DNA of 64,000 bases from assembly GCF_015752155.1 (NCBI RefSeq), contig NZ_JADOVI010000001.1:1-64000 (forward strand), given 5' to 3'. The stretch is from Cryobacterium sp. MP_M3. GTDB taxonomy: Bacteria > Actinomycetota > Actinomycetes > Actinomycetales > Microbacteriaceae. Below, in pieces: positions 1 through 64,000 of this stretch. A model generated the notes under the pieces. It did no database searches and had not been told where the DNA came from. It saw only the letters and a list, made by a program, of their open reading frames with translations. Numbering within the stretch: position 1 is the stretch's first letter; every line of letters starts with the position of its first letter. The position numbers and the translations under genes are program-made.

Positions 1-213
1 TTCCTCTGGACCTTTTCTCAGTCACATCATTCGTGGCTGGGTGAGGGTACCGCCCGTACTTTGAGAACTACACAGTGGACGCGAGCATCTTAAATTTGAT
101 CGGACTTCGGTCCGACAGATTACAAAGATCAAAACACTCTTTGAGTGTTAGATCATTGGTCAATTTCTGCTCCGGCGTAAGTCGGGGCACCAATCGATTC
201 AAACTCATGTGAT
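1..213 (+). other. 16S-23S internal transcribed spacer (3' part)
   Basis: This is the spacer upstream of the 23S gene; the 16S gene lies outside the window. It holds no tRNA. At 61-84 a segment containing GAGAAC, ACA and GTGGACGC is nearly complementary to 3365-3386, on the far side of the 23S. The two would form the base of the 23S precursor stem that RNase III cuts. The same block resembles the conserved spacer motif (CTTTGAGAACT) found just before actinobacterial 23S genes. Confidence 0.8.
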
Positions 214-3340
<3,127 letters not shown>

Positions 3341-3474
3341 CACACCAGTTTGAATAAGCTGCAAGCGTCCACTATGTGGTTCTCGATGTACGGTCGAGAA
3401 CAACGCCTCACGGTGTCTAATAAACACCAGGGGCTCTATAACTGAAAAATATAGAATCGATTCATCGAAAGATG
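3341..3474 (+). other. 23S-5S spacer with 3' half of the 23S processing stem
   Basis: This spacer holds no gene. At 3365-3386 GCGTCC, ACTATGTGG and TTCTCGATG form the reverse complement of the segment at 61-84, closing the 23S precursor stem. A self-complementary GAATCGATTC lies at 3453-3462 just before the 5S. Confidence 0.7.
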
Positions 3475-3592
3475 TTTCGGCGGCTATAGCGAGAGGGAAA
3501 CGCCCGGTCACATTCCGAACCCGGAAGCTAAGACTCTCTGCGCCGATGGTACTGCAGGGGGGACCCTGTGGGAGAGTAGGACACCGCCGGAC
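3475..3592 (+). rRNA. rrf: 5S ribosomal RNA
   Basis: This is a 5S rRNA of about 118 nt. It begins near TTTCGGCGGCTATAGC, has the loop-B segment CCCGGTCACATTCCGAACCC, and ends ACACCGCCGGAC, which pairs with the 5' end. It completes a 16S-23S-5S operon and is followed at once by two hairpins that end the transcript. Confidence 0.96.
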
Positions 3593-3610
3593 TTAACTTA
3601 GCAAGAGCAG

Positions 3611-3634
3611 AATGGCCACCCATCGGGTGGCCAT
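3611..3634 (+). terminator. rRNA operon terminator 1
   Basis: AATGGCCACCC and GGGTGGCCATT form a perfect 11-bp stem with a 2-nt interval, followed by TT and GCGTTAAC. It is the first of two hairpins behind the 5S. Confidence 0.9.
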
Positions 3635-3647
3635 TTTGCGTTAACAA

Positions 3648-3673
3648 GACGGCCACCCCGACAGGTGGCCGTC
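3648..3673 (+). terminator. rRNA operon terminator 2
   Basis: GACGGCCACC and GGTGGCCGTC form a perfect 10-bp stem. It is followed by CTGCGTTAAC, the same 3' flank as terminator 1, so the two hairpins look like a tandem duplication. It also separates the rRNA operon from the convergent phosphatase gene. Confidence 0.85.
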
Positions 3674-3719
3674 CTGCGTTAACGCCCCGGGGTCTCGACC
3701 GGCTCGACCACCGCCGCGC

Positions 3720-4340
3720 TCAGCGGGCCGGGACTGACTCGAACTCGTCGTCCTCGGAGAGGACCTCTCCGTTCAGCACGTCGAGGGTCCAGCCGGCGGG
3801 CCCGCTCTGCGCCACCGTGAGGGCGGCGTTGGTGATCGTCGGGATCGGACGGTCCAGGATGCGCATCAGGCTCAACCGGATCAGGGTGCCGTGGCTGACC
3901 ACGATGATGCGGGCGCCCGGGTAGTCGAGCGCAAGCATCCGCAGGGCCTCGACCCCCCTGTCGGCGACGTCGCCCTCCGATTCGGCGCCGCGGAAGCCGC
4001 CGTTGCCGGTCGGTCCCCCCGGCTCGCGCAGGGCCTCGAGCTCGGCTCCGGCACCCAGGCCCTCGGCGAGGCCGTAGTCCCGTTCCACGAGCGAGGGGAT
4101 GCGCTGGGTCACCGTCAGTCCCAGGCCGGCAGCGATCAGGTCGGCCGTCTCGGCCGCTCGGGACAGGGGCGAGGAGACCAGGAAGTCCCAGTCGTAGGGT
4201 GCCAGAGCGCCGACCGCGTCGACTGCCTGCCCCCTCCCGGTGTCGTTGAGGGGGATATCGGACCGACCCTGGATGCGCAGTGCGGCGTTCCAGTCGGTCT
4301 GTCCGTGGCGGATAAGGGCGAAGGTAGTTGCAGGACTCAC
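3720..4340 (-). CDS. Histidine phosphatase family protein
   Basis: The 206-aa protein opens with the phosphoglycerate-mutase/acid-phosphatase signature LIRHGQTDWN, with phosphoacceptor His at residue 12 in RHG. SSPLSRAAETAD and the second catalytic histidine in VVSHGTLIRLSL complete the active site. The family transfers phosphate through a phosphohistidine; substrates range from sugar phosphates to nucleotides and cannot be read here. The length is normal for a single-domain cytosolic member. The GTG start has no good ribosome site. A GACAAT hexamer lies 6 nt upstream of it, so the mRNA may be leaderless. It converges on the rRNA operon, and the GT87 gene lies 45 bp upstream. Confidence 0.88.
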   Translation of the reverse strand: MSPATTFALIRHGQTDWNAALRIQGRSDIPLNDTGRGQAVDAVGALAPYDWDFLVSSPLSRAAETADLIAAGLGLTVTQRIPSLVERDYGLAEGLGAGAELEALREPGGPTGNGGFRGAESEGDVADRGVEALRMLALDYPGARIIVVSHGTLIRLSLMRILDRPIPTITNAALTVAQSGPAGWTLDVLNGEVLSEDDEFESVPAR

Positions 4341-4385
4341 CCGTCCATTGTCCTCTAGTGTCCTGGTGACGTTGCCTTCCCGGCG

Positions 4386-5702
4386 TCAGTCCCGGCCGAC
4401 CGCGACGGTGCGCACGCTGGACCGGGTGGCCGACCCGAGGGTTCGGGGTGTGGAGCGCACCAGACGGAGCAGGGCGATTACCGACCAGCCGAGCATGACC
4501 ACGAGGAGCACATTGCGGGCGGTCAGGAGCAGGACGGCGAAGGGATCCCCGTCGACCAGGGGCAGGTAGAAGACCGGGAAGATCAGGGTCGTCAGCACGC
4601 TGATGGCGAGCATCAGATAGACCGGGGCGCGCCATTGCGGCCAGGCCGTGGCGGCGCCGACGACCACGATCGGCACGAGCCAGAGCATGTACTGCGGCGA
4701 GCCGACCTTGTTGAAGACGATGAAGGCGCCGACGAGGGAGAGCGAGCCGAGCAGTAGCAGGCGGGCAGGGTCGCTGCGCCGGCGGAGCCCGATCAGCATG
4801 AGGGTGAGCACCGCGGCGAGCATCAGGAACATCAGCGGCGTCATCAACTCTGCGACGAGCGCGGTGCCGGGGCCGGCGACCTCCCTGGTCGCAATGGCAT
4901 AGTTCTGGTAGATGGCCGTGTCCGGCCTTCCGGAGACGGCCAGCCACACCCAGGGTGTGGTGACGGGCGCCTCGAGCTGGAGGGCGCGGTCGGACTGCAT
5001 GGTGACGAACCCGGTGAGGAACCGGATTCCACCCGAGGCCCACACGATCAGGGCGACACCGGCGCTCATGGCCGCACCGGTCACCGCGACCAGCGTGCGC
5101 CGGGTGGAGACCGTGACGACGGCCAGCATCACCGCCGCCGGCCAGACCTTGATCCAGGTGGCGGCTGTGAGCAGTGCGGCGGCCACGATCGGGCGGCGGG
5201 AGAGCAGGACGAGACCGGTGATCACGAGGGGTGCGGTGAGTCCCTCCAGCCGGAGAAGGCCGACGGGGCTCAGTACGAAGCTGAGCAGCAGCCAGAGCCA
5301 GGCGGCCCGATACCCGCGGGCGTCCCGGCCCCGATCGGTGAGCGCGGCCACGGCGATCGCGTTGAGCGACATCGTCATCAGGAACCACAGCAGCTGGTAG
5401 AGCAGGGGACCGCCGACGGCGGCGAAGACGATCGGCACGAGGGCCCCGATGGGGTACACCCACTCGACGTCGATGCCCTGCCAGAGGTGGTGCACGAGGC
5501 CGTTCTCCGCCCAGGTGCGGTAAAGCGGAAGATCGCCCAGGACGTTGCCGGTGAGGATGGCGGGCAACAGGGCGAGCAGGAACAGGACATGGAGGGCCAG
5601 GAAGCCCAGGACCAGGGTGCGCGGGGAATGAAGCCAGGCGAGCCGGGCCGGGGTGAGGGCGTGGAAGAGCCGGCGATCGGCCCGGTCGAGAAGCTGGGAC
5701 AC
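4386..5702 (-). CDS. GT87 family polyprenol-phosphate-mannose-type glycosyltransferase
   Basis: This 438-aa multi-pass membrane protein (about ten hydrophobic helices) has the GT-C/GT87 layout. An acidic first extracytoplasmic loop (GDLPLYRTWAEN) is followed by repeated helices and the late motif KVGSPQYMLWLVP. GT87 enzymes in actinobacteria use polyprenyl-phosphate mannose to add mannose to lipoglycans or glycoproteins outside the membrane; the acceptor here is unknown. I start at GTG 5702, preceded by AGAGG at proper spacing. The longer open frame to 5795 has a non-hydrophobic, unlikely leader. Low similarity between GT87 members means the sugar is inferred from family only. Confidence 0.8.
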   Translation of the reverse strand: MSQLLDRADRRLFHALTPARLAWLHSPRTLVLGFLALHVLFLLALLPAILTGNVLGDLPLYRTWAENGLVHHLWQGIDVEWVYPIGALVPIVFAAVGGPLLYQLLWFLMTMSLNAIAVAALTDRGRDARGYRAAWLWLLLSFVLSPVGLLRLEGLTAPLVITGLVLLSRRPIVAAALLTAATWIKVWPAAVMLAVVTVSTRRTLVAVTGAAMSAGVALIVWASGGIRFLTGFVTMQSDRALQLEAPVTTPWVWLAVSGRPDTAIYQNYAIATREVAGPGTALVAELMTPLMFLMLAAVLTLMLIGLRRRSDPARLLLLGSLSLVGAFIVFNKVGSPQYMLWLVPIVVVGAATAWPQWRAPVYLMLAISVLTTLIFPVFYLPLVDGDPFAVLLLTARNVLLVVMLGWSVIALLRLVRSTPRTLGSATRSSVRTVAVGRD

Positions 5703-5807
5703 GGCACTCACCTCTGCAGACGACGGCACCGGGTGCGGTGCCTGACGCCAGCGTAGAAACCCCAGATGACAGGCAGGCTGCGTGCGGGCATCCATTGGGT
5801 GACAGTT

Positions 5808-5823
5808 CTGAGAGTGCTCTCAG
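5808..5823. promoter_or_regulatory. Perfect 16-bp palindrome upstream of the GT87 gene
   Basis: CTGAGAGTGCTCTCAG reads the same on both strands. It lies about 105 bp before the GT87 start and 47 bp behind the glpX stop. It could be an operator or part of a terminator; no T-run follows. The rest of 5703-5869 shows no gene. Confidence 0.4.
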
Positions 5824-5869
5824 CGGGGGAGGCTCACGCCGGCCTGCCGCGGATCACGTCACGGGCGGC

Positions 5870-6754
5870 TCAGGTCACGGGTGAGGAAGCGAAAAGCACC
5901 CGGCTGCTGGCGACGAGATCGGAGACGTCGAAGAGACGGGCCAGGTCACGGCCGGCCGCGTGCGCCCCGAGCGCCTCGGCCTCGCTCTGCGGCGCCATCC
6001 GGCCCAGCATGACGCCACCGAGCGCGCGAACCGCGCAGGCCGCGATAACACCCTCCGGGGTTCCGCCGATTCCCATCACGAGGTCGAGCGCGGTGCCGGG
6101 GGTCGCGGCGGCGATGGCCGTGGACACGTCCCCTTCGGCGGTGAGGCTCACGGTCGCGCCGGCGGCCCGGAGCTCGCGGATCAGGGCCGCATGACGGGGT
6201 TTGTCGAGCACCGCGACCGTGAGCGAGGTCTCGGCGAGGCCGCTGGCCGCCGCGTAGGCGCGGAGGTTCTCCGTGGGTGAGCGTCGGAGGTCGAGCACGC
6301 CGAGGCCGGCTGCCCCCGCGATGAGTTTCTCCATGTAGAAAACGCCGGCCGGATCGAACATCGTGCCGCGGGGGGCAATCGCGATGACGCTCACCGCGCC
6401 CGGGCGGGCGAGCGCGGCGAGGCTGGTGCCGTCGAGCGGGTCGACGGCGATGTCGCACTCCGGACCCTGCCCGCTGCCGAGCCGTTCCCCGTTCGCGAGC
6501 ATCGGGGCGGCGTCCTTCTCGCCCTCGCGGATCACGACGGTTCCGGAGAATGGGGCACCCATCAGGACCGCCCGCATCGCGGCCACCGCGGCCGCGTCCG
6601 CGGCGATCTTGTCGCCGCGCCCGACCCAGGCCCTGGCGGCCAGGGCGGCGGCCGCCGTCGAGGAGCGGATCGCCTCGACCAGGTCCGCCGGCCACGCCTC
6701 GGCGCCGATGACGGTGGTTTCGGCGCCGCCCTCGGAAGGACTGTGCTGCTGCAT
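5870..6754 (-). CDS. glpX: GlpX-like class II fructose-1,6-bisphosphatase, short C-terminus
   Basis: The 294-aa protein resembles GlpX, which hydrolyses fructose 1,6-bisphosphate in gluconeogenesis. Active-site segments are present: WVGRGDK (Asp48), REGEKDAAPML (Glu79), VDPLDGT (Asp105 and Asp108) and GIGGTPEGV. The VDP motif carries Asp-Gly where typical GlpX has Glu-Gly. Family members are usually 320-340 aa. This one stops right after LFASSPVT, where relatives read FSATGIT and continue for about 45 more residues. The start is ATG 6754, 8 nt behind GGGG; a TTG four codons earlier is less likely. It may be a divergent second copy or a phosphatase of altered specificity. Confidence 0.82.
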   Translation of the reverse strand: MQQHSPSEGGAETTVIGAEAWPADLVEAIRSSTAAAALAARAWVGRGDKIAADAAAVAAMRAVLMGAPFSGTVVIREGEKDAAPMLANGERLGSGQGPECDIAVDPLDGTSLAALARPGAVSVIAIAPRGTMFDPAGVFYMEKLIAGAAGLGVLDLRRSPTENLRAYAAASGLAETSLTVAVLDKPRHAALIRELRAAGATVSLTAEGDVSTAIAAATPGTALDLVMGIGGTPEGVIAACAVRALGGVMLGRMAPQSEAEALGAHAAGRDLARLFDVSDLVASSRVLFASSPVT

Positions 6755-6844
6755 CCACCACCCCAATGCTCTGGTTCGGCCCGGTGACCGTGCACTTCCA
6801 GCGTACCGGGCGGCCGGATCACACCATCGCGGTCCGGGCTGCAG

Positions 6845-9800
6845 TCAGGAGAGCAGTTCCCGGATGTCGGCGGCCGTCAGTGCGGCGGCGCGAGGCGCGG
6901 CATCCGTCATGACGCTCTCGAACAGGCGCGCCTTGGTGGCCTTGAGCGCCATCACCTTCTCCTCGATCGTGTCCTTGGCGACCAGCCGGTAGACCATGAC
7001 ATTCTTCGTCTGGCCGATCCGGTGCACCCGGTCGACGGCCTGCGCCTCGGTGGCCGGGTTCCACCACGGGTCGAGCAGGATGACATAGTCGGCCTCGGTC
7101 AGGTTCAGGCCGAACCCGCCGGCCTTGAGGCTGATCAGGAAGACCGAGTTGGTGCCGTTCTTGAAGTCGTCGATCGTGCGGGCCCGGCCACGGGTCTTGC
7201 CGTCAAGATAGGAGTAGCTGATCCCGGCGGCGTCGAGCCGGTCCCGGGCCTTTCCGAGGTACTGGGTGAACTGGCTGAAGATGAGGGTGCGGTGCCCCTC
7301 GGCGACGGTGTCCTCCAGTAGCTCGAGCAGCGCGTCGAGCTTGGTGGACGGGACCCCGGCGTACTTCTCGTCGTACAGGCTCGCGTCGAGGCTGAGCTGA
7401 CGCAGCATGGTGAGCGAGCGGAAGATCTCGAACCTGTTGGCGTTCAGGTCCTCGATCAGCCCGAGCACCTTCTGCCGTTCCCTGGCCAGGTGCATGTCAT
7501 AGACCTTGCGGTGCTTCGGGTTCAGCTCGAGTTCGAGCACCTGTTCCTGCTTCTCCGGAAGGTCGCCGGCCACCTGGTCCTTGGTGCGGCGCAGCATGAA
7601 CGGGCGGATGCGGCGGCGCAGCTGGGTGAGCCGGTCAGTGTCCGCGTCGGTCTCGATCGGTTTGCGGTAGTAGTCGGTGAACCGGCCGGGGCTCGGGAAA
7701 AGGCCGGGCGCGGTGATCGACAGCAGCGACCAGAGCTCCATCAGGTTGTTCTCCATCGGCGTGCCCGTGATCGCGAGCTTGAACGGCGTCTTCAGGCGGC
7801 GCGCGCACTGGTGCGCCCTGGCCTGGTGGTTCTTCACGAATTGGGCCTCGTCGAGCAGGAGGCCCGCCCAGTCCAGCCCGTCGTAGTCGTCGAAGTCGAG
7901 CCGGAACAGTGTGTACGAGGTGATCACTACATCGGCGCCGGCGGCGACGGAGGCGAGGCTCGTGGCGCGCTTGACCGCGGTCTGGGTGATCGTGGCGACG
8001 CGAAGGTCAGGGGCGAAACGGGCGCACTCCGCCGCCCAGTTCGAGACCACGCTCGTGGGGGCCACCACGAGGAACGGCGCGCCCGGAGTCGAGGCGGACG
8101 CCTGGTCTCGGGCGTGAGCGATCAGGGCGATCGCCTGCAGTGTCTTGCCGAGCCCCATGTCATCGGCGAGGATGCCGCCGAGCCGGTGGTCGTAGAGGAA
8201 GCTGAGCCAGTCGAATCCGGACTGCTGGTAGGCGCGCAGGGTGGCGTGGACCGCGGCGGGGAGCGGGCGCCGGTCGATCCGGTCGGCATCCGTGAGCCCG
8301 GCGACGGCGGCGCGCCACCCGGCGGCCTGTTCGGAGACGACGCCGAGGGCCTGCAGTTCCTCCCAGAGATCGGCCTGGAACCGGCTGAGGCCGAGGGACT
8401 GCGCACCGCCGTCCTGCAGGCCGCGGGCCTCCTCGATCAGCCGGCGGAGCTGGTGCAGTTCGGGGCGGTCGAGGCTGAACCAGGTGCCGCTGTCCAGGAT
8501 CAGGATCTCCTGGTCGGCGGCCAGCGCCCGGAACAGATCGTCGAACGGGATCTCCTCTTCGTCGATGCTGACGGTCACCGCGAGGTCGAACCAGTCCCGG
8601 CTGGCGGTGCTCTCTGTGGTGGCCAGGCTGATCACGGGGGCATCGTCGGCGGGGCGGTAGCGGGGCGCGTCGGGGCTGACCGTGACCCGGATGTCGTCGC
8701 GCGCCTCGAGCTCGGCCAGGGCCCCGGCCAGGAAATCGATCATGGCGGCGCCCGCGAGGGTCGCGACCGTGGCCAGGCGAGGCAGGCCCTCGTCCACCGG
8801 CGCGAGCGAGGGGATACCGGTGAGCACCGGCAGGACGTCGGTGAGGATGGCCTGTTCGCGCGTGGCGTCCCTGAACCGGGTGTCGCCGGGCGCCGGCCGG
8901 AGGGTGCTGCGATAGAGCGCGCCGGCCGTGCCGGTCTCCGCCGTGCCCGTCTCAGCCCCGGCGGCGAGGTACTCCCAGTCCCAGTGCAGTTCGAGGCGCG
9001 CCCCCGGTCGGTGGGTGACCTGGAGGGCGAGCCGTGGCCGGGGCGTTTCCGGCAGGTCGAAGGAGCCGTCGATGCTGGTCAGGGTGAGCTTCCGGCGCAG
9101 GAACGGGTAGAAGTCGGCGAGGAACAGGGCCTCGTCGGCGCCGGGGACGACGAGGGCGTCGGCGGACGCGGCCAGGGCGAGCAGCTCCGCGCCGAGCTGG
9201 TGTTCGAGCGGCGCGAGGGTGAGCACGGCGCCCGCGTCGCCCAGTTCCGTGCCCGCCGCGGGCTCCGCCCAGGTGAACACGCCGTGGGCGGGGCTGCCGA
9301 TGAAACCGAATTCGGTGCGGTCGAGCCTGCGCCCGTCCAGGATGACAGCGGGCAAGAGGGTGAGGGCGCCGTCGGCCCGGCGGATGTCGAGTTCGAGCGC
9401 GGCGGGGCCCGGCGACACGTCCACCCGCGCCCGGCCGCTCGCGGTGGTGACCAGGGCCAGCCCGGCCGTGCTCGCCTCGGCGAGGATCTCCCAGAACGCC
9501 CGGTTGGCGAAGCCGTCGAGCAGGATCCACTGCTGGGCGTAGCCGGTGGATCGGTTGCCGGCGGAGTAAAGCGCATAGAGCGCCTTGAGCACCGCCAGCT
9601 GGGCGGGGTCGTAGGCGCCGTAGACGTAGGCGAGGTTGTCCCAGGTGAGATTGCCGCGGATCCACTTTCCCTTCTTACCCATGACCACCGGGCGCGCGGC
9701 CAGCCGCCTGGGCCTGGCGCCGCCGCCGGCGAACCGTCCGTCGCGGACCGGGTCCTGCAGTTCGAACTGCAGTCCGACCGCCGTGATCGCCGGGACAGCG

Positions 9801-10237
9801 GATGCCGGTCGGGCGAGCGGCGCGAGGGCGCGCTGCCAGTCCGGCAGGACGGGCGGAGCGAGCGGGCCGGCGGACGGCTCGAACCGGGGCATCCGCCGGT
9901 CGCCGACCGCCCGGCCGGGTTCGCCGGCCGCCGTGCCATCGCCCGGCGAGCCCGCGGTCGCGATCAGGAGGGCCGCCACATGCTTGCAGTTCTTCTTCAT
10001 CGGGCAGGTGCACACGCCGGAGGCGCGCACGAGAGCGCCCGCCGCGTTGGCGGTGAAGGACACGGTCACGGCGTACGGCGCCGGCCGGGTGCCCTGCACC
10101 TCACCGAAAAGCTGGGTACCGGTGCCGAACCATTCCGGCTGGTTGACGTTGCCGTTGCGGGCATAGCGCTCGCCGCGGGAGAACGCCTGGCTGCCCACCA
10201 GTAGCGCGATCTGGTGGGAACTGAGCGAATGAGCCAT
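6845..10237 (-). CDS. SWIM zinc finger SNF2-family DEAD/DEAH-type helicase
   Basis: This 1130-aa protein carries an N-terminal SWIM zinc finger (CTCPMKKNCKHVA, about residues 78-90) and a long middle region typical of bacterial SNF2 proteins. A C-terminal superfamily 2 motor follows: ADDMGLGKTLQ (Walker A, near 690), LLLDEAQFVKN (motif II as DEAQ, near 790), TGTPMENNLMELWSL, and the second RecA lobe with FSQFTQYL, LISLKAGGFGLNLTEADYVI and DRVHRIGQ. Such proteins translocate on DNA and remodel or strip bound proteins; bacterial roles are not well settled. The ATG at 10237 has AGGAG 8 nt upstream. Size is normal for actinobacterial SWIM/SNF2 proteins. Confidence 0.93.
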   Translation of the reverse strand: MAHSLSSHQIALLVGSQAFSRGERYARNGNVNQPEWFGTGTQLFGEVQGTRPAPYAVTVSFTANAAGALVRASGVCTCPMKKNCKHVAALLIATAGSPGDGTAAGEPGRAVGDRRMPRFEPSAGPLAPPVLPDWQRALAPLARPASAVPAITAVGLQFELQDPVRDGRFAGGGARPRRLAARPVVMGKKGKWIRGNLTWDNLAYVYGAYDPAQLAVLKALYALYSAGNRSTGYAQQWILLDGFANRAFWEILAEASTAGLALVTTASGRARVDVSPGPAALELDIRRADGALTLLPAVILDGRRLDRTEFGFIGSPAHGVFTWAEPAAGTELGDAGAVLTLAPLEHQLGAELLALAASADALVVPGADEALFLADFYPFLRRKLTLTSIDGSFDLPETPRPRLALQVTHRPGARLELHWDWEYLAAGAETGTAETGTAGALYRSTLRPAPGDTRFRDATREQAILTDVLPVLTGIPSLAPVDEGLPRLATVATLAGAAMIDFLAGALAELEARDDIRVTVSPDAPRYRPADDAPVISLATTESTASRDWFDLAVTVSIDEEEIPFDDLFRALAADQEILILDSGTWFSLDRPELHQLRRLIEEARGLQDGGAQSLGLSRFQADLWEELQALGVVSEQAAGWRAAVAGLTDADRIDRRPLPAAVHATLRAYQQSGFDWLSFLYDHRLGGILADDMGLGKTLQAIALIAHARDQASASTPGAPFLVVAPTSVVSNWAAECARFAPDLRVATITQTAVKRATSLASVAAGADVVITSYTLFRLDFDDYDGLDWAGLLLDEAQFVKNHQARAHQCARRLKTPFKLAITGTPMENNLMELWSLLSITAPGLFPSPGRFTDYYRKPIETDADTDRLTQLRRRIRPFMLRRTKDQVAGDLPEKQEQVLELELNPKHRKVYDMHLARERQKVLGLIEDLNANRFEIFRSLTMLRQLSLDASLYDEKYAGVPSTKLDALLELLEDTVAEGHRTLIFSQFTQYLGKARDRLDAAGISYSYLDGKTRGRARTIDDFKNGTNSVFLISLKAGGFGLNLTEADYVILLDPWWNPATEAQAVDRVHRIGQTKNVMVYRLVAKDTIEEKVMALKATKARLFESVMTDAAPRAAALTAADIRELLS

Positions 10238-10270
10238 GGTGAGGGCTCCTATTCTCCCACGGGACTGCGG

Positions 10271-10298
10271 CGTCGGCGCGGCCGGGGGCGCGCCGACG
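10271..10298 (-). terminator. Hairpin ending the amine operon
   Basis: CGTCGGCGCG and CGCGCCGACG form a perfect 10-bp stem around an 8-nt loop. It lies 8 bp beyond the APC permease stop and 34 bp before the SNF2 start. There is no T-run, as is common for actinobacterial terminators. Confidence 0.65.
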
Positions 10299-10305
10299 AT
10301 CCGGG

Positions 10306-11847
10306 CTAGGCGTGGTCGGTCGAGGAACCCTTTCGGAGCGTGCGGCCCTGGAAGAACGCCGGGTCGGCCCGGCGCATCAGCAGCATCAGCACCACGCCGC
10401 CGACGAACAACACCATGGCGAGGATGAAGACGAGACCGACCCCGCCGATGTTCGATCCGCTGCCGTAGTCGGGGTTCATGCTGTCATACAGGGTGGTCGC
10501 GAAGATCACGGCGAGGATGACCCCGCCGACGAGAGGGGCGAGGAACTTGAGCAGGAACGCCCTGGCTTGGGTGAAGGCCTCGGCCCGGAAATACCAGACG
10601 CAGGCGAACGCGGTGACGCCGTAGTAGAAGCAGATCATCATGCCGAGGGTCAGGATGGTGTCGGTGAGGACATCCGTGCTGAGCACCCGCATCACCGCGT
10701 AGAACACCCAGGCCACGATGCCGGCCATCACGGTGGCGAAGCCCGGCGACTTGTAGCGCGGGCTGATCGAGGCGAATCGCTTCGGGAAGGCCTTGTAGTG
10801 GCCCATCGCGAGCATGGTGCGCGCGGGGCCGACGAAGGTGGACTGCAGCGATGCCGCCGAGCTCGACAGCACGGCCAGGGACATCAGGATCGCGAACGGT
10901 CCCATCACCGGCCCGGCGAGGGCGGCGAAGACGTTGCCCTGGATGTCTTCGTTGCCGAGGCCGAGTTCGCCGGTGCCGACGCCGGAGAACATCAGGGCCG
11001 CGACGGCAACCAGGATGTAGAGCGCGAAGATGATGCCGACCGTGAGGGTGGCCGCGCGCCCGGGGGTGGTCTTGGGGTTCTTCGTCTCCTCGTTCATGGT
11101 GAGGGTCACGTCCCAGCCCCAGAAGATGAAGATCGAGAGCGACACCCCGGCCGCGAAGGCGGAGAACGACGGGGCGAGGAACGGGTTGAACCAGTCGGCG
11201 CTGAAGCCGAGGGCGTCGAACGCCGTGCCGTTGCCGAAGTGCACCAGGGCGGCGACGCTGAACCAGACCAGCACGACCAGCTGGAAGGCCACGAGCACGT
11301 ACTGCACCGCCTTGGTGGTCTCCATCCCCCGATAGGAGATGTAACAGGCCGCGACCATGAAGACCAGGCAGGTGAGCACGTTGATGACCACGTTGGAGGC
11401 CAGATCGGCCAGGTCGGGGTTGCCGAACAGCTGGGCGAGCATGAGGTAGAAGAAGTCGACGGCGACGCCGGCGAGGTTGGACAGCACGACCACCGTGGCG
11501 ACGATGAGCCCCCAGCCGCCCATCCAGCCGATCCACGGTCCGAACGCGCGGGTGGCCCAGGTGAAGGAGGTGCCGGCATCCGGCATGGCGTTGTTGAGCT
11601 CCCGGTAGCCGAGGGCCACCAGCAGCATCGGGATGAAGCCGACCAGGAAGATGCCGGGCATCTGCGTGCCGACGGCTGCGACCGTCGGACCGAGCGAAGC
11701 CGTCAGGGTGTAAGCGGGGGCGATGCAGGAGATGCCGATCACGGTGGCGCCGAGCAGCCCGATCGAGCCGGCGCTCAAGCCCTTGTCGGACAGGCCGCCG
11801 GCGGTGGTGGAGGCTCCGGCGGAGCCCGAGGAATGGATGTTCGTCAT
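10306..11847 (-). CDS. APC family amino acid/amine permease
   Basis: The 513-aa protein has about 12 transmembrane helices of the amino acid-polyamine-organocation superfamily. The first-helix motif GATVIGISCIAPAYTLT is the substrate-binding bend, and IFWGWDVTLTMNEETKNPKTTPG is the conserved helix 6 to loop region. It imports an amine or amino acid with a cation. It is the last gene of a three-gene operon: it begins 15 bp after the stress-protein gene and lies downstream of a copper amine oxidase. An amine that the oxidase can use is therefore the likely cargo (inference). Confidence 0.9.
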   Translation of the reverse strand: MTNIHSSGSAGASTTAGGLSDKGLSAGSIGLLGATVIGISCIAPAYTLTASLGPTVAAVGTQMPGIFLVGFIPMLLVALGYRELNNAMPDAGTSFTWATRAFGPWIGWMGGWGLIVATVVVLSNLAGVAVDFFYLMLAQLFGNPDLADLASNVVINVLTCLVFMVAACYISYRGMETTKAVQYVLVAFQLVVLVWFSVAALVHFGNGTAFDALGFSADWFNPFLAPSFSAFAAGVSLSIFIFWGWDVTLTMNEETKNPKTTPGRAATLTVGIIFALYILVAVAALMFSGVGTGELGLGNEDIQGNVFAALAGPVMGPFAILMSLAVLSSSAASLQSTFVGPARTMLAMGHYKAFPKRFASISPRYKSPGFATVMAGIVAWVFYAVMRVLSTDVLTDTILTLGMMICFYYGVTAFACVWYFRAEAFTQARAFLLKFLAPLVGGVILAVIFATTLYDSMNPDYGSGSNIGGVGLVFILAMVLFVGGVVLMLLMRRADPAFFQGRTLRKGSSTDHA

Positions 11848-11862
11848 CGGAGCGTCTTTCTG

Positions 11863-12762
11863 TCAGTGCGTCAGCCGGGCGTGGGTGCCGGTGGGGACGA
11901 CGATCAGGGGCACGGGCAGGGCGTGCAGCATGCGGTGGGCCGTGATGCCGAGGAAGATCGTGGTGGGCTGGGCGAGCCGGCTCGACCCGACGAAGGCGAT
12001 CTCGGTCTCCTGCCAGTCGAGGGCCTCGACTGCGGCCTCCACGCTGTGGCCGGACGCCACCTCGGTGGTGATGTCCCCGTGCGCCCGGGAGTGTGTCGAG
12101 AAGTAGTCGAGCACGGTGCGCAGGTGGGCGCCGCTCTCGTTCTCGTCGGCCACCGCCTCGCCGCCGGTGGCGTGGGTGCGGTGGGCGTCGACCTCGACCA
12201 GGGTGACGAAGCGCAGGTCGACGGTGAGGCCCTCCGAGAACGCGAGCACCGAGTCGAGCAGGGTGCGCCAGCCCGGCCGGGTGCCGATCGCGCAGGTGAT
12301 CCGCGTGATCTGTTCAGGGGCGCGGTAGCCGTGCGGCGCGAGGGCGACGGGCACCGGTGAGGCGTGCAGCAGCGCGTTGGCCACACTGCCGATCGTGAAC
12401 CGGTTCAGGATGCCGCGGCGGGACGCGCCGACGATGATCCGGTCCGAGTCGAACCGTTCGACCGCTTGCAGCAGCCCCTCCGTGGCCGAATCCGCCCAGA
12501 GCAGGTGCGTCGTCCAGGCGATGTCCGCGGGGATCCGCAGCGCGGCCTGGGCGAGCCATTCCAGGCCCTGCTCCTCGAGCAGGGCCTGGAAGTCCGAGGC
12601 AGACGCTCCCACCTTGGCGGGCACGGCGGAGGAGTGCGGCAGCACGAGGCAGAGTCGCAACTCGGCCCCGGTCAGGCGCGCCAGGGCGACACCCAATTCG
12701 ATGGCTTCGTTGCCGCGTTCGGTCGCTTCGTAGGCGACGACGTAGTTCGCTACTCGGGTCAC
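11863..12762 (-). CDS. Universal stress protein with two UspA domains
   Basis: This 299-aa cytosolic protein has two tandem UspA folds. The first carries an ATP-type site pattern, GASRRGILNRFTIGSVANALL followed by PVPVALAP. The second has GSSRLAQPTTIFLGITAHRML followed by PVPLIVVPTG, where the glycine pattern is less complete. UspA proteins bind nucleotide and modulate stress responses or the activity of partners such as transporters. It sits between an amine oxidase and a permease, a frequent place for Usp genes next to APC carriers, so it may tune uptake. The GTG start at 12762 is 7 nt from AAGGAG. Confidence 0.88.
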   Translation of the reverse strand: MTRVANYVVAYEATERGNEAIELGVALARLTGAELRLCLVLPHSSAVPAKVGASASDFQALLEEQGLEWLAQAALRIPADIAWTTHLLWADSATEGLLQAVERFDSDRIIVGASRRGILNRFTIGSVANALLHASPVPVALAPHGYRAPEQITRITCAIGTRPGWRTLLDSVLAFSEGLTVDLRFVTLVEVDAHRTHATGGEAVADENESGAHLRTVLDYFSTHSRAHGDITTEVASGHSVEAAVEALDWQETEIAFVGSSRLAQPTTIFLGITAHRMLHALPVPLIVVPTGTHARLTH

Positions 12763-12774
12763 TGCTCACTCCTT

Positions 12775-12810
12775 CGATTCTGTGGTGCCGCGCGATTCTG
12801 TGGTGCCGCG
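12775..12810. repeat. Perfect tandem duplication of 18 bp
   Basis: The 18-mer CGATTCTGTGGTGCCGCG occurs twice in direct succession (12775-12792 and 12793-12810). The copies fill the gap between the amine oxidase stop codon and the ribosome site of the stress-protein gene. Confidence 0.95.
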
Positions 12811-12811
12811 G

Positions 12812-14815
12812 TCAGTGCTGGTGCTCTGCGTGCCCGCCATGGTCGTGCCCGTCGTGCCCGCCATGCTCGTCGTGCTCCGCGTGCTCGTCGTGTGCGCCGG
12901 CGGTTCCCGGGGCGCAGTGTGCGCTCGGGCTGGGTTCCACGTCGAGCGACGGGTTGCGGTCGAAGAAACCGACCGGTTTCAGCCAGAACGACACGGTGTC
13001 GGCCGGCATGACCGGCCATTCCTCCGGCCGGGTGATGTGGTGGATGCCAAAAACGTACCAGAGCACGAGGTCGGTGTCGCGGACGGATCGACCGGCCTGG
13101 ATCCACTCGGGCAGACCGTGGTCCACCGAACTCTGGTTGACGAACTCGCCGCAGGGCCAGCGCTCCGTCTGGTCGTTCGGGGTGACCCAGACGGTGTGCC
13201 CGATCACCTGGGCGCGCTGCAGGGCCGGCGCGGCGGCGTCGAAGAACGACGGGATGGCGCCGCCGGGCACGAGCTTGTAGGAGACGGGCGTGCCGAGGCC
13301 GTTGAGCGACTTCTCGTTCACGACCTTCCAGGCCCGCTGGGTGTTCCACTCGAAGTCGTCGAAGCCCTCGGTCTCGATCGGCGTGTTCTGCTGGGTCAGC
13401 GCCAGGCCGAGCGGGTTCGCCTCGCTGATCGGTTCGATCCGGGTCTCGGAGCGGAAGACCGTGTTCTCCGGGCCGTCGATGTCGAGGTCCATCCGGGCGA
13501 CGATGAAGTGCTGGTGGAACGGCGCGTAGGTGCGGGTGTCGACGAGCGTGCCGTTCGGATGCGGCTGGCCGGCGTCGAGGTGGGTGACCACCATGATCCC
13601 GGTGGCGCGCACCTCGCACTCCATGTTGCCGTCCTGGTAGAAGCGCCAGTAGACGAGGTACTCGTAGTTCGCGACGGTGACGTGGAAGGACACGACGAGC
13701 CGGCGCATCCGTCGGACCTCGGCGCCGCCGTCGTGGTCGACGTGCTTCCAGAGCACCGCGTTGTCCTCCTCGTGGATGCAGAAGGCGTTCGGGATCGTGT
13801 ACGGCTCGCCCTTGCTGTTGTGCAGCACGGCGTCGAGGTAGCGGATCTCGCCGAGGCAGTCGCAGCCGAGCTCGAGCGAGGTGGTCATGAAGCCGAGACC
13901 CCACTCGCCGATGTCGAATGCGGTGCGGCGGAAGTGGTCGACGCTGGGGTCGCGGTAGGGCACGACCATTTCGGCGAAGGAGAGCCGGTTGGCGATCGGG
14001 CGCACCCGGCCGCCGTCGGCGTAGCTCACGTTGTGCAGGGTCATGCCCTCGCGGTAGTTGAACCCGACCCGGAGCGACCAGTTCTGCCACTGGACCAGGT
14101 TGCCCTCGACAGTGAAGCTCGGCCCGTCGGACTGCACGATGTCGAGCGGCGCGAGCGGCGGGCGGCGGCTGAGCTCGCGGATGCGCGGCGGGATCAGGTG
14201 GGGAACGTACTCGCCCATCACCTCCGGGCGTTCGACCTCGAACGAGTCCTCGATCTCGAGGAGTTCCATGGTGTTCACGTCGATGACGAAGTGCAGGCCG
14301 CTGACCGGCCCGGCGTAGGGGTTCGCGCCCTTCTCCCGGCGCACCCAGATGTCCGCCCAGCCGAGACGGCGGCCGCGGAACCGGTCGGGGATCACGGCGT
14401 CGCCGTAGGTCCAGGTGTCGATGAACACATTGTCGAGGTCGGTGATGCCCCGGCCGGCGAGCACGGCGATCACATCGGGGTGGGCGCGGAGGGCGGTATC
14501 GGCCTCGTCCCACTCGTCCACGGTGAAGTTCGCCTGCACCCCGGGCACCGTGGCCCAGTCGAGCAGCGCGTCGTCGGTGAGGGAGACGACCGCGACCCAG
14601 GTGCTGTTCTCCGCGCGGTTGAGCACGACGAGCCTGGCCCGCCGATCCGGCACGGTGCCGTCGGCTTCGAAGGCCCGGACGGCGCCCTTGGGGGGTTCGA
14701 CGAGTTCGATCGACGCGAAGCGCCAGCCGTCGCCGACCCCGTGTTCGCGGGCGAGGATGGCGGACGCCGCGCTGAACTCGGCTGCGGCAAGTGGATCGAG
14801 CGGGTGAAAGGCCAT
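12812..14815 (-). CDS. Primary (copper/topaquinone) amine oxidase with His-rich tail
   Basis: This 667-aa protein matches copper amine oxidases, which oxidise primary amines to aldehyde, ammonia and hydrogen peroxide. The topaquinone motif is NYEY with precursor Tyr384, and the catalytic base is Asp301 in AFDIGEWGLG. Copper ligands are His434 and His436 (HQHF) and a third histidine in GIHH (592-593). The spacing closely follows the Arthrobacter enzyme (Tyr382, Asp298). No signal peptide is seen, so it should be cytosolic. Residues 641-667 are an unusual tail with ten histidines among Asp, Glu and Gly. The ATG at 14815 has AGAGGA upstream. It heads an operon with the Usp and APC genes. Confidence 0.94.
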   Translation of the reverse strand: MAFHPLDPLAAAEFSAASAILAREHGVGDGWRFASIELVEPPKGAVRAFEADGTVPDRRARLVVLNRAENSTWVAVVSLTDDALLDWATVPGVQANFTVDEWDEADTALRAHPDVIAVLAGRGITDLDNVFIDTWTYGDAVIPDRFRGRRLGWADIWVRREKGANPYAGPVSGLHFVIDVNTMELLEIEDSFEVERPEVMGEYVPHLIPPRIRELSRRPPLAPLDIVQSDGPSFTVEGNLVQWQNWSLRVGFNYREGMTLHNVSYADGGRVRPIANRLSFAEMVVPYRDPSVDHFRRTAFDIGEWGLGFMTTSLELGCDCLGEIRYLDAVLHNSKGEPYTIPNAFCIHEEDNAVLWKHVDHDGGAEVRRMRRLVVSFHVTVANYEYLVYWRFYQDGNMECEVRATGIMVVTHLDAGQPHPNGTLVDTRTYAPFHQHFIVARMDLDIDGPENTVFRSETRIEPISEANPLGLALTQQNTPIETEGFDDFEWNTQRAWKVVNEKSLNGLGTPVSYKLVPGGAIPSFFDAAAPALQRAQVIGHTVWVTPNDQTERWPCGEFVNQSSVDHGLPEWIQAGRSVRDTDLVLWYVFGIHHITRPEEWPVMPADTVSFWLKPVGFFDRNPSLDVEPSPSAHCAPGTAGAHDEHAEHDEHGGHDGHDHGGHAEHQH

Positions 14816-14995
14816 CGTGATTCCTCTGCGTTGAAGAGTTGATGTCTCTGGGGCGTGAAGATGCGGTCATCCACACCGTACATCCAGAGGGCGGTTCATG
14901 GAGCCGAAAAAGAGCGGTCACCGGGCAGTCGACTCACCTGCCTGCCCTGTGTTCGGCGGGCGCGGTGCTGGCGTGTCGGTCGAATATGAAATAAA

Positions 14996-15016
14996 GTTGA
15001 GTCGACAAGGCTCAGC
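14996..15016 (+). promoter_or_regulatory. HAIR-like HspR operator before clpB
   Basis: GTTGAGT, seven bases, then GCTCAGC matches the HspR inverted repeat CTTGAGT-N7-ACTCAAG in 6 of 7 left-half bases and 4 core right-half bases. It lies 52-72 bp before the clpB start, where HspR represses clpB and dnaK in other actinobacteria. The right half is imperfect, so affinity may be low. No hspR gene is in the window. Confidence 0.65.
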
Positions 15017-15067
15017 TTTTCCGCCGGTCTCCGCGTGGGGCCGGCCGGCCAGAGAGAGGATCTCCCG

Positions 15068-17221
<2,154 letters not shown>

Positions 17222-17224
17222 TGT

Positions 17225-17289
17225 GCCGCGAGAGTGCAGTTTTCGCCCCCCGGGCACCTCGATAAGGGCGAAAACTGCACTTTCGCGGC
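17225..17289. repeat. Long inverted repeat, family A (24-bp arms)
   Basis: Arms at 17225-17248 and 17266-17289 match in 23 of 24 positions. The right arm contains GCGAAAACTGCACTTTCGCG. It starts 3 bp after the clpB stop and may act as its terminator; the A/T runs lie inside the stem, so it can work on either strand. It is related to the element at 36688-36732. Confidence 0.9.
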
Positions 17290-17335
17290 CAGCGAAAACC
17301 GGGGTCACGGACGGGCGACGGTCAGGAGCGGCACC

Positions 17336-17341
17336 TAGGCT
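17336..17341 (+). promoter_or_regulatory. TAGGCT -10 box of a leaderless alcohol dehydrogenase mRNA
   Basis: TAGGCT ends 6 nt before the ATG at 17348 and fits the actinobacterial TAnnnT -10. Transcription would then begin at the start codon, and no ribosome site is present. No clear -35 is seen. Confidence 0.6.
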
Positions 17342-17347
17342 CGAAGC

Positions 17348-18394
17348 ATGCGTGCAACAGTGATTTACGGCGAACGGGATGTTCGCCTCGAAGAAGTCCC
17401 CGACCCCATTCTTTCCACCGGCGGTGACGCCATCGTGCGCGTCGTCGCAGCCTGCGTCTGCGGCTCGGACCTCTGGCCCTACCGCGGCGTGCAGCCGACC
17501 GACGAACCACACCGGATCGGCCACGAATTCGTCGGCATCGTCGAGGAGATCGGCGCCGACGTCTCCACTATCAAGGTCGGCGACTTCGTCATCGCGCCGT
17601 TCTACGACTGCGACAACACCTGCGTCAACTGTCGCAACGGCGTCAGCACCTCCTGCCTGAACGGCGGCTGGTGGGGCTCCGATGACAAGCTCGGCGGCTT
17701 CGCCGACGGCGCCCAGGGCGAGAAGGTGCGCGTGCCGCACGCGGACGGCTCGCTCGTGGCGACTCCGATCCAGCCGACCGACGCCCAGGTTCCGGGCCTC
17801 CTCACCCTCGCCGACGTGATGGGCACCGGCCACCACGCCGCGGTATCGGCCGGGGTCACCACCGGCAGCACCGTCGTCGTCGTCGGCGACGGCGCGGTCG
17901 GGCTCTGCGGCATCATCGCCGCCAAGCGCCTCGGCGCCTCCCGGATCGTGGCCATGTCGCGTAACCCCGAACGTCAGGCCGTTGCCCGCGAGTTCGGCGC
18001 GACCGACATCGTCGAAGAGCGTGGCGACGCGGGCGTTGCCCGCATCCGGGAGATCTTCGACGGCATCGGCGCGGACTGCGTGCTCGAGTGCGTCGGCACG
18101 AAGGAATCGATGGAGCAGGCCATCGCGTCGGCGCGACCCGGCGGAATGGTCGGCTATGTCGGCGTGCCCACCGGCGGTCCGATCGAAGTGCGACCGCTGT
18201 TCGGCCGCAACGTCGGGCTCAACGGCGGCGTCGCATCCGTGCGCGCCTACGTCGAGGAACTGCTGCCCGAGGTGCTCTCCGGAGCGATCAACCCCGGCCG
18301 CGTGTTCGACCTCGAACTGCCGCTCTCCGACGTCGCCGAGGCGTACGCCGCCATGGACGAGCGCCGCGCGATCAAGGTGCTCCTCCGCCCGTAA
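17348..18394 (+). CDS. Zinc-dependent alcohol dehydrogenase (MDR family)
   Basis: The 348-aa protein is a medium-chain dehydrogenase. Catalytic zinc ligands are in CVCGSDLWPYRG and GHEFVGIVEEIG. A structural zinc cluster shows in DNTCVNCRNGVSTSC, although one of the usual four cysteines appears to be missing or replaced by the earlier DCD. The Rossmann glycine motif is VVGDGAVGLCG. It should oxidise an alcohol, or reduce an aldehyde, with NAD(P). The substrate is unknown. It is a single gene between two terminator-like hairpins. The amine oxidase nearby makes aldehydes, but it lies on the other strand with its own promoter, so a link is speculative. Confidence 0.9.
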   Translation: MRATVIYGERDVRLEEVPDPILSTGGDAIVRVVAACVCGSDLWPYRGVQPTDEPHRIGHEFVGIVEEIGADVSTIKVGDFVIAPFYDCDNTCVNCRNGVSTSCLNGGWWGSDDKLGGFADGAQGEKVRVPHADGSLVATPIQPTDAQVPGLLTLADVMGTGHHAAVSAGVTTGSTVVVVGDGAVGLCGIIAAKRLGASRIVAMSRNPERQAVAREFGATDIVEERGDAGVARIREIFDGIGADCVLECVGTKESMEQAIASARPGGMVGYVGVPTGGPIEVRPLFGRNVGLNGGVASVRAYVEELLPEVLSGAINPGRVFDLELPLSDVAEAYAAMDERRAIKVLLRP

Positions 18395-18402
18395 CCCGTT
18401 GT

Positions 18403-18435
18403 CCGTGCCCGGCCTGTCGCACCGGCGGGGCACGG
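18403..18435. terminator. Bidirectional terminator between convergent genes
   Basis: CCGTGCCC and GGGCACGG form an 8-bp stem around a GC-rich loop. It lies between the stop codons of the alcohol dehydrogenase (plus) and the nitroreductase (minus). Confidence 0.6.
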
Positions 18436-18474
18436 GGAACTCTCGCGGGTGCCGCGGACGGTCGTGCGGGGTGG

Positions 18475-19068
18475 TTAGTCGTTGACCAGGAGGAGCTCGG
18501 CAAGCGGCTTGCGGGTGCGGGGTGCGCGCTCCCGTTCGAGCAGCTCGGGCGACAGCGCATCGGCGTCGCCGAGCACGCCGAGAACGGTGACCGAGACGAC
18601 GGCCTGGTCCTCGCCGAGGCCGAACGCCTGGGCAAGCGCCGGCGCGTCGAATCCGCCGAGCTGGTGGGTGTGCAGTCCCTCGTGCTGCGCCTGGATGGTG
18701 AGGTGGGCGACCGCCTGGCCGAGGTCGTACCGGGCCCACGGGTTCTCCCGGGTCTCGTCGATCGGCAGGGTGGCGACATTGACGATCAAGACGGATGCCG
18801 CATCCGCCCACGCCTTGTTGAAGCCCATCAGGGTGGCGTGGATCTTCGCGAAGCTCTCGGAGCCGCGGCGGGCGACGATGTACCGTGCCGGCTGCAGGTT
18901 GCTGGCCGACGGCGCCCAACGGGCGGCCTCGAGCACGGTGGTGAGGGTGTCCTCGTCGATGACCGCGGACGGGTCGAAGCCACGCGGACTCCAGCGGCCG
19001 GCCAGCACGGGGAGGATCGGCGACGCGGTGTCGGCGTCGCGGCTGAGGGTGTCGGTGATCAGGGTCAT
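18475..19068 (-). CDS. Nitroreductase family protein
   Basis: The 197-aa protein has the FMN-dependent nitroreductase fold. The opening R-SPRGF segment and EAARWAPSASNLQPARYIV bind FMN phosphate and form the dimer interface. NPWARYDLGQAVAHLTIQAQHEGLHTHQLGGFD is the central helix and conserved G-G segment. Members reduce nitro groups, quinones or related compounds with NAD(P)H; the true substrate is unknown. I take ATG 19068 because homology begins there. An in-frame extension to 19164 has no family character. The ribosome site is weak. Confidence 0.88.
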   Translation of the reverse strand: MTLITDTLSRDADTASPILPVLAGRWSPRGFDPSAVIDEDTLTTVLEAARWAPSASNLQPARYIVARRGSESFAKIHATLMGFNKAWADAASVLIVNVATLPIDETRENPWARYDLGQAVAHLTIQAQHEGLHTHQLGGFDAPALAQAFGLGEDQAVVSVTVLGVLGDADALSPELLERERAPRTRKPLAELLLVND

Positions 19069-19203
19069 GATGCCCGCTTTCGGTTGGGAGGACGTGGCGG
19101 GGCTTCGTCGACCCGGTTGATCCAACGCATCCGTCACCGTTTTATTCCATGCGCACGCATCCACCGGTCCTCGCGGCCGGCGAGCCGGGAGCGCGGCGCG
19201 GGG

Positions 19204-20895
19204 TCAGGGGGCGGTGAGGGAGGCGCGCACCTCGCGGCGGAGCACCTTGCCGACGAGGGAGCGGGGGAGCTCGTCGACCTGCACGATGTTGCGCGGAACC
19301 TTGTAGGCGGAGAGCCGGGTGCGGCAGTACGCGCGCAGCTCCTCGACGTCGAGGGTCGCACCCGCGCTGAGCACGACCGCGGCGACGACGTCTTCGCCGC
19401 CGTTCTTGCTCGGCAGCCCGACCGCGGCGGCATCCGCGACATCCGGATGCGAGAGCAGCGCCGCCTCGACCTCCGACGGGGACACGTTGAAACCGCCCGT
19501 GATGATCAGTTCCTTGATCCGGTCGACGACGGTGATGAAGCCGTCGGCGGAGACCCGCACGATGTCGCCGGTGCGCAGCCAGCCGCCCTCGAGCAGCACC
19601 TTCGCGCTCTCGCTGGGCTGGTCCCAGTAGCCGGAGAAGACCTGTGGGCCGCGGATGAGCAGCTCGCCCTCCTCCTCGATGCCCCGGTCGACAGTCGGGT
19701 CGGCCGGGTCGATCACCCGGATCTCCGTGCTCGGGAACGGCACGCCGACCGTGCCCGGCCGCCGGGTCGGCCCCATCGGGTTGCCGACGGCGATCGGCGA
19801 GGCCTCGGTCATGCCGTAACCCTCCACCAGCAGCCCGCCGGTGGCGGCCTCCCAGCGTTCGACGATCGACACCGGCAGGCTCATCGCGCCCGAAATGGCG
19901 AAGCGGATGCTGCGCAGGCTCACCTTGCGTTCCGCGGCCGCCGTGACGAGCCGGTCGTAGATCGGCGGGACCGCGGGCATGAACGTCGGCGGGGTGCGGC
20001 GGGCGGCGTCGAGCAGCAGCCCCTCATCGAACTTGGGGAACAGGACGAGCCGGGCCCCGGTGGCCATCGCGAAGGTCAGGCACAGGGTGAGGCCGTAGGC
20101 GTGGAACATCGGAAGGACCGCGTAGAACACCTCTTCGCCCACGTGCAGGCCCGGCACCCACGCCTCGCCCTGGAGGGCGTTCGCACGAAGGTTGAAGTGG
20201 CTGAGGATGGCACCCTTGGGGCTGCCGGTCGTGCCGCTGGTGTACTGCAACGCGGCGGTGTCGCCGATCCTCGGCCGGGGGTGGTTGTGGCGAAGCTTGC
20301 GCGAACCGAGCAACGAGGACCATTCGATCGTGCCCTTCGGCAGCGAGTCCACGGTGAGGGCGCTCCGAGCGGCGCGGGCCTTGCCGACGGGCAGCCGCAG
20401 GGCCACCCGCTTCGCGAATGGCATGGCCTCCGTCAGGTCGACGGCGATCACGGAGCGCAGCCCCATATCGGCCGGGAAGTCGCGCACGGTCCCGTAGACC
20501 TTGTCCCAGACCACGGCCACGGTGGCGCCGTGGTCCTCGAACTGGTGCCGCAGCTCACGCTCGGTGTAGAGCGGGTTGTGCTCGACCACGATCGCTCCGA
20601 GCCGGAGCACGGCGTAGAACGCCACCACGTGCTGGGGGCAGTTCGGCAGCACGAGGGCCACCCGGTCGCCGGGCTTCACGCCGAGGCGCAGCAGTCCGTT
20701 CGCCACCCGGGAGATCTGCTCGCCGAGGTCGGCGTAACTGGTCGTCGCGCCGAAGAAGTCCAGCGCGACGTCGCCGGAGAACCTCCGCACCGACTTCTCG
20801 ATCATGTCGACGAGGGTCTCTGTCGGCTCGGTGATGGTAGCGGGAACGCCCGGCGCGTACGCACCGAGCCAGGGCTTGTTCGCGAACGCGTTCAT
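19204..20895 (-). CDS. Long-chain fatty acid-CoA ligase (AMP-forming)
   Basis: This 563-aa acyl-CoA synthetase of the ANL superfamily activates a carboxylic acid with ATP and joins it to CoA. Visible motifs are the P-loop YTSGTTGSPKGA (near residue 217), VEGYGMTEASP, the hinge region WLRTGDIV, and the C-terminal catalytic lysine region PRSLVGKVLRREV. Length is normal for FadD. The ATG overlaps the TGA of the threonine aldolase gene as ATGA, so translation is probably coupled. It is the last gene of the DUF6421 cluster. Chain-length preference cannot be read. Confidence 0.92.
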   Translation of the reverse strand: MNAFANKPWLGAYAPGVPATITEPTETLVDMIEKSVRRFSGDVALDFFGATTSYADLGEQISRVANGLLRLGVKPGDRVALVLPNCPQHVVAFYAVLRLGAIVVEHNPLYTERELRHQFEDHGATVAVVWDKVYGTVRDFPADMGLRSVIAVDLTEAMPFAKRVALRLPVGKARAARSALTVDSLPKGTIEWSSLLGSRKLRHNHPRPRIGDTAALQYTSGTTGSPKGAILSHFNLRANALQGEAWVPGLHVGEEVFYAVLPMFHAYGLTLCLTFAMATGARLVLFPKFDEGLLLDAARRTPPTFMPAVPPIYDRLVTAAAERKVSLRSIRFAISGAMSLPVSIVERWEAATGGLLVEGYGMTEASPIAVGNPMGPTRRPGTVGVPFPSTEIRVIDPADPTVDRGIEEEGELLIRGPQVFSGYWDQPSESAKVLLEGGWLRTGDIVRVSADGFITVVDRIKELIITGGFNVSPSEVEAALLSHPDVADAAAVGLPSKNGGEDVVAAVVLSAGATLDVEELRAYCRTRLSAYKVPRNIVQVDELPRSLVGKVLRREVRASLTAP

Positions 20896-21980
20896 CGGGC
20901 TGTCAGTTCCTTCTTCAGGGCGTCGACGAACGCGTCGATGTCCTCTTCGGTGGTGTCGAAGCCGCACATCCAGCGCACCTCGTTCCGGGCCGCATCCCAG
21001 TCGTAGAAGCGGAACGACTCGCGCAACCGGTCGGCGACCCCGGCGGGCACCACCGCGAACACGGCGTTGGACTGGGTGGCCTGGCTGAAGCTGACGCCCT
21101 CGATCGAGCCGTCCGCCACGCCCCGCTCGAGGGCGGCGCGCAGCCGGGCGGCCATCTCGTTGGCGTGGCCGGCGTTGCGCCGCCAGAGGTCGTTCTCGAG
21201 CAGCGCGATCAGCTGCGCGGAGATGAAGCGCATCTTCGAGGCCAGCTGCATGTTCAACTTGCGCAGGTAGATCAGGCCGTCGGATGCCTCGGGGTTGAGC
21301 ACCACGACGCACTCGCCGTACATCATGCCGTTCTTGGTGCCGCCGAAACTGAGCACGTCGACGCCGGCGTCGCGGGTGAACGCCCGGAACGGCAGCCCGA
21401 GGGAGGCCGCGGCGTTGGAGAGCCTCGCCCCGTCCATGTGCAGCTTCATGCCGTGCGCGTGAGCGTGGTCGGCAATGGCCCGCACCTCGTCGACGGTGTA
21501 CATGGTGCCGAGCTCGGTGGTCTGGGTGATCGACACGACGAGCGGCTGGGCGCGGTGCTCGTCGCCCCAGCCCCAGGCCTGCTGGTCGATCAACGCCGGG
21601 GTGAGCTTGCCGTCGGGGGTGTCCACGGTGAGCAGCTTGATGCCCGCGACCTTCTCCGGCGCCCCGGCCTCGTCGGAGTTGATGTGGGCGGTCGACGCGC
21701 AGACCACCGCGCCCCAGCGCGGAAGCATCGACTGCAGCCCGATCACGTTGGCACCGGTGCCGTTGAACACGGGGAAGGCTTCGACGCCCGGGCCGAAGTG
21801 CTCCGCGAAGACCTCCTGCAGCCGGGCGGTGTAGACGTCTTCGCCGTAGGCGATCTGGTGGGCGCCGTTCGCCCGGGTGATCGCCTCGAGGATCTCGGGA
21901 TGCACGCCCGAGTAGTTGTCCGAGGCGAAACCGCGTGAGCTGAGGTCATGGAGTTGAGTCACTCCTCCATCTTCGCGCAT
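20892..21980 (-). CDS. ltaE: Low-specificity L-threonine aldolase
   Basis: The 362-aa PLP-dependent fold-type I enzyme splits threonine and allo-threonine to glycine and acetaldehyde. The PLP lysine is in SFGGTKNGMMYGE (about residue 214). Other conserved parts are SDNYSGVHPEIL, NGTGAN, the HMDGARLSNAA aspartate that binds the pyridine nitrogen, and SQATQSNAVFA near the end. The ATG at 21980 has GAAGGAG four bases upstream; a GTG six codons later is possible. It overlaps the ligase gene by 4 bp. A long inverted repeat separates it from the SDR gene upstream. Confidence 0.9.
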   Translation of the reverse strand: MREDGGVTQLHDLSSRGFASDNYSGVHPEILEAITRANGAHQIAYGEDVYTARLQEVFAEHFGPGVEAFPVFNGTGANVIGLQSMLPRWGAVVCASTAHINSDEAGAPEKVAGIKLLTVDTPDGKLTPALIDQQAWGWGDEHRAQPLVVSITQTTELGTMYTVDEVRAIADHAHAHGMKLHMDGARLSNAAASLGLPFRAFTRDAGVDVLSFGGTKNGMMYGECVVVLNPEASDGLIYLRKLNMQLASKMRFISAQLIALLENDLWRRNAGHANEMAARLRAALERGVADGSIEGVSFSQATQSNAVFAVVPAGVADRLRESFRFYDWDAARNEVRWMCGFDTTEEDIDAFVDALKKELTAR

Positions 21981-22014
21981 CAAGCTCCTTCGATTCTGTG
22001 CTGCGGTGGCGGAC

Positions 22015-22080
22015 GACTGTTCCCCGGGCGGACAACTGTTCCCGGCGTGACGGCAACAATCGTCCGCCCGGGCAACAGTC
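22015..22080. repeat. Long inverted repeat, family B (26-bp arms)
   Basis: Arms at 22015-22040 and 22055-22080 match in 23 of 26 positions. Each contains GACTGTT, a CCCGGGCGGAC block and a TGTT end. It fills the gap between two minus-strand genes and could attenuate transcription into the threonine aldolase gene. Confidence 0.9.
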
Positions 22081-22086
22081 AGCGAC

Positions 22087-22890
22087 TCACGATGTCGGCG
22101 GGACCAGGAGAACGCGGGTGTTGTTGACGGATGCGGCATCCGTGTCCCAGAGGCCGACCACGCGGGCGGCGAGCTCGGCTTCGAGCCCGTCGAGTGCCTT
22201 GACGACGAAGACGACCGCTGCGGCATCCGTGCCCGCCTTGGCGAAGCCCTGCCCGACGGCGCGGGTCCAGGTTTCGGCGGCGGCCTTCGCGGCCGCGTAG
22301 TTCGCGCCGCCCGGAGCGGGCTTGTCGACCGACACCGAGGAGACGATCGCGAGGCGACCGGCGCGCGAGGCGACCAGGTCGTCGTTGAAGGCTCGGGTCG
22401 TGTTGCGGAGGGTGGTCACGACATTGCGGTGCAGGAAGTCCCAGTCGGCGTCGCCCTGCCCGGCGAGCCCGCCGCCGCCTCGCCAGCCGCCGACGAGGTG
22501 GATGAGGCCGTCGATCGGGCCGTGCTCGGCGTGCACCACCGCGGCGAGGCTGGTCACGGCAGCGAAGTCGGCCAGGTCGCACTGGTAGGCCACGGCTGCC
22601 GGGACAGCAGTCCGGAGCGTGCGCAGCCGTTCGGCGTTGGAACCGACCGCGATCACGCCTGCGCCGGCCCTGGCGAGGGCGGAGACCACGGCGAGGCCGG
22701 CGGCGCTGGTCGCCCCGGCGACGAGCACGATGCGACCGGCCACGGCAGGCCCGGGCACGGTGTTGCCGTCGGCGTCCTCCTCGGCGGCGTAGGCCGCGGC
22801 GCGGCCGATCCCGGAATCCGGGGTCGCGCCGTCGACCGTGGGGCCGGCGTCAGACGCCGGCCCCACGGTGTTGTCCGACCGTTCAGTCAC
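22087..22890 (-). CDS. SDR family NAD(P)-dependent oxidoreductase
   Basis: The 267-aa protein shows a short-chain dehydrogenase fold after an acidic N-terminal stretch of about 50 residues. The cofactor loop VAGATSAAGLAV replaces the usual TGxxxGIG. Catalytic residues fit Ser in IVSSVSV and YAAAK. The N-terminal region is longer than usual. It begins with GTG 22890 and overlaps the DUF6421 stop by 8 bp, so the two proteins are probably made together. That pairing suggests they act on one substrate, which is unknown. Confidence 0.85.
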   Translation of the reverse strand: MTERSDNTVGPASDAGPTVDGATPDSGIGRAAAYAAEEDADGNTVPGPAVAGRIVLVAGATSAAGLAVVSALARAGAGVIAVGSNAERLRTLRTAVPAAVAYQCDLADFAAVTSLAAVVHAEHGPIDGLIHLVGGWRGGGGLAGQGDADWDFLHRNVVTTLRNTTRAFNDDLVASRAGRLAIVSSVSVDKPAPGGANYAAAKAAAETWTRAVGQGFAKAGTDAAAVVFVVKALDGLEAELAARVVGLWDTDAASVNNTRVLLVPPTS

Positions 22891-24259
22891 GCCCGGTGAG
22901 TCCGGCCGTCGACTCGATCACGGTCTTCATCTTCTTGTCGAGCGCCTCGAAGAACATCGACAGCGGGAACTCGTCGTCGAGCACGAGGTCGGTGTACCCC
23001 TTCGGAGCTCCGGCGAGCACCTCCACCGGCAGGCCGCGAGCCCAGGTCGACGCCGGGTTCGGCGTCAGGGTCTTCGCGATCATCTCGTAGGCGGCCAGCC
23101 AGTGCGCCTTTTTCGGCCGGTCGATCGACGCCCAGTACAGGTCGTCGATCTGCGAGCCGAGGGCGATGACGACCTCCGGCACGGCATCCCAGTCGAAGGT
23201 GAGCGCCGTGTCGGTCCAGTGCAGCACGTGGTGCTGGTGCATCCACGCGAAGAGCAACTGGCCGCCGAGCCCGTCGTAGTTGCGCACCCGGCTGCCGCTG
23301 ATCGCGAACCGGAAGATCCGGTCGAAGATCACGGCGAACTGCACCAGTTTCGCGTGCTTGCGCGCCTCCAGGCTGGCCGACTCGTCGCGTTCGATCGTGA
23401 CCGACTCGCGGAACGCGGTCAGGTCGCAGCGCAGCTCCTCGAGGGAATAGAGGAAGAACGGCATCCGCTGCTTGATCATGAACGGGTCGAACGGCAGGTC
23501 GCCGCGCATGTGCGTGCGGTCGTGGATGAGGTCCCACATCACGAAGGTTTCCTCGGTGAGGTGCTGGTCGTCCAGGAGCGCGGCGGCGTCGGCGGGCAGG
23601 TCGAGACGCGTGATCTCGGCGGCCGCGCGCACCACCCGGCGGAACCTCGCGGCCTCCCGGTCGGCGAAGATCGCCCCCCAGGTGAACGTGGGGATCTCCC
23701 GCATCGCGACGGTCTCGGGGAACAGGACGGCCGAGTTGGTGTCGTAGCCCGGCGTGAAGTCGAGGAACCGGATAGGCACGAACAGCTTGTTCGTGTACTC
23801 CTTCTCCAGCTCGTCGATGAACGCCGGCCAGATGACCTCGATCAACACGGCCTCGACCAGCCGGTTGGTGCTGCCGTTCTGGGTGTACATCGGGAACACG
23901 ACCAGGTGGCGGATGCCGTCGGCCCGGTGCAGCTGCGGCTGGAAGGCCATCAGCGAGTCGTAGAAGTCGGGTTCGCCGAAGCCCTCCGCGACCCAGCGGG
24001 CGAAGTCCTTCGTGAGCGCCGTCAAGTAGGCGGCATCGTGCGGGAAGAGCGGGGCGAGCTCGTCGACGGCCGCGGTGATCGTCGCGACGTGGGCGGCGGC
24101 ATCCGTGTGCGCGATGGCCTCGGGGACCGAGCCGTTCTTGACCTGCAGTGCCTGCAGCGCGGTGGCGGCGGCTTTGAGCCGGAGCCAGGCGGGGGAGGTC
24201 GCGACATCCTCGAGAACCTCGGGCTCACCGACCAGTGCGTTGGCAACATAATTCGACAT
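22883..24259 (-). CDS. DUF6421 family protein
   Basis: This 458-aa protein resembles an uncharacterised actinobacterial family that I recognise as DUF6421. No signal peptide or membrane segment is evident. It holds clustered metal-ligand-like residues. EE at 236-237 is followed by HDRTH (His246 and His250), then EE at 274-275. A later WMHQHHVLHW gives His341, 343, 344 and 347. This looks like a metal site, though no known enzyme motif is complete (HDxxH differs from HExxH). It is the first gene of the cluster with SDR, threonine aldolase and acyl-CoA ligase. No function can be assigned. Confidence 0.8.
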   Translation of the reverse strand: MSNYVANALVGEPEVLEDVATSPAWLRLKAAATALQALQVKNGSVPEAIAHTDAAAHVATITAAVDELAPLFPHDAAYLTALTKDFARWVAEGFGEPDFYDSLMAFQPQLHRADGIRHLVVFPMYTQNGSTNRLVEAVLIEVIWPAFIDELEKEYTNKLFVPIRFLDFTPGYDTNSAVLFPETVAMREIPTFTWGAIFADREAARFRRVVRAAAEITRLDLPADAAALLDDQHLTEETFVMWDLIHDRTHMRGDLPFDPFMIKQRMPFFLYSLEELRCDLTAFRESVTIERDESASLEARKHAKLVQFAVIFDRIFRFAISGSRVRNYDGLGGQLLFAWMHQHHVLHWTDTALTFDWDAVPEVVIALGSQIDDLYWASIDRPKKAHWLAAYEMIAKTLTPNPASTWARGLPVEVLAGAPKGYTDLVLDDEFPLSMFFEALDKKMKTVIESTAGLTGRD

Positions 24260-24398
24260 GGGAACCTCCCGTCCTCCTGGAATGCCGCGGTTGCGGCAGT
24301 GGCGGCGCCGGCTTCAGCGCCACGGTCCAGCGTATCGGGACGACCCCGGCGTTTTCTTGCGACTTCTCGCAACTAATCGCCGGAAACGTGGCCTGACC

Positions 24399-24474
24399 TC
24401 GCCGATTTCGAGCGTTTCGGTCGAGGTTGTCACTTCCGCCGGTCGGGCTCGACCGGAAAGGTGGATGTCGGCGG
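24399..24474. repeat. Inverted repeat, family A (one arm decayed)
   Basis: The right part, 24441-24474, agrees in about 31 of 34 bases with 35654-35687 (GGTCGG-CTCGACCG-AAAGGT-GAT-TCGGCGG). The left arm at 24399-24422 keeps only GCCGA and TTTCGGTC at the right spacing. An inner CCGGTCG/CGACCGG stem is perfect. It lies in the 257-bp gap before the AlkD-like gene, which has no other gene in it. Confidence 0.75.
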
Positions 24475-24503
24475 GTGCGCGGGAGGGGGAACGGCCGCTG
24501 GGC

Positions 24504-24509
24504 TAGCCT
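24504..24509 (+). promoter_or_regulatory. TAGCCT -10 box, leaderless start of the AlkD-like gene
   Basis: TAGCCT stands 6 nt before GTG 24516 and fits TAnnnT. It supports the GTG at 24516 over the ATG one codon later. Confidence 0.5.
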
Positions 24510-24515
24510 GCGAGG

Positions 24516-25394
24516 GTGATGGAGGCGACGGATGTGACGGAGGCTGCGGACCCGACGGAGGCGGCGGGCTCGACAGCGGCGACGACCTCGGCGGAGGCGG
24601 CGGGCTCGACAGCGGCGACGACCTCGGAGGAGGCGGCGGGCGTGGCGGACACCGCGGCATCCGTGGTCGCCGCGCTGGCCGAGCTCGCGGACCCGGCTCG
24701 CGCCGTGGGTGCGTCCCGGTACTTCCAGGGCGGGCCGGGCCAGTACGGCGAGGGGGACGTGTTCCTCGGGGTCAGCGTGCCGGCGACCCGGCAGGTGGTG
24801 AAACGCTTCACCGGGCTTCCGTTGCCCGAGATCGACCTGCTCCTGGCCAGCCTGGTGCACGAACACCGGCTCGCCGCACTGCTGATCCTGGTGGCCCGGT
24901 TCGAACGGGCCGGCACGACCCGTCACCGCGACGACGACGCGCGCGCCGCCATCGCCGGGTTCTACCTGGACGCCGTGCGCCGGGGCCAGGTCAACAACTG
25001 GGACCTGGTCGACTCGTCGGCGCCCGCGGTGCTCGGCGGGTACCTCTTCGACCGGCCGCGCGGCGTGCTGTTCGAGCTGGCCGGCAGTGAGATGCTGTGG
25101 CAGCGGCGCACGGCGATGATCGCCACGCTGGGCTTCATCGCTCGGGGTGACGCGTCGACGACGCTCGAACTGGCCGCCCTGCTCCTGGACGACACGGAGA
25201 GCCTGATCCACAAGGCGGTCGGCTGGACGCTGCGTGAGGTCGGCAAGCGCATCGACCGCGCCCTGCTGCTCGCCGTCCTCGACGAGAACGCCGGGCGGAT
25301 GCCACGCACCGCGCTCAGCTACGCGACCGAGCACCTCGACGCCGGGCTGCGCGCCCACTACCAGGCACTGCCCCGGCCCACGGATCGGACCTGA
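24516..25394 (+). CDS. DNA alkylation repair protein (AlkD-like)
   Basis: The 292-aa protein is mostly helical HEAT-like repeats of the AlkC/AlkD glycosylase family, which removes alkylated bases such as 3-methyladenine. Family segments are RYFQGGPGQYGEGDVFLGVSVP, NNWDLVDSSAPAVLG and the later helix MLWQRRTAMIATLGFIA, with the conserved Asp in the WDLVD helix. The first 45 residues are low-complexity Ala/Ser/Thr/Glu built from a 36-bp tandem repeat and are probably disordered. The GTG at 24516 is placed by the -10 box. A start at GTG 24534 behind GGAGG is possible and would shorten it by six residues. Confidence 0.87.
   Translation: MMEATDVTEAADPTEAAGSTAATTSAEAAGSTAATTSEEAAGVADTAASVVAALAELADPARAVGASRYFQGGPGQYGEGDVFLGVSVPATRQVVKRFTGLPLPEIDLLLASLVHEHRLAALLILVARFERAGTTRHRDDDARAAIAGFYLDAVRRGQVNNWDLVDSSAPAVLGGYLFDRPRGVLFELAGSEMLWQRRTAMIATLGFIARGDASTTLELAALLLDDTESLIHKAVGWTLREVGKRIDRALLLAVLDENAGRMPRTALSYATEHLDAGLRAHYQALPRPTDRT
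24561..24641. repeat. 36-bp in-frame tandem repeat in the AlkD-like gene
   Basis: Two full units (24561-24596 and 24597-24632) and a partial third encode AAGSTAATTSAE, AAGSTAATTSEE and AAG. Being a multiple of three, a change of copy number would keep the frame. Confidence 0.9.
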
Positions 25395-25397
25395 ACC

Positions 25398-25766
25398 ATG
25401 GCATTCGAAGAAGTCATCCGGACGGTCGTGCAGGTGGTCGAGGCGGCCGGCGCCGGGATCATGGTGCTGGGCGGGGCTTCCGCGTTCGTCGTGGCGGTGC
25501 CGCGGGCGCTCGCCGCCGCCACGCGGAAGAGCGCCTACACCGAGCTGCGCCGCAACCTCGGCCGGGCGATCCTGCTCGGGCTGGAGGTGCTGATCGTGGC
25601 CGACATCATCCGCACGATCCTGGTCGACCTGACCACGGAGAGCGTGCTCGGACTGGCCGGGATCGTCATCATCCGGATCCTGCTCAGCTTCTCGCTCGAG
25701 GTGGAGATGGACGGCGTCTGGCCGTGGGCGCGCTGGCGGGTGCGCCGCGCCGACCCGCCGTCCTGA
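25398..25766 (+). CDS. DUF1622 family membrane protein
   Basis: The 122-aa protein has about three hydrophobic helices and the DUF1622 pattern: an N-terminal helix AAGAGIMVLGGASAFVVAV, the Arg-rich YTELRRNLGRAILLGLEVLIVADIIRTI block, and a last helix ending SFSLEVEMDG. Family function is unknown. It starts 4 bp after the AlkD-like stop, so the two are co-transcribed, but the pairing does not show its role. Confidence 0.85.
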   Translation: MAFEEVIRTVVQVVEAAGAGIMVLGGASAFVVAVPRALAAATRKSAYTELRRNLGRAILLGLEVLIVADIIRTILVDLTTESVLGLAGIVIIRILLSFSLEVEMDGVWPWARWRVRRADPPS

Positions 25767-25968
25767 CCTGCCCCGGCGGACGAGCGCGGCCGGGAGGCGT
25801 GATGGCATCCGGCCGAAAATCCGGCGGGCACGGGTGCACGATGCTCGCGTGAGAGCGCGACCATGTTGGCTGGTCATCGCCGTAATCGGGCGACCATCGG
25901 CGGTGTGAACGGAGATTCGACTTCTCCCCGGGAGGGCAAGCGAGGTACAACTCTGCCCTAAATACCGT
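25767..25968. other. Intergenic region without a gene
   Basis: No coding sequence with a plausible start is seen between the DUF1622 stop and the PTS promoter region. It carries only GC-rich sequence and no clear hairpin with a T-run. Confidence 0.5.
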
Positions 25969-26001
25969 TATCGTTGCTAATGATACGTGAAGATTTACAG
26001 T
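25969..26001 (+). promoter_or_regulatory. Promoter and palindromic operator of the PTS gene
   Basis: A 17-bp palindrome TATCGTTGCTAATGATA (25969-25985, one mismatch pair) overlaps a possible -35 TTGCTA (25974-25979). A possible -10 TACAGT (25996-26001) follows after 16 bp. A repressor bound here would block the promoter. The cognate regulator is not next to the gene. Confidence 0.45.
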
Positions 26002-26083
26002 ACCTTCTCAGCCGGCCACCGCGGTTGGCACGAGTTGTGCCATGGGGATCCCACGTTCCACATCCACATCAAGGGAGAACCAA

Positions 26084-28135
26084 GTGGCATCGAAACCTGC
26101 TGCAGACATTATTGAAAGCATGGGAGGGGCCGGGAATATCGTCGGCCTCACCCACTGTGCGACCCGCCTACGCTTCCAGCTCAAGGACGCGTCGGGCATC
26201 GACCAGAAGGCGGTTGAGGCGATACCCGTCGTCCTGGGCGGTGTCGCTCAGACCGGGGACCGTTATCAGGTGGTCATCGGCGGGGCAGTCGAGACCGTTT
26301 ACAACGACATTATGGCGATTCCCGCATTGAAGAAGATGGGCTCGGGCGACACCATCGCCGACGTCAAGGCCGCAGAGCGCGCGAAGGGCCCCCGCGGCAA
26401 GTTCGCCGCTCTCGACACGTTCTTCGAGATCCTCTCCGACTCCTTCCGCCCGATCCTCGGCGCACTGCTCGGCGCATCGCTGTTCATCACCTTCATGGCC
26501 CTGATGGCAACCCTCGGCGTCATCCCGGCGTGGAACGCACCGGGCGTCACCCTGGACCCGTCCTGGCAGTTCGTGAACCTGATGTGGCAGGGCGTCTTCG
26601 TCTTCCTGCCGCTCATGGTGGCCTACAACGCCTCCAAGCGACTCGGCGCCGACCCCTGGGTCGGTTTCGGCATCATGGCCGTCGTCATGCTCCCCGGCTT
26701 CACCGCCCTGGGCCAGGCCGCGGGCGCGGAATCCGTCTTCGGCGGCCACGCATCCGTCGTGCAGATCTTCGGACTGCCGCTGACCGTCTTCGACTACAGC
26801 TCGCAGGTGTTCCCGCCGCTGCTGATGGCCGGAGTGCTCGGTGCGCTGACGAAGCTCTTGAAGAAGATCATTCCTTCCAGCGTCCAGCTGATTTTCGTGC
26901 CGTTCCTCAGCATGCTGATCATGATCCCGCTGACCGCCTTCCTGATCGGCCCGATCGGCGTGTACGGCGGTGCCGGACTCGGCAACTTCCTTAAGTCGAT
27001 CAACGACTTCTCGCCGTTCATCTTCGCGGTGGTCATTCCGCTGGCCTACCCGTTCATGGTTCCGCTCGGCCTGCACTGGCCGCTCAACGCGATCATGCTG
27101 CTCAACATCCAGTCCCTCGGCTTTGACTTCATCCAGGGCCCGATGGGCGCCTGGAACTTCGCCTGCTTCGGTGCGACTGCCGGTGTGCTCTTCCTCGCCA
27201 TCCGTGAAAAGGACCGGTTGATGAAGCAGACCGCAACGGGCGCGCTCGCGGCCGGACTCCTCGGTGGAATCTCTGAACCGTCGCTCTACGGCATCCACCT
27301 GCGGTTCAAGCGCATCTACCCGCGCATGCTGATCGGTTGCCTCGTCGGTGGCGTCATCATCGGACTCGGCGGCGGCGTGAAGACCAGCGCCTTCGTCTTC
27401 ACCTCGCTGTTGACGATCCCCGCGTTCGACAACATCCCGCTCTACTCCATCGCCATTGCCGCCGCGTTCTTCACCGCGATGATCCTCGTGATCCTCTCCG
27501 GCTACCAGACGGCTGAGCAGAAGGCGGAGGTTGCCGCCCAGGTTGCCGCCGACGAAGCCGCCGAGACCGAAAAGGCCGCAGCGGCCCACCACGTCGCAGC
27601 TCCGGTTGCTGCTGCTGCTGCTGTTGCAGGAGCTGGCGCAGGAGCAGGAGCAGGCACGGCGACCGCGGTCGCCACCGTCCTGGCCACCGTCGGTTCGCCC
27701 GTCGCCGGCATCGTCATCCCGCTCTCCGAAGTGCCGGACCCGGTGTTCAGCAAGGGCATCGTCGGGCTCGGCGTCGGAATCGATCCGACCGAGGACACCG
27801 TCTACGCACCTGGTGCGGGCAAGGTCGTCGTCGCGCAGGCGACCGGCCATGCCTTCGGCCTGCTGCTGGACAACGGCGTCGAACTGCTCATCCACGTGGG
27901 CATCGACACCGTGAACCTGGCCGGCAAGGGCTTCACCGTCAAGGTGGCCGCGGGCGACCGGGTTGAAGCCGGCACTCCGCTGGTGACCTTCGACCGCAAG
28001 GTGATCGAGGAGGCCGGCTACTCGCTGGTCACCCCGGTGCTCGTCACGAACCCCAAGAAGTTCGGATCGGTCGATCAGGCGGCGTTCGGACAGGTGAGCG
28101 TCGGAAGCCCGCTCATCACGGTCGCGGCCAAGTAA
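26084..28135 (+). CDS. PTS beta-glucoside-type transporter subunit IIBCA
   Basis: This 683-aa fused permease imports and phosphorylates a sugar. Order is IIB, IIC, IIA. The IIB phosphocysteine is Cys25 in THCATRLRF. IIC has about ten helices and the family motif GGISEPSLYGIHLRFKR, typical of beta-glucoside (BglF-like) enzymes. IIA carries the paired histidines His589 (HAFG) and His604 (IHVGIDT), 15 residues apart as in IIA-Glc. An Ala/Gly-rich linker (about 490-545) joins IIC to IIA. The GTG start at 26084 follows GGGAG by 7-8 nt. It stands alone with its own promoter and terminator; no glycosidase or LicT-type antiterminator is adjacent, so the sugar is uncertain. Confidence 0.9.
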   Translation: MASKPAADIIESMGGAGNIVGLTHCATRLRFQLKDASGIDQKAVEAIPVVLGGVAQTGDRYQVVIGGAVETVYNDIMAIPALKKMGSGDTIADVKAAERAKGPRGKFAALDTFFEILSDSFRPILGALLGASLFITFMALMATLGVIPAWNAPGVTLDPSWQFVNLMWQGVFVFLPLMVAYNASKRLGADPWVGFGIMAVVMLPGFTALGQAAGAESVFGGHASVVQIFGLPLTVFDYSSQVFPPLLMAGVLGALTKLLKKIIPSSVQLIFVPFLSMLIMIPLTAFLIGPIGVYGGAGLGNFLKSINDFSPFIFAVVIPLAYPFMVPLGLHWPLNAIMLLNIQSLGFDFIQGPMGAWNFACFGATAGVLFLAIREKDRLMKQTATGALAAGLLGGISEPSLYGIHLRFKRIYPRMLIGCLVGGVIIGLGGGVKTSAFVFTSLLTIPAFDNIPLYSIAIAAAFFTAMILVILSGYQTAEQKAEVAAQVAADEAAETEKAAAAHHVAAPVAAAAAVAGAGAGAGAGTATAVATVLATVGSPVAGIVIPLSEVPDPVFSKGIVGLGVGIDPTEDTVYAPGAGKVVVAQATGHAFGLLLDNGVELLIHVGIDTVNLAGKGFTVKVAAGDRVEAGTPLVTFDRKVIEEAGYSLVTPVLVTNPKKFGSVDQAAFGQVSVGSPLITVAAK

Positions 28136-28146
28136 GACACCTCACA

Positions 28147-28182
28147 GAAGGGCGGGCAGAGAATCTTCTCTGCCCGCCCTTC
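28147..28182. terminator. Strong terminator behind the PTS gene
   Basis: A perfect 17-bp stem (28147-28163 with 28166-28182, containing AAGGGCGGGCAGAGAA) around TC is followed by TGTTTGT. It can also end the convergent methyltransferase transcript. Confidence 0.9.
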
Positions 28183-28251
28183 TGTTTGTGCGGATTATGT
28201 TTGTGCGGACGCGCGGGCGGCCGCCTCAGCGACTCACCGCGGCCCTCTGCG

Positions 28252-29466
28252 TCATTCGGCGGATACCGCGCGCAACCGCCAGAGCGAGGTCACTTCTTTC
28301 GAGCGGGCGAGGTGCAGCGGGTCCCTCGCGTCCGCCGTCTTACGGTGCACGGGCCGGGTGTCCTGCCGGGCGACGACCTCGAGGCCGGCGTCCTCGACGA
28401 GGTCGAGGAGCTCGCTCCGGCTTCGCAGGCCGAGGTGCTCAGCGATGTCGGAGAGCACGAGCCAGCCCTCGCCGCCGGGTTCGAGGTGTTCCGCGAGTCC
28501 GGAGAGGAACCCGCGCAGCATCCGGCTGTCGGGATCGTAGACGGCGAAGTCGGTCGCGGTCACGGCGGCGGCCGGGATCCACGGCGGATTGCACACGACG
28601 ACGATCGCCCGGCCCTCCGGGAACAGGTCTGCATCGACGACGTCGACGGCCCCGGTCAGGCCCAGCCGGGCGATGTTGTCCCGGGCGCAGGCCAGCGCAC
28701 GCGGCGCCTGGTCGGTGCCCACGACGCGTGCGATGCCGCGCCGGGCGAGGATCGCGGCGAGCACGCCCGTTCCCGTGCCGATGTCGAACGCGGAGCCCGC
28801 CCCGTCCGGCAGAGGGGCCGTGGCGACGAGGTCGAGGTATTCGCCGCGCACGGGGGAGAAGACGCCGTAGTGCGGGTGGATGCGCGCCTCGAGCGCCGGG
28901 ACGTCGACGCCCTCGATGCGCCATTGGTGCGCCCCGATCACGCCGAGGAGCTCGCGCAGGGCGACGACCGACGGCCCGGCGGCCGGCCCGTACGTCTCGG
29001 TGCAGGCATCCGCCACCTGCGGCGCCCGGCGGAGGGGAACCGCGTAGTCGGCGCCCAGCGGCACGAGGACCAGCCCGAGCAGGCGGGCCCGGCGAACCGC
29101 CTCGGTGCGGGTGCGGCGGAACGCAGTCGCCAGGTCGGGAGACGGGGTGTGCCGGCCGCGGTCGACGCGGCGCGCGAGGGCCTGCAGCAGCTGGCGGCCG
29201 CCCAGGTAGTCGCCGCGCCACAGCATCCCGGTGCCGGCCTTCGCCAGGCGGTACGCGGCATCCGCGGTGAGGGTGTCGTCGACGGGGATGATGCGCGTCG
29301 GCGGCGCCCAGCCGCTCTCCGAATGCCAGGCCGCCGACCGTGCCTCGCCGTCCTCGACCCAGGTGGCCCGGTCCGGTGACGGATGCCCGGGCGTGCCCGG
29401 CTCGGAGTTCGTGCCCGGCTCGGGGTTCGTGCCGGGCTCGGAGTTCGTGCCGATCATGGGGTCCAT
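28252..29466 (-). CDS. Class I SAM-dependent methyltransferase (HemK/RsmC-like)
   Basis: The 404-aa protein has a winged or helical N-terminal half and a C-terminal Rossmann methyltransferase. SAM motif I is FDIGTGTGVLAAILARRG and the catalytic motif IV is CNPPWIP. The (N/D)PP(Y/W) motif marks enzymes that methylate amide or exocyclic amino nitrogens, as in PrmC or rRNA methyltransferases. The first 25 residues are an EPGTNS repeat from an 18-bp tandem unit (29395-29449) and look disordered. The start is uncertain: no ribosome site precedes 29466, and the true start may lie after the repeat. Confidence 0.85.
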   Translation of the reverse strand: MDPMIGTNSEPGTNPEPGTNSEPGTPGHPSPDRATWVEDGEARSAAWHSESGWAPPTRIIPVDDTLTADAAYRLAKAGTGMLWRGDYLGGRQLLQALARRVDRGRHTPSPDLATAFRRTRTEAVRRARLLGLVLVPLGADYAVPLRRAPQVADACTETYGPAAGPSVVALRELLGVIGAHQWRIEGVDVPALEARIHPHYGVFSPVRGEYLDLVATAPLPDGAGSAFDIGTGTGVLAAILARRGIARVVGTDQAPRALACARDNIARLGLTGAVDVVDADLFPEGRAIVVVCNPPWIPAAAVTATDFAVYDPDSRMLRGFLSGLAEHLEPGGEGWLVLSDIAEHLGLRSRSELLDLVEDAGLEVVARQDTRPVHRKTADARDPLHLARSKEVTSLWRLRAVSAE

Positions 29467-29500
29467 CTTCGTGCTCGGGGGTGGGGGCGGCGCGGGGCGG

Positions 29501-30493
29501 CTAGCGGAGTGCCGGCATGACCTCGCGCTCGAACAGCTCGATGCCCGAGCGGTCGTAGGCCGCCTCCGGGAAGTAATGGATGGCGTAGCCGAGGCCCCGC
29601 TCCTTCATCCCGCTCAGCCGCTCGACGATCTGCTCCGGCGTGCCGACGCCCTGCGCCTGCCCGCTGCGGTACTCCGCCATGAAGTCCGCCGCACCTGCGA
29701 CGCCGAGGTGGGGTGTGACCCGCGCCTCGATCACGTCGAGGCGGTCGGCCACCTCGGCCTCGGTCGCCGCGATCACGGTGTTGTAATTGGCCGAGCGCGT
29801 GATGGCGCCGAAGTCCGTGCCCAACACCCGGCAGTGTTCCTCGAGCAGGGCGCTCTTGTGGCTGAACCCCTCCGGCGACCCGTCGAAGTTGGTGTAGTTC
29901 GCGTACTGCGCCGCAATGCGGAGCGTGACCTTCTCGCCGCCGCCCGCGATCCAGATCGGGATGCCGCCGTCCTGCAGCGGGAGCGGCCGCACGATCGCGC
30001 CGTCCACCTGGTAGTGCGCGCCGTCGAGGGTGGCCGTTCCGGTCGTCCAGGCCTGCTTCATGATCTCGACGCCCTCCTCGAGCCGGGCGAGGCGTTCGCC
30101 GGCCCGGGGGAACCCGTAGCCGTAGGCGCGCCACTCGTGCTCGTACCAGCCGGCGCCGATGCCCATCTCGACCCGGCCGCCGGAGATGATGTCGATGGTC
30201 GCGGCGACCTTGGCCAGGTAGGCCGGGTTGCGGTAGCTCATGCAGGTGCACATCTGGCCGAGCCGCACCCGCTTCGTCGTGGCCGCGAAGGCGCTCATCA
30301 GGGTCCAGGCCTCGTGCGTGGCCTCCTCGCTCGGCACCGGGACGGTGTGGAAGTGGTCGTAAACCCAGATCGATTCCCAGTCTCCGGCGTCGGCGTGCGC
30401 GGCGAGGCCGCTCATCGCCGCCCACTGCTCGGCGGGGTCGATCCCGACCAGATCGTGACGCCAGCCCTGGGGTACAAACATTCCGAATCGCAT
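29501..30493 (-). CDS. LLM class F420-dependent oxidoreductase
   Basis: The 330-aa protein is a luciferase-like TIM barrel. The segments MRFGMFVPQGWRHDL, ESIWVYDHFH, VRLGQMCTCMSYRNPAYLAKVAATIDIISGGRVEMGIGAGWYEHEW and IPIWIAGGGEKVTLRIAA are typical of F420-binding actinobacterial members. It would reduce or oxidise an unknown substrate with deazaflavin F420. A TAGGCT box (30505 down to 30500 on the minus strand) lies 6 nt before the ATG, so the mRNA is probably leaderless and transcribed singly. Confidence 0.92.
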   Translation of the reverse strand: MRFGMFVPQGWRHDLVGIDPAEQWAAMSGLAAHADAGDWESIWVYDHFHTVPVPSEEATHEAWTLMSAFAATTKRVRLGQMCTCMSYRNPAYLAKVAATIDIISGGRVEMGIGAGWYEHEWRAYGYGFPRAGERLARLEEGVEIMKQAWTTGTATLDGAHYQVDGAIVRPLPLQDGGIPIWIAGGGEKVTLRIAAQYANYTNFDGSPEGFSHKSALLEEHCRVLGTDFGAITRSANYNTVIAATEAEVADRLDVIEARVTPHLGVAGAADFMAEYRSGQAQGVGTPEQIVERLSGMKERGLGYAIHYFPEAAYDRSGIELFEREVMPALR

Positions 30494-30499
30494 AGGTCG

Positions 30500-30505
30500 A
30501 GCCTA
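30500..30505 (-). promoter_or_regulatory. TAGGCT -10 box of the LLM oxidoreductase gene
   Basis: On the minus strand TAGGCT is followed by CGACCT and then the ATG at 30493, the same spacing as the other leaderless genes here. Confidence 0.6.
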
Positions 30506-30597
30506 GGCGCAGTCGGGCGGGATCCCGGTGACGGCCCGGTGTCCCGTTGTCCCGGGGAGGACGCTCTGGGGCAACGATGTCCATACGCGTGCATGGG

Positions 30598-30611
30598 TTT
30601 CACAGGTGAAA
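30598..30611 (+). promoter_or_regulatory. 14-bp palindrome before the transglycosylase-like gene
   Basis: TTTCACAGGTGAAA is a perfect inverted repeat 123 bp upstream of the start at 30734. It may be an operator. No riboswitch fold known to me fits this leader. Confidence 0.35.
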
Positions 30612-30733
30612 ATGAGGATTCTTCCAGTACCGGCGTGCAGACTGACCACTTCGCCCGCCCGGCAATCCGGCCGCGGGTCCACCGACCCGGCGCCCCGGCC
30701 TCGTTCGCCTGCTGGCGCCGCCACCTGGAAGTC

Positions 30734-31591
30734 ATGATCTCCCTCCTCCGCACCTTGTCCCGCCCGTCCGCCCGCGTGCCGTCCTCGCCGTCCTCCCGAA
30801 AGGCGCTCGCCGCCCGGCGGGGGCGCACCCGCACCACGATCGTGTCGGCCGCGGCCGCCCTGGCCCTCACCGGGCTGATCGTCGGTGCCGCCTCCTCCGC
30901 CCAGACCAGCGCGGCCGGCGCCGCGAGGATCGCGGCCACCAGCGAGCTCTCCCGGAGCACCGGCCTGCAGCACGATCAGCTCGCCGTCCACCCCCAGGCG
31001 GCGAAGGCGCACGCCGACGGGCGCGCACAGAACACCCTCCGCGACGCCACCGTGGTGATGGCCTCGACCCGCGACAAGGTTGATGTCGGCCCGCTGGCGG
31101 CATCCGTCACGTCGCTCGCGAACTACCAGACCCTCGACCTCGACGCGGTCCTCTCCCTGACCGGCCAGACCCGCACCATCGCGGCCACCGTGCAGGCCGC
31201 GGCGGCTGAAGCGGACCGGGCTGCTGCCGTGGCGGCCGCAGCGGCAGCGGATGCCGCAGCCACCGCGCTCGCCGCCGCCAACACACCCGACGGGGCCCGC
31301 ACCACCGCCCGCGACCTGGCCGCCGCGCAGTACGGCTGGGGCGAGTCCCAGTTCTCCTGCCTGACCCAGCTGTGGGCCAAGGAATCGGGCTGGTCGTACA
31401 CGGCCCTGAACGAGGGCAGCGGCGCCACCGGCATCCCGCAGGCCCTTCCGGGCAGCAAGATGGCCTCGACCGGCCCGGACTGGCAGACCAACGCGAGCAC
31501 CCAGATCAGGTGGGGCCTCGACTACATCAGCCGCGGCTACGGCACCCCCTGCTCGGCCTGGTCGCACTCGCAGGCGATGGACTGGTACTAG
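30734..31591 (+). CDS. Secreted lytic transglycosylase-like protein
   Basis: The 285-aa protein starts with a positively charged stretch and a hydrophobic segment (TIVSAAAALALTGLIVGAAS), so it is exported by Sec or anchored. The middle is an alanine-rich helical region. The C-terminal 95 residues have the lysozyme/SLT-like domain common in actinobacteria: FSCLTQLWAKESGWSYTALN with the catalytic Glu, GATGIPQALPGSKMAS, TQIRWGLDYI and a closing pair of cysteines (FSC and TPC). It would cleave peptidoglycan glycan strands in growth or resuscitation. The ATG at 30734 has GGAAG close upstream; the longer open frame is not coding. Confidence 0.88.
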   Translation: MISLLRTLSRPSARVPSSPSSRKALAARRGRTRTTIVSAAAALALTGLIVGAASSAQTSAAGAARIAATSELSRSTGLQHDQLAVHPQAAKAHADGRAQNTLRDATVVMASTRDKVDVGPLAASVTSLANYQTLDLDAVLSLTGQTRTIAATVQAAAAEADRAAAVAAAAAADAAATALAAANTPDGARTTARDLAAAQYGWGESQFSCLTQLWAKESGWSYTALNEGSGATGIPQALPGSKMASTGPDWQTNASTQIRWGLDYISRGYGTPCSAWSHSQAMDWY

Positions 31592-31664
31592 GCCGCCGGG
31601 TCGCGCGGCGTCAACCCGAGACGTCGGCGCCGGGGGGTGCCGGTGCGACGGCGGACGTGGGAAC

Positions 31665-32183
31665 ATGGGCCGCATGGACCGCATCGACCCGACCCCGGCC
31701 GCCGACGAAGCAACGACGCTCGCCCAATTCCTCGACTACCAGCGGGCGACCCTGCTCGGCAAAGCCGAGGGGCTGGATGCCGCGGGGCTGAGCCTGCGTC
31801 TGCCGCCGTCCACGCTCACGCTCGGCGGACTGCTCAAGCACCTGGCCCTGGTCGAAGAGCACTGGATCCAGGTGCGCTTCCTCGGCCGTCCGGAGCAGGA
31901 GCCCTGGGCCAGCGTAGCCTGGGACGACGACCCCGATTGGGAGTTCCGCACCGCGGCCCAGGACGACCCGGAGGCGCTCCAGGAGCTCTATCGCACGGCC
32001 TGTGACCGCAGCCGCGCGGCCGTCGCCGGCGTCGACCTCGAGGCCCTGTCGGCCGGCGCGAACCGCGCCGGCGAACACTGGAGCCTGCGCTGGATCCTCC
32101 TGCACCTGATCGAGGAGACCGCGCGCCACAACGGGCACGCCGACCTGCTCCGCGAGGCCGTGGACGGCACGGTCGGCGAGTAA
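31665..32183 (+). CDS. DinB/DUF664 family protein
   Basis: The 172-aa four-helix-bundle protein carries the DinB-type metal histidines: LKHLALVEEHW in the second helix and LIEETARHNGHADLLRE in the last. Actinobacterial members often use mycothiol or act as thiol S-transferases or maleylpyruvate isomerases, but the role here is unknown. The start could be ATG 31665 or ATG 31674; neither has a good ribosome site. It converges on the mutase gene with only 9 bp between stops. Confidence 0.88.
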   Translation: MGRMDRIDPTPAADEATTLAQFLDYQRATLLGKAEGLDAAGLSLRLPPSTLTLGGLLKHLALVEEHWIQVRFLGRPEQEPWASVAWDDDPDWEFRTAAQDDPEALQELYRTACDRSRAAVAGVDLEALSAGANRAGEHWSLRWILLHLIEETARHNGHADLLREAVDGTVGE

Positions 32184-32192
32184 CGCGACCGG

Positions 32193-32948
32193 TCAGGTTC
32201 CGCCCTCGAGGGCGAGGGTGATCGCGGCGGCGTGCGCGCCGACGGCATCCAGGTAGCGGCCGCCGGGCCGCCGGAGCGCCGGAGCGGCGCCGAACCGGTA
32301 GAGGAGCGGATGCCCGGTCGGCAGGTTGAGGCGGTGGATGGCGTGGTCGTCCAGCCCGTCGAGCACGGCGCAGTAGGCCCGCAGGGAATTGCCGTGCGCC
32401 ACGACGAGCACGGTCTGGCCCGCGGCGAGCCGCGGTTCCACCCGCTCGGTGTGTACGGCGGCGACCCGGGTCATCACCACGCTCAGCGCCTCGGTGCGGG
32501 TGAGGGCCTCGGCGGGGAGCCGCCGGAACAGCGCCGACTCCCGCAGCGCGGCGAAGGCGGCATCGCCGAGCGGCGGCGGCGCCGTGTGCACCGAGCGGCG
32601 CCACGCGAGGAACTGCTCCTGGCCGAACTCGGCCCGCACATCCTCCTTCGACCGGCCGGTCAGGGCGCCGTAGTTGCGCTCGTTCAGCCGCCAGTCCGCG
32701 GCGAAGACCTCCGGGCGGGCGGACAGGTCCCCGGCCACGATTTCGGCGGTCTGCCTGGCCCGGTGCAGCTCGGAACTGAGAACGGACTGCGGGGTGAGGC
32801 CCGCCTCGGCGAGCATGGTGGCGGCGGCGTGCGCCTCGCGGATCCCGCGCACCGACAGCGGGACATCCAGAACACCCGTGAAAAGCCCGGCCGCGTTGGC
32901 GGTGCTCTCGCCGTGTCGGAGCAGGACCAGGATGCCGGCGTCTCGCAC
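32193..32948 (-). CDS. 2,3-bisphosphoglycerate-dependent phosphoglycerate mutase family
   Basis: The 251-aa protein matches cofactor-dependent phosphoglycerate mutase. It has LLRHGESTAN with phospho-His12, SSELHRARQTA, the dPGM hallmark NERNYGALTGRSK, and VVAHGNSLRAYC with the second histidine near 185. The enzyme interconverts 3- and 2-phosphoglycerate in glycolysis. HGQ/NK residues of classical GpmA are partly changed, so it may be a paralogue with side functions. It starts with GTG 32948; a GGAG is about 20 nt upstream. Confidence 0.88.
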   Translation of the reverse strand: MRDAGILVLLRHGESTANAAGLFTGVLDVPLSVRGIREAHAAATMLAEAGLTPQSVLSSELHRARQTAEIVAGDLSARPEVFAADWRLNERNYGALTGRSKEDVRAEFGQEQFLAWRRSVHTAPPPLGDAAFAALRESALFRRLPAEALTRTEALSVVMTRVAAVHTERVEPRLAAGQTVLVVAHGNSLRAYCAVLDGLDDHAIHRLNLPTGHPLLYRFGAAPALRRPGGRYLDAVGAHAAAITLALEGGT

Positions 32949-33112
32949 GGGTCACCAGCCTGTTCTCCGTTGCGGATGCCCGCGGGCCGGCCTCCCGGCC
33001 GCCGCGGCCGTCCTGGGCCGTTGTTCGGTCTCAGGCTACCGGTTCCGGGCTCACGGTTCGGGCCCGCCGCGGGTGCCCGCCGGCATCCGGGAGGGCGCCG
33101 GCCGGTGAACGG

Positions 33113-33736
33113 TCAGAACCCGCCGAAATCCCCGCCGCCGAAGTCGCCCCCGCCGAAACCGCCGCCCGAGTCGCCGCCGAAACCGCCGCCCATGTCGCCG
33201 CCGGAGGAAGCCGTGTCGGCGCCGGCGCCGGCGCCGTCGCCGCCGGAGCTGTCGCCGCTGGAATCGCCGGAGTCGCCGCCGGCATCTGCGCCCCCGGCGT
33301 CGCCGGGCAGGAACGCGCTCATCAGGGCGGACCCGATGACATAGCCGGCGACTGTGCCGAGGATGGTGCTGCCGACCATGCCGCCGAAGCCGAGCCCGCC
33401 CTGGCCCTGGCCGCCTAAGCTGCGGGCGAGCGTGCCGGGCTGCCGGAGCTCCTGGCGGGTGGCGGCCTGCGCGAGCGTGGCCGGTTCGGCGTTCGCGGGA
33501 CGCTCGGCGGCGGCGGCGTTCTCGCTCAGCCGGCGGAAGAGCAGGTCACGCTGTTCCTCGGTGAGTTTGCCGAATGCCTCGGTGTGCACCTGTTCGATCG
33601 TTTCGGGAGGGGCCGTGCGCAGCAGATACTCGTAACGTTCGACGGCGATCTCGTCGTCGGTGCGTTTCGGTGTGGCCGGGCGGGCGGCCGGGCGCTCCGG
33701 CTCGTCGCGGCCCAGGAGGCGGTCGAGGAATCCCAT
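33113..33736 (-). CDS. Hypothetical protein, Gly-rich tail with a glycine-zipper-like segment
   Basis: The 207-aa protein begins MGFLDRLLGR. A charged helical segment follows, VERYEYLLRTAPPETIEQVHTEAFGKLTEEQRDLLFRRL. Then come a hydrophobic glycine-zipper-like stretch (GMVGSTILGTVAGYVIGSALMSAF) and a repetitive Gly/Asp/Ser/Phe C-terminus ending GGGDFGGGDFGGF. Similar small actinobacterial proteins are often labelled cation-transporting ATPase, which nothing in the sequence supports. Function is unknown; membrane association is inferred. The ATG at 33736 has AAGGAG 6 nt upstream, and directly beyond lies a 102-bp octamer repeat. Confidence 0.8.
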   Translation of the reverse strand: MGFLDRLLGRDEPERPAARPATPKRTDDEIAVERYEYLLRTAPPETIEQVHTEAFGKLTEEQRDLLFRRLSENAAAAERPANAEPATLAQAATRQELRQPGTLARSLGGQGQGGLGFGGMVGSTILGTVAGYVIGSALMSAFLPGDAGGADAGGDSGDSSGDSSGGDGAGAGADTASSGGDMGGGFGGDSGGGFGGGDFGGGDFGGF

Positions 33737-33750
33737 GGTGTGCTCCTTCT

Positions 33751-33852
33751 GGCTGTCTGGCTGTCTGGCTGTCTGGCTGTGTGGCTGTGTGGCTGTATGA
33801 CTGTCTGGCTGTGTGGCTGTGTGGCTGTGTGGCTGTGTGGCTGTCGGGCTGT
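33751..33852. repeat. Octanucleotide tandem repeat GGCTGT(C/G)T, about 12.7 units
   Basis: Twelve to thirteen copies of GGCTGTCT or GGCTGTGT follow one another with few changes (one unit reads GACTGTCT after GGCTGTAT). The array starts 3-4 bp beyond the AAGGAG of the gene ending at 33113, in its 5' leader or promoter. The xylulokinase start lies 217 bp on the other side. A nearby GGTGTC triplet repeat is at about 33918-33935. Confidence 0.95.
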
Positions 33853-34069
33853 TCGGCGGGCGCCGCCTCGGGGCCGACGTCGACGTCGAGTTCGGCGACG
33901 GCTGCGCCGGTGGTGTCGGTGTCGGTGTCGGCCAGACTGGCAGGCCAGGCTGGGCGCGGGCTGGGCTTCCGCTCCCAGCCGGCCGAGCGCTGGCGTGGCA
34001 CCCCGCGTAGCACCCGCGTAGCATTCGATCGTCCGTCCACGCGCTTTCGCGCAGACCCAGGAGGCAGCC

Positions 34070-35515
34070 GTGCGCGCTGGTGAGAAGGCCCTGCTCGGCA
34101 TCGACCTGGGCACCAGCTCGGTCAAGGTCGCGCTCTTCGATGAGGGAGGGCGGCGGCTGGCGGGTGCCCAGGCCGCCTACCCGCTCGACGCGCCGCATCC
34201 CGGTTGGGCCGAAACGAGTCCCGACGCCTGGTGGGCCGCCGTCTGCTCGGCCGTGCGGGAGGTGACGGCTCACTCCGAGCGGACCGTCGGCGCCATCGGG
34301 CTGTCCGGCCAGATGCACGGCCTCGTGCTCGTCGACGGGCGCGGCACGCCGGTGCGACCCGCGATCACCTGGGCGGACACCCGGGCGGCAGGACTCCAGC
34401 CCGAGTGGGCCCGGCTGGCGCCCACAGTGCTCGAGCGGCTCGGCAACCCGTTCAGCCCCGGCATGGCCGGGGTGCTCCTCGGCTGGCTCGCCCGGCACGA
34501 GCCGGACGCGCTGCGGGCGGCATCCGTGGCCCTGCAGCCCAAGGACTACCTCCGACTGCGCCTGACCGGCATCGCGGCGACCGAGCACACCGACGCCTCC
34601 GCGACCCTGCTCTACGACCTGACCGGCCGGGCGTGGCTGACCGGCCTCGCCGCCGGCCTGGGCATCGACCCGGCGCTGCTCCCGCCGATCAACGAGGCCG
34701 CCGAGATCGCCGGGCCGCTGACAACGGATGCCGCGGCCCACCTCGGGCTACGGGCGGGCATCCCGGTGGCGCACGGCCTCGCCGATACGGCCGCCGCGAT
34801 GCTCGGCAGCGGGCTGGTGACTCCCGGCGCCGTGCAGCTGACCCTCGGCACGGGCGGCCAGTTCGTCACCCCGCTGGCCGCGCCCGCCCCGGCGGCCGAG
34901 CGGGGCATCCACTGCTACGCGGCGGAGACCGGCTGGTACCGGATGGCGGCGATCCTCGGCGGCGGGCTCGCCCTGGACTGGGTGCGCCGCCTGCTCGGCT
35001 ACGAGTGGCCGGAGTTCTACGACCTCGCCGGCCGGCCGATCGGACCGGGCGCGCCGCTCTTCCTGCCGCACCTGGTCGGGGAGCGCACGCCCTACCTCCG
35101 GCCGGACCTGCGCGGCGCCTGGGTGGGGCTCGACCTCGGCCACGACCGGTCCGACCTGGCCCTGGCGGCGCTCGAGGGGGTGGCGCTCGCGCTGCGCACG
35201 GCGCACACGGCCCTCGGCGCGCGGTCCGACGGTGACCTCTGGCTCGCCGGCGGCGGCACGACCTCGTCGCCCTGGCGCGGGATGCTGGCCGACCACCTCG
35301 GCCGGGGGCTGGCCGCCGTGGAGGTGCCGGGGACATCCGCTCGTGGGGCGGCGCTCGTCGCCGGGCTGGCCGTCGGCCGGGTGGACCGGGCCGGGATCGC
35401 CGGGCCGCTGGCCCCGGCGCGGGGGCACGTGGCCGATCCGCGGCCGGGCTCCGCCGCCCAGGTCGAGGAGCGGGCCGCACTCTGGGCGGATGCCGTGCGG
35501 CGCAGCCTCGGTTGA
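34070..35515 (+). CDS. xylB: Xylulokinase
   Basis: The 481-aa FGGY-family kinase phosphorylates D-xylulose to xylulose 5-phosphate. Motifs are GIDLGTSSVKVALFDE (phosphate 1), the xylulokinase signature IGLSGQMHGLVLVD, the catalytic Asp in HGLADTAAAMLGSG, LTLGTGGQFVTP (phosphate 2), and LAGGGTTSSPWRGMLAD (adenosine). Length is normal. The GTG start at 34070 has GGAGG 5 nt upstream. No xylA or xylose transporter is adjacent. The sugar could also be another ketose, but the signature favours xylulose. Confidence 0.92.
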   Translation: MRAGEKALLGIDLGTSSVKVALFDEGGRRLAGAQAAYPLDAPHPGWAETSPDAWWAAVCSAVREVTAHSERTVGAIGLSGQMHGLVLVDGRGTPVRPAITWADTRAAGLQPEWARLAPTVLERLGNPFSPGMAGVLLGWLARHEPDALRAASVALQPKDYLRLRLTGIAATEHTDASATLLYDLTGRAWLTGLAAGLGIDPALLPPINEAAEIAGPLTTDAAAHLGLRAGIPVAHGLADTAAAMLGSGLVTPGAVQLTLGTGGQFVTPLAAPAPAAERGIHCYAAETGWYRMAAILGGGLALDWVRRLLGYEWPEFYDLAGRPIGPGAPLFLPHLVGERTPYLRPDLRGAWVGLDLGHDRSDLALAALEGVALALRTAHTALGARSDGDLWLAGGGTTSSPWRGMLADHLGRGLAAVEVPGTSARGAALVAGLAVGRVDRAGIAGPLAPARGHVADPRPGSAAQVEERAALWADAVRRSLG

Positions 35516-35611
35516 CCCCCGCCGCGCCCTCCCCGCGCCGCCCTGCCCGCCCCGCCCAGTTCTGATCCACGCCCGCCTGCCCCGCGCCGCCCGCCCTGCC
35601 CTGACCCACGC

Positions 35612-35687
35612 CCGCCGAGATCTACCTTTTCGGTCCAGACCGACTGGTGTGCCGGTCGGCCTCGACCGAAAAGGTAGATCTCGGCGG
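35612..35687. repeat. Long inverted repeat, family A (perfect 24-bp arms)
   Basis: Arms at 35612-35635 and 35664-35687 match 24 of 24; the right arm contains ACCGAAAAGGTAGATCTCGG. It lies 97 bp behind the xylulokinase stop and may be a bidirectional terminator. About 31 of 34 bases of the right part recur at 24441-24474. Confidence 0.95.
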
Positions 35688-35775
35688 AGGCGGAGGCGGA
35701 GGCGGAGGCGGAGGCGGAGGCGGAGGCGGGAGGCGGGAGGCGGGAGGCGGGAGGCGGGAGGCGGAGGCGGGCGGT
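35683..35775. repeat. G-rich microsatellite: (GGCGGA)n then (GGCGGGA)n
   Basis: About eight hexamers GGCGGA pass into about five heptamers GGCGGGA and then a mixed end. The tract abuts the right arm of the inverted repeat and ends about 35 bp before the SDR start. Its plus strand has many spaced GG/GGG runs that could form G-quadruplex. Confidence 0.95.
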
Positions 35776-35810
35776 GGGGCCCGCAGGGAAAGTCTTGGGA
35801 TGATGGAGCA

Positions 35811-36647
35811 ATGACTCGAACCGTATCCGGAGCCCGCGTGCTGATCACCGGCGCAGCCATGGGCATGGGCCGCCTCTACGCCGAGCGGGCGGTCGCCGAG
35901 GGAGCGAAGGCCGTGATCCTCTGGGACCGCGACCCCGCCGCGCTCGCGGTCACCACCGCCATCCTGAACGAACGCGCGGATGGCGGCAGCCTGGTCGCGC
36001 CGTACGTCGTCGACATCGCCGACCTGGGTGCGATCGCCCAGGCGGCCCAGCGGGTGCGGATGGAGGTCGGCAATCCCGACATCGTCATCAACAACGCCGG
36101 CATCGTGCGCGGCTCCTACTTCTGGGAACACGACAACGGCGACGACACCCGGCCGACCATGCAGGTCAACGCCCTCGCCCCCATGTACATCACGCGTGAG
36201 TTCCTGCCCGCGATGATCGAGGGGACCGGCCGCGAATCGCGCATCGTCAACATCGCGTCGGCCGCGGGGATGCTCTCCACTCCCCGGATGAGCGTTTACG
36301 CCGCGTCGAAGGCCGCGCTGATCGGCTGGAGCGATTCCCTCCGCCTCGAACTCACCCAGCAGGGCCACGGCCAGGTGAAGGTCACCACCGTCTGCCCGAG
36401 TTACATCTCGACCGGCATGTTCGAGGGTGCCCGCGGCCCCCTGTTCACCCCGCTGATGACGCCGGAGCACGTCGTCGACCGGGTGTGGCGCGCGATGCTC
36501 GCCGGCCGTCCGAGGCTCCTGATGCCGTGGACGGTCGGCCTGTCCGGCGCGGTGCGGGGCCTGCTGCCCCTGCCGGCGTGGGACCTGGTCGCCGGCCGGG
36601 TCTTCGGCGTGTACCGGTCGATGGATGCCTTCACCGGCCGACGCTGA
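35811..36647 (+). CDS. SDR family oxidoreductase
   Basis: The 278-aa protein has a classical short-chain dehydrogenase fold. The cofactor loop is LITGAAMGMGR, with NNAG as IVINNAGIV, catalytic Ser in IVNIASAAG, and the YAASK pair. The C-terminal 50 residues are extended and hydrophobic (LMPWTVGLSGAVRGLLPLPAWDLV), as in membrane-associated SDRs acting on lipids or retinol-like substrates. The actual substrate is unknown. The ATG at 35811 follows a close GGAG. The G-rich repeat just upstream may influence expression. Confidence 0.9.
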   Translation: MTRTVSGARVLITGAAMGMGRLYAERAVAEGAKAVILWDRDPAALAVTTAILNERADGGSLVAPYVVDIADLGAIAQAAQRVRMEVGNPDIVINNAGIVRGSYFWEHDNGDDTRPTMQVNALAPMYITREFLPAMIEGTGRESRIVNIASAAGMLSTPRMSVYAASKAALIGWSDSLRLELTQQGHGQVKVTTVCPSYISTGMFEGARGPLFTPLMTPEHVVDRVWRAMLAGRPRLLMPWTVGLSGAVRGLLPLPAWDLVAGRVFGVYRSMDAFTGRR

Positions 36648-36687
36648 CCTGCCCGCCCCGCCGCATCCGTCGCCCGCCCGCTGAGAT

Positions 36688-36732
36688 GCGGAGAATGCAC
36701 CTTCGTGGCGCGCGCGAGGGTGCTTTTCCCGC
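36688..36732. repeat. Inverted repeat, family A (imperfect 20-bp arms)
   Basis: Arms at 36688-36707 and 36713-36732 match in about 15 of 20 positions. The core GCAC-CTTCG resembles the element at 17225-17289. It lies behind the SDR stop and before the riboswitch leader. Confidence 0.6.
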
Positions 36733-36766
36733 AACTCACCAACAACCCGCCGGCACCGGTGTGCCC

Positions 36767-36798
36767 CGAACTGGGGTCCTCATTTATGAGGACAAAGG
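36767..36798 (+). promoter_or_regulatory. Conserved leader block A upstream of diguanylate cyclase 1
   Basis: The block begins CGAACTGGGG and includes the perfect hairpin GTCCTCATTTATGAGGAC (36777-36794). A related block at 38505-38538 precedes the second cyclase. It may be a promoter/operator or part of the leader RNA. Confidence 0.5.
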
Positions 36799-36854
36799 GG
36801 TGGTCTTCCCCTACGTTGAAGGTGCACCCCCGGACGAGCTCACAACCGTCGGCC

Positions 36855-36932
36855 GGAGGAAAGGCACACCCGTCGCGAGGCGGGGTCGCAAAGGCACGGG
36901 GCCTCATGGTCAGCCGGCCCACCGGGAACAGG
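36855..36932 (+). ncRNA. c-di-GMP-I (GEMM-I) riboswitch, copy 1
   Basis: The leader shows the GEMM-I order. AAAGGCACACC opens the motif. The hairpin CCCGTC-GCGA-GGCGGG has a GNRA loop and is followed by GTCGCAAAGGCACGGG (family consensus near GACGCAAAGCCACGGG), then CATGGTCAGCCGG and CCACC. GEMM-I aptamers bind cyclic di-GMP and dock the GNRA loop into the second helix. It ends 10 bp before the ATG of a diguanylate cyclase, beside its AGGAA ribosome site, so control of translation is likely. Pairing of the outer stem is less clear than in the consensus. Confidence 0.75.
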
Positions 36933-36942
36933 AACCAGATCG

Positions 36943-38481
36943 ATGAACACAGTGACCGACGGCCCGGCCGTCCGCACGGGTGGGTCGGGGATCTTCACGC
37001 GGCCCACGGGCATTGCGGATGGCGCCCGCTGGCTCTTCCTCTGGCTGGCCGTCGTCTCCGTGGTCCTGGCCCTCCCCGGGGTGCTGCTCACGGCGCGCGG
37101 CGGGCTGCTGGCCCTGGGCCTCGCCGGCGGTGCCGCACTCGTCTTCTCGCTCACCATCGGCTTCGTGCGCCGGCGCATCCTCCTGGGCGTCGACCTGATC
37201 GATGCGGTGGCGATGATGGCAATCGCCCTGGCGTCGCCGAAAGCGTCGGCCGTGGTCATGGTCATGTTCGGCGCCCTCTGGTTCCGCTCGCTGTACGGCT
37301 CCGGCGCGCAGGCCCTGCTGCGGGTCAGCCTGTTCGCCGCAGCCCTCGGCTCGCTCTACGCGGTGTGGCCGCTGCTGCGGGAGGACAGGATCGTGACCGA
37401 CTTCGGCGCGTTCCTCGGCGTTCTCCCCACGATGTTCTTCACCGTGCTGATTGCCCGCCAGCTGGGCAAGTCGCTCGCCGCCCGGGAGCAGAGCATGGGG
37501 CGCGACCGCGTGCTCGCCGCGACAGGCTCCCAACTGCTCGGCGCCACCAGCGCGGCTGCGATCCTGGCCCTGGGCTGGTCTGCCGCGGCCGAGTTCTGCG
37601 CGGCGACCCCCGGGCTCCGGCTCGTCCTGCTCGCACCGGACGGACGCACCCTGCGGGTCGCCGGCACGGCCGGCAACTTCCGGAACGTCCCCGGCCGGCT
37701 CCCCGGTGAGGTCCTGTTCACCCAGCCCGGGACATCCGTCGCCCGCATCCTCGACCCGGCGCCGCTGAACGCCGTGGTCGGCGAGCCGCTGATGTGGGAG
37801 TGCCTCGAATTCGAGGGGCGGGACGAGCGGAGCTGGTTGCTGGTCGGCGCGCCGGGCAGGATCCCCACCGAGGCGGTCCTCTCGGTGCGGGGCCTGGCCG
37901 GCCAGGTCGCGCTCGCCATCCGAAACAGCCACGCGCACGAGAAGCTCTCGACGCAGGCCCGCACCGACTCGCTGACCGGATTGCACAATCGCGCCTCGCT
38001 GCTCGCGGGGCTCTCCGCCGGCCTCGCTCGCGGCGAAGATCCGGCCGGGTTGCAGGTGCTCTTCCTCGACCTGGACGACTTCAAGGACGTGAACGACGAG
38101 CTCGGGCACCGGGCCGGCGACGTCGTGCTGATCGAGGTTGCCGCCAGGCTGCGCGCCTCGGTGCGCCCGACCGACGTCTGCGCGCGGCTCGGAGGCGACG
38201 AATTCGCGGTGCTCCTGCACGGCACCGGCCTGGCCGAGGCCACCGAAATCGCCCAGCGAATCGTCGACGCCGTGGCAGAGCCGTTCCTTGTCGGCGCCGA
38301 GTCGATGCGGGTCGGTGCCAGCATCGGCATCGCAACGCCCGCCGCCGGAGTCGGCATCGAGGAGATCGTGCACCAGGCCGACGTGGCGATGTACGCCGCC
38401 AAGGCGAAGGGCAAGGGCCGGGTCGAGGCGTTCACCCCCGGCCTCCTGACCATGGACCGGTACCACACCATCCACGCCTGA
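36943..38481 (+). CDS. Membrane diguanylate cyclase (GGDEF), paralogue 1
   Basis: The 512-aa protein has about six N-terminal membrane helices (to about residue 180), a GAF-like middle region, and a C-terminal GGDEF domain beginning near TDSLTGLHNRASLL. The active-site motif GGDEF is at 417-421. The product-inhibition I-site RPTD (408-411) is five residues before it, as in regulated enzymes. It makes cyclic di-GMP from two GTP. The ATG at 36943 lies about 9 nt from AGGAA in the riboswitch 3' edge. A paralogue follows 200 bp downstream. The signal sensed by the membrane part is unknown. Confidence 0.93.
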   Translation: MNTVTDGPAVRTGGSGIFTRPTGIADGARWLFLWLAVVSVVLALPGVLLTARGGLLALGLAGGAALVFSLTIGFVRRRILLGVDLIDAVAMMAIALASPKASAVVMVMFGALWFRSLYGSGAQALLRVSLFAAALGSLYAVWPLLREDRIVTDFGAFLGVLPTMFFTVLIARQLGKSLAAREQSMGRDRVLAATGSQLLGATSAAAILALGWSAAAEFCAATPGLRLVLLAPDGRTLRVAGTAGNFRNVPGRLPGEVLFTQPGTSVARILDPAPLNAVVGEPLMWECLEFEGRDERSWLLVGAPGRIPTEAVLSVRGLAGQVALAIRNSHAHEKLSTQARTDSLTGLHNRASLLAGLSAGLARGEDPAGLQVLFLDLDDFKDVNDELGHRAGDVVLIEVAARLRASVRPTDVCARLGGDEFAVLLHGTGLAEATEIAQRIVDAVAEPFLVGAESMRVGASIGIATPAAGVGIEEIVHQADVAMYAAKAKGKGRVEAFTPGLLTMDRYHTIHA

Positions 38482-38504
38482 CCCGGCACCGCCGACCCGG
38501 CGCC

Positions 38505-38538
38505 TCGAACTGGGGCCCCTTCTTGTGAGGACAGAGGC
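38505..38538 (+). promoter_or_regulatory. Conserved leader block A upstream of diguanylate cyclase 2
   Basis: TCGAACTGGGG and TGTGAGGACAGAGG match the block at 36767-36798, though the hairpin is weaker here. It lies about 145 bp before the ATG. Confidence 0.45.
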
Positions 38539-38597
38539 CCGGAAATGGTCGTCCGTCGCATAGCGTGTGGACTAAAAGCTGATGGTCTGCCAATTCA

Positions 38598-38668
38598 GCG
38601 CAAGGGCACACCCGCCGGAAGCCGGAGTCGCACGGCACTGACCCATCAGGTCGGCCGGTCAACCAGGA
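38598..38668 (+). ncRNA. c-di-GMP-I-like riboswitch, copy 2 (degenerate)
   Basis: It aligns with copy 1 through AGGGCACACCCG, a hairpin with the GNRA loop GGAA, GTCGCA, GGCAC, CATCAGGTC, GCCGG and ACC-GGAA. The GNRA loop changes from GCGA to GGAA, but the P2 stem has a mismatch and GCAAAG is now GCACGG. Binding of c-di-GMP is therefore less sure. Its 3' edge contains the GGAAGG ribosome site of the second cyclase. Confidence 0.55.
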
Positions 38669-38681
38669 AGGGCAGCGCGCC

Positions 38682-40256
38682 ATGAACCAGGCAACGAGCC
38701 AGCCGCAGGCAACGAGCCAGACGCAGGCCGAATCCATGGGCGTTCGGACGCTGTTCACCCGCCCGGAGGGCGTCTCGGCGCGCGCGCGATGGTTGTTCCT
38801 GTGGCTCGTCGTGGCGTCGACGGCGCTCATCCTGCCGCCGATCTTTCTCACCGCGAACGGGGGGCTTCGCGTGCTCGCCCTCGTCTCGACCGCCGGCTTG
38901 TATGCCCTCTGGGTATTCGGCTACCTGCGCCGGCACTCACAGGTGTGGACCTCGGTGGCGGATGCCGTCGGCATGGTGGGATTCGCCGTGGCCTGCCCGG
39001 ACTCCCACGCGATCATGCCCATCCTGTTCAGCGCCGTGTGGTTCCGATCCCTGGTCGGGACCGTCTGGCAGACCGTGGCCCGAGGCGTCATCTACGCGTC
39101 GGCAATCGGGGCGATCATCGCCCTGTGGCCGGTCTTCCACCCGGGCCCGGACCGGCTCGAGCCCTTGTCCTTCGCAGGTTCCCTGCCGACGTTGTTCGTG
39201 ACCATGTTCATCGTGTGGATGCTAGGACAGACCCTGATCAAGCGGGACGAGAGTATTGCCCGGGACAGGATCCTGGCCTCGACCGGCTCCCGGTTTCTCG
39301 GCACTACCGACAGCGCGGTGATCCGCGCGCTCGCCTGGAGCGTTACGGAACAATTCTGCGCAGTGACGCCTGGCCTGGTGGTGCTCCAGGTTCAGTCGAC
39401 AGACGACGGCCTGAGTATAACTGGAGCAGCTGGTCACGTCGGAGTTCTGCCCCTGGTGCTGCCGAGCGTGGTGTTGACCACCCCGACGGACGGCACCTCC
39501 GCGCGTATCCTCGACCCGAGACCGTTGGACGTCGTTGTGGGCGCGTCACTGCGGTGGGATTGCCTGAGCCTCGGCCTGAGCAGTGGGGGCGGCTGGCTGC
39601 TCGTCGGCGCTCCGAGGTCCGTTCCCTCAGAGGCCGTCTTGTCCATCCGCGGCCTGATCGGGCAGGTTTCCCTCGCCATGGGGAACAGCCGGGCGCACCA
39701 CGAACTCGCGACCCAGGCTCGCACTGATTCCCTCACGGGCCTCGACAATCGGGGCTCTTTCACGCGGCAGGTCTCGAGGGGGATCGGCGAGACCGTCAGC
39801 CGTGCTGGAGTGCGAGTGCTCTTCCTCGACCTCGACGATTTCAAGAACGTCAACGACGAGCTGGGACACCGGGCAGGCGACGAACTTCTGGTCGTCGTCG
39901 GCTCGCGACTGCGACGGGGCACTCGCGAGACCGACGTCTGCGCCCGACTCGGCGGGGATGAATTCGCGGTTCTCCTGAAGGACGCGAGCGATCAGGATGC
40001 CATCGAGCTCGCCGAGCGTCTCGTCGCGATGATCGCCGAACCCTTCGTCTTCGACGGACACCCGATCGCGGTCGGCGCGAGCGTCGGGATCTCGTCGGCG
40101 GCGGCGGCCAACGACCTCGAGGACCTGTTGCACCAGGCGGATGTCGCCATGTATGCCGCCAAGGCCGGCGGAAAAGGCCGGGTGGTGGTTTTCGAGCCCG
40201 GGTTACTGCAGCTCGGCCGGACGCTGGGCCGGTCTGGCGCGGCACTCGGCGACTAG
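38682..40256 (+). CDS. Membrane diguanylate cyclase (GGDEF), paralogue 2
   Basis: The 524-aa protein has the same plan as its neighbour and clear similarity throughout: FTRPEGVSARARWLFLWLVVAS, membrane helices to about residue 185, a GAF-like region with GWLLVGAPRSVPSEAVLSIRGL, then GGDEF. The motif is at 424-428 and the I-site RETD at 415-418. A 17-residue Gln/Thr/Ser-rich N-terminus is extra. It makes cyclic di-GMP. The ATG at 38682 is about 10 nt from GGAAGG. The pair arose by tandem duplication that took the leader with it. Confidence 0.93.
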   Translation: MNQATSQPQATSQTQAESMGVRTLFTRPEGVSARARWLFLWLVVASTALILPPIFLTANGGLRVLALVSTAGLYALWVFGYLRRHSQVWTSVADAVGMVGFAVACPDSHAIMPILFSAVWFRSLVGTVWQTVARGVIYASAIGAIIALWPVFHPGPDRLEPLSFAGSLPTLFVTMFIVWMLGQTLIKRDESIARDRILASTGSRFLGTTDSAVIRALAWSVTEQFCAVTPGLVVLQVQSTDDGLSITGAAGHVGVLPLVLPSVVLTTPTDGTSARILDPRPLDVVVGASLRWDCLSLGLSSGGGWLLVGAPRSVPSEAVLSIRGLIGQVSLAMGNSRAHHELATQARTDSLTGLDNRGSFTRQVSRGIGETVSRAGVRVLFLDLDDFKNVNDELGHRAGDELLVVVGSRLRRGTRETDVCARLGGDEFAVLLKDASDQDAIELAERLVAMIAEPFVFDGHPIAVGASVGISSAAAANDLEDLLHQADVAMYAAKAGGKGRVVVFEPGLLQLGRTLGRSGAALGD

Positions 40257-40304
40257 CCGGTTCCCGACGGCCGCCGTGTCACACCCGGCCGGCGCAACCG
40301 GCTG

Positions 40305-40377
40305 TTGACATCCGGCGGTTGACATTCAGTCTGGCGTCGATCTAGTATGGAATCGTTTCCATGGAAACGATTCCATA
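40305..40377 (+). promoter_or_regulatory. rbs promoter with 32-bp palindromic LacI operator
   Basis: A -35 TTGACA (40319-40324; another at 40305-40310) is followed after 18 bp by TAGTAT (40343-40348). From 40346 to 40377 runs a perfect 32-bp palindrome. It is made of two head-to-head copies of a LacI-type site, TGGAATCGTTTCCA and TGGAAACGATTCCA, sharing CCATGG at the join. It overlaps the -10, so RbsR bound here would block its own operon until ribose or a derivative releases it. Confidence 0.88.
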
Positions 40378-40399
40378 CAACACGACGAGGTGACACCCG

Positions 40400-41434
40400 A
40401 TGGTTGCGATCACGATCAAGGACGTGGCGGCGCTCGCCGGCGTCTCGGTGGCGACGGCCTCGCGGGTGCTCTCCGGCAACCCGGCCACCTCACCGGACTC
40501 CCGGGCACGTGTCGCCGCGGCCGTCACCGAACTCGACTACCGGCCCAACGCCCAGGCCCGCGCCCTGCGCTCGACCCGGTCGGACTCGATCGGCCTCCTC
40601 GTCTCCGACGTGCGCAACCCCTTCTTCGCCGACCTGGCCCACACCGTGGAGCAGGCCGCCCTCGCCGCCGGCTATGTCACGCTGCTCGGCAACGCCAATG
40701 AGCGCAAAGAGCAGCAGGACCGATACCTCAACACGCTGATCTCCCGCCGGGTGGACGGCATCATCGTGGCCCCCCTCGGCGACGGCAGCGGCAGCATCCG
40801 TTCGCTCATCACCCGGGAGATCCCCACCGTCTTCGTCGACCGCACCGTGGACGGCCTCGACATCCCGAGCGTGACCACCGACAGTGAGGCCGGCATCCGG
40901 CAGGCCGTTGAGCATCTCGCGGCGGCCGGGCACACCCGGATCGGCTATATCTCCGGACCGCAGGCCACCTCCACCGGCCGGGACCGGTTCGCCGCGTTCA
41001 CCCGGGCGATCGCCGTCGCCGGACTCAGCCAGGATCCCGACCTCGTCTACTTCGGCGACTATCAGGCGGCCAGCGGCTCGGCCGGCGTGCACGCCCTGCT
41101 GCAGCTGCGCGAGCCGCCCACAGCCCTGCTCGCCGCCGACAGCCTGATGGCCGTCGGGGCCATCGCCATCCTGCACAAGCTCGGCCGCCGGATCGGCGCC
41201 GACATCGCGCTGATCGCCTTCGACGACATCGAATGGTTCGCCCTGCTCAACCCCGCGCTGAGCGTGATCTCGCACAGCGTCGAGGAGATGGGCCGGATCG
41301 CCGTGGACATGCTCCTCCAGGTCATCGATGGCGGCCAGCCGGAATCGGTGGTGCTGCCCAGCGAACTGATCGTGCGCGCCTCGTCGTCGACCCCCACCTC
41401 ACCCGCATCCGGGCCCAGCCTAAGGACGAACTGA
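40400..41434 (+). CDS. rbsR: LacI family ribose operon repressor RbsR
   Basis: The 344-aa regulator has the LacI helix-turn-helix TIKDVAALAGVSVATASRVLSG at the N-terminus with the hinge helix NAQARALRS. A periplasmic-binding-like sensor domain follows, GLLVSDVRNPFFADLAHTVEQAA, ending with IAFDDIEWFALLNPALSVISH. It heads the rbs genes and lies 22 bp behind its operator, so it should autoregulate the operon in response to ribose. The ATG at 40400 has GAGGTG upstream. The name rests on context; the sensor itself does not prove ribose. Confidence 0.9.
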   Translation: MVAITIKDVAALAGVSVATASRVLSGNPATSPDSRARVAAAVTELDYRPNAQARALRSTRSDSIGLLVSDVRNPFFADLAHTVEQAALAAGYVTLLGNANERKEQQDRYLNTLISRRVDGIIVAPLGDGSGSIRSLITREIPTVFVDRTVDGLDIPSVTTDSEAGIRQAVEHLAAAGHTRIGYISGPQATSTGRDRFAAFTRAIAVAGLSQDPDLVYFGDYQAASGSAGVHALLQLREPPTALLAADSLMAVGAIAILHKLGRRIGADIALIAFDDIEWFALLNPALSVISHSVEEMGRIAVDMLLQVIDGGQPESVVLPSELIVRASSSTPTSPASGPSLRTN

Positions 41435-41435
41435 A

Positions 41436-42956
41436 ATGAGCCAACAACCACTCGTCACCCTGCAGAACGTGGGCAAGACGTTCGGCCCGGTCACGGTCAT
41501 CAAGGACGTCACCGTGAGCGTCTACGCCGGCAAGGTGCAGGTACTGCTCGGTGAGAACGGCGCCGGCAAGTCGACCCTGATCAAGATGATGGCCGGCGTC
41601 TACCAGCCCGATGCCGGCCGGATCGTCGTCGACGGCAAGACCGTCACACTGCCGACCACCCGGGCCGCCGAGGAGCTCGGCATCGCCACCATCCACCAGG
41701 AACTCAACCTGGTGCCCACCATGAGCATCGCCGAGAACGTGATGCTGGGGCGGATGCCGACCAAGCACGGCATGGTCGACCGCAGCGCCCTCCGCAACCG
41801 GGCCCGCGCCGCTCTCTCCCTGATCGGCCTCGACATCGACGTCGACACCCTGGTCGGGGAGCTCGGCATCGCCCGGCAGCAGCTCGTGGAGATCGCCAAG
41901 GCGCTCAGCATCAACGCCCGCATCCTCATCCTGGACGAGCCGACCGCGGCCCTGACCCGGCACGAGACCGAGAGCCTGTTCGCCGTGATGGCCGACCTGC
42001 GCAGCCGCGGCGTCGGGATGCTCTTCATCAGCCACCACCTCGACGAGATCGCCGAGGTCGGCGACACCGTGACCGTGCTCCGCGACGGCGAGTTCATCGC
42101 CGAGGTGCCGGCCTCCACCCCCGAGGACGAACTCGTCAAGCTGATGGTCGGCCGGAGCATCGAGGACCAGTATCCTCGCAGCACCGGCGCCGCCGCCCAG
42201 CCCGCCGGGACCCAACCCGCCGAGATCCTCGCGGTCGAACACCTCAGCTCGAACGGGCAATTCTCGGACATCTCCTTCACCGTGCGCGCCGGCGAGGTGC
42301 TCGGCATCGCCGGTCTGGTCGGTGCGGGCCGCACCGAGCTGATCCGCGCCATCGCCGGCGCAGACCACTACGACTCCGGCACCGTCACCGTGCGCGGCAG
42401 GGCGCTGCCCAAGGGCAACATCCAGGCCGCGATCAAGGCCGGCATCGGGCACGTCCCCGAGGACCGCAAGGGGCAGGGCCTCGTGACGGGTGCCTCGGTC
42501 AACGACAACCTCGGCTACGCCACCCTCGCCTCCACCGCCCGGCTCGGCCTGGCCGACTTCGCCGGCCAGCGCAGCCGGGCCCAGGCGGTCGCGACGAAAC
42601 TGCGCATCCGGATGCACACCATCGACCAGGCGGTCGGCGCCCTCTCCGGCGGCAACCAGCAGAAGGCGGTCTTCGGCCGCTGGATCATCGCCGCCTCCAC
42701 CGTGCTCCTGCTCGACGAACCCACCCGTGGAGTCGACGTCGGCGCGAAGGTCGAGATCTACGAGCTGATGAACGCGATCACCGCGGCCGGCGGCGCGATC
42801 GTCATGGTCTCCAGCGAACTTCCCGAGATCCTCGGGATGAGCGATCGCATCCTCGTGATGCGCGACGGCAAGCTGGCCGGCGAACTCACCGCGGCCGAGG
42901 CCACCCAGGACGCAGTAATGACACTCGCCGCCCGCGATGTCGACGAGAAGAACTGA
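41436..42956 (+). CDS. rbsA: Ribose ABC transporter ATP-binding protein RbsA
   Basis: The 506-aa protein has two fused ABC domains as in all sugar importers of the CUT2 class. The first has Walker A GENGAGKS (39-46), the atypical signature region LGIARQQLVEIAKAL, and Walker B ILILDEPTAAL. The second has a degenerate P-loop (GLVGAGRTEL), the strong signature LSGGNQQKAVFGRW and LLLDEPTRGVDVGAK. It powers uptake through RbsC. It begins 1 bp after the rbsR stop (TGAAATG), with AAGGA upstream, so it is translated from the same message. Confidence 0.94.
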   Translation: MSQQPLVTLQNVGKTFGPVTVIKDVTVSVYAGKVQVLLGENGAGKSTLIKMMAGVYQPDAGRIVVDGKTVTLPTTRAAEELGIATIHQELNLVPTMSIAENVMLGRMPTKHGMVDRSALRNRARAALSLIGLDIDVDTLVGELGIARQQLVEIAKALSINARILILDEPTAALTRHETESLFAVMADLRSRGVGMLFISHHLDEIAEVGDTVTVLRDGEFIAEVPASTPEDELVKLMVGRSIEDQYPRSTGAAAQPAGTQPAEILAVEHLSSNGQFSDISFTVRAGEVLGIAGLVGAGRTELIRAIAGADHYDSGTVTVRGRALPKGNIQAAIKAGIGHVPEDRKGQGLVTGASVNDNLGYATLASTARLGLADFAGQRSRAQAVATKLRIRMHTIDQAVGALSGGNQQKAVFGRWIIAASTVLLLDEPTRGVDVGAKVEIYELMNAITAAGGAIVMVSSELPEILGMSDRILVMRDGKLAGELTAAEATQDAVMTLAARDVDEKN

Positions 42957-42974
42957 AAGAAAAGGGATCCACGC

Positions 42975-43946
42975 ATGTCAACGACAACCCAGCCCGCAAC
43001 GAGGCGCGGCTTCGACTACAAGAAGTTCCTCGCCAACAACGGCGCCCTGGTCGGCCTCGTGGTGCTCTGCATCGCGCTGTTCATCGCGACCCCCGACTTC
43101 CTGACCGGGCAGAACCTGCTCAACATCGGCATCCAGGTCTCCACCGTGGCCGTGCTGGCCTTCGGCATGACGTTCGTCATCGTCGCCGGCGGGATCGACC
43201 TGTCGGTCGGCGCCGTCGCGGCCCTCTCGGCGATGGTGTCGAGCTGGCTGTTCGTCAGCGCCGGCCTTCCCGGCTGGCTCGCCCTCGTCGGCGGACTCGT
43301 CGCCGGCCTGCTCGCCGGCGTGGTCAACGGCCTTGCCAACGCCTACGGCAAGCTGCCCAGCTTCATCGCCACCCTCGCCATGCTCAGCGTCGCCCGCGGA
43401 CTGACCCTGGTCATCTCCGACGGCCGCCCGATCAAGACGCCCGCGGAAGTCTCCTTCCTCGGTGGAAACCTGGGTCCCGTGCCGATGCCCATCGTGGTGC
43501 TCCTGGTGGCCGCCCTGGTCGCGTCGTTCCTGCTCAACCGCACCGTCATCGGCCGCTCGATGTATGCCGTCGGCGGCAACGCGGAGGCGGCGCGCCTGTC
43601 CGGACTGCCGGTCAAACGCATCCTCGTCACCGTGTTCGCCCTCGCCGGACTCTTCGCGGCGCTGGCCGGGCTGCTGCTGGCTGGCCGCCTCGACTCCGCC
43701 CAGCCCCAGGCCGCGGCGGGCTACGAACTCGACGCCATCGCCGCGGTCGTCATCGGCGGTGCCTCGCTCTCCGGCGGGCTCGGCAAGATCTCGGGCACCT
43801 TCGTCGGCGCCCTCGTGCTCGTGGTCATCCGCAACGGCCTCAACCTGCTCAACGTCACCTCGTTCTGGCAGCAGGTCGTGATCGGCCTCGTGATCGCCCT
43901 CGCCGTCGGCGTCGACGTGCTGCGCCGCAAGACCCGCAACAGCTGA
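42975..43946 (+). CDS. rbsC: Ribose ABC transporter permease RbsC
   Basis: The 323-aa membrane protein has about ten helices of the CUT2 permease family. Typical segments are FVIVAGGIDLSVGAVAALSAMVSSW, the cytoplasmic coupling stretch SMYAVGGNAEAARLSGLPVKRI, and AGYELDAIAAVVIGGASLSGGLGKISGTFVGAL. It forms the channel for ribose with RbsA and RbsB. It starts 18 bp after rbsA, with an AAAGGGAT ribosome site. Confidence 0.94.
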   Translation: MSTTTQPATRRGFDYKKFLANNGALVGLVVLCIALFIATPDFLTGQNLLNIGIQVSTVAVLAFGMTFVIVAGGIDLSVGAVAALSAMVSSWLFVSAGLPGWLALVGGLVAGLLAGVVNGLANAYGKLPSFIATLAMLSVARGLTLVISDGRPIKTPAEVSFLGGNLGPVPMPIVVLLVAALVASFLLNRTVIGRSMYAVGGNAEAARLSGLPVKRILVTVFALAGLFAALAGLLLAGRLDSAQPQAAAGYELDAIAAVVIGGASLSGGLGKISGTFVGALVLVVIRNGLNLLNVTSFWQQVVIGLVIALAVGVDVLRRKTRNS

Positions 43947-44001
43947 GCCGTCCCGCTCACTCCCTCACATCACCACCCGCCCCACCAACAAAGGAAAAAC
44001 A

Positions 44002-44946
44002 ATGAAGTCCTCCTCATTCCGCAAGATCGCCGCACTTACCGCCACCGCGGCCCTGATCCTCACGGGCACGACCGCCTGCGGCCGTGGCGGCGGAGACGCG
44101 GCCGGCAGCACCAAGATCGTGATGGCCATCTCCACCCTGAACAACCCGTTCTTCGTCGAACTGCGGGACGGCGCCCAGGCGGCCGCCAAGACCGCCGGCG
44201 TGCAATTGAACATCGTCGACGCCCAGAACGACTCGGCCACCCAGGCCAACCAGCTGGCCACCGCGGCCGCCGGCGCCACCAAGGCTGTCATCGTCAACCC
44301 GGTCGACTCGGATGCCGCGGCCTCCGCCGTCAAGGCGCTGACCAAGGCCAACATCCCGGTCATCGCCGTCGACCGCACCGTCAACGGAGCCGATCTGACC
44401 TCCCTCGTCGCGAGCGACAACGTCGCCGGCGGACGGCAGGCCGCCGACGAGCTCGCCAAGTCGATGGGCGAGAAGGGCAGCGTCATCGCCCTGCAGGGCG
44501 TCTCCGGCACCTCCGCCAGCCGTGACCGCGGCGCCGGGTTCGAGGAAGGCATGAAGGCCTACCCGAACATCACGGTCGTCGCCAAGCAGACCGCGAACTT
44601 CGACCGCGCCGCCGCCCTCGACGTGACCACGAACCTCATGCAGGCGCACCCCGAGGTGACCGGGCTGTTCGCCGAGAACGATGAGATGGCCCTCGGCGCA
44701 GTCCAGGCCCTCGGCTCCCGCGCCGGCACGGAAGTCATGGTCGTCGGCTTCGACGGCACCGCCGACGGCCTCGCCGCCATCAAGAAGGGCACCCTCGTCG
44801 CGACCATCGCGCAGCAGCCGGCCGAACTGGGCAAGCTCGCCGTCGAACTCGCCGTCAAGGCCATCAAGGGCACCAAGGTCGACAAGACCGTCCCCGTCGA
44901 GGTCGTCTCCGTCACGAAGACGAACGTGGGCGACTTCGCCAAGTGA
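44002..44946 (+). CDS. rbsB: Ribose-binding lipoprotein RbsB
   Basis: The 314-aa protein has a lipoprotein signal (KIAALTATAALILTGTTAC) with the lipid cysteine at residue 26. A type I periplasmic-binding fold follows: IVMAISTLNNPFFVELRDGAQAAAK, VIVNPVDSDAAASAVKAL, VIAVDRTVNG, TGLFAENDEMALGAVQALG and VVGFDGTADGLAAIKKG. It captures ribose outside the cell and delivers it to RbsC. The ATG at 44002 has AAAGGAAA upstream. Its stop overlaps the rbsK start by 4 bp. Confidence 0.94.
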   Translation: MKSSSFRKIAALTATAALILTGTTACGRGGGDAAGSTKIVMAISTLNNPFFVELRDGAQAAAKTAGVQLNIVDAQNDSATQANQLATAAAGATKAVIVNPVDSDAAASAVKALTKANIPVIAVDRTVNGADLTSLVASDNVAGGRQAADELAKSMGEKGSVIALQGVSGTSASRDRGAGFEEGMKAYPNITVVAKQTANFDRAAALDVTTNLMQAHPEVTGLFAENDEMALGAVQALGSRAGTEVMVVGFDGTADGLAAIKKGTLVATIAQQPAELGKLAVELAVKAIKGTKVDKTVPVEVVSVTKTNVGDFAK

Positions 44947-45866
44947 GCTCCTCCACAGCATCAGTGGTCGTCGTCGGATCGATCAACGTCGACCAGCTGA
45001 TCACCATCGAACGCCACCCACTGCCCGGTGAGACCCTGATCGGGAAGTCGATGGAGTTCCTCCCCGGCGGCAAGGGCGCCAACCAGGCGGTCGCCGCCGC
45101 CCAGCTGGGTGCCGTCGTGAGCCTGGTCGGCGCCGTCGGCCAGGATGCGCAGGCCTCGGTCGCCACCGCGATCCTCACCCGCGCGGGTGTCGGCCAGGCG
45201 GGCGTGCACGCCGTCGACGGCCCGACCGGTCTCGCGCTGGTGACCGTGGCCGACGACGGGGAGAACACCATCGTCGTCATCCCCGGCGCCAACGCTCACC
45301 TGGGCGCGGATGCCGTCACGGCCCATGCCGCCGAGATCGCCGCGGCCGCCGTGGTCGTGCTGCAGGGCGAGATCCCGGCCGCCGGCATCGACACCGCGGC
45401 CCGTCTCGCCACGGGACGGGTGGTGCTGAACCTCGCGCCGGTCATCCCCGTGGCCGCCGAGACGATCCGGCGCGCCGATCCCCTCGTGGTCAACGAGCAC
45501 GAGGCTGCCCTCGTGCTCGCCCAGGTCGACCCCGGTGCGGGAATCCCCACGGCGGACGAAGACCTGGTGGCCCGCCTGCGCGCCTGGGGTGTGGCATCCG
45601 TGGTGCTCACCCGCGGCGCGAAGGGGGCGATCTGCTCCGACGCGAGCGGCACGACCAGCGTGCCGTCGCCGGTGGTGTCCGCGGTGGACTCCTCCGGCGC
45701 CGGCGACGCGTTCGTCGGTGCGCTGAGCGCCCGGCTGGCGGCCGGAGCCTCGCTGCTGGACGCGGCACGGTTCGCCGTGCGGGTCGGCGCCTTCGCGGTG
45801 CAGGACCGTGGCACCCAGACGTCGTACCCGACCCTGGCCGACACCCTGCCGGAGGTGCTCGCATGA
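44943..45866 (+). CDS. rbsK: Ribokinase RbsK
   Basis: The 307-aa PfkB-family kinase phosphorylates D-ribose to ribose 5-phosphate. The sugar-binding segment is VVVGSINVDQLITIERHPLPGETLIG and GGKGANQAVAAAQLGA. The catalytic region is DSSGAGDAFVGALSARLA with the base Asp and anion hole. The GTG start overlaps the rbsB stop (GTGA), and its own stop overlaps rbsD (ATGA), so translation of the last three genes is coupled. Confidence 0.94.
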   Translation: MSSSTASVVVVGSINVDQLITIERHPLPGETLIGKSMEFLPGGKGANQAVAAAQLGAVVSLVGAVGQDAQASVATAILTRAGVGQAGVHAVDGPTGLALVTVADDGENTIVVIPGANAHLGADAVTAHAAEIAAAAVVVLQGEIPAAGIDTAARLATGRVVLNLAPVIPVAAETIRRADPLVVNEHEAALVLAQVDPGAGIPTADEDLVARLRAWGVASVVLTRGAKGAICSDASGTTSVPSPVVSAVDSSGAGDAFVGALSARLAAGASLLDAARFAVRVGAFAVQDRGTQTSYPTLADTLPEVLA

Positions 45867-46246
45867 AGCGCGGCGGCATCCTGAACGCCGAGCTGTCGGG
45901 GGCCATCGCGCGGCTCGGGCACACCGACCTGGTGCTGCTCGCGGACTGCGGGATGCCCATCCCGCGCGGCGTGCCGGTGATCGACCTGGCCCTCGTGCAC
46001 GGCGTGCCGCGGTTCGAGCAGGTGCTCGACGCGCTGCTCGGCGAGCTGGTCGTGCAGCACTGCATCGCGGCCGACGAGGCGCACGGGGCCCCGGCCGGGG
46101 CCTGGCTGGCCGACCGGTTCGACGAGATCGAGTACATCAGCCACGAGAAGCTGAAGGACCTCTCCGCCTCGGCGAAGCTGTTCATCCGCACCGGCGAGGC
46201 CACCCCGTTCGCCAACGCGGCGCTGGTCTGCGGCGTCTCGTTCTGA
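45863..46246 (+). CDS. rbsD: D-ribose pyranase RbsD
   Basis: The 127-aa protein interconverts beta-pyranose and beta-furanose forms of ribose, giving the form that RbsK uses. Conserved residues are His20 in RLGHTD, Asp28 in LADCGMPIP, and the C-terminal FIRTGEATPFANAALVCGVSF. It is a small toroidal oligomer in the cytosol. It is the last gene of the operon, translationally coupled to rbsK. Confidence 0.93.
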   Translation: MKRGGILNAELSGAIARLGHTDLVLLADCGMPIPRGVPVIDLALVHGVPRFEQVLDALLGELVVQHCIAADEAHGAPAGAWLADRFDEIEYISHEKLKDLSASAKLFIRTGEATPFANAALVCGVSF

Positions 46247-46250
46247 CGCT

Positions 46251-46316
46251 CGCGGCTCAGGTTGGGGAAGGCGGCTCAGGGAGGACCCTGCGCCCGCTTC
46301 CCCAACCTGAGCCGCG
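46251..46316. terminator. Long inverted repeat behind the rbs operon
   Basis: Arms of 20 bp (46251-46270 and 46297-46316, CGCGGCTCAGGTTGGGGAAG and its complement) are perfect. They start 4 bp after the rbsD stop. There is no T-run; it probably ends the operon and lies just before the pdxH promoter. Confidence 0.8.
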
Positions 46317-46332
46317 ACCGGCGTGCCCGGAG

Positions 46333-46338
46333 TAGGCT
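46333..46338 (+). promoter_or_regulatory. TAGGCT -10 box of leaderless pdxH-like gene
   Basis: TAGGCT is 6 nt before the ATG at 46345. It is the same arrangement as at 17336, 30500 and 61441. Confidence 0.6.
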
Positions 46339-46344
46339 CGCCGG

Positions 46345-46872
46345 ATGACTGAAGCCTTCCGCCGCCGGCTGCGCGCCCTGCCGGATTTTCCGAGCGACCT
46401 GCCCGTGTTCGACCCGGCGACCGCGCCGGACGACCCGACGGTGTTGTTCAAGGAGTGGTTCGAGGACGCCCTCGCCGCGGGCGTCCCGCAGCCTCACGCG
46501 TTCAGTCTCGCCACGGTCGGCCCGGCGGGCATGCCGTCCTCCCGGATGCTGATCCTCAAGAACCTGGATGCCCGGGGCTGGCAGTTCGCGTCGGCGCGTA
46601 CCTCCCGCAAGGGTCGCGAACTCGGCGAGAACCCACAGGCCGCGATGAACTTCTACTGGTCGCGCCTCGGCCGGCAGGTGCGCGTGCTCGGACCGGTCTC
46701 CGAGCTCTCGGCGGAGGCATCCGCCCTCGACTGGGCCGAGCGTCCGGCGGCGGACGGCGGCGCCAACCCGGCCTGGCAGCTCTACGCCCTGCGCCCGGTC
46801 GAGATCGAGTTCTGGCAGGCCAGCGTCGACCGCAACCACGTGCGGCACCGCTACGAGCTGTCCGCCGGCTGA
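46345..46872 (+). CDS. Pyridoxamine 5'-phosphate oxidase-like protein, shortened
   Basis: The 175-aa protein has the PNPOx split-barrel: PHAFSLATVGPAGMPSSRMLILKNLDARGWQFAS, SRKGRELGENPQAAMNFYW (FMN phosphate site), RQVRVLGPVSELSAE, and the C-terminal dimerisation motif VEIEFWQASVDRNHVRHRYEL. True PdxH is about 210-220 aa. Here about 35 residues between the SAE segment and the EIEFWQ motif are missing, including the usual GSWASxQS substrate loop. It may oxidise pyridoxamine phosphate poorly or act on another flavin substrate. The mRNA appears leaderless. It converges on the GT2 gene. Confidence 0.85.
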   Translation: MTEAFRRRLRALPDFPSDLPVFDPATAPDDPTVLFKEWFEDALAAGVPQPHAFSLATVGPAGMPSSRMLILKNLDARGWQFASARTSRKGRELGENPQAAMNFYWSRLGRQVRVLGPVSELSAEASALDWAERPAADGGANPAWQLYALRPVEIEFWQASVDRNHVRHRYELSAG

Positions 46873-46876
46873 ACCG

Positions 46877-46908
46877 GGGAACAGACCGGGCAGGGGAACA
46901 GTCCGGGC
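46877..46908. repeat. Direct repeat GGGGAACAG(A/T)CCGGGC (family B motif)
   Basis: Two 16-bp copies lie 17-18 bp apart between the stops of the convergent pdxH-like and GT2 genes. The motif recurs inverted in the element at 22015-22080 and in part near 62407. Confidence 0.8.
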
Positions 46909-46911
46909 CGG

Positions 46912-48363
46912 CTACTTCCAGCGGCGCGCGGAACCCGCCAGGTACTGCGTGTAGCCGGCCAGCGATGCGAACGAGCAGATCACCTGGTAGCCGAGCAGGA
47001 AGGCCAGGTAGCCGACGGCGTTGCGGCGCACCTGCAGGTCCAGCGGGCCGAACACCGAGCGCCGCTGGTGCCGGCGGAGTCCGCCGTAGATGAGCAGGGT
47101 GACCGGGAGCACGGTCAGCGCCCAGGCCGAGACGATCGCGGGGACGCCGAAGAGGAACAGGATCAGGCCCGGCAGCCAGATCAGGGCGTAGCCGACGTCG
47201 AGCAGCGGGATGACGTAGTCGATCCCGCTGATCAGGCCGGCCAGCCGGCGCTTCTGCCGCCACGGCGGCACCGCGTGCAGCCCCTCGAACATGCCGCGGG
47301 CCCAGCGCGCCCGCTGCCGCAGGAAATGCGGGACGGTCGCCGGGGCATCCGTGAACGCCACGGCGGTGGGTTCGAACAGTACCCGTCCGCCCTGCTGCAG
47401 CAGTTTCCAGGTGACGACGATGTCCTCGCCGATCGCGTCGGGCCAGCCGCCGATCGCCTTCACGTTGTCGGTGCGGTAGACCGAGAACGCGCCCTGGGCC
47501 ACGAGGGTGGCCTGGTAGAGGCCCTGCATGCGCTTCACGGCGGCGATGCCGAGGTAGTAGTCCCACTCCTGCATGCGGGTGAGCAGGTTGACCCGGGAAT
47601 TGCGCACGAGCACGGTGCCGGCCACGGCGACCGTGTCGGCCGGGGCGGACTCGAGCCGGGAGACCAGGCGGCGCAGGGCCTCGCGGTGCAGCAGGGTGTC
47701 GGCGTCGACGGTGATGACCCAGGGCGTCGTGACCGTCTCGAGGGCGGTGTTGAGGGCGTGCGACTTGCCGGGGCTCGGCTCGGGGATCACCTGCAGGGTC
47801 ATGCCCGCGGCGGCGGCGGTGCGGGCGGCGACGGCGGCCGTCCCGTCCTCCGAGCCGTTGTCGGCGAGGATCACGGTGACCTCGCCGGCGTAGTCGCTCT
47901 CGCCGATGCACCGGATCGTGTCGGCGATCCCGGCCTGCTCGTTGCGGGCCGCGACGATGATCGTGACCGGTGACACCGGGTTGCTGATGCGCAAGGGCGG
48001 CTGGCGGTCGAGGAGCAGCGACATGGTCATCAATGCCACCACGAAGCCGGGCAGGTAGGCGACGAGGGCGACCATGACCCAGGCGGCCGGCTCGCCGACG
48101 CTGCGGGAGAGGTCGGCGATCCACGGCTGGGAGATCGAGACCGCCGCGCCCGTCCACGCGGCGGCGAAGAGGGTCGAGAGCAGGAACTTGACCGTTACGG
48201 TCAGGTAGAAGCCTTGGTAGGCGTGTTCCGGGTGTTCCGGGTGTTCCGGGTGTTCCGGGTGTTCCGGGTGCTCCGGGTGTTCCGGCCGGGCCGTGGGCGG
48301 CGTCCCGTGCGGGCCCGCGGGCGGGCGGGAATCGGCGTGCTGCGCGTGCGTCGTGCCGGACAT
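46912..48363 (-). CDS. Membrane glycosyltransferase family 2 (processive polysaccharide synthase-like)
   Basis: The 483-aa protein has two N-terminal helices, a cytosolic GT-A domain, and about three C-terminal helices. It resembles poly-GlcNAc or hyaluronan synthases. Motifs are VTIIVAARNEQAGI, LADNGSEDGT, VDADTLL, IGEDIVVTW and QRARWARGM (QxxRW), which marks processive synthesis coupled to export. The polymer is unknown; an exopolysaccharide fits. Residues about 27-47 are a (Glu-His-Pro)n repeat from a 9-bp array. The ATG at 48363 follows a strong GGGGAGGGG. Nearby diguanylate cyclases could regulate such a synthase, but no PilZ domain is visible. Confidence 0.88.
   Translation of the reverse strand: MSGTTHAQHADSRPPAGPHGTPPTARPEHPEHPEHPEHPEHPEHPEHAYQGFYLTVTVKFLLSTLFAAAWTGAAVSISQPWIADLSRSVGEPAAWVMVALVAYLPGFVVALMTMSLLLDRQPPLRISNPVSPVTIIVAARNEQAGIADTIRCIGESDYAGEVTVILADNGSEDGTAAVAARTAAAAGMTLQVIPEPSPGKSHALNTALETVTTPWVITVDADTLLHREALRRLVSRLESAPADTVAVAGTVLVRNSRVNLLTRMQEWDYYLGIAAVKRMQGLYQATLVAQGAFSVYRTDNVKAIGGWPDAIGEDIVVTWKLLQQGGRVLFEPTAVAFTDAPATVPHFLRQRARWARGMFEGLHAVPPWRQKRRLAGLISGIDYVIPLLDVGYALIWLPGLILFLFGVPAIVSAWALTVLPVTLLIYGGLRRHQRRSVFGPLDLQVRRNAVGYLAFLLGYQVICSFASLAGYTQYLAGSARRWK
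48222..48284. repeat. 9-bp tandem repeat GTGTTCCGG, seven units
   Basis: Seven units with one change (GTGCTCCGG) lie inside the GT2 gene and encode repeated Pro-Glu-His on the minus strand. Copy-number change keeps the frame. Confidence 0.95.
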
Positions 48364-48518
48364 CGTGTAACCCCTCCCCTCAACGCTATGCCTTCCCCGG
48401 GTTCGAGAACGAGGGAGCACCCTCCCAGTTCGGGGGCCAGGCCGGGCCTTTTGCTCTGTGCGGGGTCGGCCCGGTGCGGCATCGTTTACAGTGCTCTTAG
48501 TGCGCCGCCGGAGCGCCA

Positions 48519-49490
48519 GTGAGTGAGGACGACACCATGGCCCGAAGCACATCGCCCCGTTCCGGCTGGACCGCCGCCGACATTCCCGATCAGGCCGGCC
48601 GCACGGCCATCGTCACGGGAGCGAACTCGGGGCTCGGCTTCGTGACGGCGTCGGAGCTCGCCCGGCATGGCGCATCCGTCACCCTGGCCGTGCGCGACCC
48701 CGACCGGGGCGAAGAAGCGGCCGCCCGCATCCGGGCCGCCGCACCGGATGCCTGGGTGCAGGTGCGCACGCTCGACCTCTCGAGCCTGGCCTCGGTTCGC
48801 GCCTTCGCCGGCGCGTGGGCCGACGAACACGTCGACGGGCTCGACCTGCTGGTCAACAACGCCGGCGTGATGAACGTGCCGCGGCGGCTCACCGCGGACG
48901 GATTCGAACTGCAGTTCGGCACCAATCACCTCGGCCACTTCGCGCTCACCGGGCTGCTGCTGGGCTCCCTGCTGCGCCGCCCGGCCGCCCGGGTGGTGAC
49001 GGTCTCCTCGACCCTGCACCGCCGCGGCCGGATGAACTTCGACGACCTGATGGGCGAGTCCGCCTACAGCGCCTGGGGTGCCTACGGCCAGAGCAAGCTG
49101 GCCAACCTGCTCTTCACGAGCGAGCTGGCCCGCCGGGCCGCGGCGGCCGGCCTGCCGCTCCTCGCGCTCGCCGCGCATCCCGGTTACGCCGACACCAACC
49201 TGCAGGCGGTGGGTCCCTCGATGCGGGGCAGCGCGTTCCAGCGGGGCGTGTCGGCCCTCGCCAACCGATTCCTGGCCCAGCCGGCCGAGATGGGTGCGCT
49301 GCCCTCGCTTTATGCGGCGACGGCTCCCGGCCTGGCCGGCGACTCGTTCGCCGGGCCGGACGGGCGCGGCGAGCAGCGGGGTCACCCGCGCCTCGTCGAC
49401 CGGTCGGCGGCGGCGAAGAACGGGGCGGATGCCCGTCGCCTCTGGGAGGAGAGCGAACGCCTCACCGGCGTGCGTTACGCCCTCGGCTGA
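48519..49490 (+). CDS. SDR family NAD(P)-dependent oxidoreductase (protochlorophyllide reductase/retinol dehydrogenase-like)
   Basis: The 323-aa protein has the extended SDR pattern of the retinol dehydrogenase/POR-like group. The cofactor loop is [14 protein letters not shown]; other segments are [45 protein letters not shown] and [11 protein letters not shown] with the catalytic Tyr and Lys. The substrate is unknown. The start is GTG 48519 with GGAG five bases upstream; ATG 48537 with GAGG is also possible. It is divergent from the GT2 gene and converges on the nucleoside hydrolase gene. Confidence 0.9.
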
Positions 49491-49520
49491 GCGGGCCGGC
49501 CGCTCCCGCGGCCCCGCTCA
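49488..49520. terminator. Bidirectional terminator spanning two stop codons
   Basis: TGAGCGGG and CCCGCTCA form an 8-bp stem whose ends are the stop codons of the SDR (plus) and nucleoside hydrolase (minus) genes. An inner GGCCG pairing can extend it. Confidence 0.65.
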
Positions 49521-50609
49521 GGCGGCCACCGATTCGGACAGGCCGGCGGCGTAGGCGGGTTCCGGCAGGGGCGCAGCTGCGGTGGGCCGTGCCGGAGCCG
49601 TGGCCCGCGCCGGCGCGAGGGCGAGGATTCGCTCGAGCAGGCGCGGCGCGGCATCCCGGCGCAGGGACAGCAGCACCCGGGCCTCGTGCGGGTTCTGCCC
49701 GTTGCGCACGTCGGCGCTGACCACGCCGTCGACCTTGGCGAAGTAGGTCTGGCCGCGGCGCGGGCCGGTGGTCGTGTCGACGCCGATCCGGAGGGTGGGC
49801 ATCCGCTCAGGGTCGAGGTCCCCGGCGGCGAACGCCGCGGCCAGGCAGTCGTGCGGGGACATCCGCCGGGTGCTGACGTGCTTCTCGTAGTAGGTGAAGC
49901 AGGTGCCGAGCATTTGCGCCAGCGCCTGCTGGGTGAGGCCTTCGGCGGCGGCCAGCGCACGCCGGTGGGTCTCGTCGAAGGAGTGGGCGAGGGCCACGTC
50001 CAGCGGCACCAGGGTCACCGGCCAGCTGGCTGCGAACACGTCCGCGGCCGCCTCGGGGTTGGCGGCGATGTTGGCCTCGGCGAACTTGCCGGCGTTGCCC
50101 GGCGCGAAGACGGCACCGCCCATGACCGTCACGCGGCGCACCAGTCGCGGCAGTTCGGGGTCGAGGTAGAGCGCCTCCGCGAGGTTGGTCAGCGGCCCGG
50201 TGGCGATGATCTCGAGCTCGCCCGGGTGCTCGTGCGCGAGCCGGATCAGGAGTTCCGTGGCGCTCTCGTCCACGGGGTGTCGGCGCGAGCGGGGGAGCAG
50301 CACGTCCCCGATCCCGTTCCGGCCCTGGCCGTTCCTGCCGTGCCCGGGGGTCCCGGGCACGGGCCCGGCGACCGGGTCGTAGCCGCCGACGGCGACGGGG
50401 ATGTCGTCGCGGCCGGCCGTGGCCAGCAGGTTCAGGGTGTTGGCGGCGGCGACGGCCGCGTTCACGGCGCCGGCCACGGTGCCGATCCCGGCCAGGCGGA
50501 TGCCGGGCGTCGCGAGCAGGTAGGCGAGCGCCAGCGCATCGCCGACCCCGGTGTCGCAGTCGAGGTAGACCGGGGTGGGCGGGGTGGGCGGGGTGGGGTG
50601 GGTGTTCAT
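49518..50609 (-). CDS. Nucleoside hydrolase (IU-NH family), altered Asp motif
   Basis: The 363-aa protein hydrolyses the N-glycosidic bond of ribonucleosides to base and ribose. The N-terminal metal motif reads YLDCDTGVGDALAL; the usual form is DTDPGxDDALAL, so the first Asp of the DD pair is Gly. Other family parts are present: ATGPLTNLAEAL, VMGGAVFAPGN, AEANIAANPEAAADV, VPLDVALAHSF and SPHDCLAAAFA. The MFS gene lies 41 bp upstream in the same direction, so they form an operon for nucleoside uptake and breakdown. Start ATG 50609 is chosen; ATG 50624 is possible. A 9-bp repeat (50572-50598) encodes Pro-Thr-Pro near the N-terminus. Confidence 0.87.
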   Translation of the reverse strand: MNTHPTPPTPPTPVYLDCDTGVGDALALAYLLATPGIRLAGIGTVAGAVNAAVAAANTLNLLATAGRDDIPVAVGGYDPVAGPVPGTPGHGRNGQGRNGIGDVLLPRSRRHPVDESATELLIRLAHEHPGELEIIATGPLTNLAEALYLDPELPRLVRRVTVMGGAVFAPGNAGKFAEANIAANPEAAADVFAASWPVTLVPLDVALAHSFDETHRRALAAAEGLTQQALAQMLGTCFTYYEKHVSTRRMSPHDCLAAAFAAGDLDPERMPTLRIGVDTTTGPRRGQTYFAKVDGVVSADVRNGQNPHEARVLLSLRRDAAPRLLERILALAPARATAPARPTAAAPLPEPAYAAGLSESVAA

Positions 50610-50649
50610 CGGTGAACCATCCATTTCGGGGTCGACGGGTTCGAGGAGG

Positions 50650-52056
50650 TCAGGCGCCGGTCTTGACGGCGGCGCGCAGGATGAGGGAGGCGAGGAAGGA
50701 CCCCGTGGTCAGCAGGGCGGAGATCCAGAGCGCACCCTGGTAGCCGGCCGCGGATGCCGTTGCCACGGCGGGCGCGACCAGGGCGATGCCGGTGCCGATC
50801 CCGATCCCGAAGCAGGCGCCGTTGAGACCGGGCAGGGCCCCGCGGGCCTCGGGCGGGGAGTTGAGCACGGACACCCCGTTGACCGCGCTCTGGAACAGGC
50901 CGAGGTAGCAGATCCCCATCACGATGAGCAGGCCGAAGACGGCCCAGCGGTCGAGGGCGAACACGGCCAGGGCCACGGCGACGAGTGCGATCAGGCCGCT
51001 GCTGAGCCGGAGGGAGGTGATCCAGCCGATCCGCACGGCCACCCAGCCGGAGAAGATCGCCGCGGTCACGCCGAACAGGGCGGTCGGGGAGAGGTAGAGC
51101 AGCGCGGACATCGACGCGTTCAGTCCATAGCCGACCTGCCGGTCCTGGCTGAGCATGATGACCGTGAAGTTGAGCGCCGAGTACGCTCCCGCCATGGTCA
51201 GGACGGTGCTGACCAGGAGCGGCCAGACCTGCCGGGAGCGCAGGGCCCGGATCGGGATCAGGGGCCGCATGATGCGGTTCTCGACCATGACGAAGGCGAC
51301 GGCGGTGACGAGGGTCCCGCCGAGGCAGGCGATCGTCAGCGGGTCAGACCAGACGGCGGAGGAGACCTGCGAGATCAGGCTGGTGACCGAGACCAGGAAG
51401 AGGGAGAGGATGCCGGCGCCCCACCAGTCCATCGACCCGGCGTGCGTTCCCGGCTCGTCCCGCGGCACGAACCGGGCGACGCAGGCGATCGCGATCAGCC
51501 CGAGAACGAGGGTGATCACGAAGAGGAACCGCCAGCCGATGGTGTCGGTCACCAGGCCGCCGAGGAGCCCGTCGACGCCGAACAGGCCGCCGTTGACCGA
51601 GGTGATGATGCCGACCGCGATCCCGAACAGGCGGGAGTCCAGCCGCTCGGAGAGCAGCAGGAAGGAGATCGTGAAGGTGGCGCTGGCGGCGCCCTGCAGC
51701 ACCCGTCCCACGAGCAGCATCGCGAGGCTGGGGGCGAGCACGCAGACGACGGTGCCGACCAGGAGCATCGTGAGCACGATCACCAGGCTGCGCCTGCGGC
51801 CGATGAAGTCGCTCCAGCGGGAGAACACCATGCCGAACACGGCGCCGGCGAGGAAGAAGACCGACTGCACCCGGGCGACGTCCCGCATGCTCTCGCCCAG
51901 CTGCTCGCCGATCGCGGGCAGGGCGGCGGAGAGCAGGGTGGCGTTCAGCTGGAAGGTGAGGATGGCCAGCACGAGCGTGCCGATCAGCACCCCGGCGGAG
52001 CGGGGAGCCCGGTCCCGGACGGGTGCCGGGATCACTTCGGGGGCGAGCACGAGCAT
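50650..52056 (-). CDS. MFS transporter
   Basis: The 468-aa protein has about 12-14 helices with the major facilitator signature in the first cytoplasmic loop (GMVFSRWSDFIGRRRSLVIV). The motif-C-like stretch GRVLQGAASATFTISFLLLSERL and the Gly-rich fourth to sixth helices follow. It is most like drug:proton antiporters of the 14-helix type, but context with a nucleoside hydrolase suggests it may handle a nucleoside or similar. The ATG at 52056 has AAGGAG 8 nt upstream. It is divergent from a GntR gene and probably controlled by it. Confidence 0.88.
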   Translation of the reverse strand: MLVLAPEVIPAPVRDRAPRSAGVLIGTLVLAILTFQLNATLLSAALPAIGEQLGESMRDVARVQSVFFLAGAVFGMVFSRWSDFIGRRRSLVIVLTMLLVGTVVCVLAPSLAMLLVGRVLQGAASATFTISFLLLSERLDSRLFGIAVGIITSVNGGLFGVDGLLGGLVTDTIGWRFLFVITLVLGLIAIACVARFVPRDEPGTHAGSMDWWGAGILSLFLVSVTSLISQVSSAVWSDPLTIACLGGTLVTAVAFVMVENRIMRPLIPIRALRSRQVWPLLVSTVLTMAGAYSALNFTVIMLSQDRQVGYGLNASMSALLYLSPTALFGVTAAIFSGWVAVRIGWITSLRLSSGLIALVAVALAVFALDRWAVFGLLIVMGICYLGLFQSAVNGVSVLNSPPEARGALPGLNGACFGIGIGTGIALVAPAVATASAAGYQGALWISALLTTGSFLASLILRAAVKTGA

Positions 52057-52100
52057 GAACGAACTCCTTCGTTGGAGCAACCACAAGGTCGATACGCTCA

Positions 52101-52121
52101 GTGTACATGCATGTTATACAC
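52101..52121. promoter_or_regulatory. Operator-like palindrome between GntR and MFS genes
   Basis: GTGTA and TACAC flank an 11-bp centre containing ATGCAT. The size and inverted repeat suit HutC-type GntR dimers. It overlaps a probable -10 for the MFS operon. A TATACT at 52141-52146 is a likely -10 for the GntR gene, 23 nt before its ATG. Confidence 0.5.
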
Positions 52122-52168
52122 GTGCACCAGATCCGCCCGGTATACTCGGTCGCAACCCGGGGAGACGA

Positions 52169-52957
52169 ATGGATCGACGCACTGAGGCGGCCCTGGCCGG
52201 GCCGCTCGAGAGCACCGGCGGGATTCCGCTGCGCGTGGCCGTGTACTCGCGGATCACCGAGGCCATCCGCGACGGTTCGCTGCCGATCGCCTCCCTCCTG
52301 CCCTCGGAGACCGAACTCGGCGCCGCGATGGGGGTCAGCCGCACGGTCGTGCGCGAGGCGCTGATGCTCCTCGAGGAGGACCGCTTCGTGCGCAGCCGCC
52401 GGGGAATCGGCCGATTCGTCGCCGACCGGCTGCCGCACCTCGGGTTGCAGAAGATCCGCCCGATCGAGGACCTGCTCGGCGAGACGGGCCGGCCGGTGCA
52501 GGTGCGACGCACCCAGAACGCACTGCAGCCCTCGTCGCCGGCGTTCACCGCCGACGCGATCGGGATACTGCCCGGCGAACCGTCCTGGTTCATCGAGAGC
52601 GTCATCTCCCGCGACGGCGCACCGATCGCCCTGCTGCAGGAACACGTGCCGAACGAGGGCCTGGACCGGTTCAGCCCGGCCGCCGTCACGGCGGTCTCCG
52701 ACGACCGGGCGGATGCCCGCAGCGTGCTCTCCGCCCTCATCGCGGTGCTCGGGCCGACCTTCGGGCCCGGCGAGACCGACATCACGATCGGCGTTCCGGG
52801 GGCAACCAGAGGCAAGCTGCTCGGGCTGCCCGCGAACAGCCCCGTGCTCATCCTCACCCAGACCCTCGAACGCGAGGGGCACCCGTTCTACCTCTCCAAG
52901 GCCCTGATCAACACGAACACCGTGCAGCTGACGATCAGCCACTCCGCGCAGTCCTGA
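52169..52957 (+). CDS. GntR family regulator, HutC/UTRA type
   Basis: The 262-aa protein has an N-terminal winged helix-turn-helix (LRVAVYSRITEAIRDGSLPIASLLPSETELGAAMGVSRTVVREALMLLEEDRFVRSRRGIGRFV). The C-terminal UTRA ligand domain has LPGEPSWFIESVISRDGAPIALLQEHVP and KALINTNTVQLTI. Such proteins repress transport and catabolic genes until an inducer, often a sugar or nucleoside derivative, binds. It is divergent from the MFS-nucleoside hydrolase operon. The ATG at 52169 follows GGGGAG by 5 nt. Confidence 0.9.
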   Translation: MDRRTEAALAGPLESTGGIPLRVAVYSRITEAIRDGSLPIASLLPSETELGAAMGVSRTVVREALMLLEEDRFVRSRRGIGRFVADRLPHLGLQKIRPIEDLLGETGRPVQVRRTQNALQPSSPAFTADAIGILPGEPSWFIESVISRDGAPIALLQEHVPNEGLDRFSPAAVTAVSDDRADARSVLSALIAVLGPTFGPGETDITIGVPGATRGKLLGLPANSPVLILTQTLEREGHPFYLSKALINTNTVQLTISHSAQS

Positions 52958-52968
52958 CCGGGTCGTCC

Positions 52969-55900
52969 TCAGCGCAGCGCGGAGATGCCCAGGGCGATCG
53001 CCTTGAGGTTGCCGATCCGCTGCTCATAGCGGGCGGCGAGCACGATCAGCACGGTGCCGCCGATCCCCAGCCACAGCCACCACGGCACGGCCCCGTAGGC
53101 CAGCGAGATCCACGGCCAGAGCTGGGCGATCGCGTGCACGAGCAGCACGACGGCGCCGATCACGAAGGGCGCCTGCAGGCGACGCACCGCGCCGACCACG
53201 ATCACGACCGTCGCGACGACGCCGAGGCCGACCACCCGCCAGAGCGGGCTCTCGGTCACGTCGAGCAGCAGTGACGGCACGAGGAGCACGAGCAGGCCGG
53301 GCGCGAACCAGGACCAGCTGCGCGCGGCCGGCGTCGCCTCCAGGTGCAACCAGCCCGTGGTCAGCAGCGCGACGGCCAGCGGAACGCTGACGATCTCGAT
53401 CGTGTCGGGGGCCGCGTGCGCGAAGCCGGCCAGCACGGCGACCGCCCCGGCCGCGATGAACACCCAGCTGACGCCGCGGCCGAGCGGGCTCTCGTCGAAC
53501 CAGAACGCGGCCAGGTGGAGCGAGGAGAAGGTCCAGACGAGCAGGATCACCCGGATCGTGGCCAAGGGCGCGAAGTCGAGGGCGGGCAGCTCCGCGGCGA
53601 GCACGAGCGCGGTCGCCAGGATGACCAGGGCGTAGCCGAGGCGGAGCGCCGCGGCATCCGTCGGCCGCCCGGCGCCGGTGGGCACCGTGCCGGCGGGCAG
53701 GGTGACGGCGGCACGGTGCGCTCCGGTGACGAGGATGGTGCCGGCGACCACGAGAGCGAGCGCGGCCGGGAGCAGCCAGGCCTCGAGCCGGGCGTCCGGG
53801 CCGGCGGGCGCCTCGGCGAGGAGTCTCACGATGCGCCCGCCCGCGGCCGAGACGACGGTCACCAGGCCGAGCATCAGGGCGAGCCCGGCGGGCGCCCTCC
53901 ACCGCGGGTGGGGGGTCAGGACGGCCGCGGCGACGGCCAGCGCGCCGCCGACGGCGAGCGTGAGGATGGGCCGCAGCACGGTGTCGCCGTCGGTGAACGC
54001 GCTGGGCAGCAGGCCGATCGCGAGGCCTGCCCCGAACCGGCGGGTGGCGAGTGCGTCGAACGCGGGGCCGCCGGCGCGGAGCCGGGGCAGCAGCTGCCCC
54101 GCGACGACGAAGAGGCCGAGCGGCACGGTGACGAGTTCGAACGGGTCGACCGCGCCGGTCACGACCGCGGCGAACGCCACGAGCACAGCCAGGGCCACCG
54201 CCACCCAGCCGGTTTCCGCGCGCAACGGCCCCCGGGTGCCGTCCCGGGTGAGGGCGAGCAGGTGCAGCGCGCCCAGCCCGAGCACGAGCGCGGTTCCGCG
54301 CAGGGTACCGGCCCCGCCGTCGGCCTGGCCGCCCGCGCCGTCGAAGCCGGCGATCTCGGCGAGGCTCACGATCGTGAGAACGCCGGCCAGCAGCAGCGTG
54401 CCGGCGAGCCGGCGCACGGACCGGGTGCGGGCATCCGGGTGGCGGGGCAGCAGGAACGCGGCCGCCGCCACGACGACCAGCGGGAGCAGCCACAGTTCGA
54501 GGCGGCCGTCCGGCAGCCCGGGTTCGTTCAGCACGGTGACCGCTCGGGCCACGACGGCGACGGCCAGGCCGGCCGTCCCCGCGGCGCCGGCTGCCGCCAG
54601 GTAGGCCGACCGGGCCGGCGACCAGCGGATGCCGGCGGCGGCCAGGGCGAGCAGGGCGCAGACCAGCATGACCACGATCGGGCGGGCGACCGGGCCGGTC
54701 TGGCCGGCCACGGCGAGCGGCAGCACGGCCACGAGCAGACCGGCCAGGGTGAGCAGGGCGGCGACCGGGCTGGCGGCGGCGACCCGGTCGACCCGGCCGA
54801 ACCGGCGCACCAGCACGGCCACGACGAGCAGCAGCCCGGCGACGGGGAGCACGAAGGGTTCGAGGGCGTCCGTGCCGGCGGCGGAGAGTCCGCGCCAGAG
54901 CCCGGCGATGCCGAGGCCCATGGCCAGCCAGCCCAGGTGGCGGCGCGGCGAGCGGGAGGCGAAGAGGCCGTCGGCCGCGATCGCCGCGACGAGGGCCGCG
55001 ACGCCGGCCACGAGCAGCACCAGCCAGCCGACGTCCAGGTCGGCGGAGACGGCCCAGGCGGCGGCCGGCACGAGCACGAGCGCGGCGCCGGCCTCGAGGG
55101 CGAGCCGGTCGCGGTCCCGGTCCGCGGTCCCGGCCGTTGCCCCGGTCCCGGCCGTGGCTGCGGATCCGGCCGTGAGCCCGCCGCGGGTGCCGAGGAACAG
55201 GGCGAGGGCGAAGACGAGCAGCGCGGCGGCCGCTGCGGGAAGGGCGAGGGTGGCCACGGCGGCCGGGGCATCCGTCGCCCGGATCACGCTCCACCCCAGC
55301 AGCAGGAGCACCGGGGCGAGCGCCCCGGCGGCGGTCAGGCGCTCGCGGTGCAGCTCACGGTTGCGGCCCGCCAGCACCCAGACCAGCGGCGTCGCGAGCA
55401 GGAGCGCCGCGTGCGCGATGCCCGCGGCCGGTTCGGCCTGCAGGAGAGCGGCGTGCTCCGCGGGCGTGAGGCCTTCCGCGATCGCGGGGAGCGGCAGCGC
55501 GAAGGCGGCCGCCGTGGGGACGAGCAGGGTCCAGAAGGCCCAGCGGCGTTCGGTCGCCCCGAACAGTGGGAGGGGGACGGCCACGAGAAGCTGGAGCAGG
55601 GCCGTCACCAGGGTGAGGCCGCGGAGCTGGTCGACCAGCCGGGCGTCCCCGATCGGCGCCGCGCCGAGGTTCAGCGCCCAGGGTGCGGCGACGGCGGCGA
55701 CCAGGGTCAGCAGCAGCGCGCCGGCGAGCAGGGCCCCGCGGGCCGAGGCGCCCTTCATGCGGTCGACGAGGAGCCTAGCGGTGAACAGGGCCAGGATCGC
55801 CCCGGCCGAGCCGACCCACCAGCTGCCGCTGCTGTTCCAGCTGACCAGGTAGCCGAAGAGCATGGTGGAGGCGAGGAAGGCGACCATGATCGGGCGGAAC

Positions 55901-57777
55901 GGGCCGAAGGATGCCCGGCCGAACCGCTCCACCAGCAGACCGAGGAGGGACAGCACGCCGAGGAGCACGTAGACCAGCGCGACCAGCCAGAGCGCGCCGA
56001 GGAACGGAACCGCGAGCACCGCGACGACCGCGAACAGCCAGGCGATGACACGGGCCCTGGCCTGGAGGAGGCCGCCGAGCGCCCAGGCGAGCGTCGTCAG
56101 CAGGCCGACCCCGGCCAGGGCGCCGAGCGCCCAGACGTTCTCGGAGACGAGCGGTGCAAGCGGATCGCCGGCCCCGGACAGACCCCCGGCCACGGCGCCG
56201 GCCAGCGGGATGGCGGCATAGAGGCCGACGAGCAGGGCGAAATTGGCGGCCGCGAACGCCGCGGTCAGGGCGGAGACGATCGCTGCGGTGCGGGTCGGCC
56301 CCGCGCTCCGGCGGGCCAGGAACTCGAGGGCGAGGGCCAGGCCGACGGATATCAGGATCGGCGCGGCCGTGGCGAGGGCGAGGTCGTCGGCCCTGAAGGT
56401 GGCCAGCGGAGCGATTGCCACCACGGCCAGGGTTGCCAGTGCGGCCGTGCCGTAGGCGAACGTGCGGTGCAGCCCGCCGGCCGCCGCGGCGACCAGCACG
56501 ACGACGGTGTGCAGCAGGGCGACGGCCGCCACCACCCCGAGGGTGAGGACAGGGGCGAGCGCGTTGTCGGGGTCGACGAACGCGGCGGCGAGGGAGGCGC
56601 CGGCCAGGGCCAGGCCGCCCAGGGCGAGCACGGTGACGCGCTCGGGCACCCGGTCGATCGAGGGCCAGCGGCCGCCGCGGACGGCCGGGGCGGCGGCGGG
56701 GTCGGCAATCGGGGCGTCGGCGACGGGGGCAGCGGCAACCCGGGCGGCGGCGACCGGGGCGTCGCCCGGCGCGGGCAGGGTGAACCGGTGCACCAGCGCG
56801 CCGATCGACGCGCCGAGGAACGCGAGGTAGAGGCGCGTGGCGTCGGGCTGCCCCGTCGCCAGGCCCGCGGTGAGCAACCCCAGCCCCGGTGCGGCGGCGG
56901 CGAACCCGGCGACGCTGGCGACCCGGAGCCGGGAGACGGCGTGCCAGCCGAGGAAGAGGACCGTGCAGGCCACCAGGGTCACGCCCCAGTAGGCCAGGGC
57001 GTCCGTTCCGGCCAGCCCGAAGAGGTCGTTCTGCCGCAGGGCCCAGGCGTCGAGGAGCACGAGCACCACGGCGAGGGCGCCGATGCCCTCGGCCGTCGCC
57101 ACGAGAGTGCGGCGGCGCAGGAACGCCGCGGTGACGAGCGCCGCCACCGTGACCAGGCCGACGATCAGCGAGCGCACCGCAAGCCCGGCGAAGAGCCACG
57201 CCACGGTGAGGAAGAAGATCGCCGCGACCGACACGAGCGTGACGCCGACCAGCAGCAGGAGGATCTGCACGCTCGAGCGCTTCGGCGGCCGGGGTGCCCC
57301 GGCGGCGTGGGGCTCGGCTCGCGGCGGCGGCGCCAGCTGCGAGCCGACCGGGAGCAGCGGCTGGGCGGGCAGCGCCGCGACTGCCGGCACCGCGAAGACC
57401 GGCGCCGCGGCGGGAGTCGTTGAGGATTCGGGGGCGGCGGCCGTCGGCGTAGCGACGGCCGCCGCCCCGGCTGCGGGCGCGACCGGGCCGCGGGGGAGCG
57501 GCGCCTGCGCGGCACGGGCCTGCTCGAGGTCGAAGCGGATGCGCCCGATCAGCGCGACGCGCTTGTCGAGCAGCGCCGCGGCATCCGTCGACGCGGCCAG
57601 CAACTCCGTCGCCGCCGGGTGCGAGAGGTCGAGCCCGCAGGACGGGCAGCGGACCGATCGCAGCCGGGACTGGCAGGCGGGGCACTGGGTGACATCGGTC
57701 AGGTCGGCGGGCCGGCGAGGCCAGAGCACCCGCCCCGCGAACTGCGCGAACGAGCCTGGTGTTCCGGTGCCTGACAT
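52969..57777 (-). CDS. Giant polytopic membrane protein, SCO7613 C-terminal domain type
   Basis: This 1602-aa protein starts with a zinc ribbon (Cys32, Cys35, Cys44, Cys47 in CPACQS and CPSCGL). A helical and Ala/Pro-rich cytosolic stretch follows to about 150, then dozens of hydrophobic helices run to the end with very short loops. It matches the actinobacterial SCO7613-type membrane proteins of unknown role. No catalytic or transporter motif is visible. The zinc ribbon may bind a partner protein or nucleic acid. The ATG at 57777 follows GAGGGG. The opposite-strand long open frame over it is an artefact of GC bias. Confidence 0.87.
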   Translation of the reverse strand: MSGTGTPGSFAQFAGRVLWPRRPADLTDVTQCPACQSRLRSVRCPSCGLDLSHPAATELLAASTDAAALLDKRVALIGRIRFDLEQARAAQAPLPRGPVAPAAGAAAVATPTAAAPESSTTPAAAPVFAVPAVAALPAQPLLPVGSQLAPPPRAEPHAAGAPRPPKRSSVQILLLLVGVTLVSVAAIFFLTVAWLFAGLAVRSLIVGLVTVAALVTAAFLRRRTLVATAEGIGALAVVLVLLDAWALRQNDLFGLAGTDALAYWGVTLVACTVLFLGWHAVSRLRVASVAGFAAAAPGLGLLTAGLATGQPDATRLYLAFLGASIGALVHRFTLPAPGDAPVAAARVAAAPVADAPIADPAAAPAVRGGRWPSIDRVPERVTVLALGGLALAGASLAAAFVDPDNALAPVLTLGVVAAVALLHTVVVLVAAAAGGLHRTFAYGTAALATLAVVAIAPLATFRADDLALATAAPILISVGLALALEFLARRSAGPTRTAAIVSALTAAFAAANFALLVGLYAAIPLAGAVAGGLSGAGDPLAPLVSENVWALGALAGVGLLTTLAWALGGLLQARARVIAWLFAVVAVLAVPFLGALWLVALVYVLLGVLSLLGLLVERFGRASFGPFRPIMVAFLASTMLFGYLVSWNSSGSWWVGSAGAILALFTARLLVDRMKGASARGALLAGALLLTLVAAVAAPWALNLGAAPIGDARLVDQLRGLTLVTALLQLLVAVPLPLFGATERRWAFWTLLVPTAAAFALPLPAIAEGLTPAEHAALLQAEPAAGIAHAALLLATPLVWVLAGRNRELHRERLTAAGALAPVLLLLGWSVIRATDAPAAVATLALPAAAAALLVFALALFLGTRGGLTAGSAATAGTGATAGTADRDRDRLALEAGAALVLVPAAAWAVSADLDVGWLVLLVAGVAALVAAIAADGLFASRSPRRHLGWLAMGLGIAGLWRGLSAAGTDALEPFVLPVAGLLLVVAVLVRRFGRVDRVAAASPVAALLTLAGLLVAVLPLAVAGQTGPVARPIVVMLVCALLALAAAGIRWSPARSAYLAAAGAAGTAGLAVAVVARAVTVLNEPGLPDGRLELWLLPLVVVAAAAFLLPRHPDARTRSVRRLAGTLLLAGVLTIVSLAEIAGFDGAGGQADGGAGTLRGTALVLGLGALHLLALTRDGTRGPLRAETGWVAVALAVLVAFAAVVTGAVDPFELVTVPLGLFVVAGQLLPRLRAGGPAFDALATRRFGAGLAIGLLPSAFTDGDTVLRPILTLAVGGALAVAAAVLTPHPRWRAPAGLALMLGLVTVVSAAGGRIVRLLAEAPAGPDARLEAWLLPAALALVVAGTILVTGAHRAAVTLPAGTVPTGAGRPTDAAALRLGYALVILATALVLAAELPALDFAPLATIRVILLVWTFSSLHLAAFWFDESPLGRGVSWVFIAAGAVAVLAGFAHAAPDTIEIVSVPLAVALLTTGWLHLEATPAARSWSWFAPGLLVLLVPSLLLDVTESPLWRVVGLGVVATVVIVVGAVRRLQAPFVIGAVVLLVHAIAQLWPWISLAYGAVPWWLWLGIGGTVLIVLAARYEQRIGNLKAIALGISALR

Positions 57778-57943
57778 CGTTGCCCCTCGCTGGATGTGAA
57801 CCTTCCCCACAGGCTAGCGGGTGGTGTCGCCGGTCCGCGGCCGGTGCGGCGGGCTTGACCGTGGTGGGTGCCGGTGGGACGCTCGCAGCACAGCGGCACG
57901 AACACCTCGTCGTGCCGGACGGCGAAGACGGCGGGAGCCCATC

Positions 57944-58897
57944 GTGCCGAATCACACCCGGATCGGGGCGGCCGGCGGCGACGTGGCCATCGAGTGCGCC
58001 GGCCTGACCAAGGACTACGGGCTGGGGCGCGGGGTCTTCGACCTCGACCTGGCGGTGCGGAAGGGAGAGGCGTTCGGGCTGGTCGGGCCGAACGGGGCAG
58101 GCAAGACCACGCTGCTCCGGCTCCTGATGGACCTGGTGCGCCCCGACCATGGGCGGGCCACCCTGCTCGGCCTGGACGCGCGCCGGGACAGCCTGGCGAT
58201 CAAGCGCCGGGTCGGCTACCTGCCCGGCGAGCTGCCGCAGTTCCCCGGGGTGAGCGCCGGCCACGTGATCGCGCTGCTGGCCGGGCTCCGCGGCGGCGTC
58301 GATCCCGAACGCATCCGGCTGCTCGCCGATCGACTCGAATTGAATCTCGACCGGCGATTCTCCGACCTCTCGCACGGCAACAAGCAGAAGGTGGGGCTGA
58401 TCCAGGCGTTCATGCACGAGCCGGAACTGCTGCTCCTGGACGAACCGACCCTCGGCCTGGACCCGCTGATGCAACGTGAGTTCCGGCGGCTGGTCGAGGA
58501 GGCCGTCGCGGCGGGCGGCACGGTGCTGCTGTCGTCCCACGTGCTGGCCGAGGTCGAGCTCGTCTGCACCAGGATCGGCCTGATCAGGGCGGGCCGGATG
58601 CTGCGCTCGGGTTCCCTGGAGGAACTGCGCACCGTGCGCCGGCACCGGATCGACGCCATCGTGCGCGGCACCCTCGACCCGGCGGAACTGGCCGCCATCC
58701 CCGGCGTCACCGACCCGCGCGTCGAGGGCGACCGAGTGAGCTGCACGATCCACGGGCCGGTCGGCGCCCTGCTCGCCTGGCTCGGCACGGCCGATGTGCA
58801 GGAGCTGGACAGCCGCGAACTGTCGCTCGAGGAGATGTTCCTCGATGAGTTTCAACCCGCGAAGCTACCGGCGCCGGCCGTGGGCACTGGTCGCTGA
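57944..58897 (+). CDS. ABC exporter ATP-binding protein
   Basis: The 317-aa ATPase has Walker A GPNGAGKTTLLRLL, Q-loop region VGYLPGELPQFP, the signature LSHGNKQKVGLIQAF, Walker B LLLLDEPTLGLDP and the switch His in LLSSHVLAEVE. The subfamily resembles drug/bacteriocin exporters paired with ABC-2 permeases. The start is GTG 57944 behind GGGAG, not the longer frame. Its 3' end overlaps the permease gene by 53 bp, showing a two-gene operon. Confidence 0.92.
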   Translation: MPNHTRIGAAGGDVAIECAGLTKDYGLGRGVFDLDLAVRKGEAFGLVGPNGAGKTTLLRLLMDLVRPDHGRATLLGLDARRDSLAIKRRVGYLPGELPQFPGVSAGHVIALLAGLRGGVDPERIRLLADRLELNLDRRFSDLSHGNKQKVGLIQAFMHEPELLLLDEPTLGLDPLMQREFRRLVEEAVAAGGTVLLSSHVLAEVELVCTRIGLIRAGRMLRSGSLEELRTVRRHRIDAIVRGTLDPAELAAIPGVTDPRVEGDRVSCTIHGPVGALLAWLGTADVQELDSRELSLEEMFLDEFQPAKLPAPAVGTGR

Positions 58898-60506
58898 CAG
58901 CATCCGCTCGCTGCGCGTCAGCGCGACGGCGTGGGTGCTCGGCGGCACCGCCGCGATGTACGCGATGGGGCTCGCGGTTGCGAGCGAGATGTCCCGGTTC
59001 CCGGGAGGGCCGCAGGCGCTCGCCGAGAGCATCCTGACCGGGGCGGAGGCACTGCGGCCCCTGCGCTGGCCAGCCGAACGCCTCGACACCCTCGGCGGCT
59101 ATCTCACGCACCACAACATCACCCTGATCACCTTCTTCCTCACCATCTACGCGGCCGTGCAGGGTGCCCGGGCGATTCGCGGCGCGGAGGACCGGCAGTC
59201 CCTCGAGGTCGTCCTCGCGACCGGCTGGTCCCGGGGCGCCGTCATCCGGGACCGCGCGACCGGGTTCCTGGTGACGCTCGCGCTCATCTCGCTCGGCCTC
59301 GGCCTCGGGGTTGCCCTGTCGATGGCGGCCGGCGGCGAACCAGACCTGGCCGGCTCGCTGATCACCATGGCCGCCGCGGGGCTCTGCGCCATGGTGGGCT
59401 ACTCCCTCGGCCTGCTCGTCTCCCAGCTGACAGCCTCGGCGGGGGTGGCAGCCGGCCTCACGTCCATCCTCCTCACCATGCTCTACGTGGCCACGAACGT
59501 CTGGGAGGAGATCGGAGCGTTCGGCGCCGTGCGCTTCCTGTCGCCGTTCTTCTACGCCAACGCGTCCCGCGCGCTCGTGCCCGGCTACGGCCTCGACCTG
59601 CCGGCCCCCGGGGCGCTGGTCGCGCTGTCGGCCGTTCTCCTGGCCGGCGCTGCCTGGGCCAACGCCCACCGCGACTACGGGTCGCCGCTATGGCACCGGA
59701 TGCCGCGGCAGGCACCGCCCGAGCATCTGGCCCCGCGGCGGCGGCACCTGCCCGGCGCGGTCTGGACGGCCGACCTGTGGCGCGGCCGGTTCGGGCTGCT
59801 GGCCTGGTTCGTCGCGGCGGCCGCGTTCTCGGTGCTGATGGCCGCGCTCCAGCCGGCGGTGATGGATGCCTGGAACGCGTTCGACTTCATCGGCGGCATC
59901 ACCGGCGGCGGCGCCGGGACGACACCGGAGACCGCGTACTTCTCCTTCTCGGCCGAGGTGGTCGTCGGGATCATCGCCGCCTTCGTGGTCAGCCAGTCGG
60001 CCAGGTGGGTGGCGGACCGTGCGCAGGGTCGGGTGGAGTTCATCCTCGCGGCCCCCGTGTCCTGGTCGCGGCTCGTGGGCGAGCGGTTGCTGGCCCTCCT
60101 CGTCGGCGTGGCCGTGATCACGGCCGGATCGCTGATCGGCCTCGCCGCCGGCGCGGCCGGGGTCGGGGTGGAGCTCAGCATCGGCGGGATGGCCCGCCTG
60201 GCCGCGGATTGCCTGCTGCTGGGGGCAGCGCTCGGCGCCGTCGCGGCGGTCGCCGTCGCGGGGCTGCGGAGCGGGGCATCCGTCACCGGCCTGGCGGTGT
60301 TTGTGGGGGCGTCGTACCTGCTCGGGTTCCTGGTGCCGCTGTTCGGCTGGCCGGACTGGACCAACCGGTTCTCGGTCTTCAGCGCCTTCGGCCACCCCTA
60401 CCTCGAATGGCCGCCCCTGGCGGGGGTTCTGGTGCTGTTCGGCCTGGCCGTCGGCGGAACCCTGCTGGCGGCGGCCATCGCGGAACGCACCCCCAAGGTC
60501 GACTGA
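58845..60506 (+). CDS. ABC-2 type exporter permease
   Basis: The 553-aa protein has about 12 helices in two similar halves, with the cytosolic coupling pattern GAEDRQSLEVVLATGWSRGAVIRDR in the first half and RAQGRVEFILAAPVSWSRLVGERLLAL in the second. It is an actinobacterial fused export permease, partner of the ATPase it overlaps. Substrate is unknown; antibiotics or lipids are possible. The ATG at 58845 has GGAG about 9 nt upstream within the ATPase gene. Confidence 0.9.
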   Translation: MSFNPRSYRRRPWALVADSIRSLRVSATAWVLGGTAAMYAMGLAVASEMSRFPGGPQALAESILTGAEALRPLRWPAERLDTLGGYLTHHNITLITFFLTIYAAVQGARAIRGAEDRQSLEVVLATGWSRGAVIRDRATGFLVTLALISLGLGLGVALSMAAGGEPDLAGSLITMAAAGLCAMVGYSLGLLVSQLTASAGVAAGLTSILLTMLYVATNVWEEIGAFGAVRFLSPFFYANASRALVPGYGLDLPAPGALVALSAVLLAGAAWANAHRDYGSPLWHRMPRQAPPEHLAPRRRHLPGAVWTADLWRGRFGLLAWFVAAAAFSVLMAALQPAVMDAWNAFDFIGGITGGGAGTTPETAYFSFSAEVVVGIIAAFVVSQSARWVADRAQGRVEFILAAPVSWSRLVGERLLALLVGVAVITAGSLIGLAAGAAGVGVELSIGGMARLAADCLLLGAALGAVAAVAVAGLRSGASVTGLAVFVGASYLLGFLVPLFGWPDWTNRFSVFSAFGHPYLEWPPLAGVLVLFGLAVGGTLLAAAIAERTPKVD

Positions 60507-60553
60507 CCAGGTCGCCTGACCAGGTCGACTGACCGCAGCGCCGACTGGCCGCG

Positions 60554-61369
60554 TTACAGTTCGTTCTCGGCCAGCCAGGCCAGGAGCACCCGTTCGAACT
60601 CCGCCGGCCGCTCCACGCTGGGAAGGTGGGCGGTGTTCCGGAACGTGCAGCCGGTGACCTGCGGCAGGGTCGACAGCAGGTATTCGTATTGCGCCAGCGC
60701 GGGGGTGATGTCGAATTCACCGACCGTGACCAGTGCGGGCACCTCGATGTCGACCACCCGGTTGCTCGCCGGCGGCTCCAGCGGGATGGGGAGCGGATTC
60801 TCCTCGGCGTGCACCACGTTCACCCGGTTGAGGGCGTAGGCCGTGGACAGGAACTCGGGGTCGAGGTCGGCTTCGGTGCGGAGCGGCCCGATCGCCCAGA
60901 GCGCGACCTCGAGCCGGGCCAGGCGGTGCCAGTCCTTCGCGTCGAACGCCAGGTCGAGTTCGTCGAAGAGGGCGTCCTCCGCTTCGGTCAGTTCCACCTC
61001 CGGGAAACCGCTGGGGCCAGAGCCGATCGTGACGAGCCCGGTCACCCGGTCGGGGTGTTCCAGGGCCAGGTCGATGGCGATCGAGCCGCCGCGGGAGCAG
61101 CCGATCAGGGTGGCCGCCGCCACCCCGAGATGGTCGAGCACGGCGACGGCGTCGGCGCGGTTGGAGAACGCGACATCCTCGGTGCTGGTCTGGCCGAAGC
61201 CGCGGCTGTCGAAACGGATGACGAAGTGGCCGGCCGCCAGCGCGGCGATCTGCGGGTCCCACATCCGGAGATTCGCAATGCCGGCGTGCAGCAGCAGCAG
61301 GGCGGGCGCCGAGGCATGCCCGTCGGTCTCGTAGTACAGCGATGCGCCTGGAACGGTGAGATGGGGCAT
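60554..61369 (-). CDS. Alpha/beta hydrolase
   Basis: The 271-aa protein has the alpha/beta fold: LLLLHAGIANLRMWDPQ oxyanion region, VIRFDSRGFGQTS, the nucleophile elbow GCSRGGSIA with Ser, Asp in VTVGEFDITP and a late His in NTAHLPSVERP. It is close to beta-ketoadipate enol-lactonase-like hydrolases, but the substrate is not known. TACGCT lies 6 nt before the ATG at 61369, so it is probably leaderless. It is divergent from the AEC transporter with an 84-bp spacer. Confidence 0.9.
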   Translation of the reverse strand: MPHLTVPGASLYYETDGHASAPALLLLHAGIANLRMWDPQIAALAAGHFVIRFDSRGFGQTSTEDVAFSNRADAVAVLDHLGVAAATLIGCSRGGSIAIDLALEHPDRVTGLVTIGSGPSGFPEVELTEAEDALFDELDLAFDAKDWHRLARLEVALWAIGPLRTEADLDPEFLSTAYALNRVNVVHAEENPLPIPLEPPASNRVVDIEVPALVTVGEFDITPALAQYEYLLSTLPQVTGCTFRNTAHLPSVERPAEFERVLLAWLAENEL

Positions 61370-61375
61370 GGCTCG

Positions 61376-61446
61376 AGCGTAGGCGGGCGGCTTCTCCGGC
61401 CGCAAGGACCCGGGCGACTATTCGATCGGCGACCGCCCCGTAGGCT
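61376..61446. promoter_or_regulatory. Divergent leaderless promoters
   Basis: TACGCT (61381 to 61376, minus strand) serves the hydrolase and TAGGCT (61441-61446) serves the AEC gene, at 6 and 7 nt from their ATG codons. The promoters stand back to back within 71 bp. Confidence 0.6.
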
Positions 61447-61453
61447 CGGTCGC

Positions 61454-62383
61454 ATGGGTGGTGTGCTGGTGGGGTTCTCGATCATCGGTTTCGTGATCCT
61501 GGTCGGCTACCTGATCGGGCGATTCGAAGTTGCCGGCCCGGGCGCGCAGCGGGTGCTCAACCGGGTCGCCTTCTTCGTGGCCACTCCGGCACTGCTGTTC
61601 ACGGTGCTCTCGCACGCGGATGCCCGGGTGCTGTTCTCCTCATTCCTCCTGACCAGCCTCTGCAGCGTTGTGGTCGGCGCCGGCCTGTATCTCGTGGTGT
61701 CCCGGTTGTTCTTCCACACTCCGGTCGCCGAGACCGTGCTGGGCGCGGCGTCGTCGGGCTACGTCAACGCGAACAACATCGGCCTGCCGGTGGCCAGCTA
61801 CGTGCTCGGCAGCGCCCGTTTCGTCGCCCCGATCCTCCTGCTCCAGCTGCTCGTGCTCGCCCCGCTCATCCTCGCCGTGCTCGACGTGTCCACCAGCGGG
61901 CGGATGTCCGTGCGCGCCATTCTGACCCAGCCGTTGCGCAACCCGATGATCATCGCCTCCGCCGCCGGACTGCTGGTCTCACTCTCGGGGGCACGGCTGC
62001 CGGCCCCTGTGCTGGCGCCGCTGGAGCTTCTCGGCGGTGCGGCGATTCCGATGGTGCTGCTCGCGTTCGGGATGTCGCTGCACGGGGAGCGCCTGCTGAA
62101 GGCCGGCCCCGCCCGGACCCGGGTCGTGGTGGCCGCCGTGATCAAGGTGGCCGTGGTGCCCCTGGTCGCTTACCTGTTCGGCCGCTTCGTGTTCGCGCTC
62201 GACGCCGCGGAGTTGTTCGGGGTTGTCACCATCTCGGCGCTGCCCACCGCGCAGAACATCTACAACTTCGCCGCCCGGTACGACCGCGGCGTCGCCGCGA
62301 CGCGGGACACCGTGCTGGTCACGACCCTGGCCTCGGTACCGGCCCTGCTGCTGATCGCGGCGCTGCTGGCTCCGTCACGCTGA
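61454..62383 (+). CDS. AEC family transporter
   Basis: The 309-aa protein has about ten helices of the auxin efflux carrier family: FSIIGFVILVGYLIGR, NRVAFFVATPALLFTVLS, the conserved GYVNANNIGLPVASYVLG, PMIIASAAGLLVS, and the closing SALPTAQNIYNFAARYDRG. Bacterial members carry malate, malonate or other acids. The substrate is not evident. Start ATG 61454 is fixed by the -10 box; the longer open frame upstream is not coding. Confidence 0.9.
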   Translation: MGGVLVGFSIIGFVILVGYLIGRFEVAGPGAQRVLNRVAFFVATPALLFTVLSHADARVLFSSFLLTSLCSVVVGAGLYLVVSRLFFHTPVAETVLGAASSGYVNANNIGLPVASYVLGSARFVAPILLLQLLVLAPLILAVLDVSTSGRMSVRAILTQPLRNPMIIASAAGLLVSLSGARLPAPVLAPLELLGGAAIPMVLLAFGMSLHGERLLKAGPARTRVVVAAVIKVAVVPLVAYLFGRFVFALDAAELFGVVTISALPTAQNIYNFAARYDRGVAATRDTVLVTTLASVPALLLIAALLAPSR

Positions 62384-62386
62384 ATG

Positions 62387-62480
62387 AGCGTGTTCCGAAT
62401 TCAGGAGAACAGCCCGGGGTCGGGGCCGCGGCGGGCATCCGTCGCACTGTTCCGGGTTTCACACCTGAATTCGGAACGCT
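62387..62480. repeat. Long imperfect inverted repeat behind the AEC gene
   Basis: Outer arms AGCG-TTCCGAATTCAGG (62387-62405) and 62464-62480 pair with a 2-nt bulge. Inner GAACAG (62407-62412) and CTGTTC (62447-62452) pair as well. It may be a bidirectional terminator between convergent genes. Confidence 0.75.
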
Positions 62481-62555
62481 TCAGACGCTCGGGTGGGGAC
62501 GAGGGGTCCGTGCAGCCATCGGTCCGGGACCGGGCTTCCTGCAGTGGAGTGCGCA

Positions 62556-63191
62556 TCAGCGGGCAGCGGGCGTGGGCTTTCGACGCGTCAGCCAGGGCCG
62601 CAGCATCCGGGTGACCCAGGGCATCACCAGGAAGGTCATGGTCGGGGCCATCACGAGTGTCGTCACCAGGATCTTGGGCAGGATGTCCACGTCGTGCCAG
62701 CCGGGGATCAGCCAGGTCGCGAGCAGGGTGAAGGCCAGGTTCGACGGGAGGAAGCCCAGCCCGATGCTCACGGCCTGCTTCCACCGCGGCGGCTGGAAGG
62801 ATGGCGCAGTGTCGGCGTCGTCATCGTCGGAGGCAGGGGCGTCGAACCAGCCCTCGATGCCGGTGCGCTTCTCCACCCGGGCGTCGAGGATGAGATCGTG
62901 GCCGTCGATCAGCCAGTGCGCCCGCTCCTCGGAGCCCTCCCAGGCATCCAGCAGCTCGGAGTTCGCGAAGCGGTAGAGCATGTGCCAGCTCAGCGAATCC
63001 GCGGTGGCGCGTACCCAGCCGGAGCCGAGGAACCCGGGGAAGCTGCTGGCGAGGTCCATCCCCTGTTGGGCCCAGTGGGTGGCGTCCTGGATGCGGGTGG
63101 GCTCGACCCGGCGGGTGACGGACACGGTGACGGAGGACGCGGGCCGCGCTTGTGGCGCTCCGGCGGCGTTCCCCGGGGGCACGGAAGACAT
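62556..63191 (-). CDS. Antibiotic biosynthesis monooxygenase-like membrane protein
   Basis: The 211-aa protein has an ABM-like alpha-beta domain in the first 120 residues (VTVSVTRRVEPTRIQDATHWAQQG, GWVRATADSLSWHMLYRFAN). The C-terminus has two membrane helices (FLPSNLAFTLLATWLIP and ILVTTLVMAPTMTFLVMPWVTRML). This fused plan is known in a small group of bacterial proteins without a proven activity. GATACT lies 6 nt before the ATG at 63191, so it may be leaderless. Confidence 0.82.
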   Translation of the reverse strand: MSSVPPGNAAGAPQARPASSVTVSVTRRVEPTRIQDATHWAQQGMDLASSFPGFLGSGWVRATADSLSWHMLYRFANSELLDAWEGSEERAHWLIDGHDLILDARVEKRTGIEGWFDAPASDDDDADTAPSFQPPRWKQAVSIGLGFLPSNLAFTLLATWLIPGWHDVDILPKILVTTLVMAPTMTFLVMPWVTRMLRPWLTRRKPTPAAR

Positions 63192-63269
63192 GGTTCCAGT
63201 ATCGCCGCTGCGTGCGCCGCCGCCGTTGCCGTCTCGTTTCCGGCTCGTTGCGGGCGGCGGGGAGGTCGC

Positions 63270-64000
63270 CTAGAAGATCATCGGGCGGTCGTCGCCCTCG
63301 CCGTCGAGGGCCAGCTCCACCACGACGGGAACATGGTCGCTGGGCGCGTCGCCCTTACGTTCGTTGCGGTGGATGCTCGCCCCGGTGACCAGGTCGGCGA
63401 ACGACGGCGAGCCGAGGATGAAGTCGATCCGCAGGCCCTCGTTGCGCGGGAAACGCAGCTGCTTGTAGTCCCAGTAGGTGAAGCCCTCCGGCACCAGCGG
63501 TCGCACCACGTCGTGCAGCCCCGCGCCTTCGAAGGCTTCGAAAGCGGCGCGCTCCGGCGGCGAAATGTGCGTGGAGACCCCGGGGACCAGGGTGGGGTCA
63601 CCCACGTCACTGTCCAGCGGGGCGACGTTCCAGTCGCCCATCAGGGCCAGGGCGAGGTGCGGATTCGCGGCGAGTTCCTGTCGCGCGTGCTCCTCGAGCC
63701 GGGCCAGCCAGTCCAGCTTGTAGGCGTAGTGCGGGTCGTCGAGGGACCGCCCGTTCGGCACGTACAGGCTCCACAGGCGCAGGTCGCCGACGGTGGCGCC
63801 GAGCGCGCGCGCCTCGAGCGGCAGGCCGGGACCCTCCTCGCCCTTCTGAAAACCGGGCATCCCGGGGAAGGCGGTGGCGACATCCGTCAGCTCGTGACGG
63901 CTCGCGAACGCGACCCCGTTCCACTGGCTCAGGCCGTGGATCGCCAGCTCGTAGCCGGCCTCCTCGAACTGGCGGGCCGGGAACTGCTCCGGCTTGCACT
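63270..64000 (-). CDS. xthA: Exodeoxyribonuclease III (partial, 5' end outside the window)
   Basis: The visible 243 residues are the body and C-terminus of an ExoIII-type AP endonuclease, which cuts at abasic sites in DNA repair. From the window edge the frame reads CKPEQFPARQFEEAGYELAIHG and QWNGVAFASR. Catalytic motifs follow: WSLYVPNGR, ALMGDWNVAP, YWDYKQLRFPRNEGLRIDFILGS and the terminal SDHVPVVV with Asp and His. The frame is open through 64000, so the gene continues beyond the window. Confidence 0.93.
   Translation of the reverse strand, partial: CKPEQFPARQFEEAGYELAIHGLSQWNGVAFASRHELTDVATAFPGMPGFQKGEEGPGLPLEARALGATVGDLRLWSLYVPNGRSLDDPHYAYKLDWLARLEEHARQELAANPHLALALMGDWNVAPLDSDVGDPTLVPGVSTHISPPERAAFEAFEGAGLHDVVRPLVPEGFTYWDYKQLRFPRNEGLRIDFILGSPSFADLVTGASIHRNERKGDAPSDHVPVVVELALDGEGDDRPMIF

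Follow-up and report, generated by a model that had tools for sequence, protein, structure and literature searches.

An intact c-di-GMP-I aptamer and its degenerate duplicate ahead of two tandem diguanylate cyclase genes in Cryobacterium sp. MP_M3

Two neighbouring GGDEF genes of Cryobacterium sp. MP_M3, each behind a GEMM-like leader, raise the question of whether c-di-GMP limits its own synthesis at both of them twice, through the RNA and through the enzyme, as the initial annotation proposed. Within the window (the whole stretch of 64,000 nt that was analysed), the locus consists of two units with the following features.

36763-36798, plus strand: upstream repeat of unit 1 (direct repeat D3, 78% identical to 38502-38537; conserved before P1 orthologues)
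36776-36793, plus strand: 18-nt inverted repeat GTCCTCATTTATGAGGAC inside the upstream repeat of unit 1
36812-36817, plus strand: TACGTT, putative -10 element of unit 1 (by eye; identical letters in the P1 orthologues displayed)
36827-36833, plus strand: CCCCCGG, 5' hairpin arm competing in predicted folds with helix P1 for CCGG at 36853-36856
36853-36926, plus strand: copy 1, intact c-di-GMP-I aptamer (RF01051 and model R1; G20, C44, A47 and C92 present)
36930-36934, plus strand: AGGAA, Shine-Dalgarno sequence of gene P1 (from the sequence)
36943-38481, plus strand: protein P1, GGDEF diguanylate cyclase of 512 aa (PF00990, 144.1 bits; active-site residues intact)
38502-38537, plus strand: upstream repeat of unit 2 (direct repeat D3), inverted repeat decayed
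38561-38566, plus strand: TAGCGT, putative -10 element of unit 2 (by eye)
38595-38667, plus strand: copy 2, degenerate c-di-GMP-I aptamer (R1 34.0 bits, RF01051 16.7 bits, 7/20 pairs broken)
38665-38672, plus strand: AGGAAGGG, Shine-Dalgarno sequence of gene P2 (from the sequence)
38682-40256, plus strand: protein P2, GGDEF diguanylate cyclase of 524 aa (PF00990, 142.4 bits)

All leader elements from which two riboswitches had been proposed are present (AGG..CACACCCG, the GNRA loops GCGA and GGAA, GTCGCA, GGCAC, GGTC(A/G)GCCGG and ACC). Both leaders also end at a cyclase gene start as described, with the ATG 16 nt after copy 1 and 14 nt after copy 2 (18 nt with the shorter RF01051 match); the copies lie 1742 nt apart, with one gene between them. 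The upstream repeat of unit 1 with its inverted repeat is a possible operator or promoter element. At 3 mismatches, the repeat of unit 2 gave no match to the inverted-repeat pattern, and TACGTT at 36812-36817 was absent from the sigma-70 scan output.

The initial annotation suggested scoring both leaders with RF01051, and copy 1 reached 44.5 bits (cut-off 35). With model R1, built from 41 genus aptamers leaving out copy 2 and those of the P1 locus, it scored 75.5 bits. Copy 1 contains, in Vc2 numbering, G20, A47 and C92 together with the interhelical C44 (alignment columns 11, 38, 73 and 35). The isolated aptamer is predicted to fold as GEMM, with an unremarkable energy (z -1.22; 23 of 200 shuffles equally good). 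In a 141-nt context helix P1 was absent from the minimum-energy fold, and with the aptamer locked its pair probabilities ranged from 0 to 0.58. According to PMC4744006, G20, A47 and C92 are the ligand contacts in Vc2; our columns 11, 35 and 38 are spaced exactly as G12, C36 and A39 are in the Vc1 of that paper. Judged by its sequence, copy 1 is a standard c-di-GMP-I (GEMM-I) aptamer and would be expected to bind c-di-GMP.

Of the two riboswitches originally proposed, copy 2 is the one that is not supported. Over the genome it scored 16.7 bits with RF01051 (E 1.73), below the cut-off, and within 2 kb searched with all families it scored 18.8 bits with the sister family RF03168 (E 0.73). R1 scored it at 34.0 bits, with an E-value of 4.4e-8 for the window and 2.7e-6 for the genome, the next-best match in the window being 11.0 bits; copy 2 is therefore homologous to GEMM-I in spite of its Rfam score. 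E-values of R1 near 30 bits are too optimistic, since one match at 30.4 bits (G037:C90) fell inside an open frame encoding a glyoxalase/dioxygenase (Pfam); this match and another at 23.2 bits (G020:C44), likewise inside an open frame, were taken as false positives.

For comparison we used 46 genus aptamers, i.e., 46 of 49 RF01051 matches after dropping the repeats L016, L028 and L046, with copy 2 left out; one of the 49 (G013:C76, 31 bits) lies below the cut-off, and for a second alignment the five P1-locus members were removed as well. Copy 2 differs at 3 of the 25 columns invariant across the 46 aptamers. Among the 42 lettered columns with at least 90% conservation it differs at 5, where the 46, each left out in turn, differ at 0-2. 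Seven of its 20 pairs are broken, against 0-5 in the other genus aptamers. The initial annotation noted a mismatch in helix P2; there are two (C.C and C.A), and helix P3 is broken too. The segment described as changing from GCAAAG to GCACGG is indeed altered, the change being one from GCAAAGGCAC to GCA-CGGCAC or GCAC-GGCAC, in which one base is deleted and an A is replaced by C. The invariant A after A47 is thereby changed and one joining base is missing. Helices P2 and P3 and the AA joining segment all depart from the GEMM-I plan. Copy 2 is predicted to fold into a non-GEMM structure, its GEMM fold lying 18.5 kcal/mol above the predicted minimum (other aptamers, 0-14). This fold argument is weak alone, because the isolated aptamers of the well-scoring relatives L021 and L022, as well as L038, L040, L044 and L013, also miss the GEMM fold in their minimum-energy structures. 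Kept in copy 2 are G20, C44, A47, the interhelical G, C92 and a GNRA loop, and its 5' half contains a stretch of 31 nt with 81% identity to copy 1. At a dS near 1 this exceeds what neutral drift should leave, indicating that copy 2 was long under selection, or still is. These sequence and folding data are most simply read as loss of function, and copy 2 has presumably lost ligand binding.

The two proteins share 48% identity, and P1 has a hydrophobic N terminus (by eye). The RxxD I-site described for both lies five residues before GGDEF (408-411 in P1, 415-418 in P2), and the catalytic and I-site residues are kept in both, including the Asn and Asp of the guanine site. By motif both are diguanylate cyclases with an I-site and would be enzymatically active. 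GC3 is 0.84 for P2 and 0.93 for P1. P1, P2 and 29 of the 30 GGDEF loci that were read among 39 matches (nine came without a locus) carry Asp as substrate residue where Hypr enzymes have serine. Hypr cyclases behind the A20-type elements of G048 and G055 were considered and dropped on the same count, which covers G000, G048 and G055; the thirtieth locus is L211.

How old is the pair? Direct repeats link the two units in their upstream repeats and aptamer 5' halves, and P1 and P2 differ by a dN of 0.46 and a dS of 0.97, compared with 0.11 and 0.44 between P1 and its G048 relative. Cyclase trees were computed with 39 sequences and later with 18 of these. A recent duplication, with P2 and P1 as sisters, was rejected (p-AU 4.5e-88), as was a grouping of P2 with five P1 orthologues (0.005); its grouping with a wider P1 clade of seven was not (0.146). 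In the 18-sequence tree P2 and G043 both sit on long branches, and these two join each other. By sequence, copy 2 sits in an old duplicate of a promoter-aptamer-enzyme unit, and the duplication is old relative to the P1 orthologues.

The aptamer is retained at the P1 locus of four relatives (G021, G048, G013 and G003), and outside the genus two MAGs carry a strong aptamer directly before a homologous cyclase (L106, 82.0 bits; L098, 74.7 bits). In G040 and G030 the P1 locus gave no aptamer match in gene orientation at E up to 1, hence aptamer loss occurs in the family. The pairing of cyclase and aptamer is not general, as only 3 of 34 further homologous-cyclase loci, some of them duplicated places and some cut near the gene start, gave a match above 13 bits. 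No further example of the duplicate unit turned up in the searched genomes: full-length relatives of P2 did not exceed 51% identity among 57 genus genomes or among the best 80 of 462 relatives in a GTDB scan, from which the records nearest the window are possibly absent and which included one partial GGDEF match at 53% (L107). A search of 398 family genomes, sampled from a larger group, gave matches at E<=1e-120 in five genomes, each belonging to Cryobacterium.

How copy 1 might act on P1 was addressed by structure prediction. When the aptamer was locked, predicted Shine-Dalgarno accessibility showed no consistent change across copy 1 and four orthologues. Upstream flanks paired with their own Shine-Dalgarno regions no better than with those of others (mean -14.1 vs -14.2 kcal/mol; 1037 of 2000 permutations gave an equally low value) among 32 non-redundant of 50 elements, in a test blind to a pairing common to all. 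Element-specific pairing of this kind was therefore discarded as a shared OFF platform, and neither result bears out an OFF mechanism. Two intrinsic terminators were found upstream of aptamers, which is at chance level (shuffles: mean 1.4, sd 1.3). Control by copy 1 may be translational, and the CCCCCGG arm (36827-36833) may take part in the switch, judging from the predicted folds.

We put the probability that copy 1 is intact and copy 2 not working at about 0.72. An ancestral unit of promoter element, c-di-GMP-I aptamer and I-site cyclase was duplicated. In unit 1 the intact aptamer would sense c-di-GMP and control P1, most likely at translation initiation, with P1 output most likely lowered at high c-di-GMP besides I-site inhibition of the enzyme; in unit 2 the cyclase motifs and I-site are complete, the aptamer has decayed and leader control of P2 by c-di-GMP was probably lost. 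Feedback through RNA and I-site on P1, and through the I-site alone on P2, is the likeliest arrangement. Of the proposed double limitation, the part concerning P1 is thus plausible given its intact aptamer and I-site, whereas the RNA arm of copy 2 is not supported and the tests for a translational platform were negative. The direction of copy 1 overlaps with this account: we lean modestly towards OFF, and an ON switch by which c-di-GMP raises its own cyclase is possible though clearly less probable. Vc2, a class I switch, is described as ON in PMC12564702, and the negative OFF tests on copy 1 and its relatives point the same way; the I-site kept in P1 argues for product limitation, as a prior rather than a test.

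That both leaders work with different affinities, giving graded feedback on the two cyclases, is improbable. It would fit the contact bases retained in copy 2, its R1 score and a re-registered helix P3 (CGG/CCG plus CUGACC/GGUCGG) that is able to form, but such a helix would probably shift the height of the interhelical contact, and the generous GEMM-like fold containing it has -15.6 against a minimum of -25.2 kcal/mol. The changed base after A47, the lost joining base, the helix P2 mismatches and the RF01051 score also speak against it. The earlier suggestion that the duplicates differ in sensitivity or ligand finds no support for copy 2, which has lost the invariant A next to A47, one joining base and seven of its 20 pairs. 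We consider it very unlikely that copy 2 was reshaped to sense a different ligand or to serve as an RNA element of some other function. Its ACGG recurs in two other degenerate genus elements (G024:C13:30688 and G040:C85:5928) at a position where intact elements read AAAG (45 of 46) or AAAA (one); each of the two is, however, further damaged and neither precedes a cyclase, one standing before a chemotaxis receptor. Copy 2 also lacks an orthologue in the genomes searched for a conservation test, and P2 has the usual substrate residues. Slightly fainter still is the chance that copy 2 and these two Cryobacterium elements, sharing ACGG for AAAG beside A47, form a remodelled GEMM type with changed affinity or ligand; if so, the duplicated cyclase would have lost one feedback and gained another.

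Among known systems, copy 1 resembles RF01051 GEMM-I in sequence, two-hairpin plan, GNRA loop and contact bases. It also directly precedes a c-di-GMP turnover gene, as GEMM RNAs are known to do according to PMC12564702, which already describes them ahead of cyclase genes. Copy 1 differs by having the form GGCACAC..GTCGCAAAGGCAC of this genus, in which helix P3 is short, and copy 2 by the base after A47 and its broken pairs. With c-di-GMP-I-GGC (RF03167) copy 1 scores 45.9 bits but remains below the cut-off of 59. The cGAMP riboswitch GEMM-Ib (A20) has the same fold, yet both copies here have G at position 20, and at the site of the Hypr serine (PMC6456294) both cyclases carry Asp. Tandem c-di-GMP-I riboswitches likewise bring two class I elements close together, but those in PMC9481103 are doublets or triplets of aptamers in one leader, whereas here each gene has its own. 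The locus is a further case of the known GEMM-before-cyclase arrangement, plus a decaying twin.

It offers a natural side-by-side pair in the same cell: two cyclases of one type, of which one has an intact RNA sensor for c-di-GMP and the other does not, while both still have the I-site at the enzyme level. Should this be confirmed, one could measure directly what RNA feedback adds to allosteric feedback. The pair also illustrates riboswitch decay after gene duplication, of which the orthologous locus in relatives provides intact and lost stages.

Two diguanylate cyclase genes, P1 and P2, lie in tandem, and each is preceded by an aptamer-like leader (copy 1 and copy 2, respectively) and an upstream repeat; promoter element, aptamer and cyclase together are called a unit.

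Features of the two units (nucleotide positions)
36763-36798 and 38502-38537: upstream repeats of units 1 and 2, a conserved repeat before the cyclase with the inverted repeat GTCCTCATTTATGAGGAC
36853-36926: copy 1, c-di-GMP-I aptamer before P1
36943-38481: P1, diguanylate cyclase with full GGDEF domain
38595-38667: copy 2, the stretch before P2 that corresponds to copy 1
38682-40256: P2, diguanylate cyclase with full GGDEF domain

The initial annotation had proposed one c-di-GMP-I riboswitch (GEMM, Rfam RF01051) per cyclase. Copy 1 matched RF01051 with 44.5 bits (cut-off 35) and is an ordinary c-di-GMP-I aptamer, whereas copy 2 reached none of the Rfam cut-offs. We collected 49 RF01051 matches from 57 Cryobacterium genomes, 20 of which held at least one match above cut-off, and built a covariance model (genus model) from 41 of these aptamers. 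The 41 exclude three rows that duplicated others and the five aptamers from the P1 locus, and copy 2 did not contribute to the training set. In the window, copy 1 scored 75.5 bits with this model, copy 2 34.0 bits and the rest at most 11.0 bits. The E-value of copy 2 in the whole-genome search, 2.7e-6, is optimistic because a coding stretch in another genome, taken as a false match, scored 30.4 bits. Copy 2 lies where the duplicate is expected, as the two units are offset by 1739 nt at the upstream repeats, by 1742 nt at the aptamer 5′ halves and by 1760 nt at the main coding repeat. Therefore, copy 2 is homologous to the c-di-GMP-I aptamer.

Its present state was judged against 46 genus aptamers (25 invariant columns; 42 lettered columns at least 90% conserved). 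Copy 2 deviates at 5 of the 42 conserved columns, including 3 of the 25 invariant ones, compared with 0–2 deviations per aptamer in a leave-one-out comparison, and 7 of its 20 pairs are broken (0–5 in the others). Its GEMM fold lies 18.5 kcal/mol above the predicted minimum (others 0–14, with some well-scoring relatives also folding poorly), and the best re-registered version that we could write reached −15.6 vs −25.2 kcal/mol. In the alignment, the ligand contacts G20, A47 and C92 (Vc2 numbering) are still present; column 39 just after A47, A48 in Vc2, is A in all 46 genus aptamers and changed or lost in copy 2, whose joining segment also lacks one base. Simple decay is opposed by the 31 nt of the 5′ half, which retain 81% identity to copy 1 despite a dS near 1 between P1 and P2, so that copy 2 was maintained during a good part of its history. 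The sequence observation in the initial annotation was mostly right, but the evidence does not support its proposal that both leaders are working switches; judged from its sequence, the degenerate copy 2 is best regarded as a relic in decay.

Between the end of copy 1 and the ATG of P1 lie 16 nt, which include AGGAA. As no terminator was found between them, control of P1 at translation is the default assumption, and the I-site of the enzyme suggests that copy 1 would act in the OFF direction. Predicted folds contain a possible switch, as CCGG at 36853-36856 could pair either upstream (36827-36833) or with CCGG at 36922-36925, closing the helix P1, whose predicted pair probability in longer context was 0 to 0.58. 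However, when the aptamer was locked in these folds, the exposure of the Shine-Dalgarno sequence showed no consistent change, and a flank-pairing test was negative. A pattern related to the upstream repeat occurred at five places in a genome scan allowing up to two mismatches, compared with none for the reversed pattern; the repeat with its inverted repeat is possibly an operator.

Both proteins keep the RxxD I-site five residues ahead of GGDEF, as initially annotated (RPTD in P1, RETD in P2), and the guanine-site Asn and Asp. Hypr enzymes carry a serine where this Asp stands (PMC6456294), and c-di-GMP should therefore be the product of both.

Among the matches listed, Cryobacterium sp. HLT2-28 is closest to P1 (95.5% identity), and loci matching the P1/P2 place bear Cryobacterium titles. 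Four comparison genomes (G021, G048, G013, G003) have a short-chain dehydrogenase, the P1 orthologue (82–95% identity) and lacI in order, with no second cyclase between them. G030 shows this order as well, with a cyclase of only 62% identity; G040 has the dehydrogenase and a cyclase of 64% identity, and the stretch covered there does not include lacI. No full-length P2 relative above 51% identity was found in the 57 genus genomes, 398 family genomes or the best 80 of 462 GTDB-scan relatives. In the tree, P2, G043 and the P1 clade form one group (support 97/98), with P2 outside the P1 clade; a test rejected P1 and P2 as a sister pair and did not reject P2 beside the wider P1 clade. Together with the lower GC3 (0.84 vs 0.93 in P1) and the high dN of the pair (0.46), this makes P2 an old or acquired, fast-evolving duplicate of the whole unit. 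Five genomes have an intact aptamer at the P1 locus; in G040 and G030, the search in gene orientation gave no aptamer match with an E-value of 1 or less. By eye, G040 holds an aptamer remnant, and the G030 cyclase (L058) has a possible −10 element just before its ATG, a closeness from which its transcript is likely leaderless.

Elsewhere in the genus, a small ORF of 50–67 codons starts 18–20 nt past many aptamers (loci L001 1593-1742, L002, L015-L017, L021, L022, L028-L031, L037, L046, L048). These ORFs start with MSFP (MCFP in L031), and those of one group end near WFGxxPAV. Pfam gave no match with an E-value of 1 or less for two of the ORFs and for a 137-aa relative. A Cache-HAMP receptor gene comes next in G048:C14. 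Two of the 46 aptamers (L008 1501-1575, L017 1501-1574) have, at the G20 position, an A, the base behind the GEMM-Ib preference for cGAMP; no Hypr-type serine occurred in the GGDEF loci read, including that behind L008. An intact aptamer in G020:C33 precedes an apparently broken cyclase split across two frames (L040 3112-4631). A degenerate aptamer in G024:C13 (L171 3689-3761) lies 17 nt ahead of a chemotaxis receptor gene (MCPsignal, Pfam), and an intact one in G051 (L044 3484-3557) precedes a similar-looking receptor; this is a second case of decay.

The original GEMM papers are reportedly Sudarsan 2008, Smith 2009 and Weinberg 2017. Among the papers listed in our literature search, none dealt with Cryobacterium riboswitches. 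A review places GEMM upstream of certain diguanylate cyclase and phosphodiesterase genes (PMC12564702), and class I aptamers in tandem within one leader are common (347 doublets; PMC9481103). A cyclase with an intact sensor next to a duplicate with a decayed sensor is a new instance, and no new kind.
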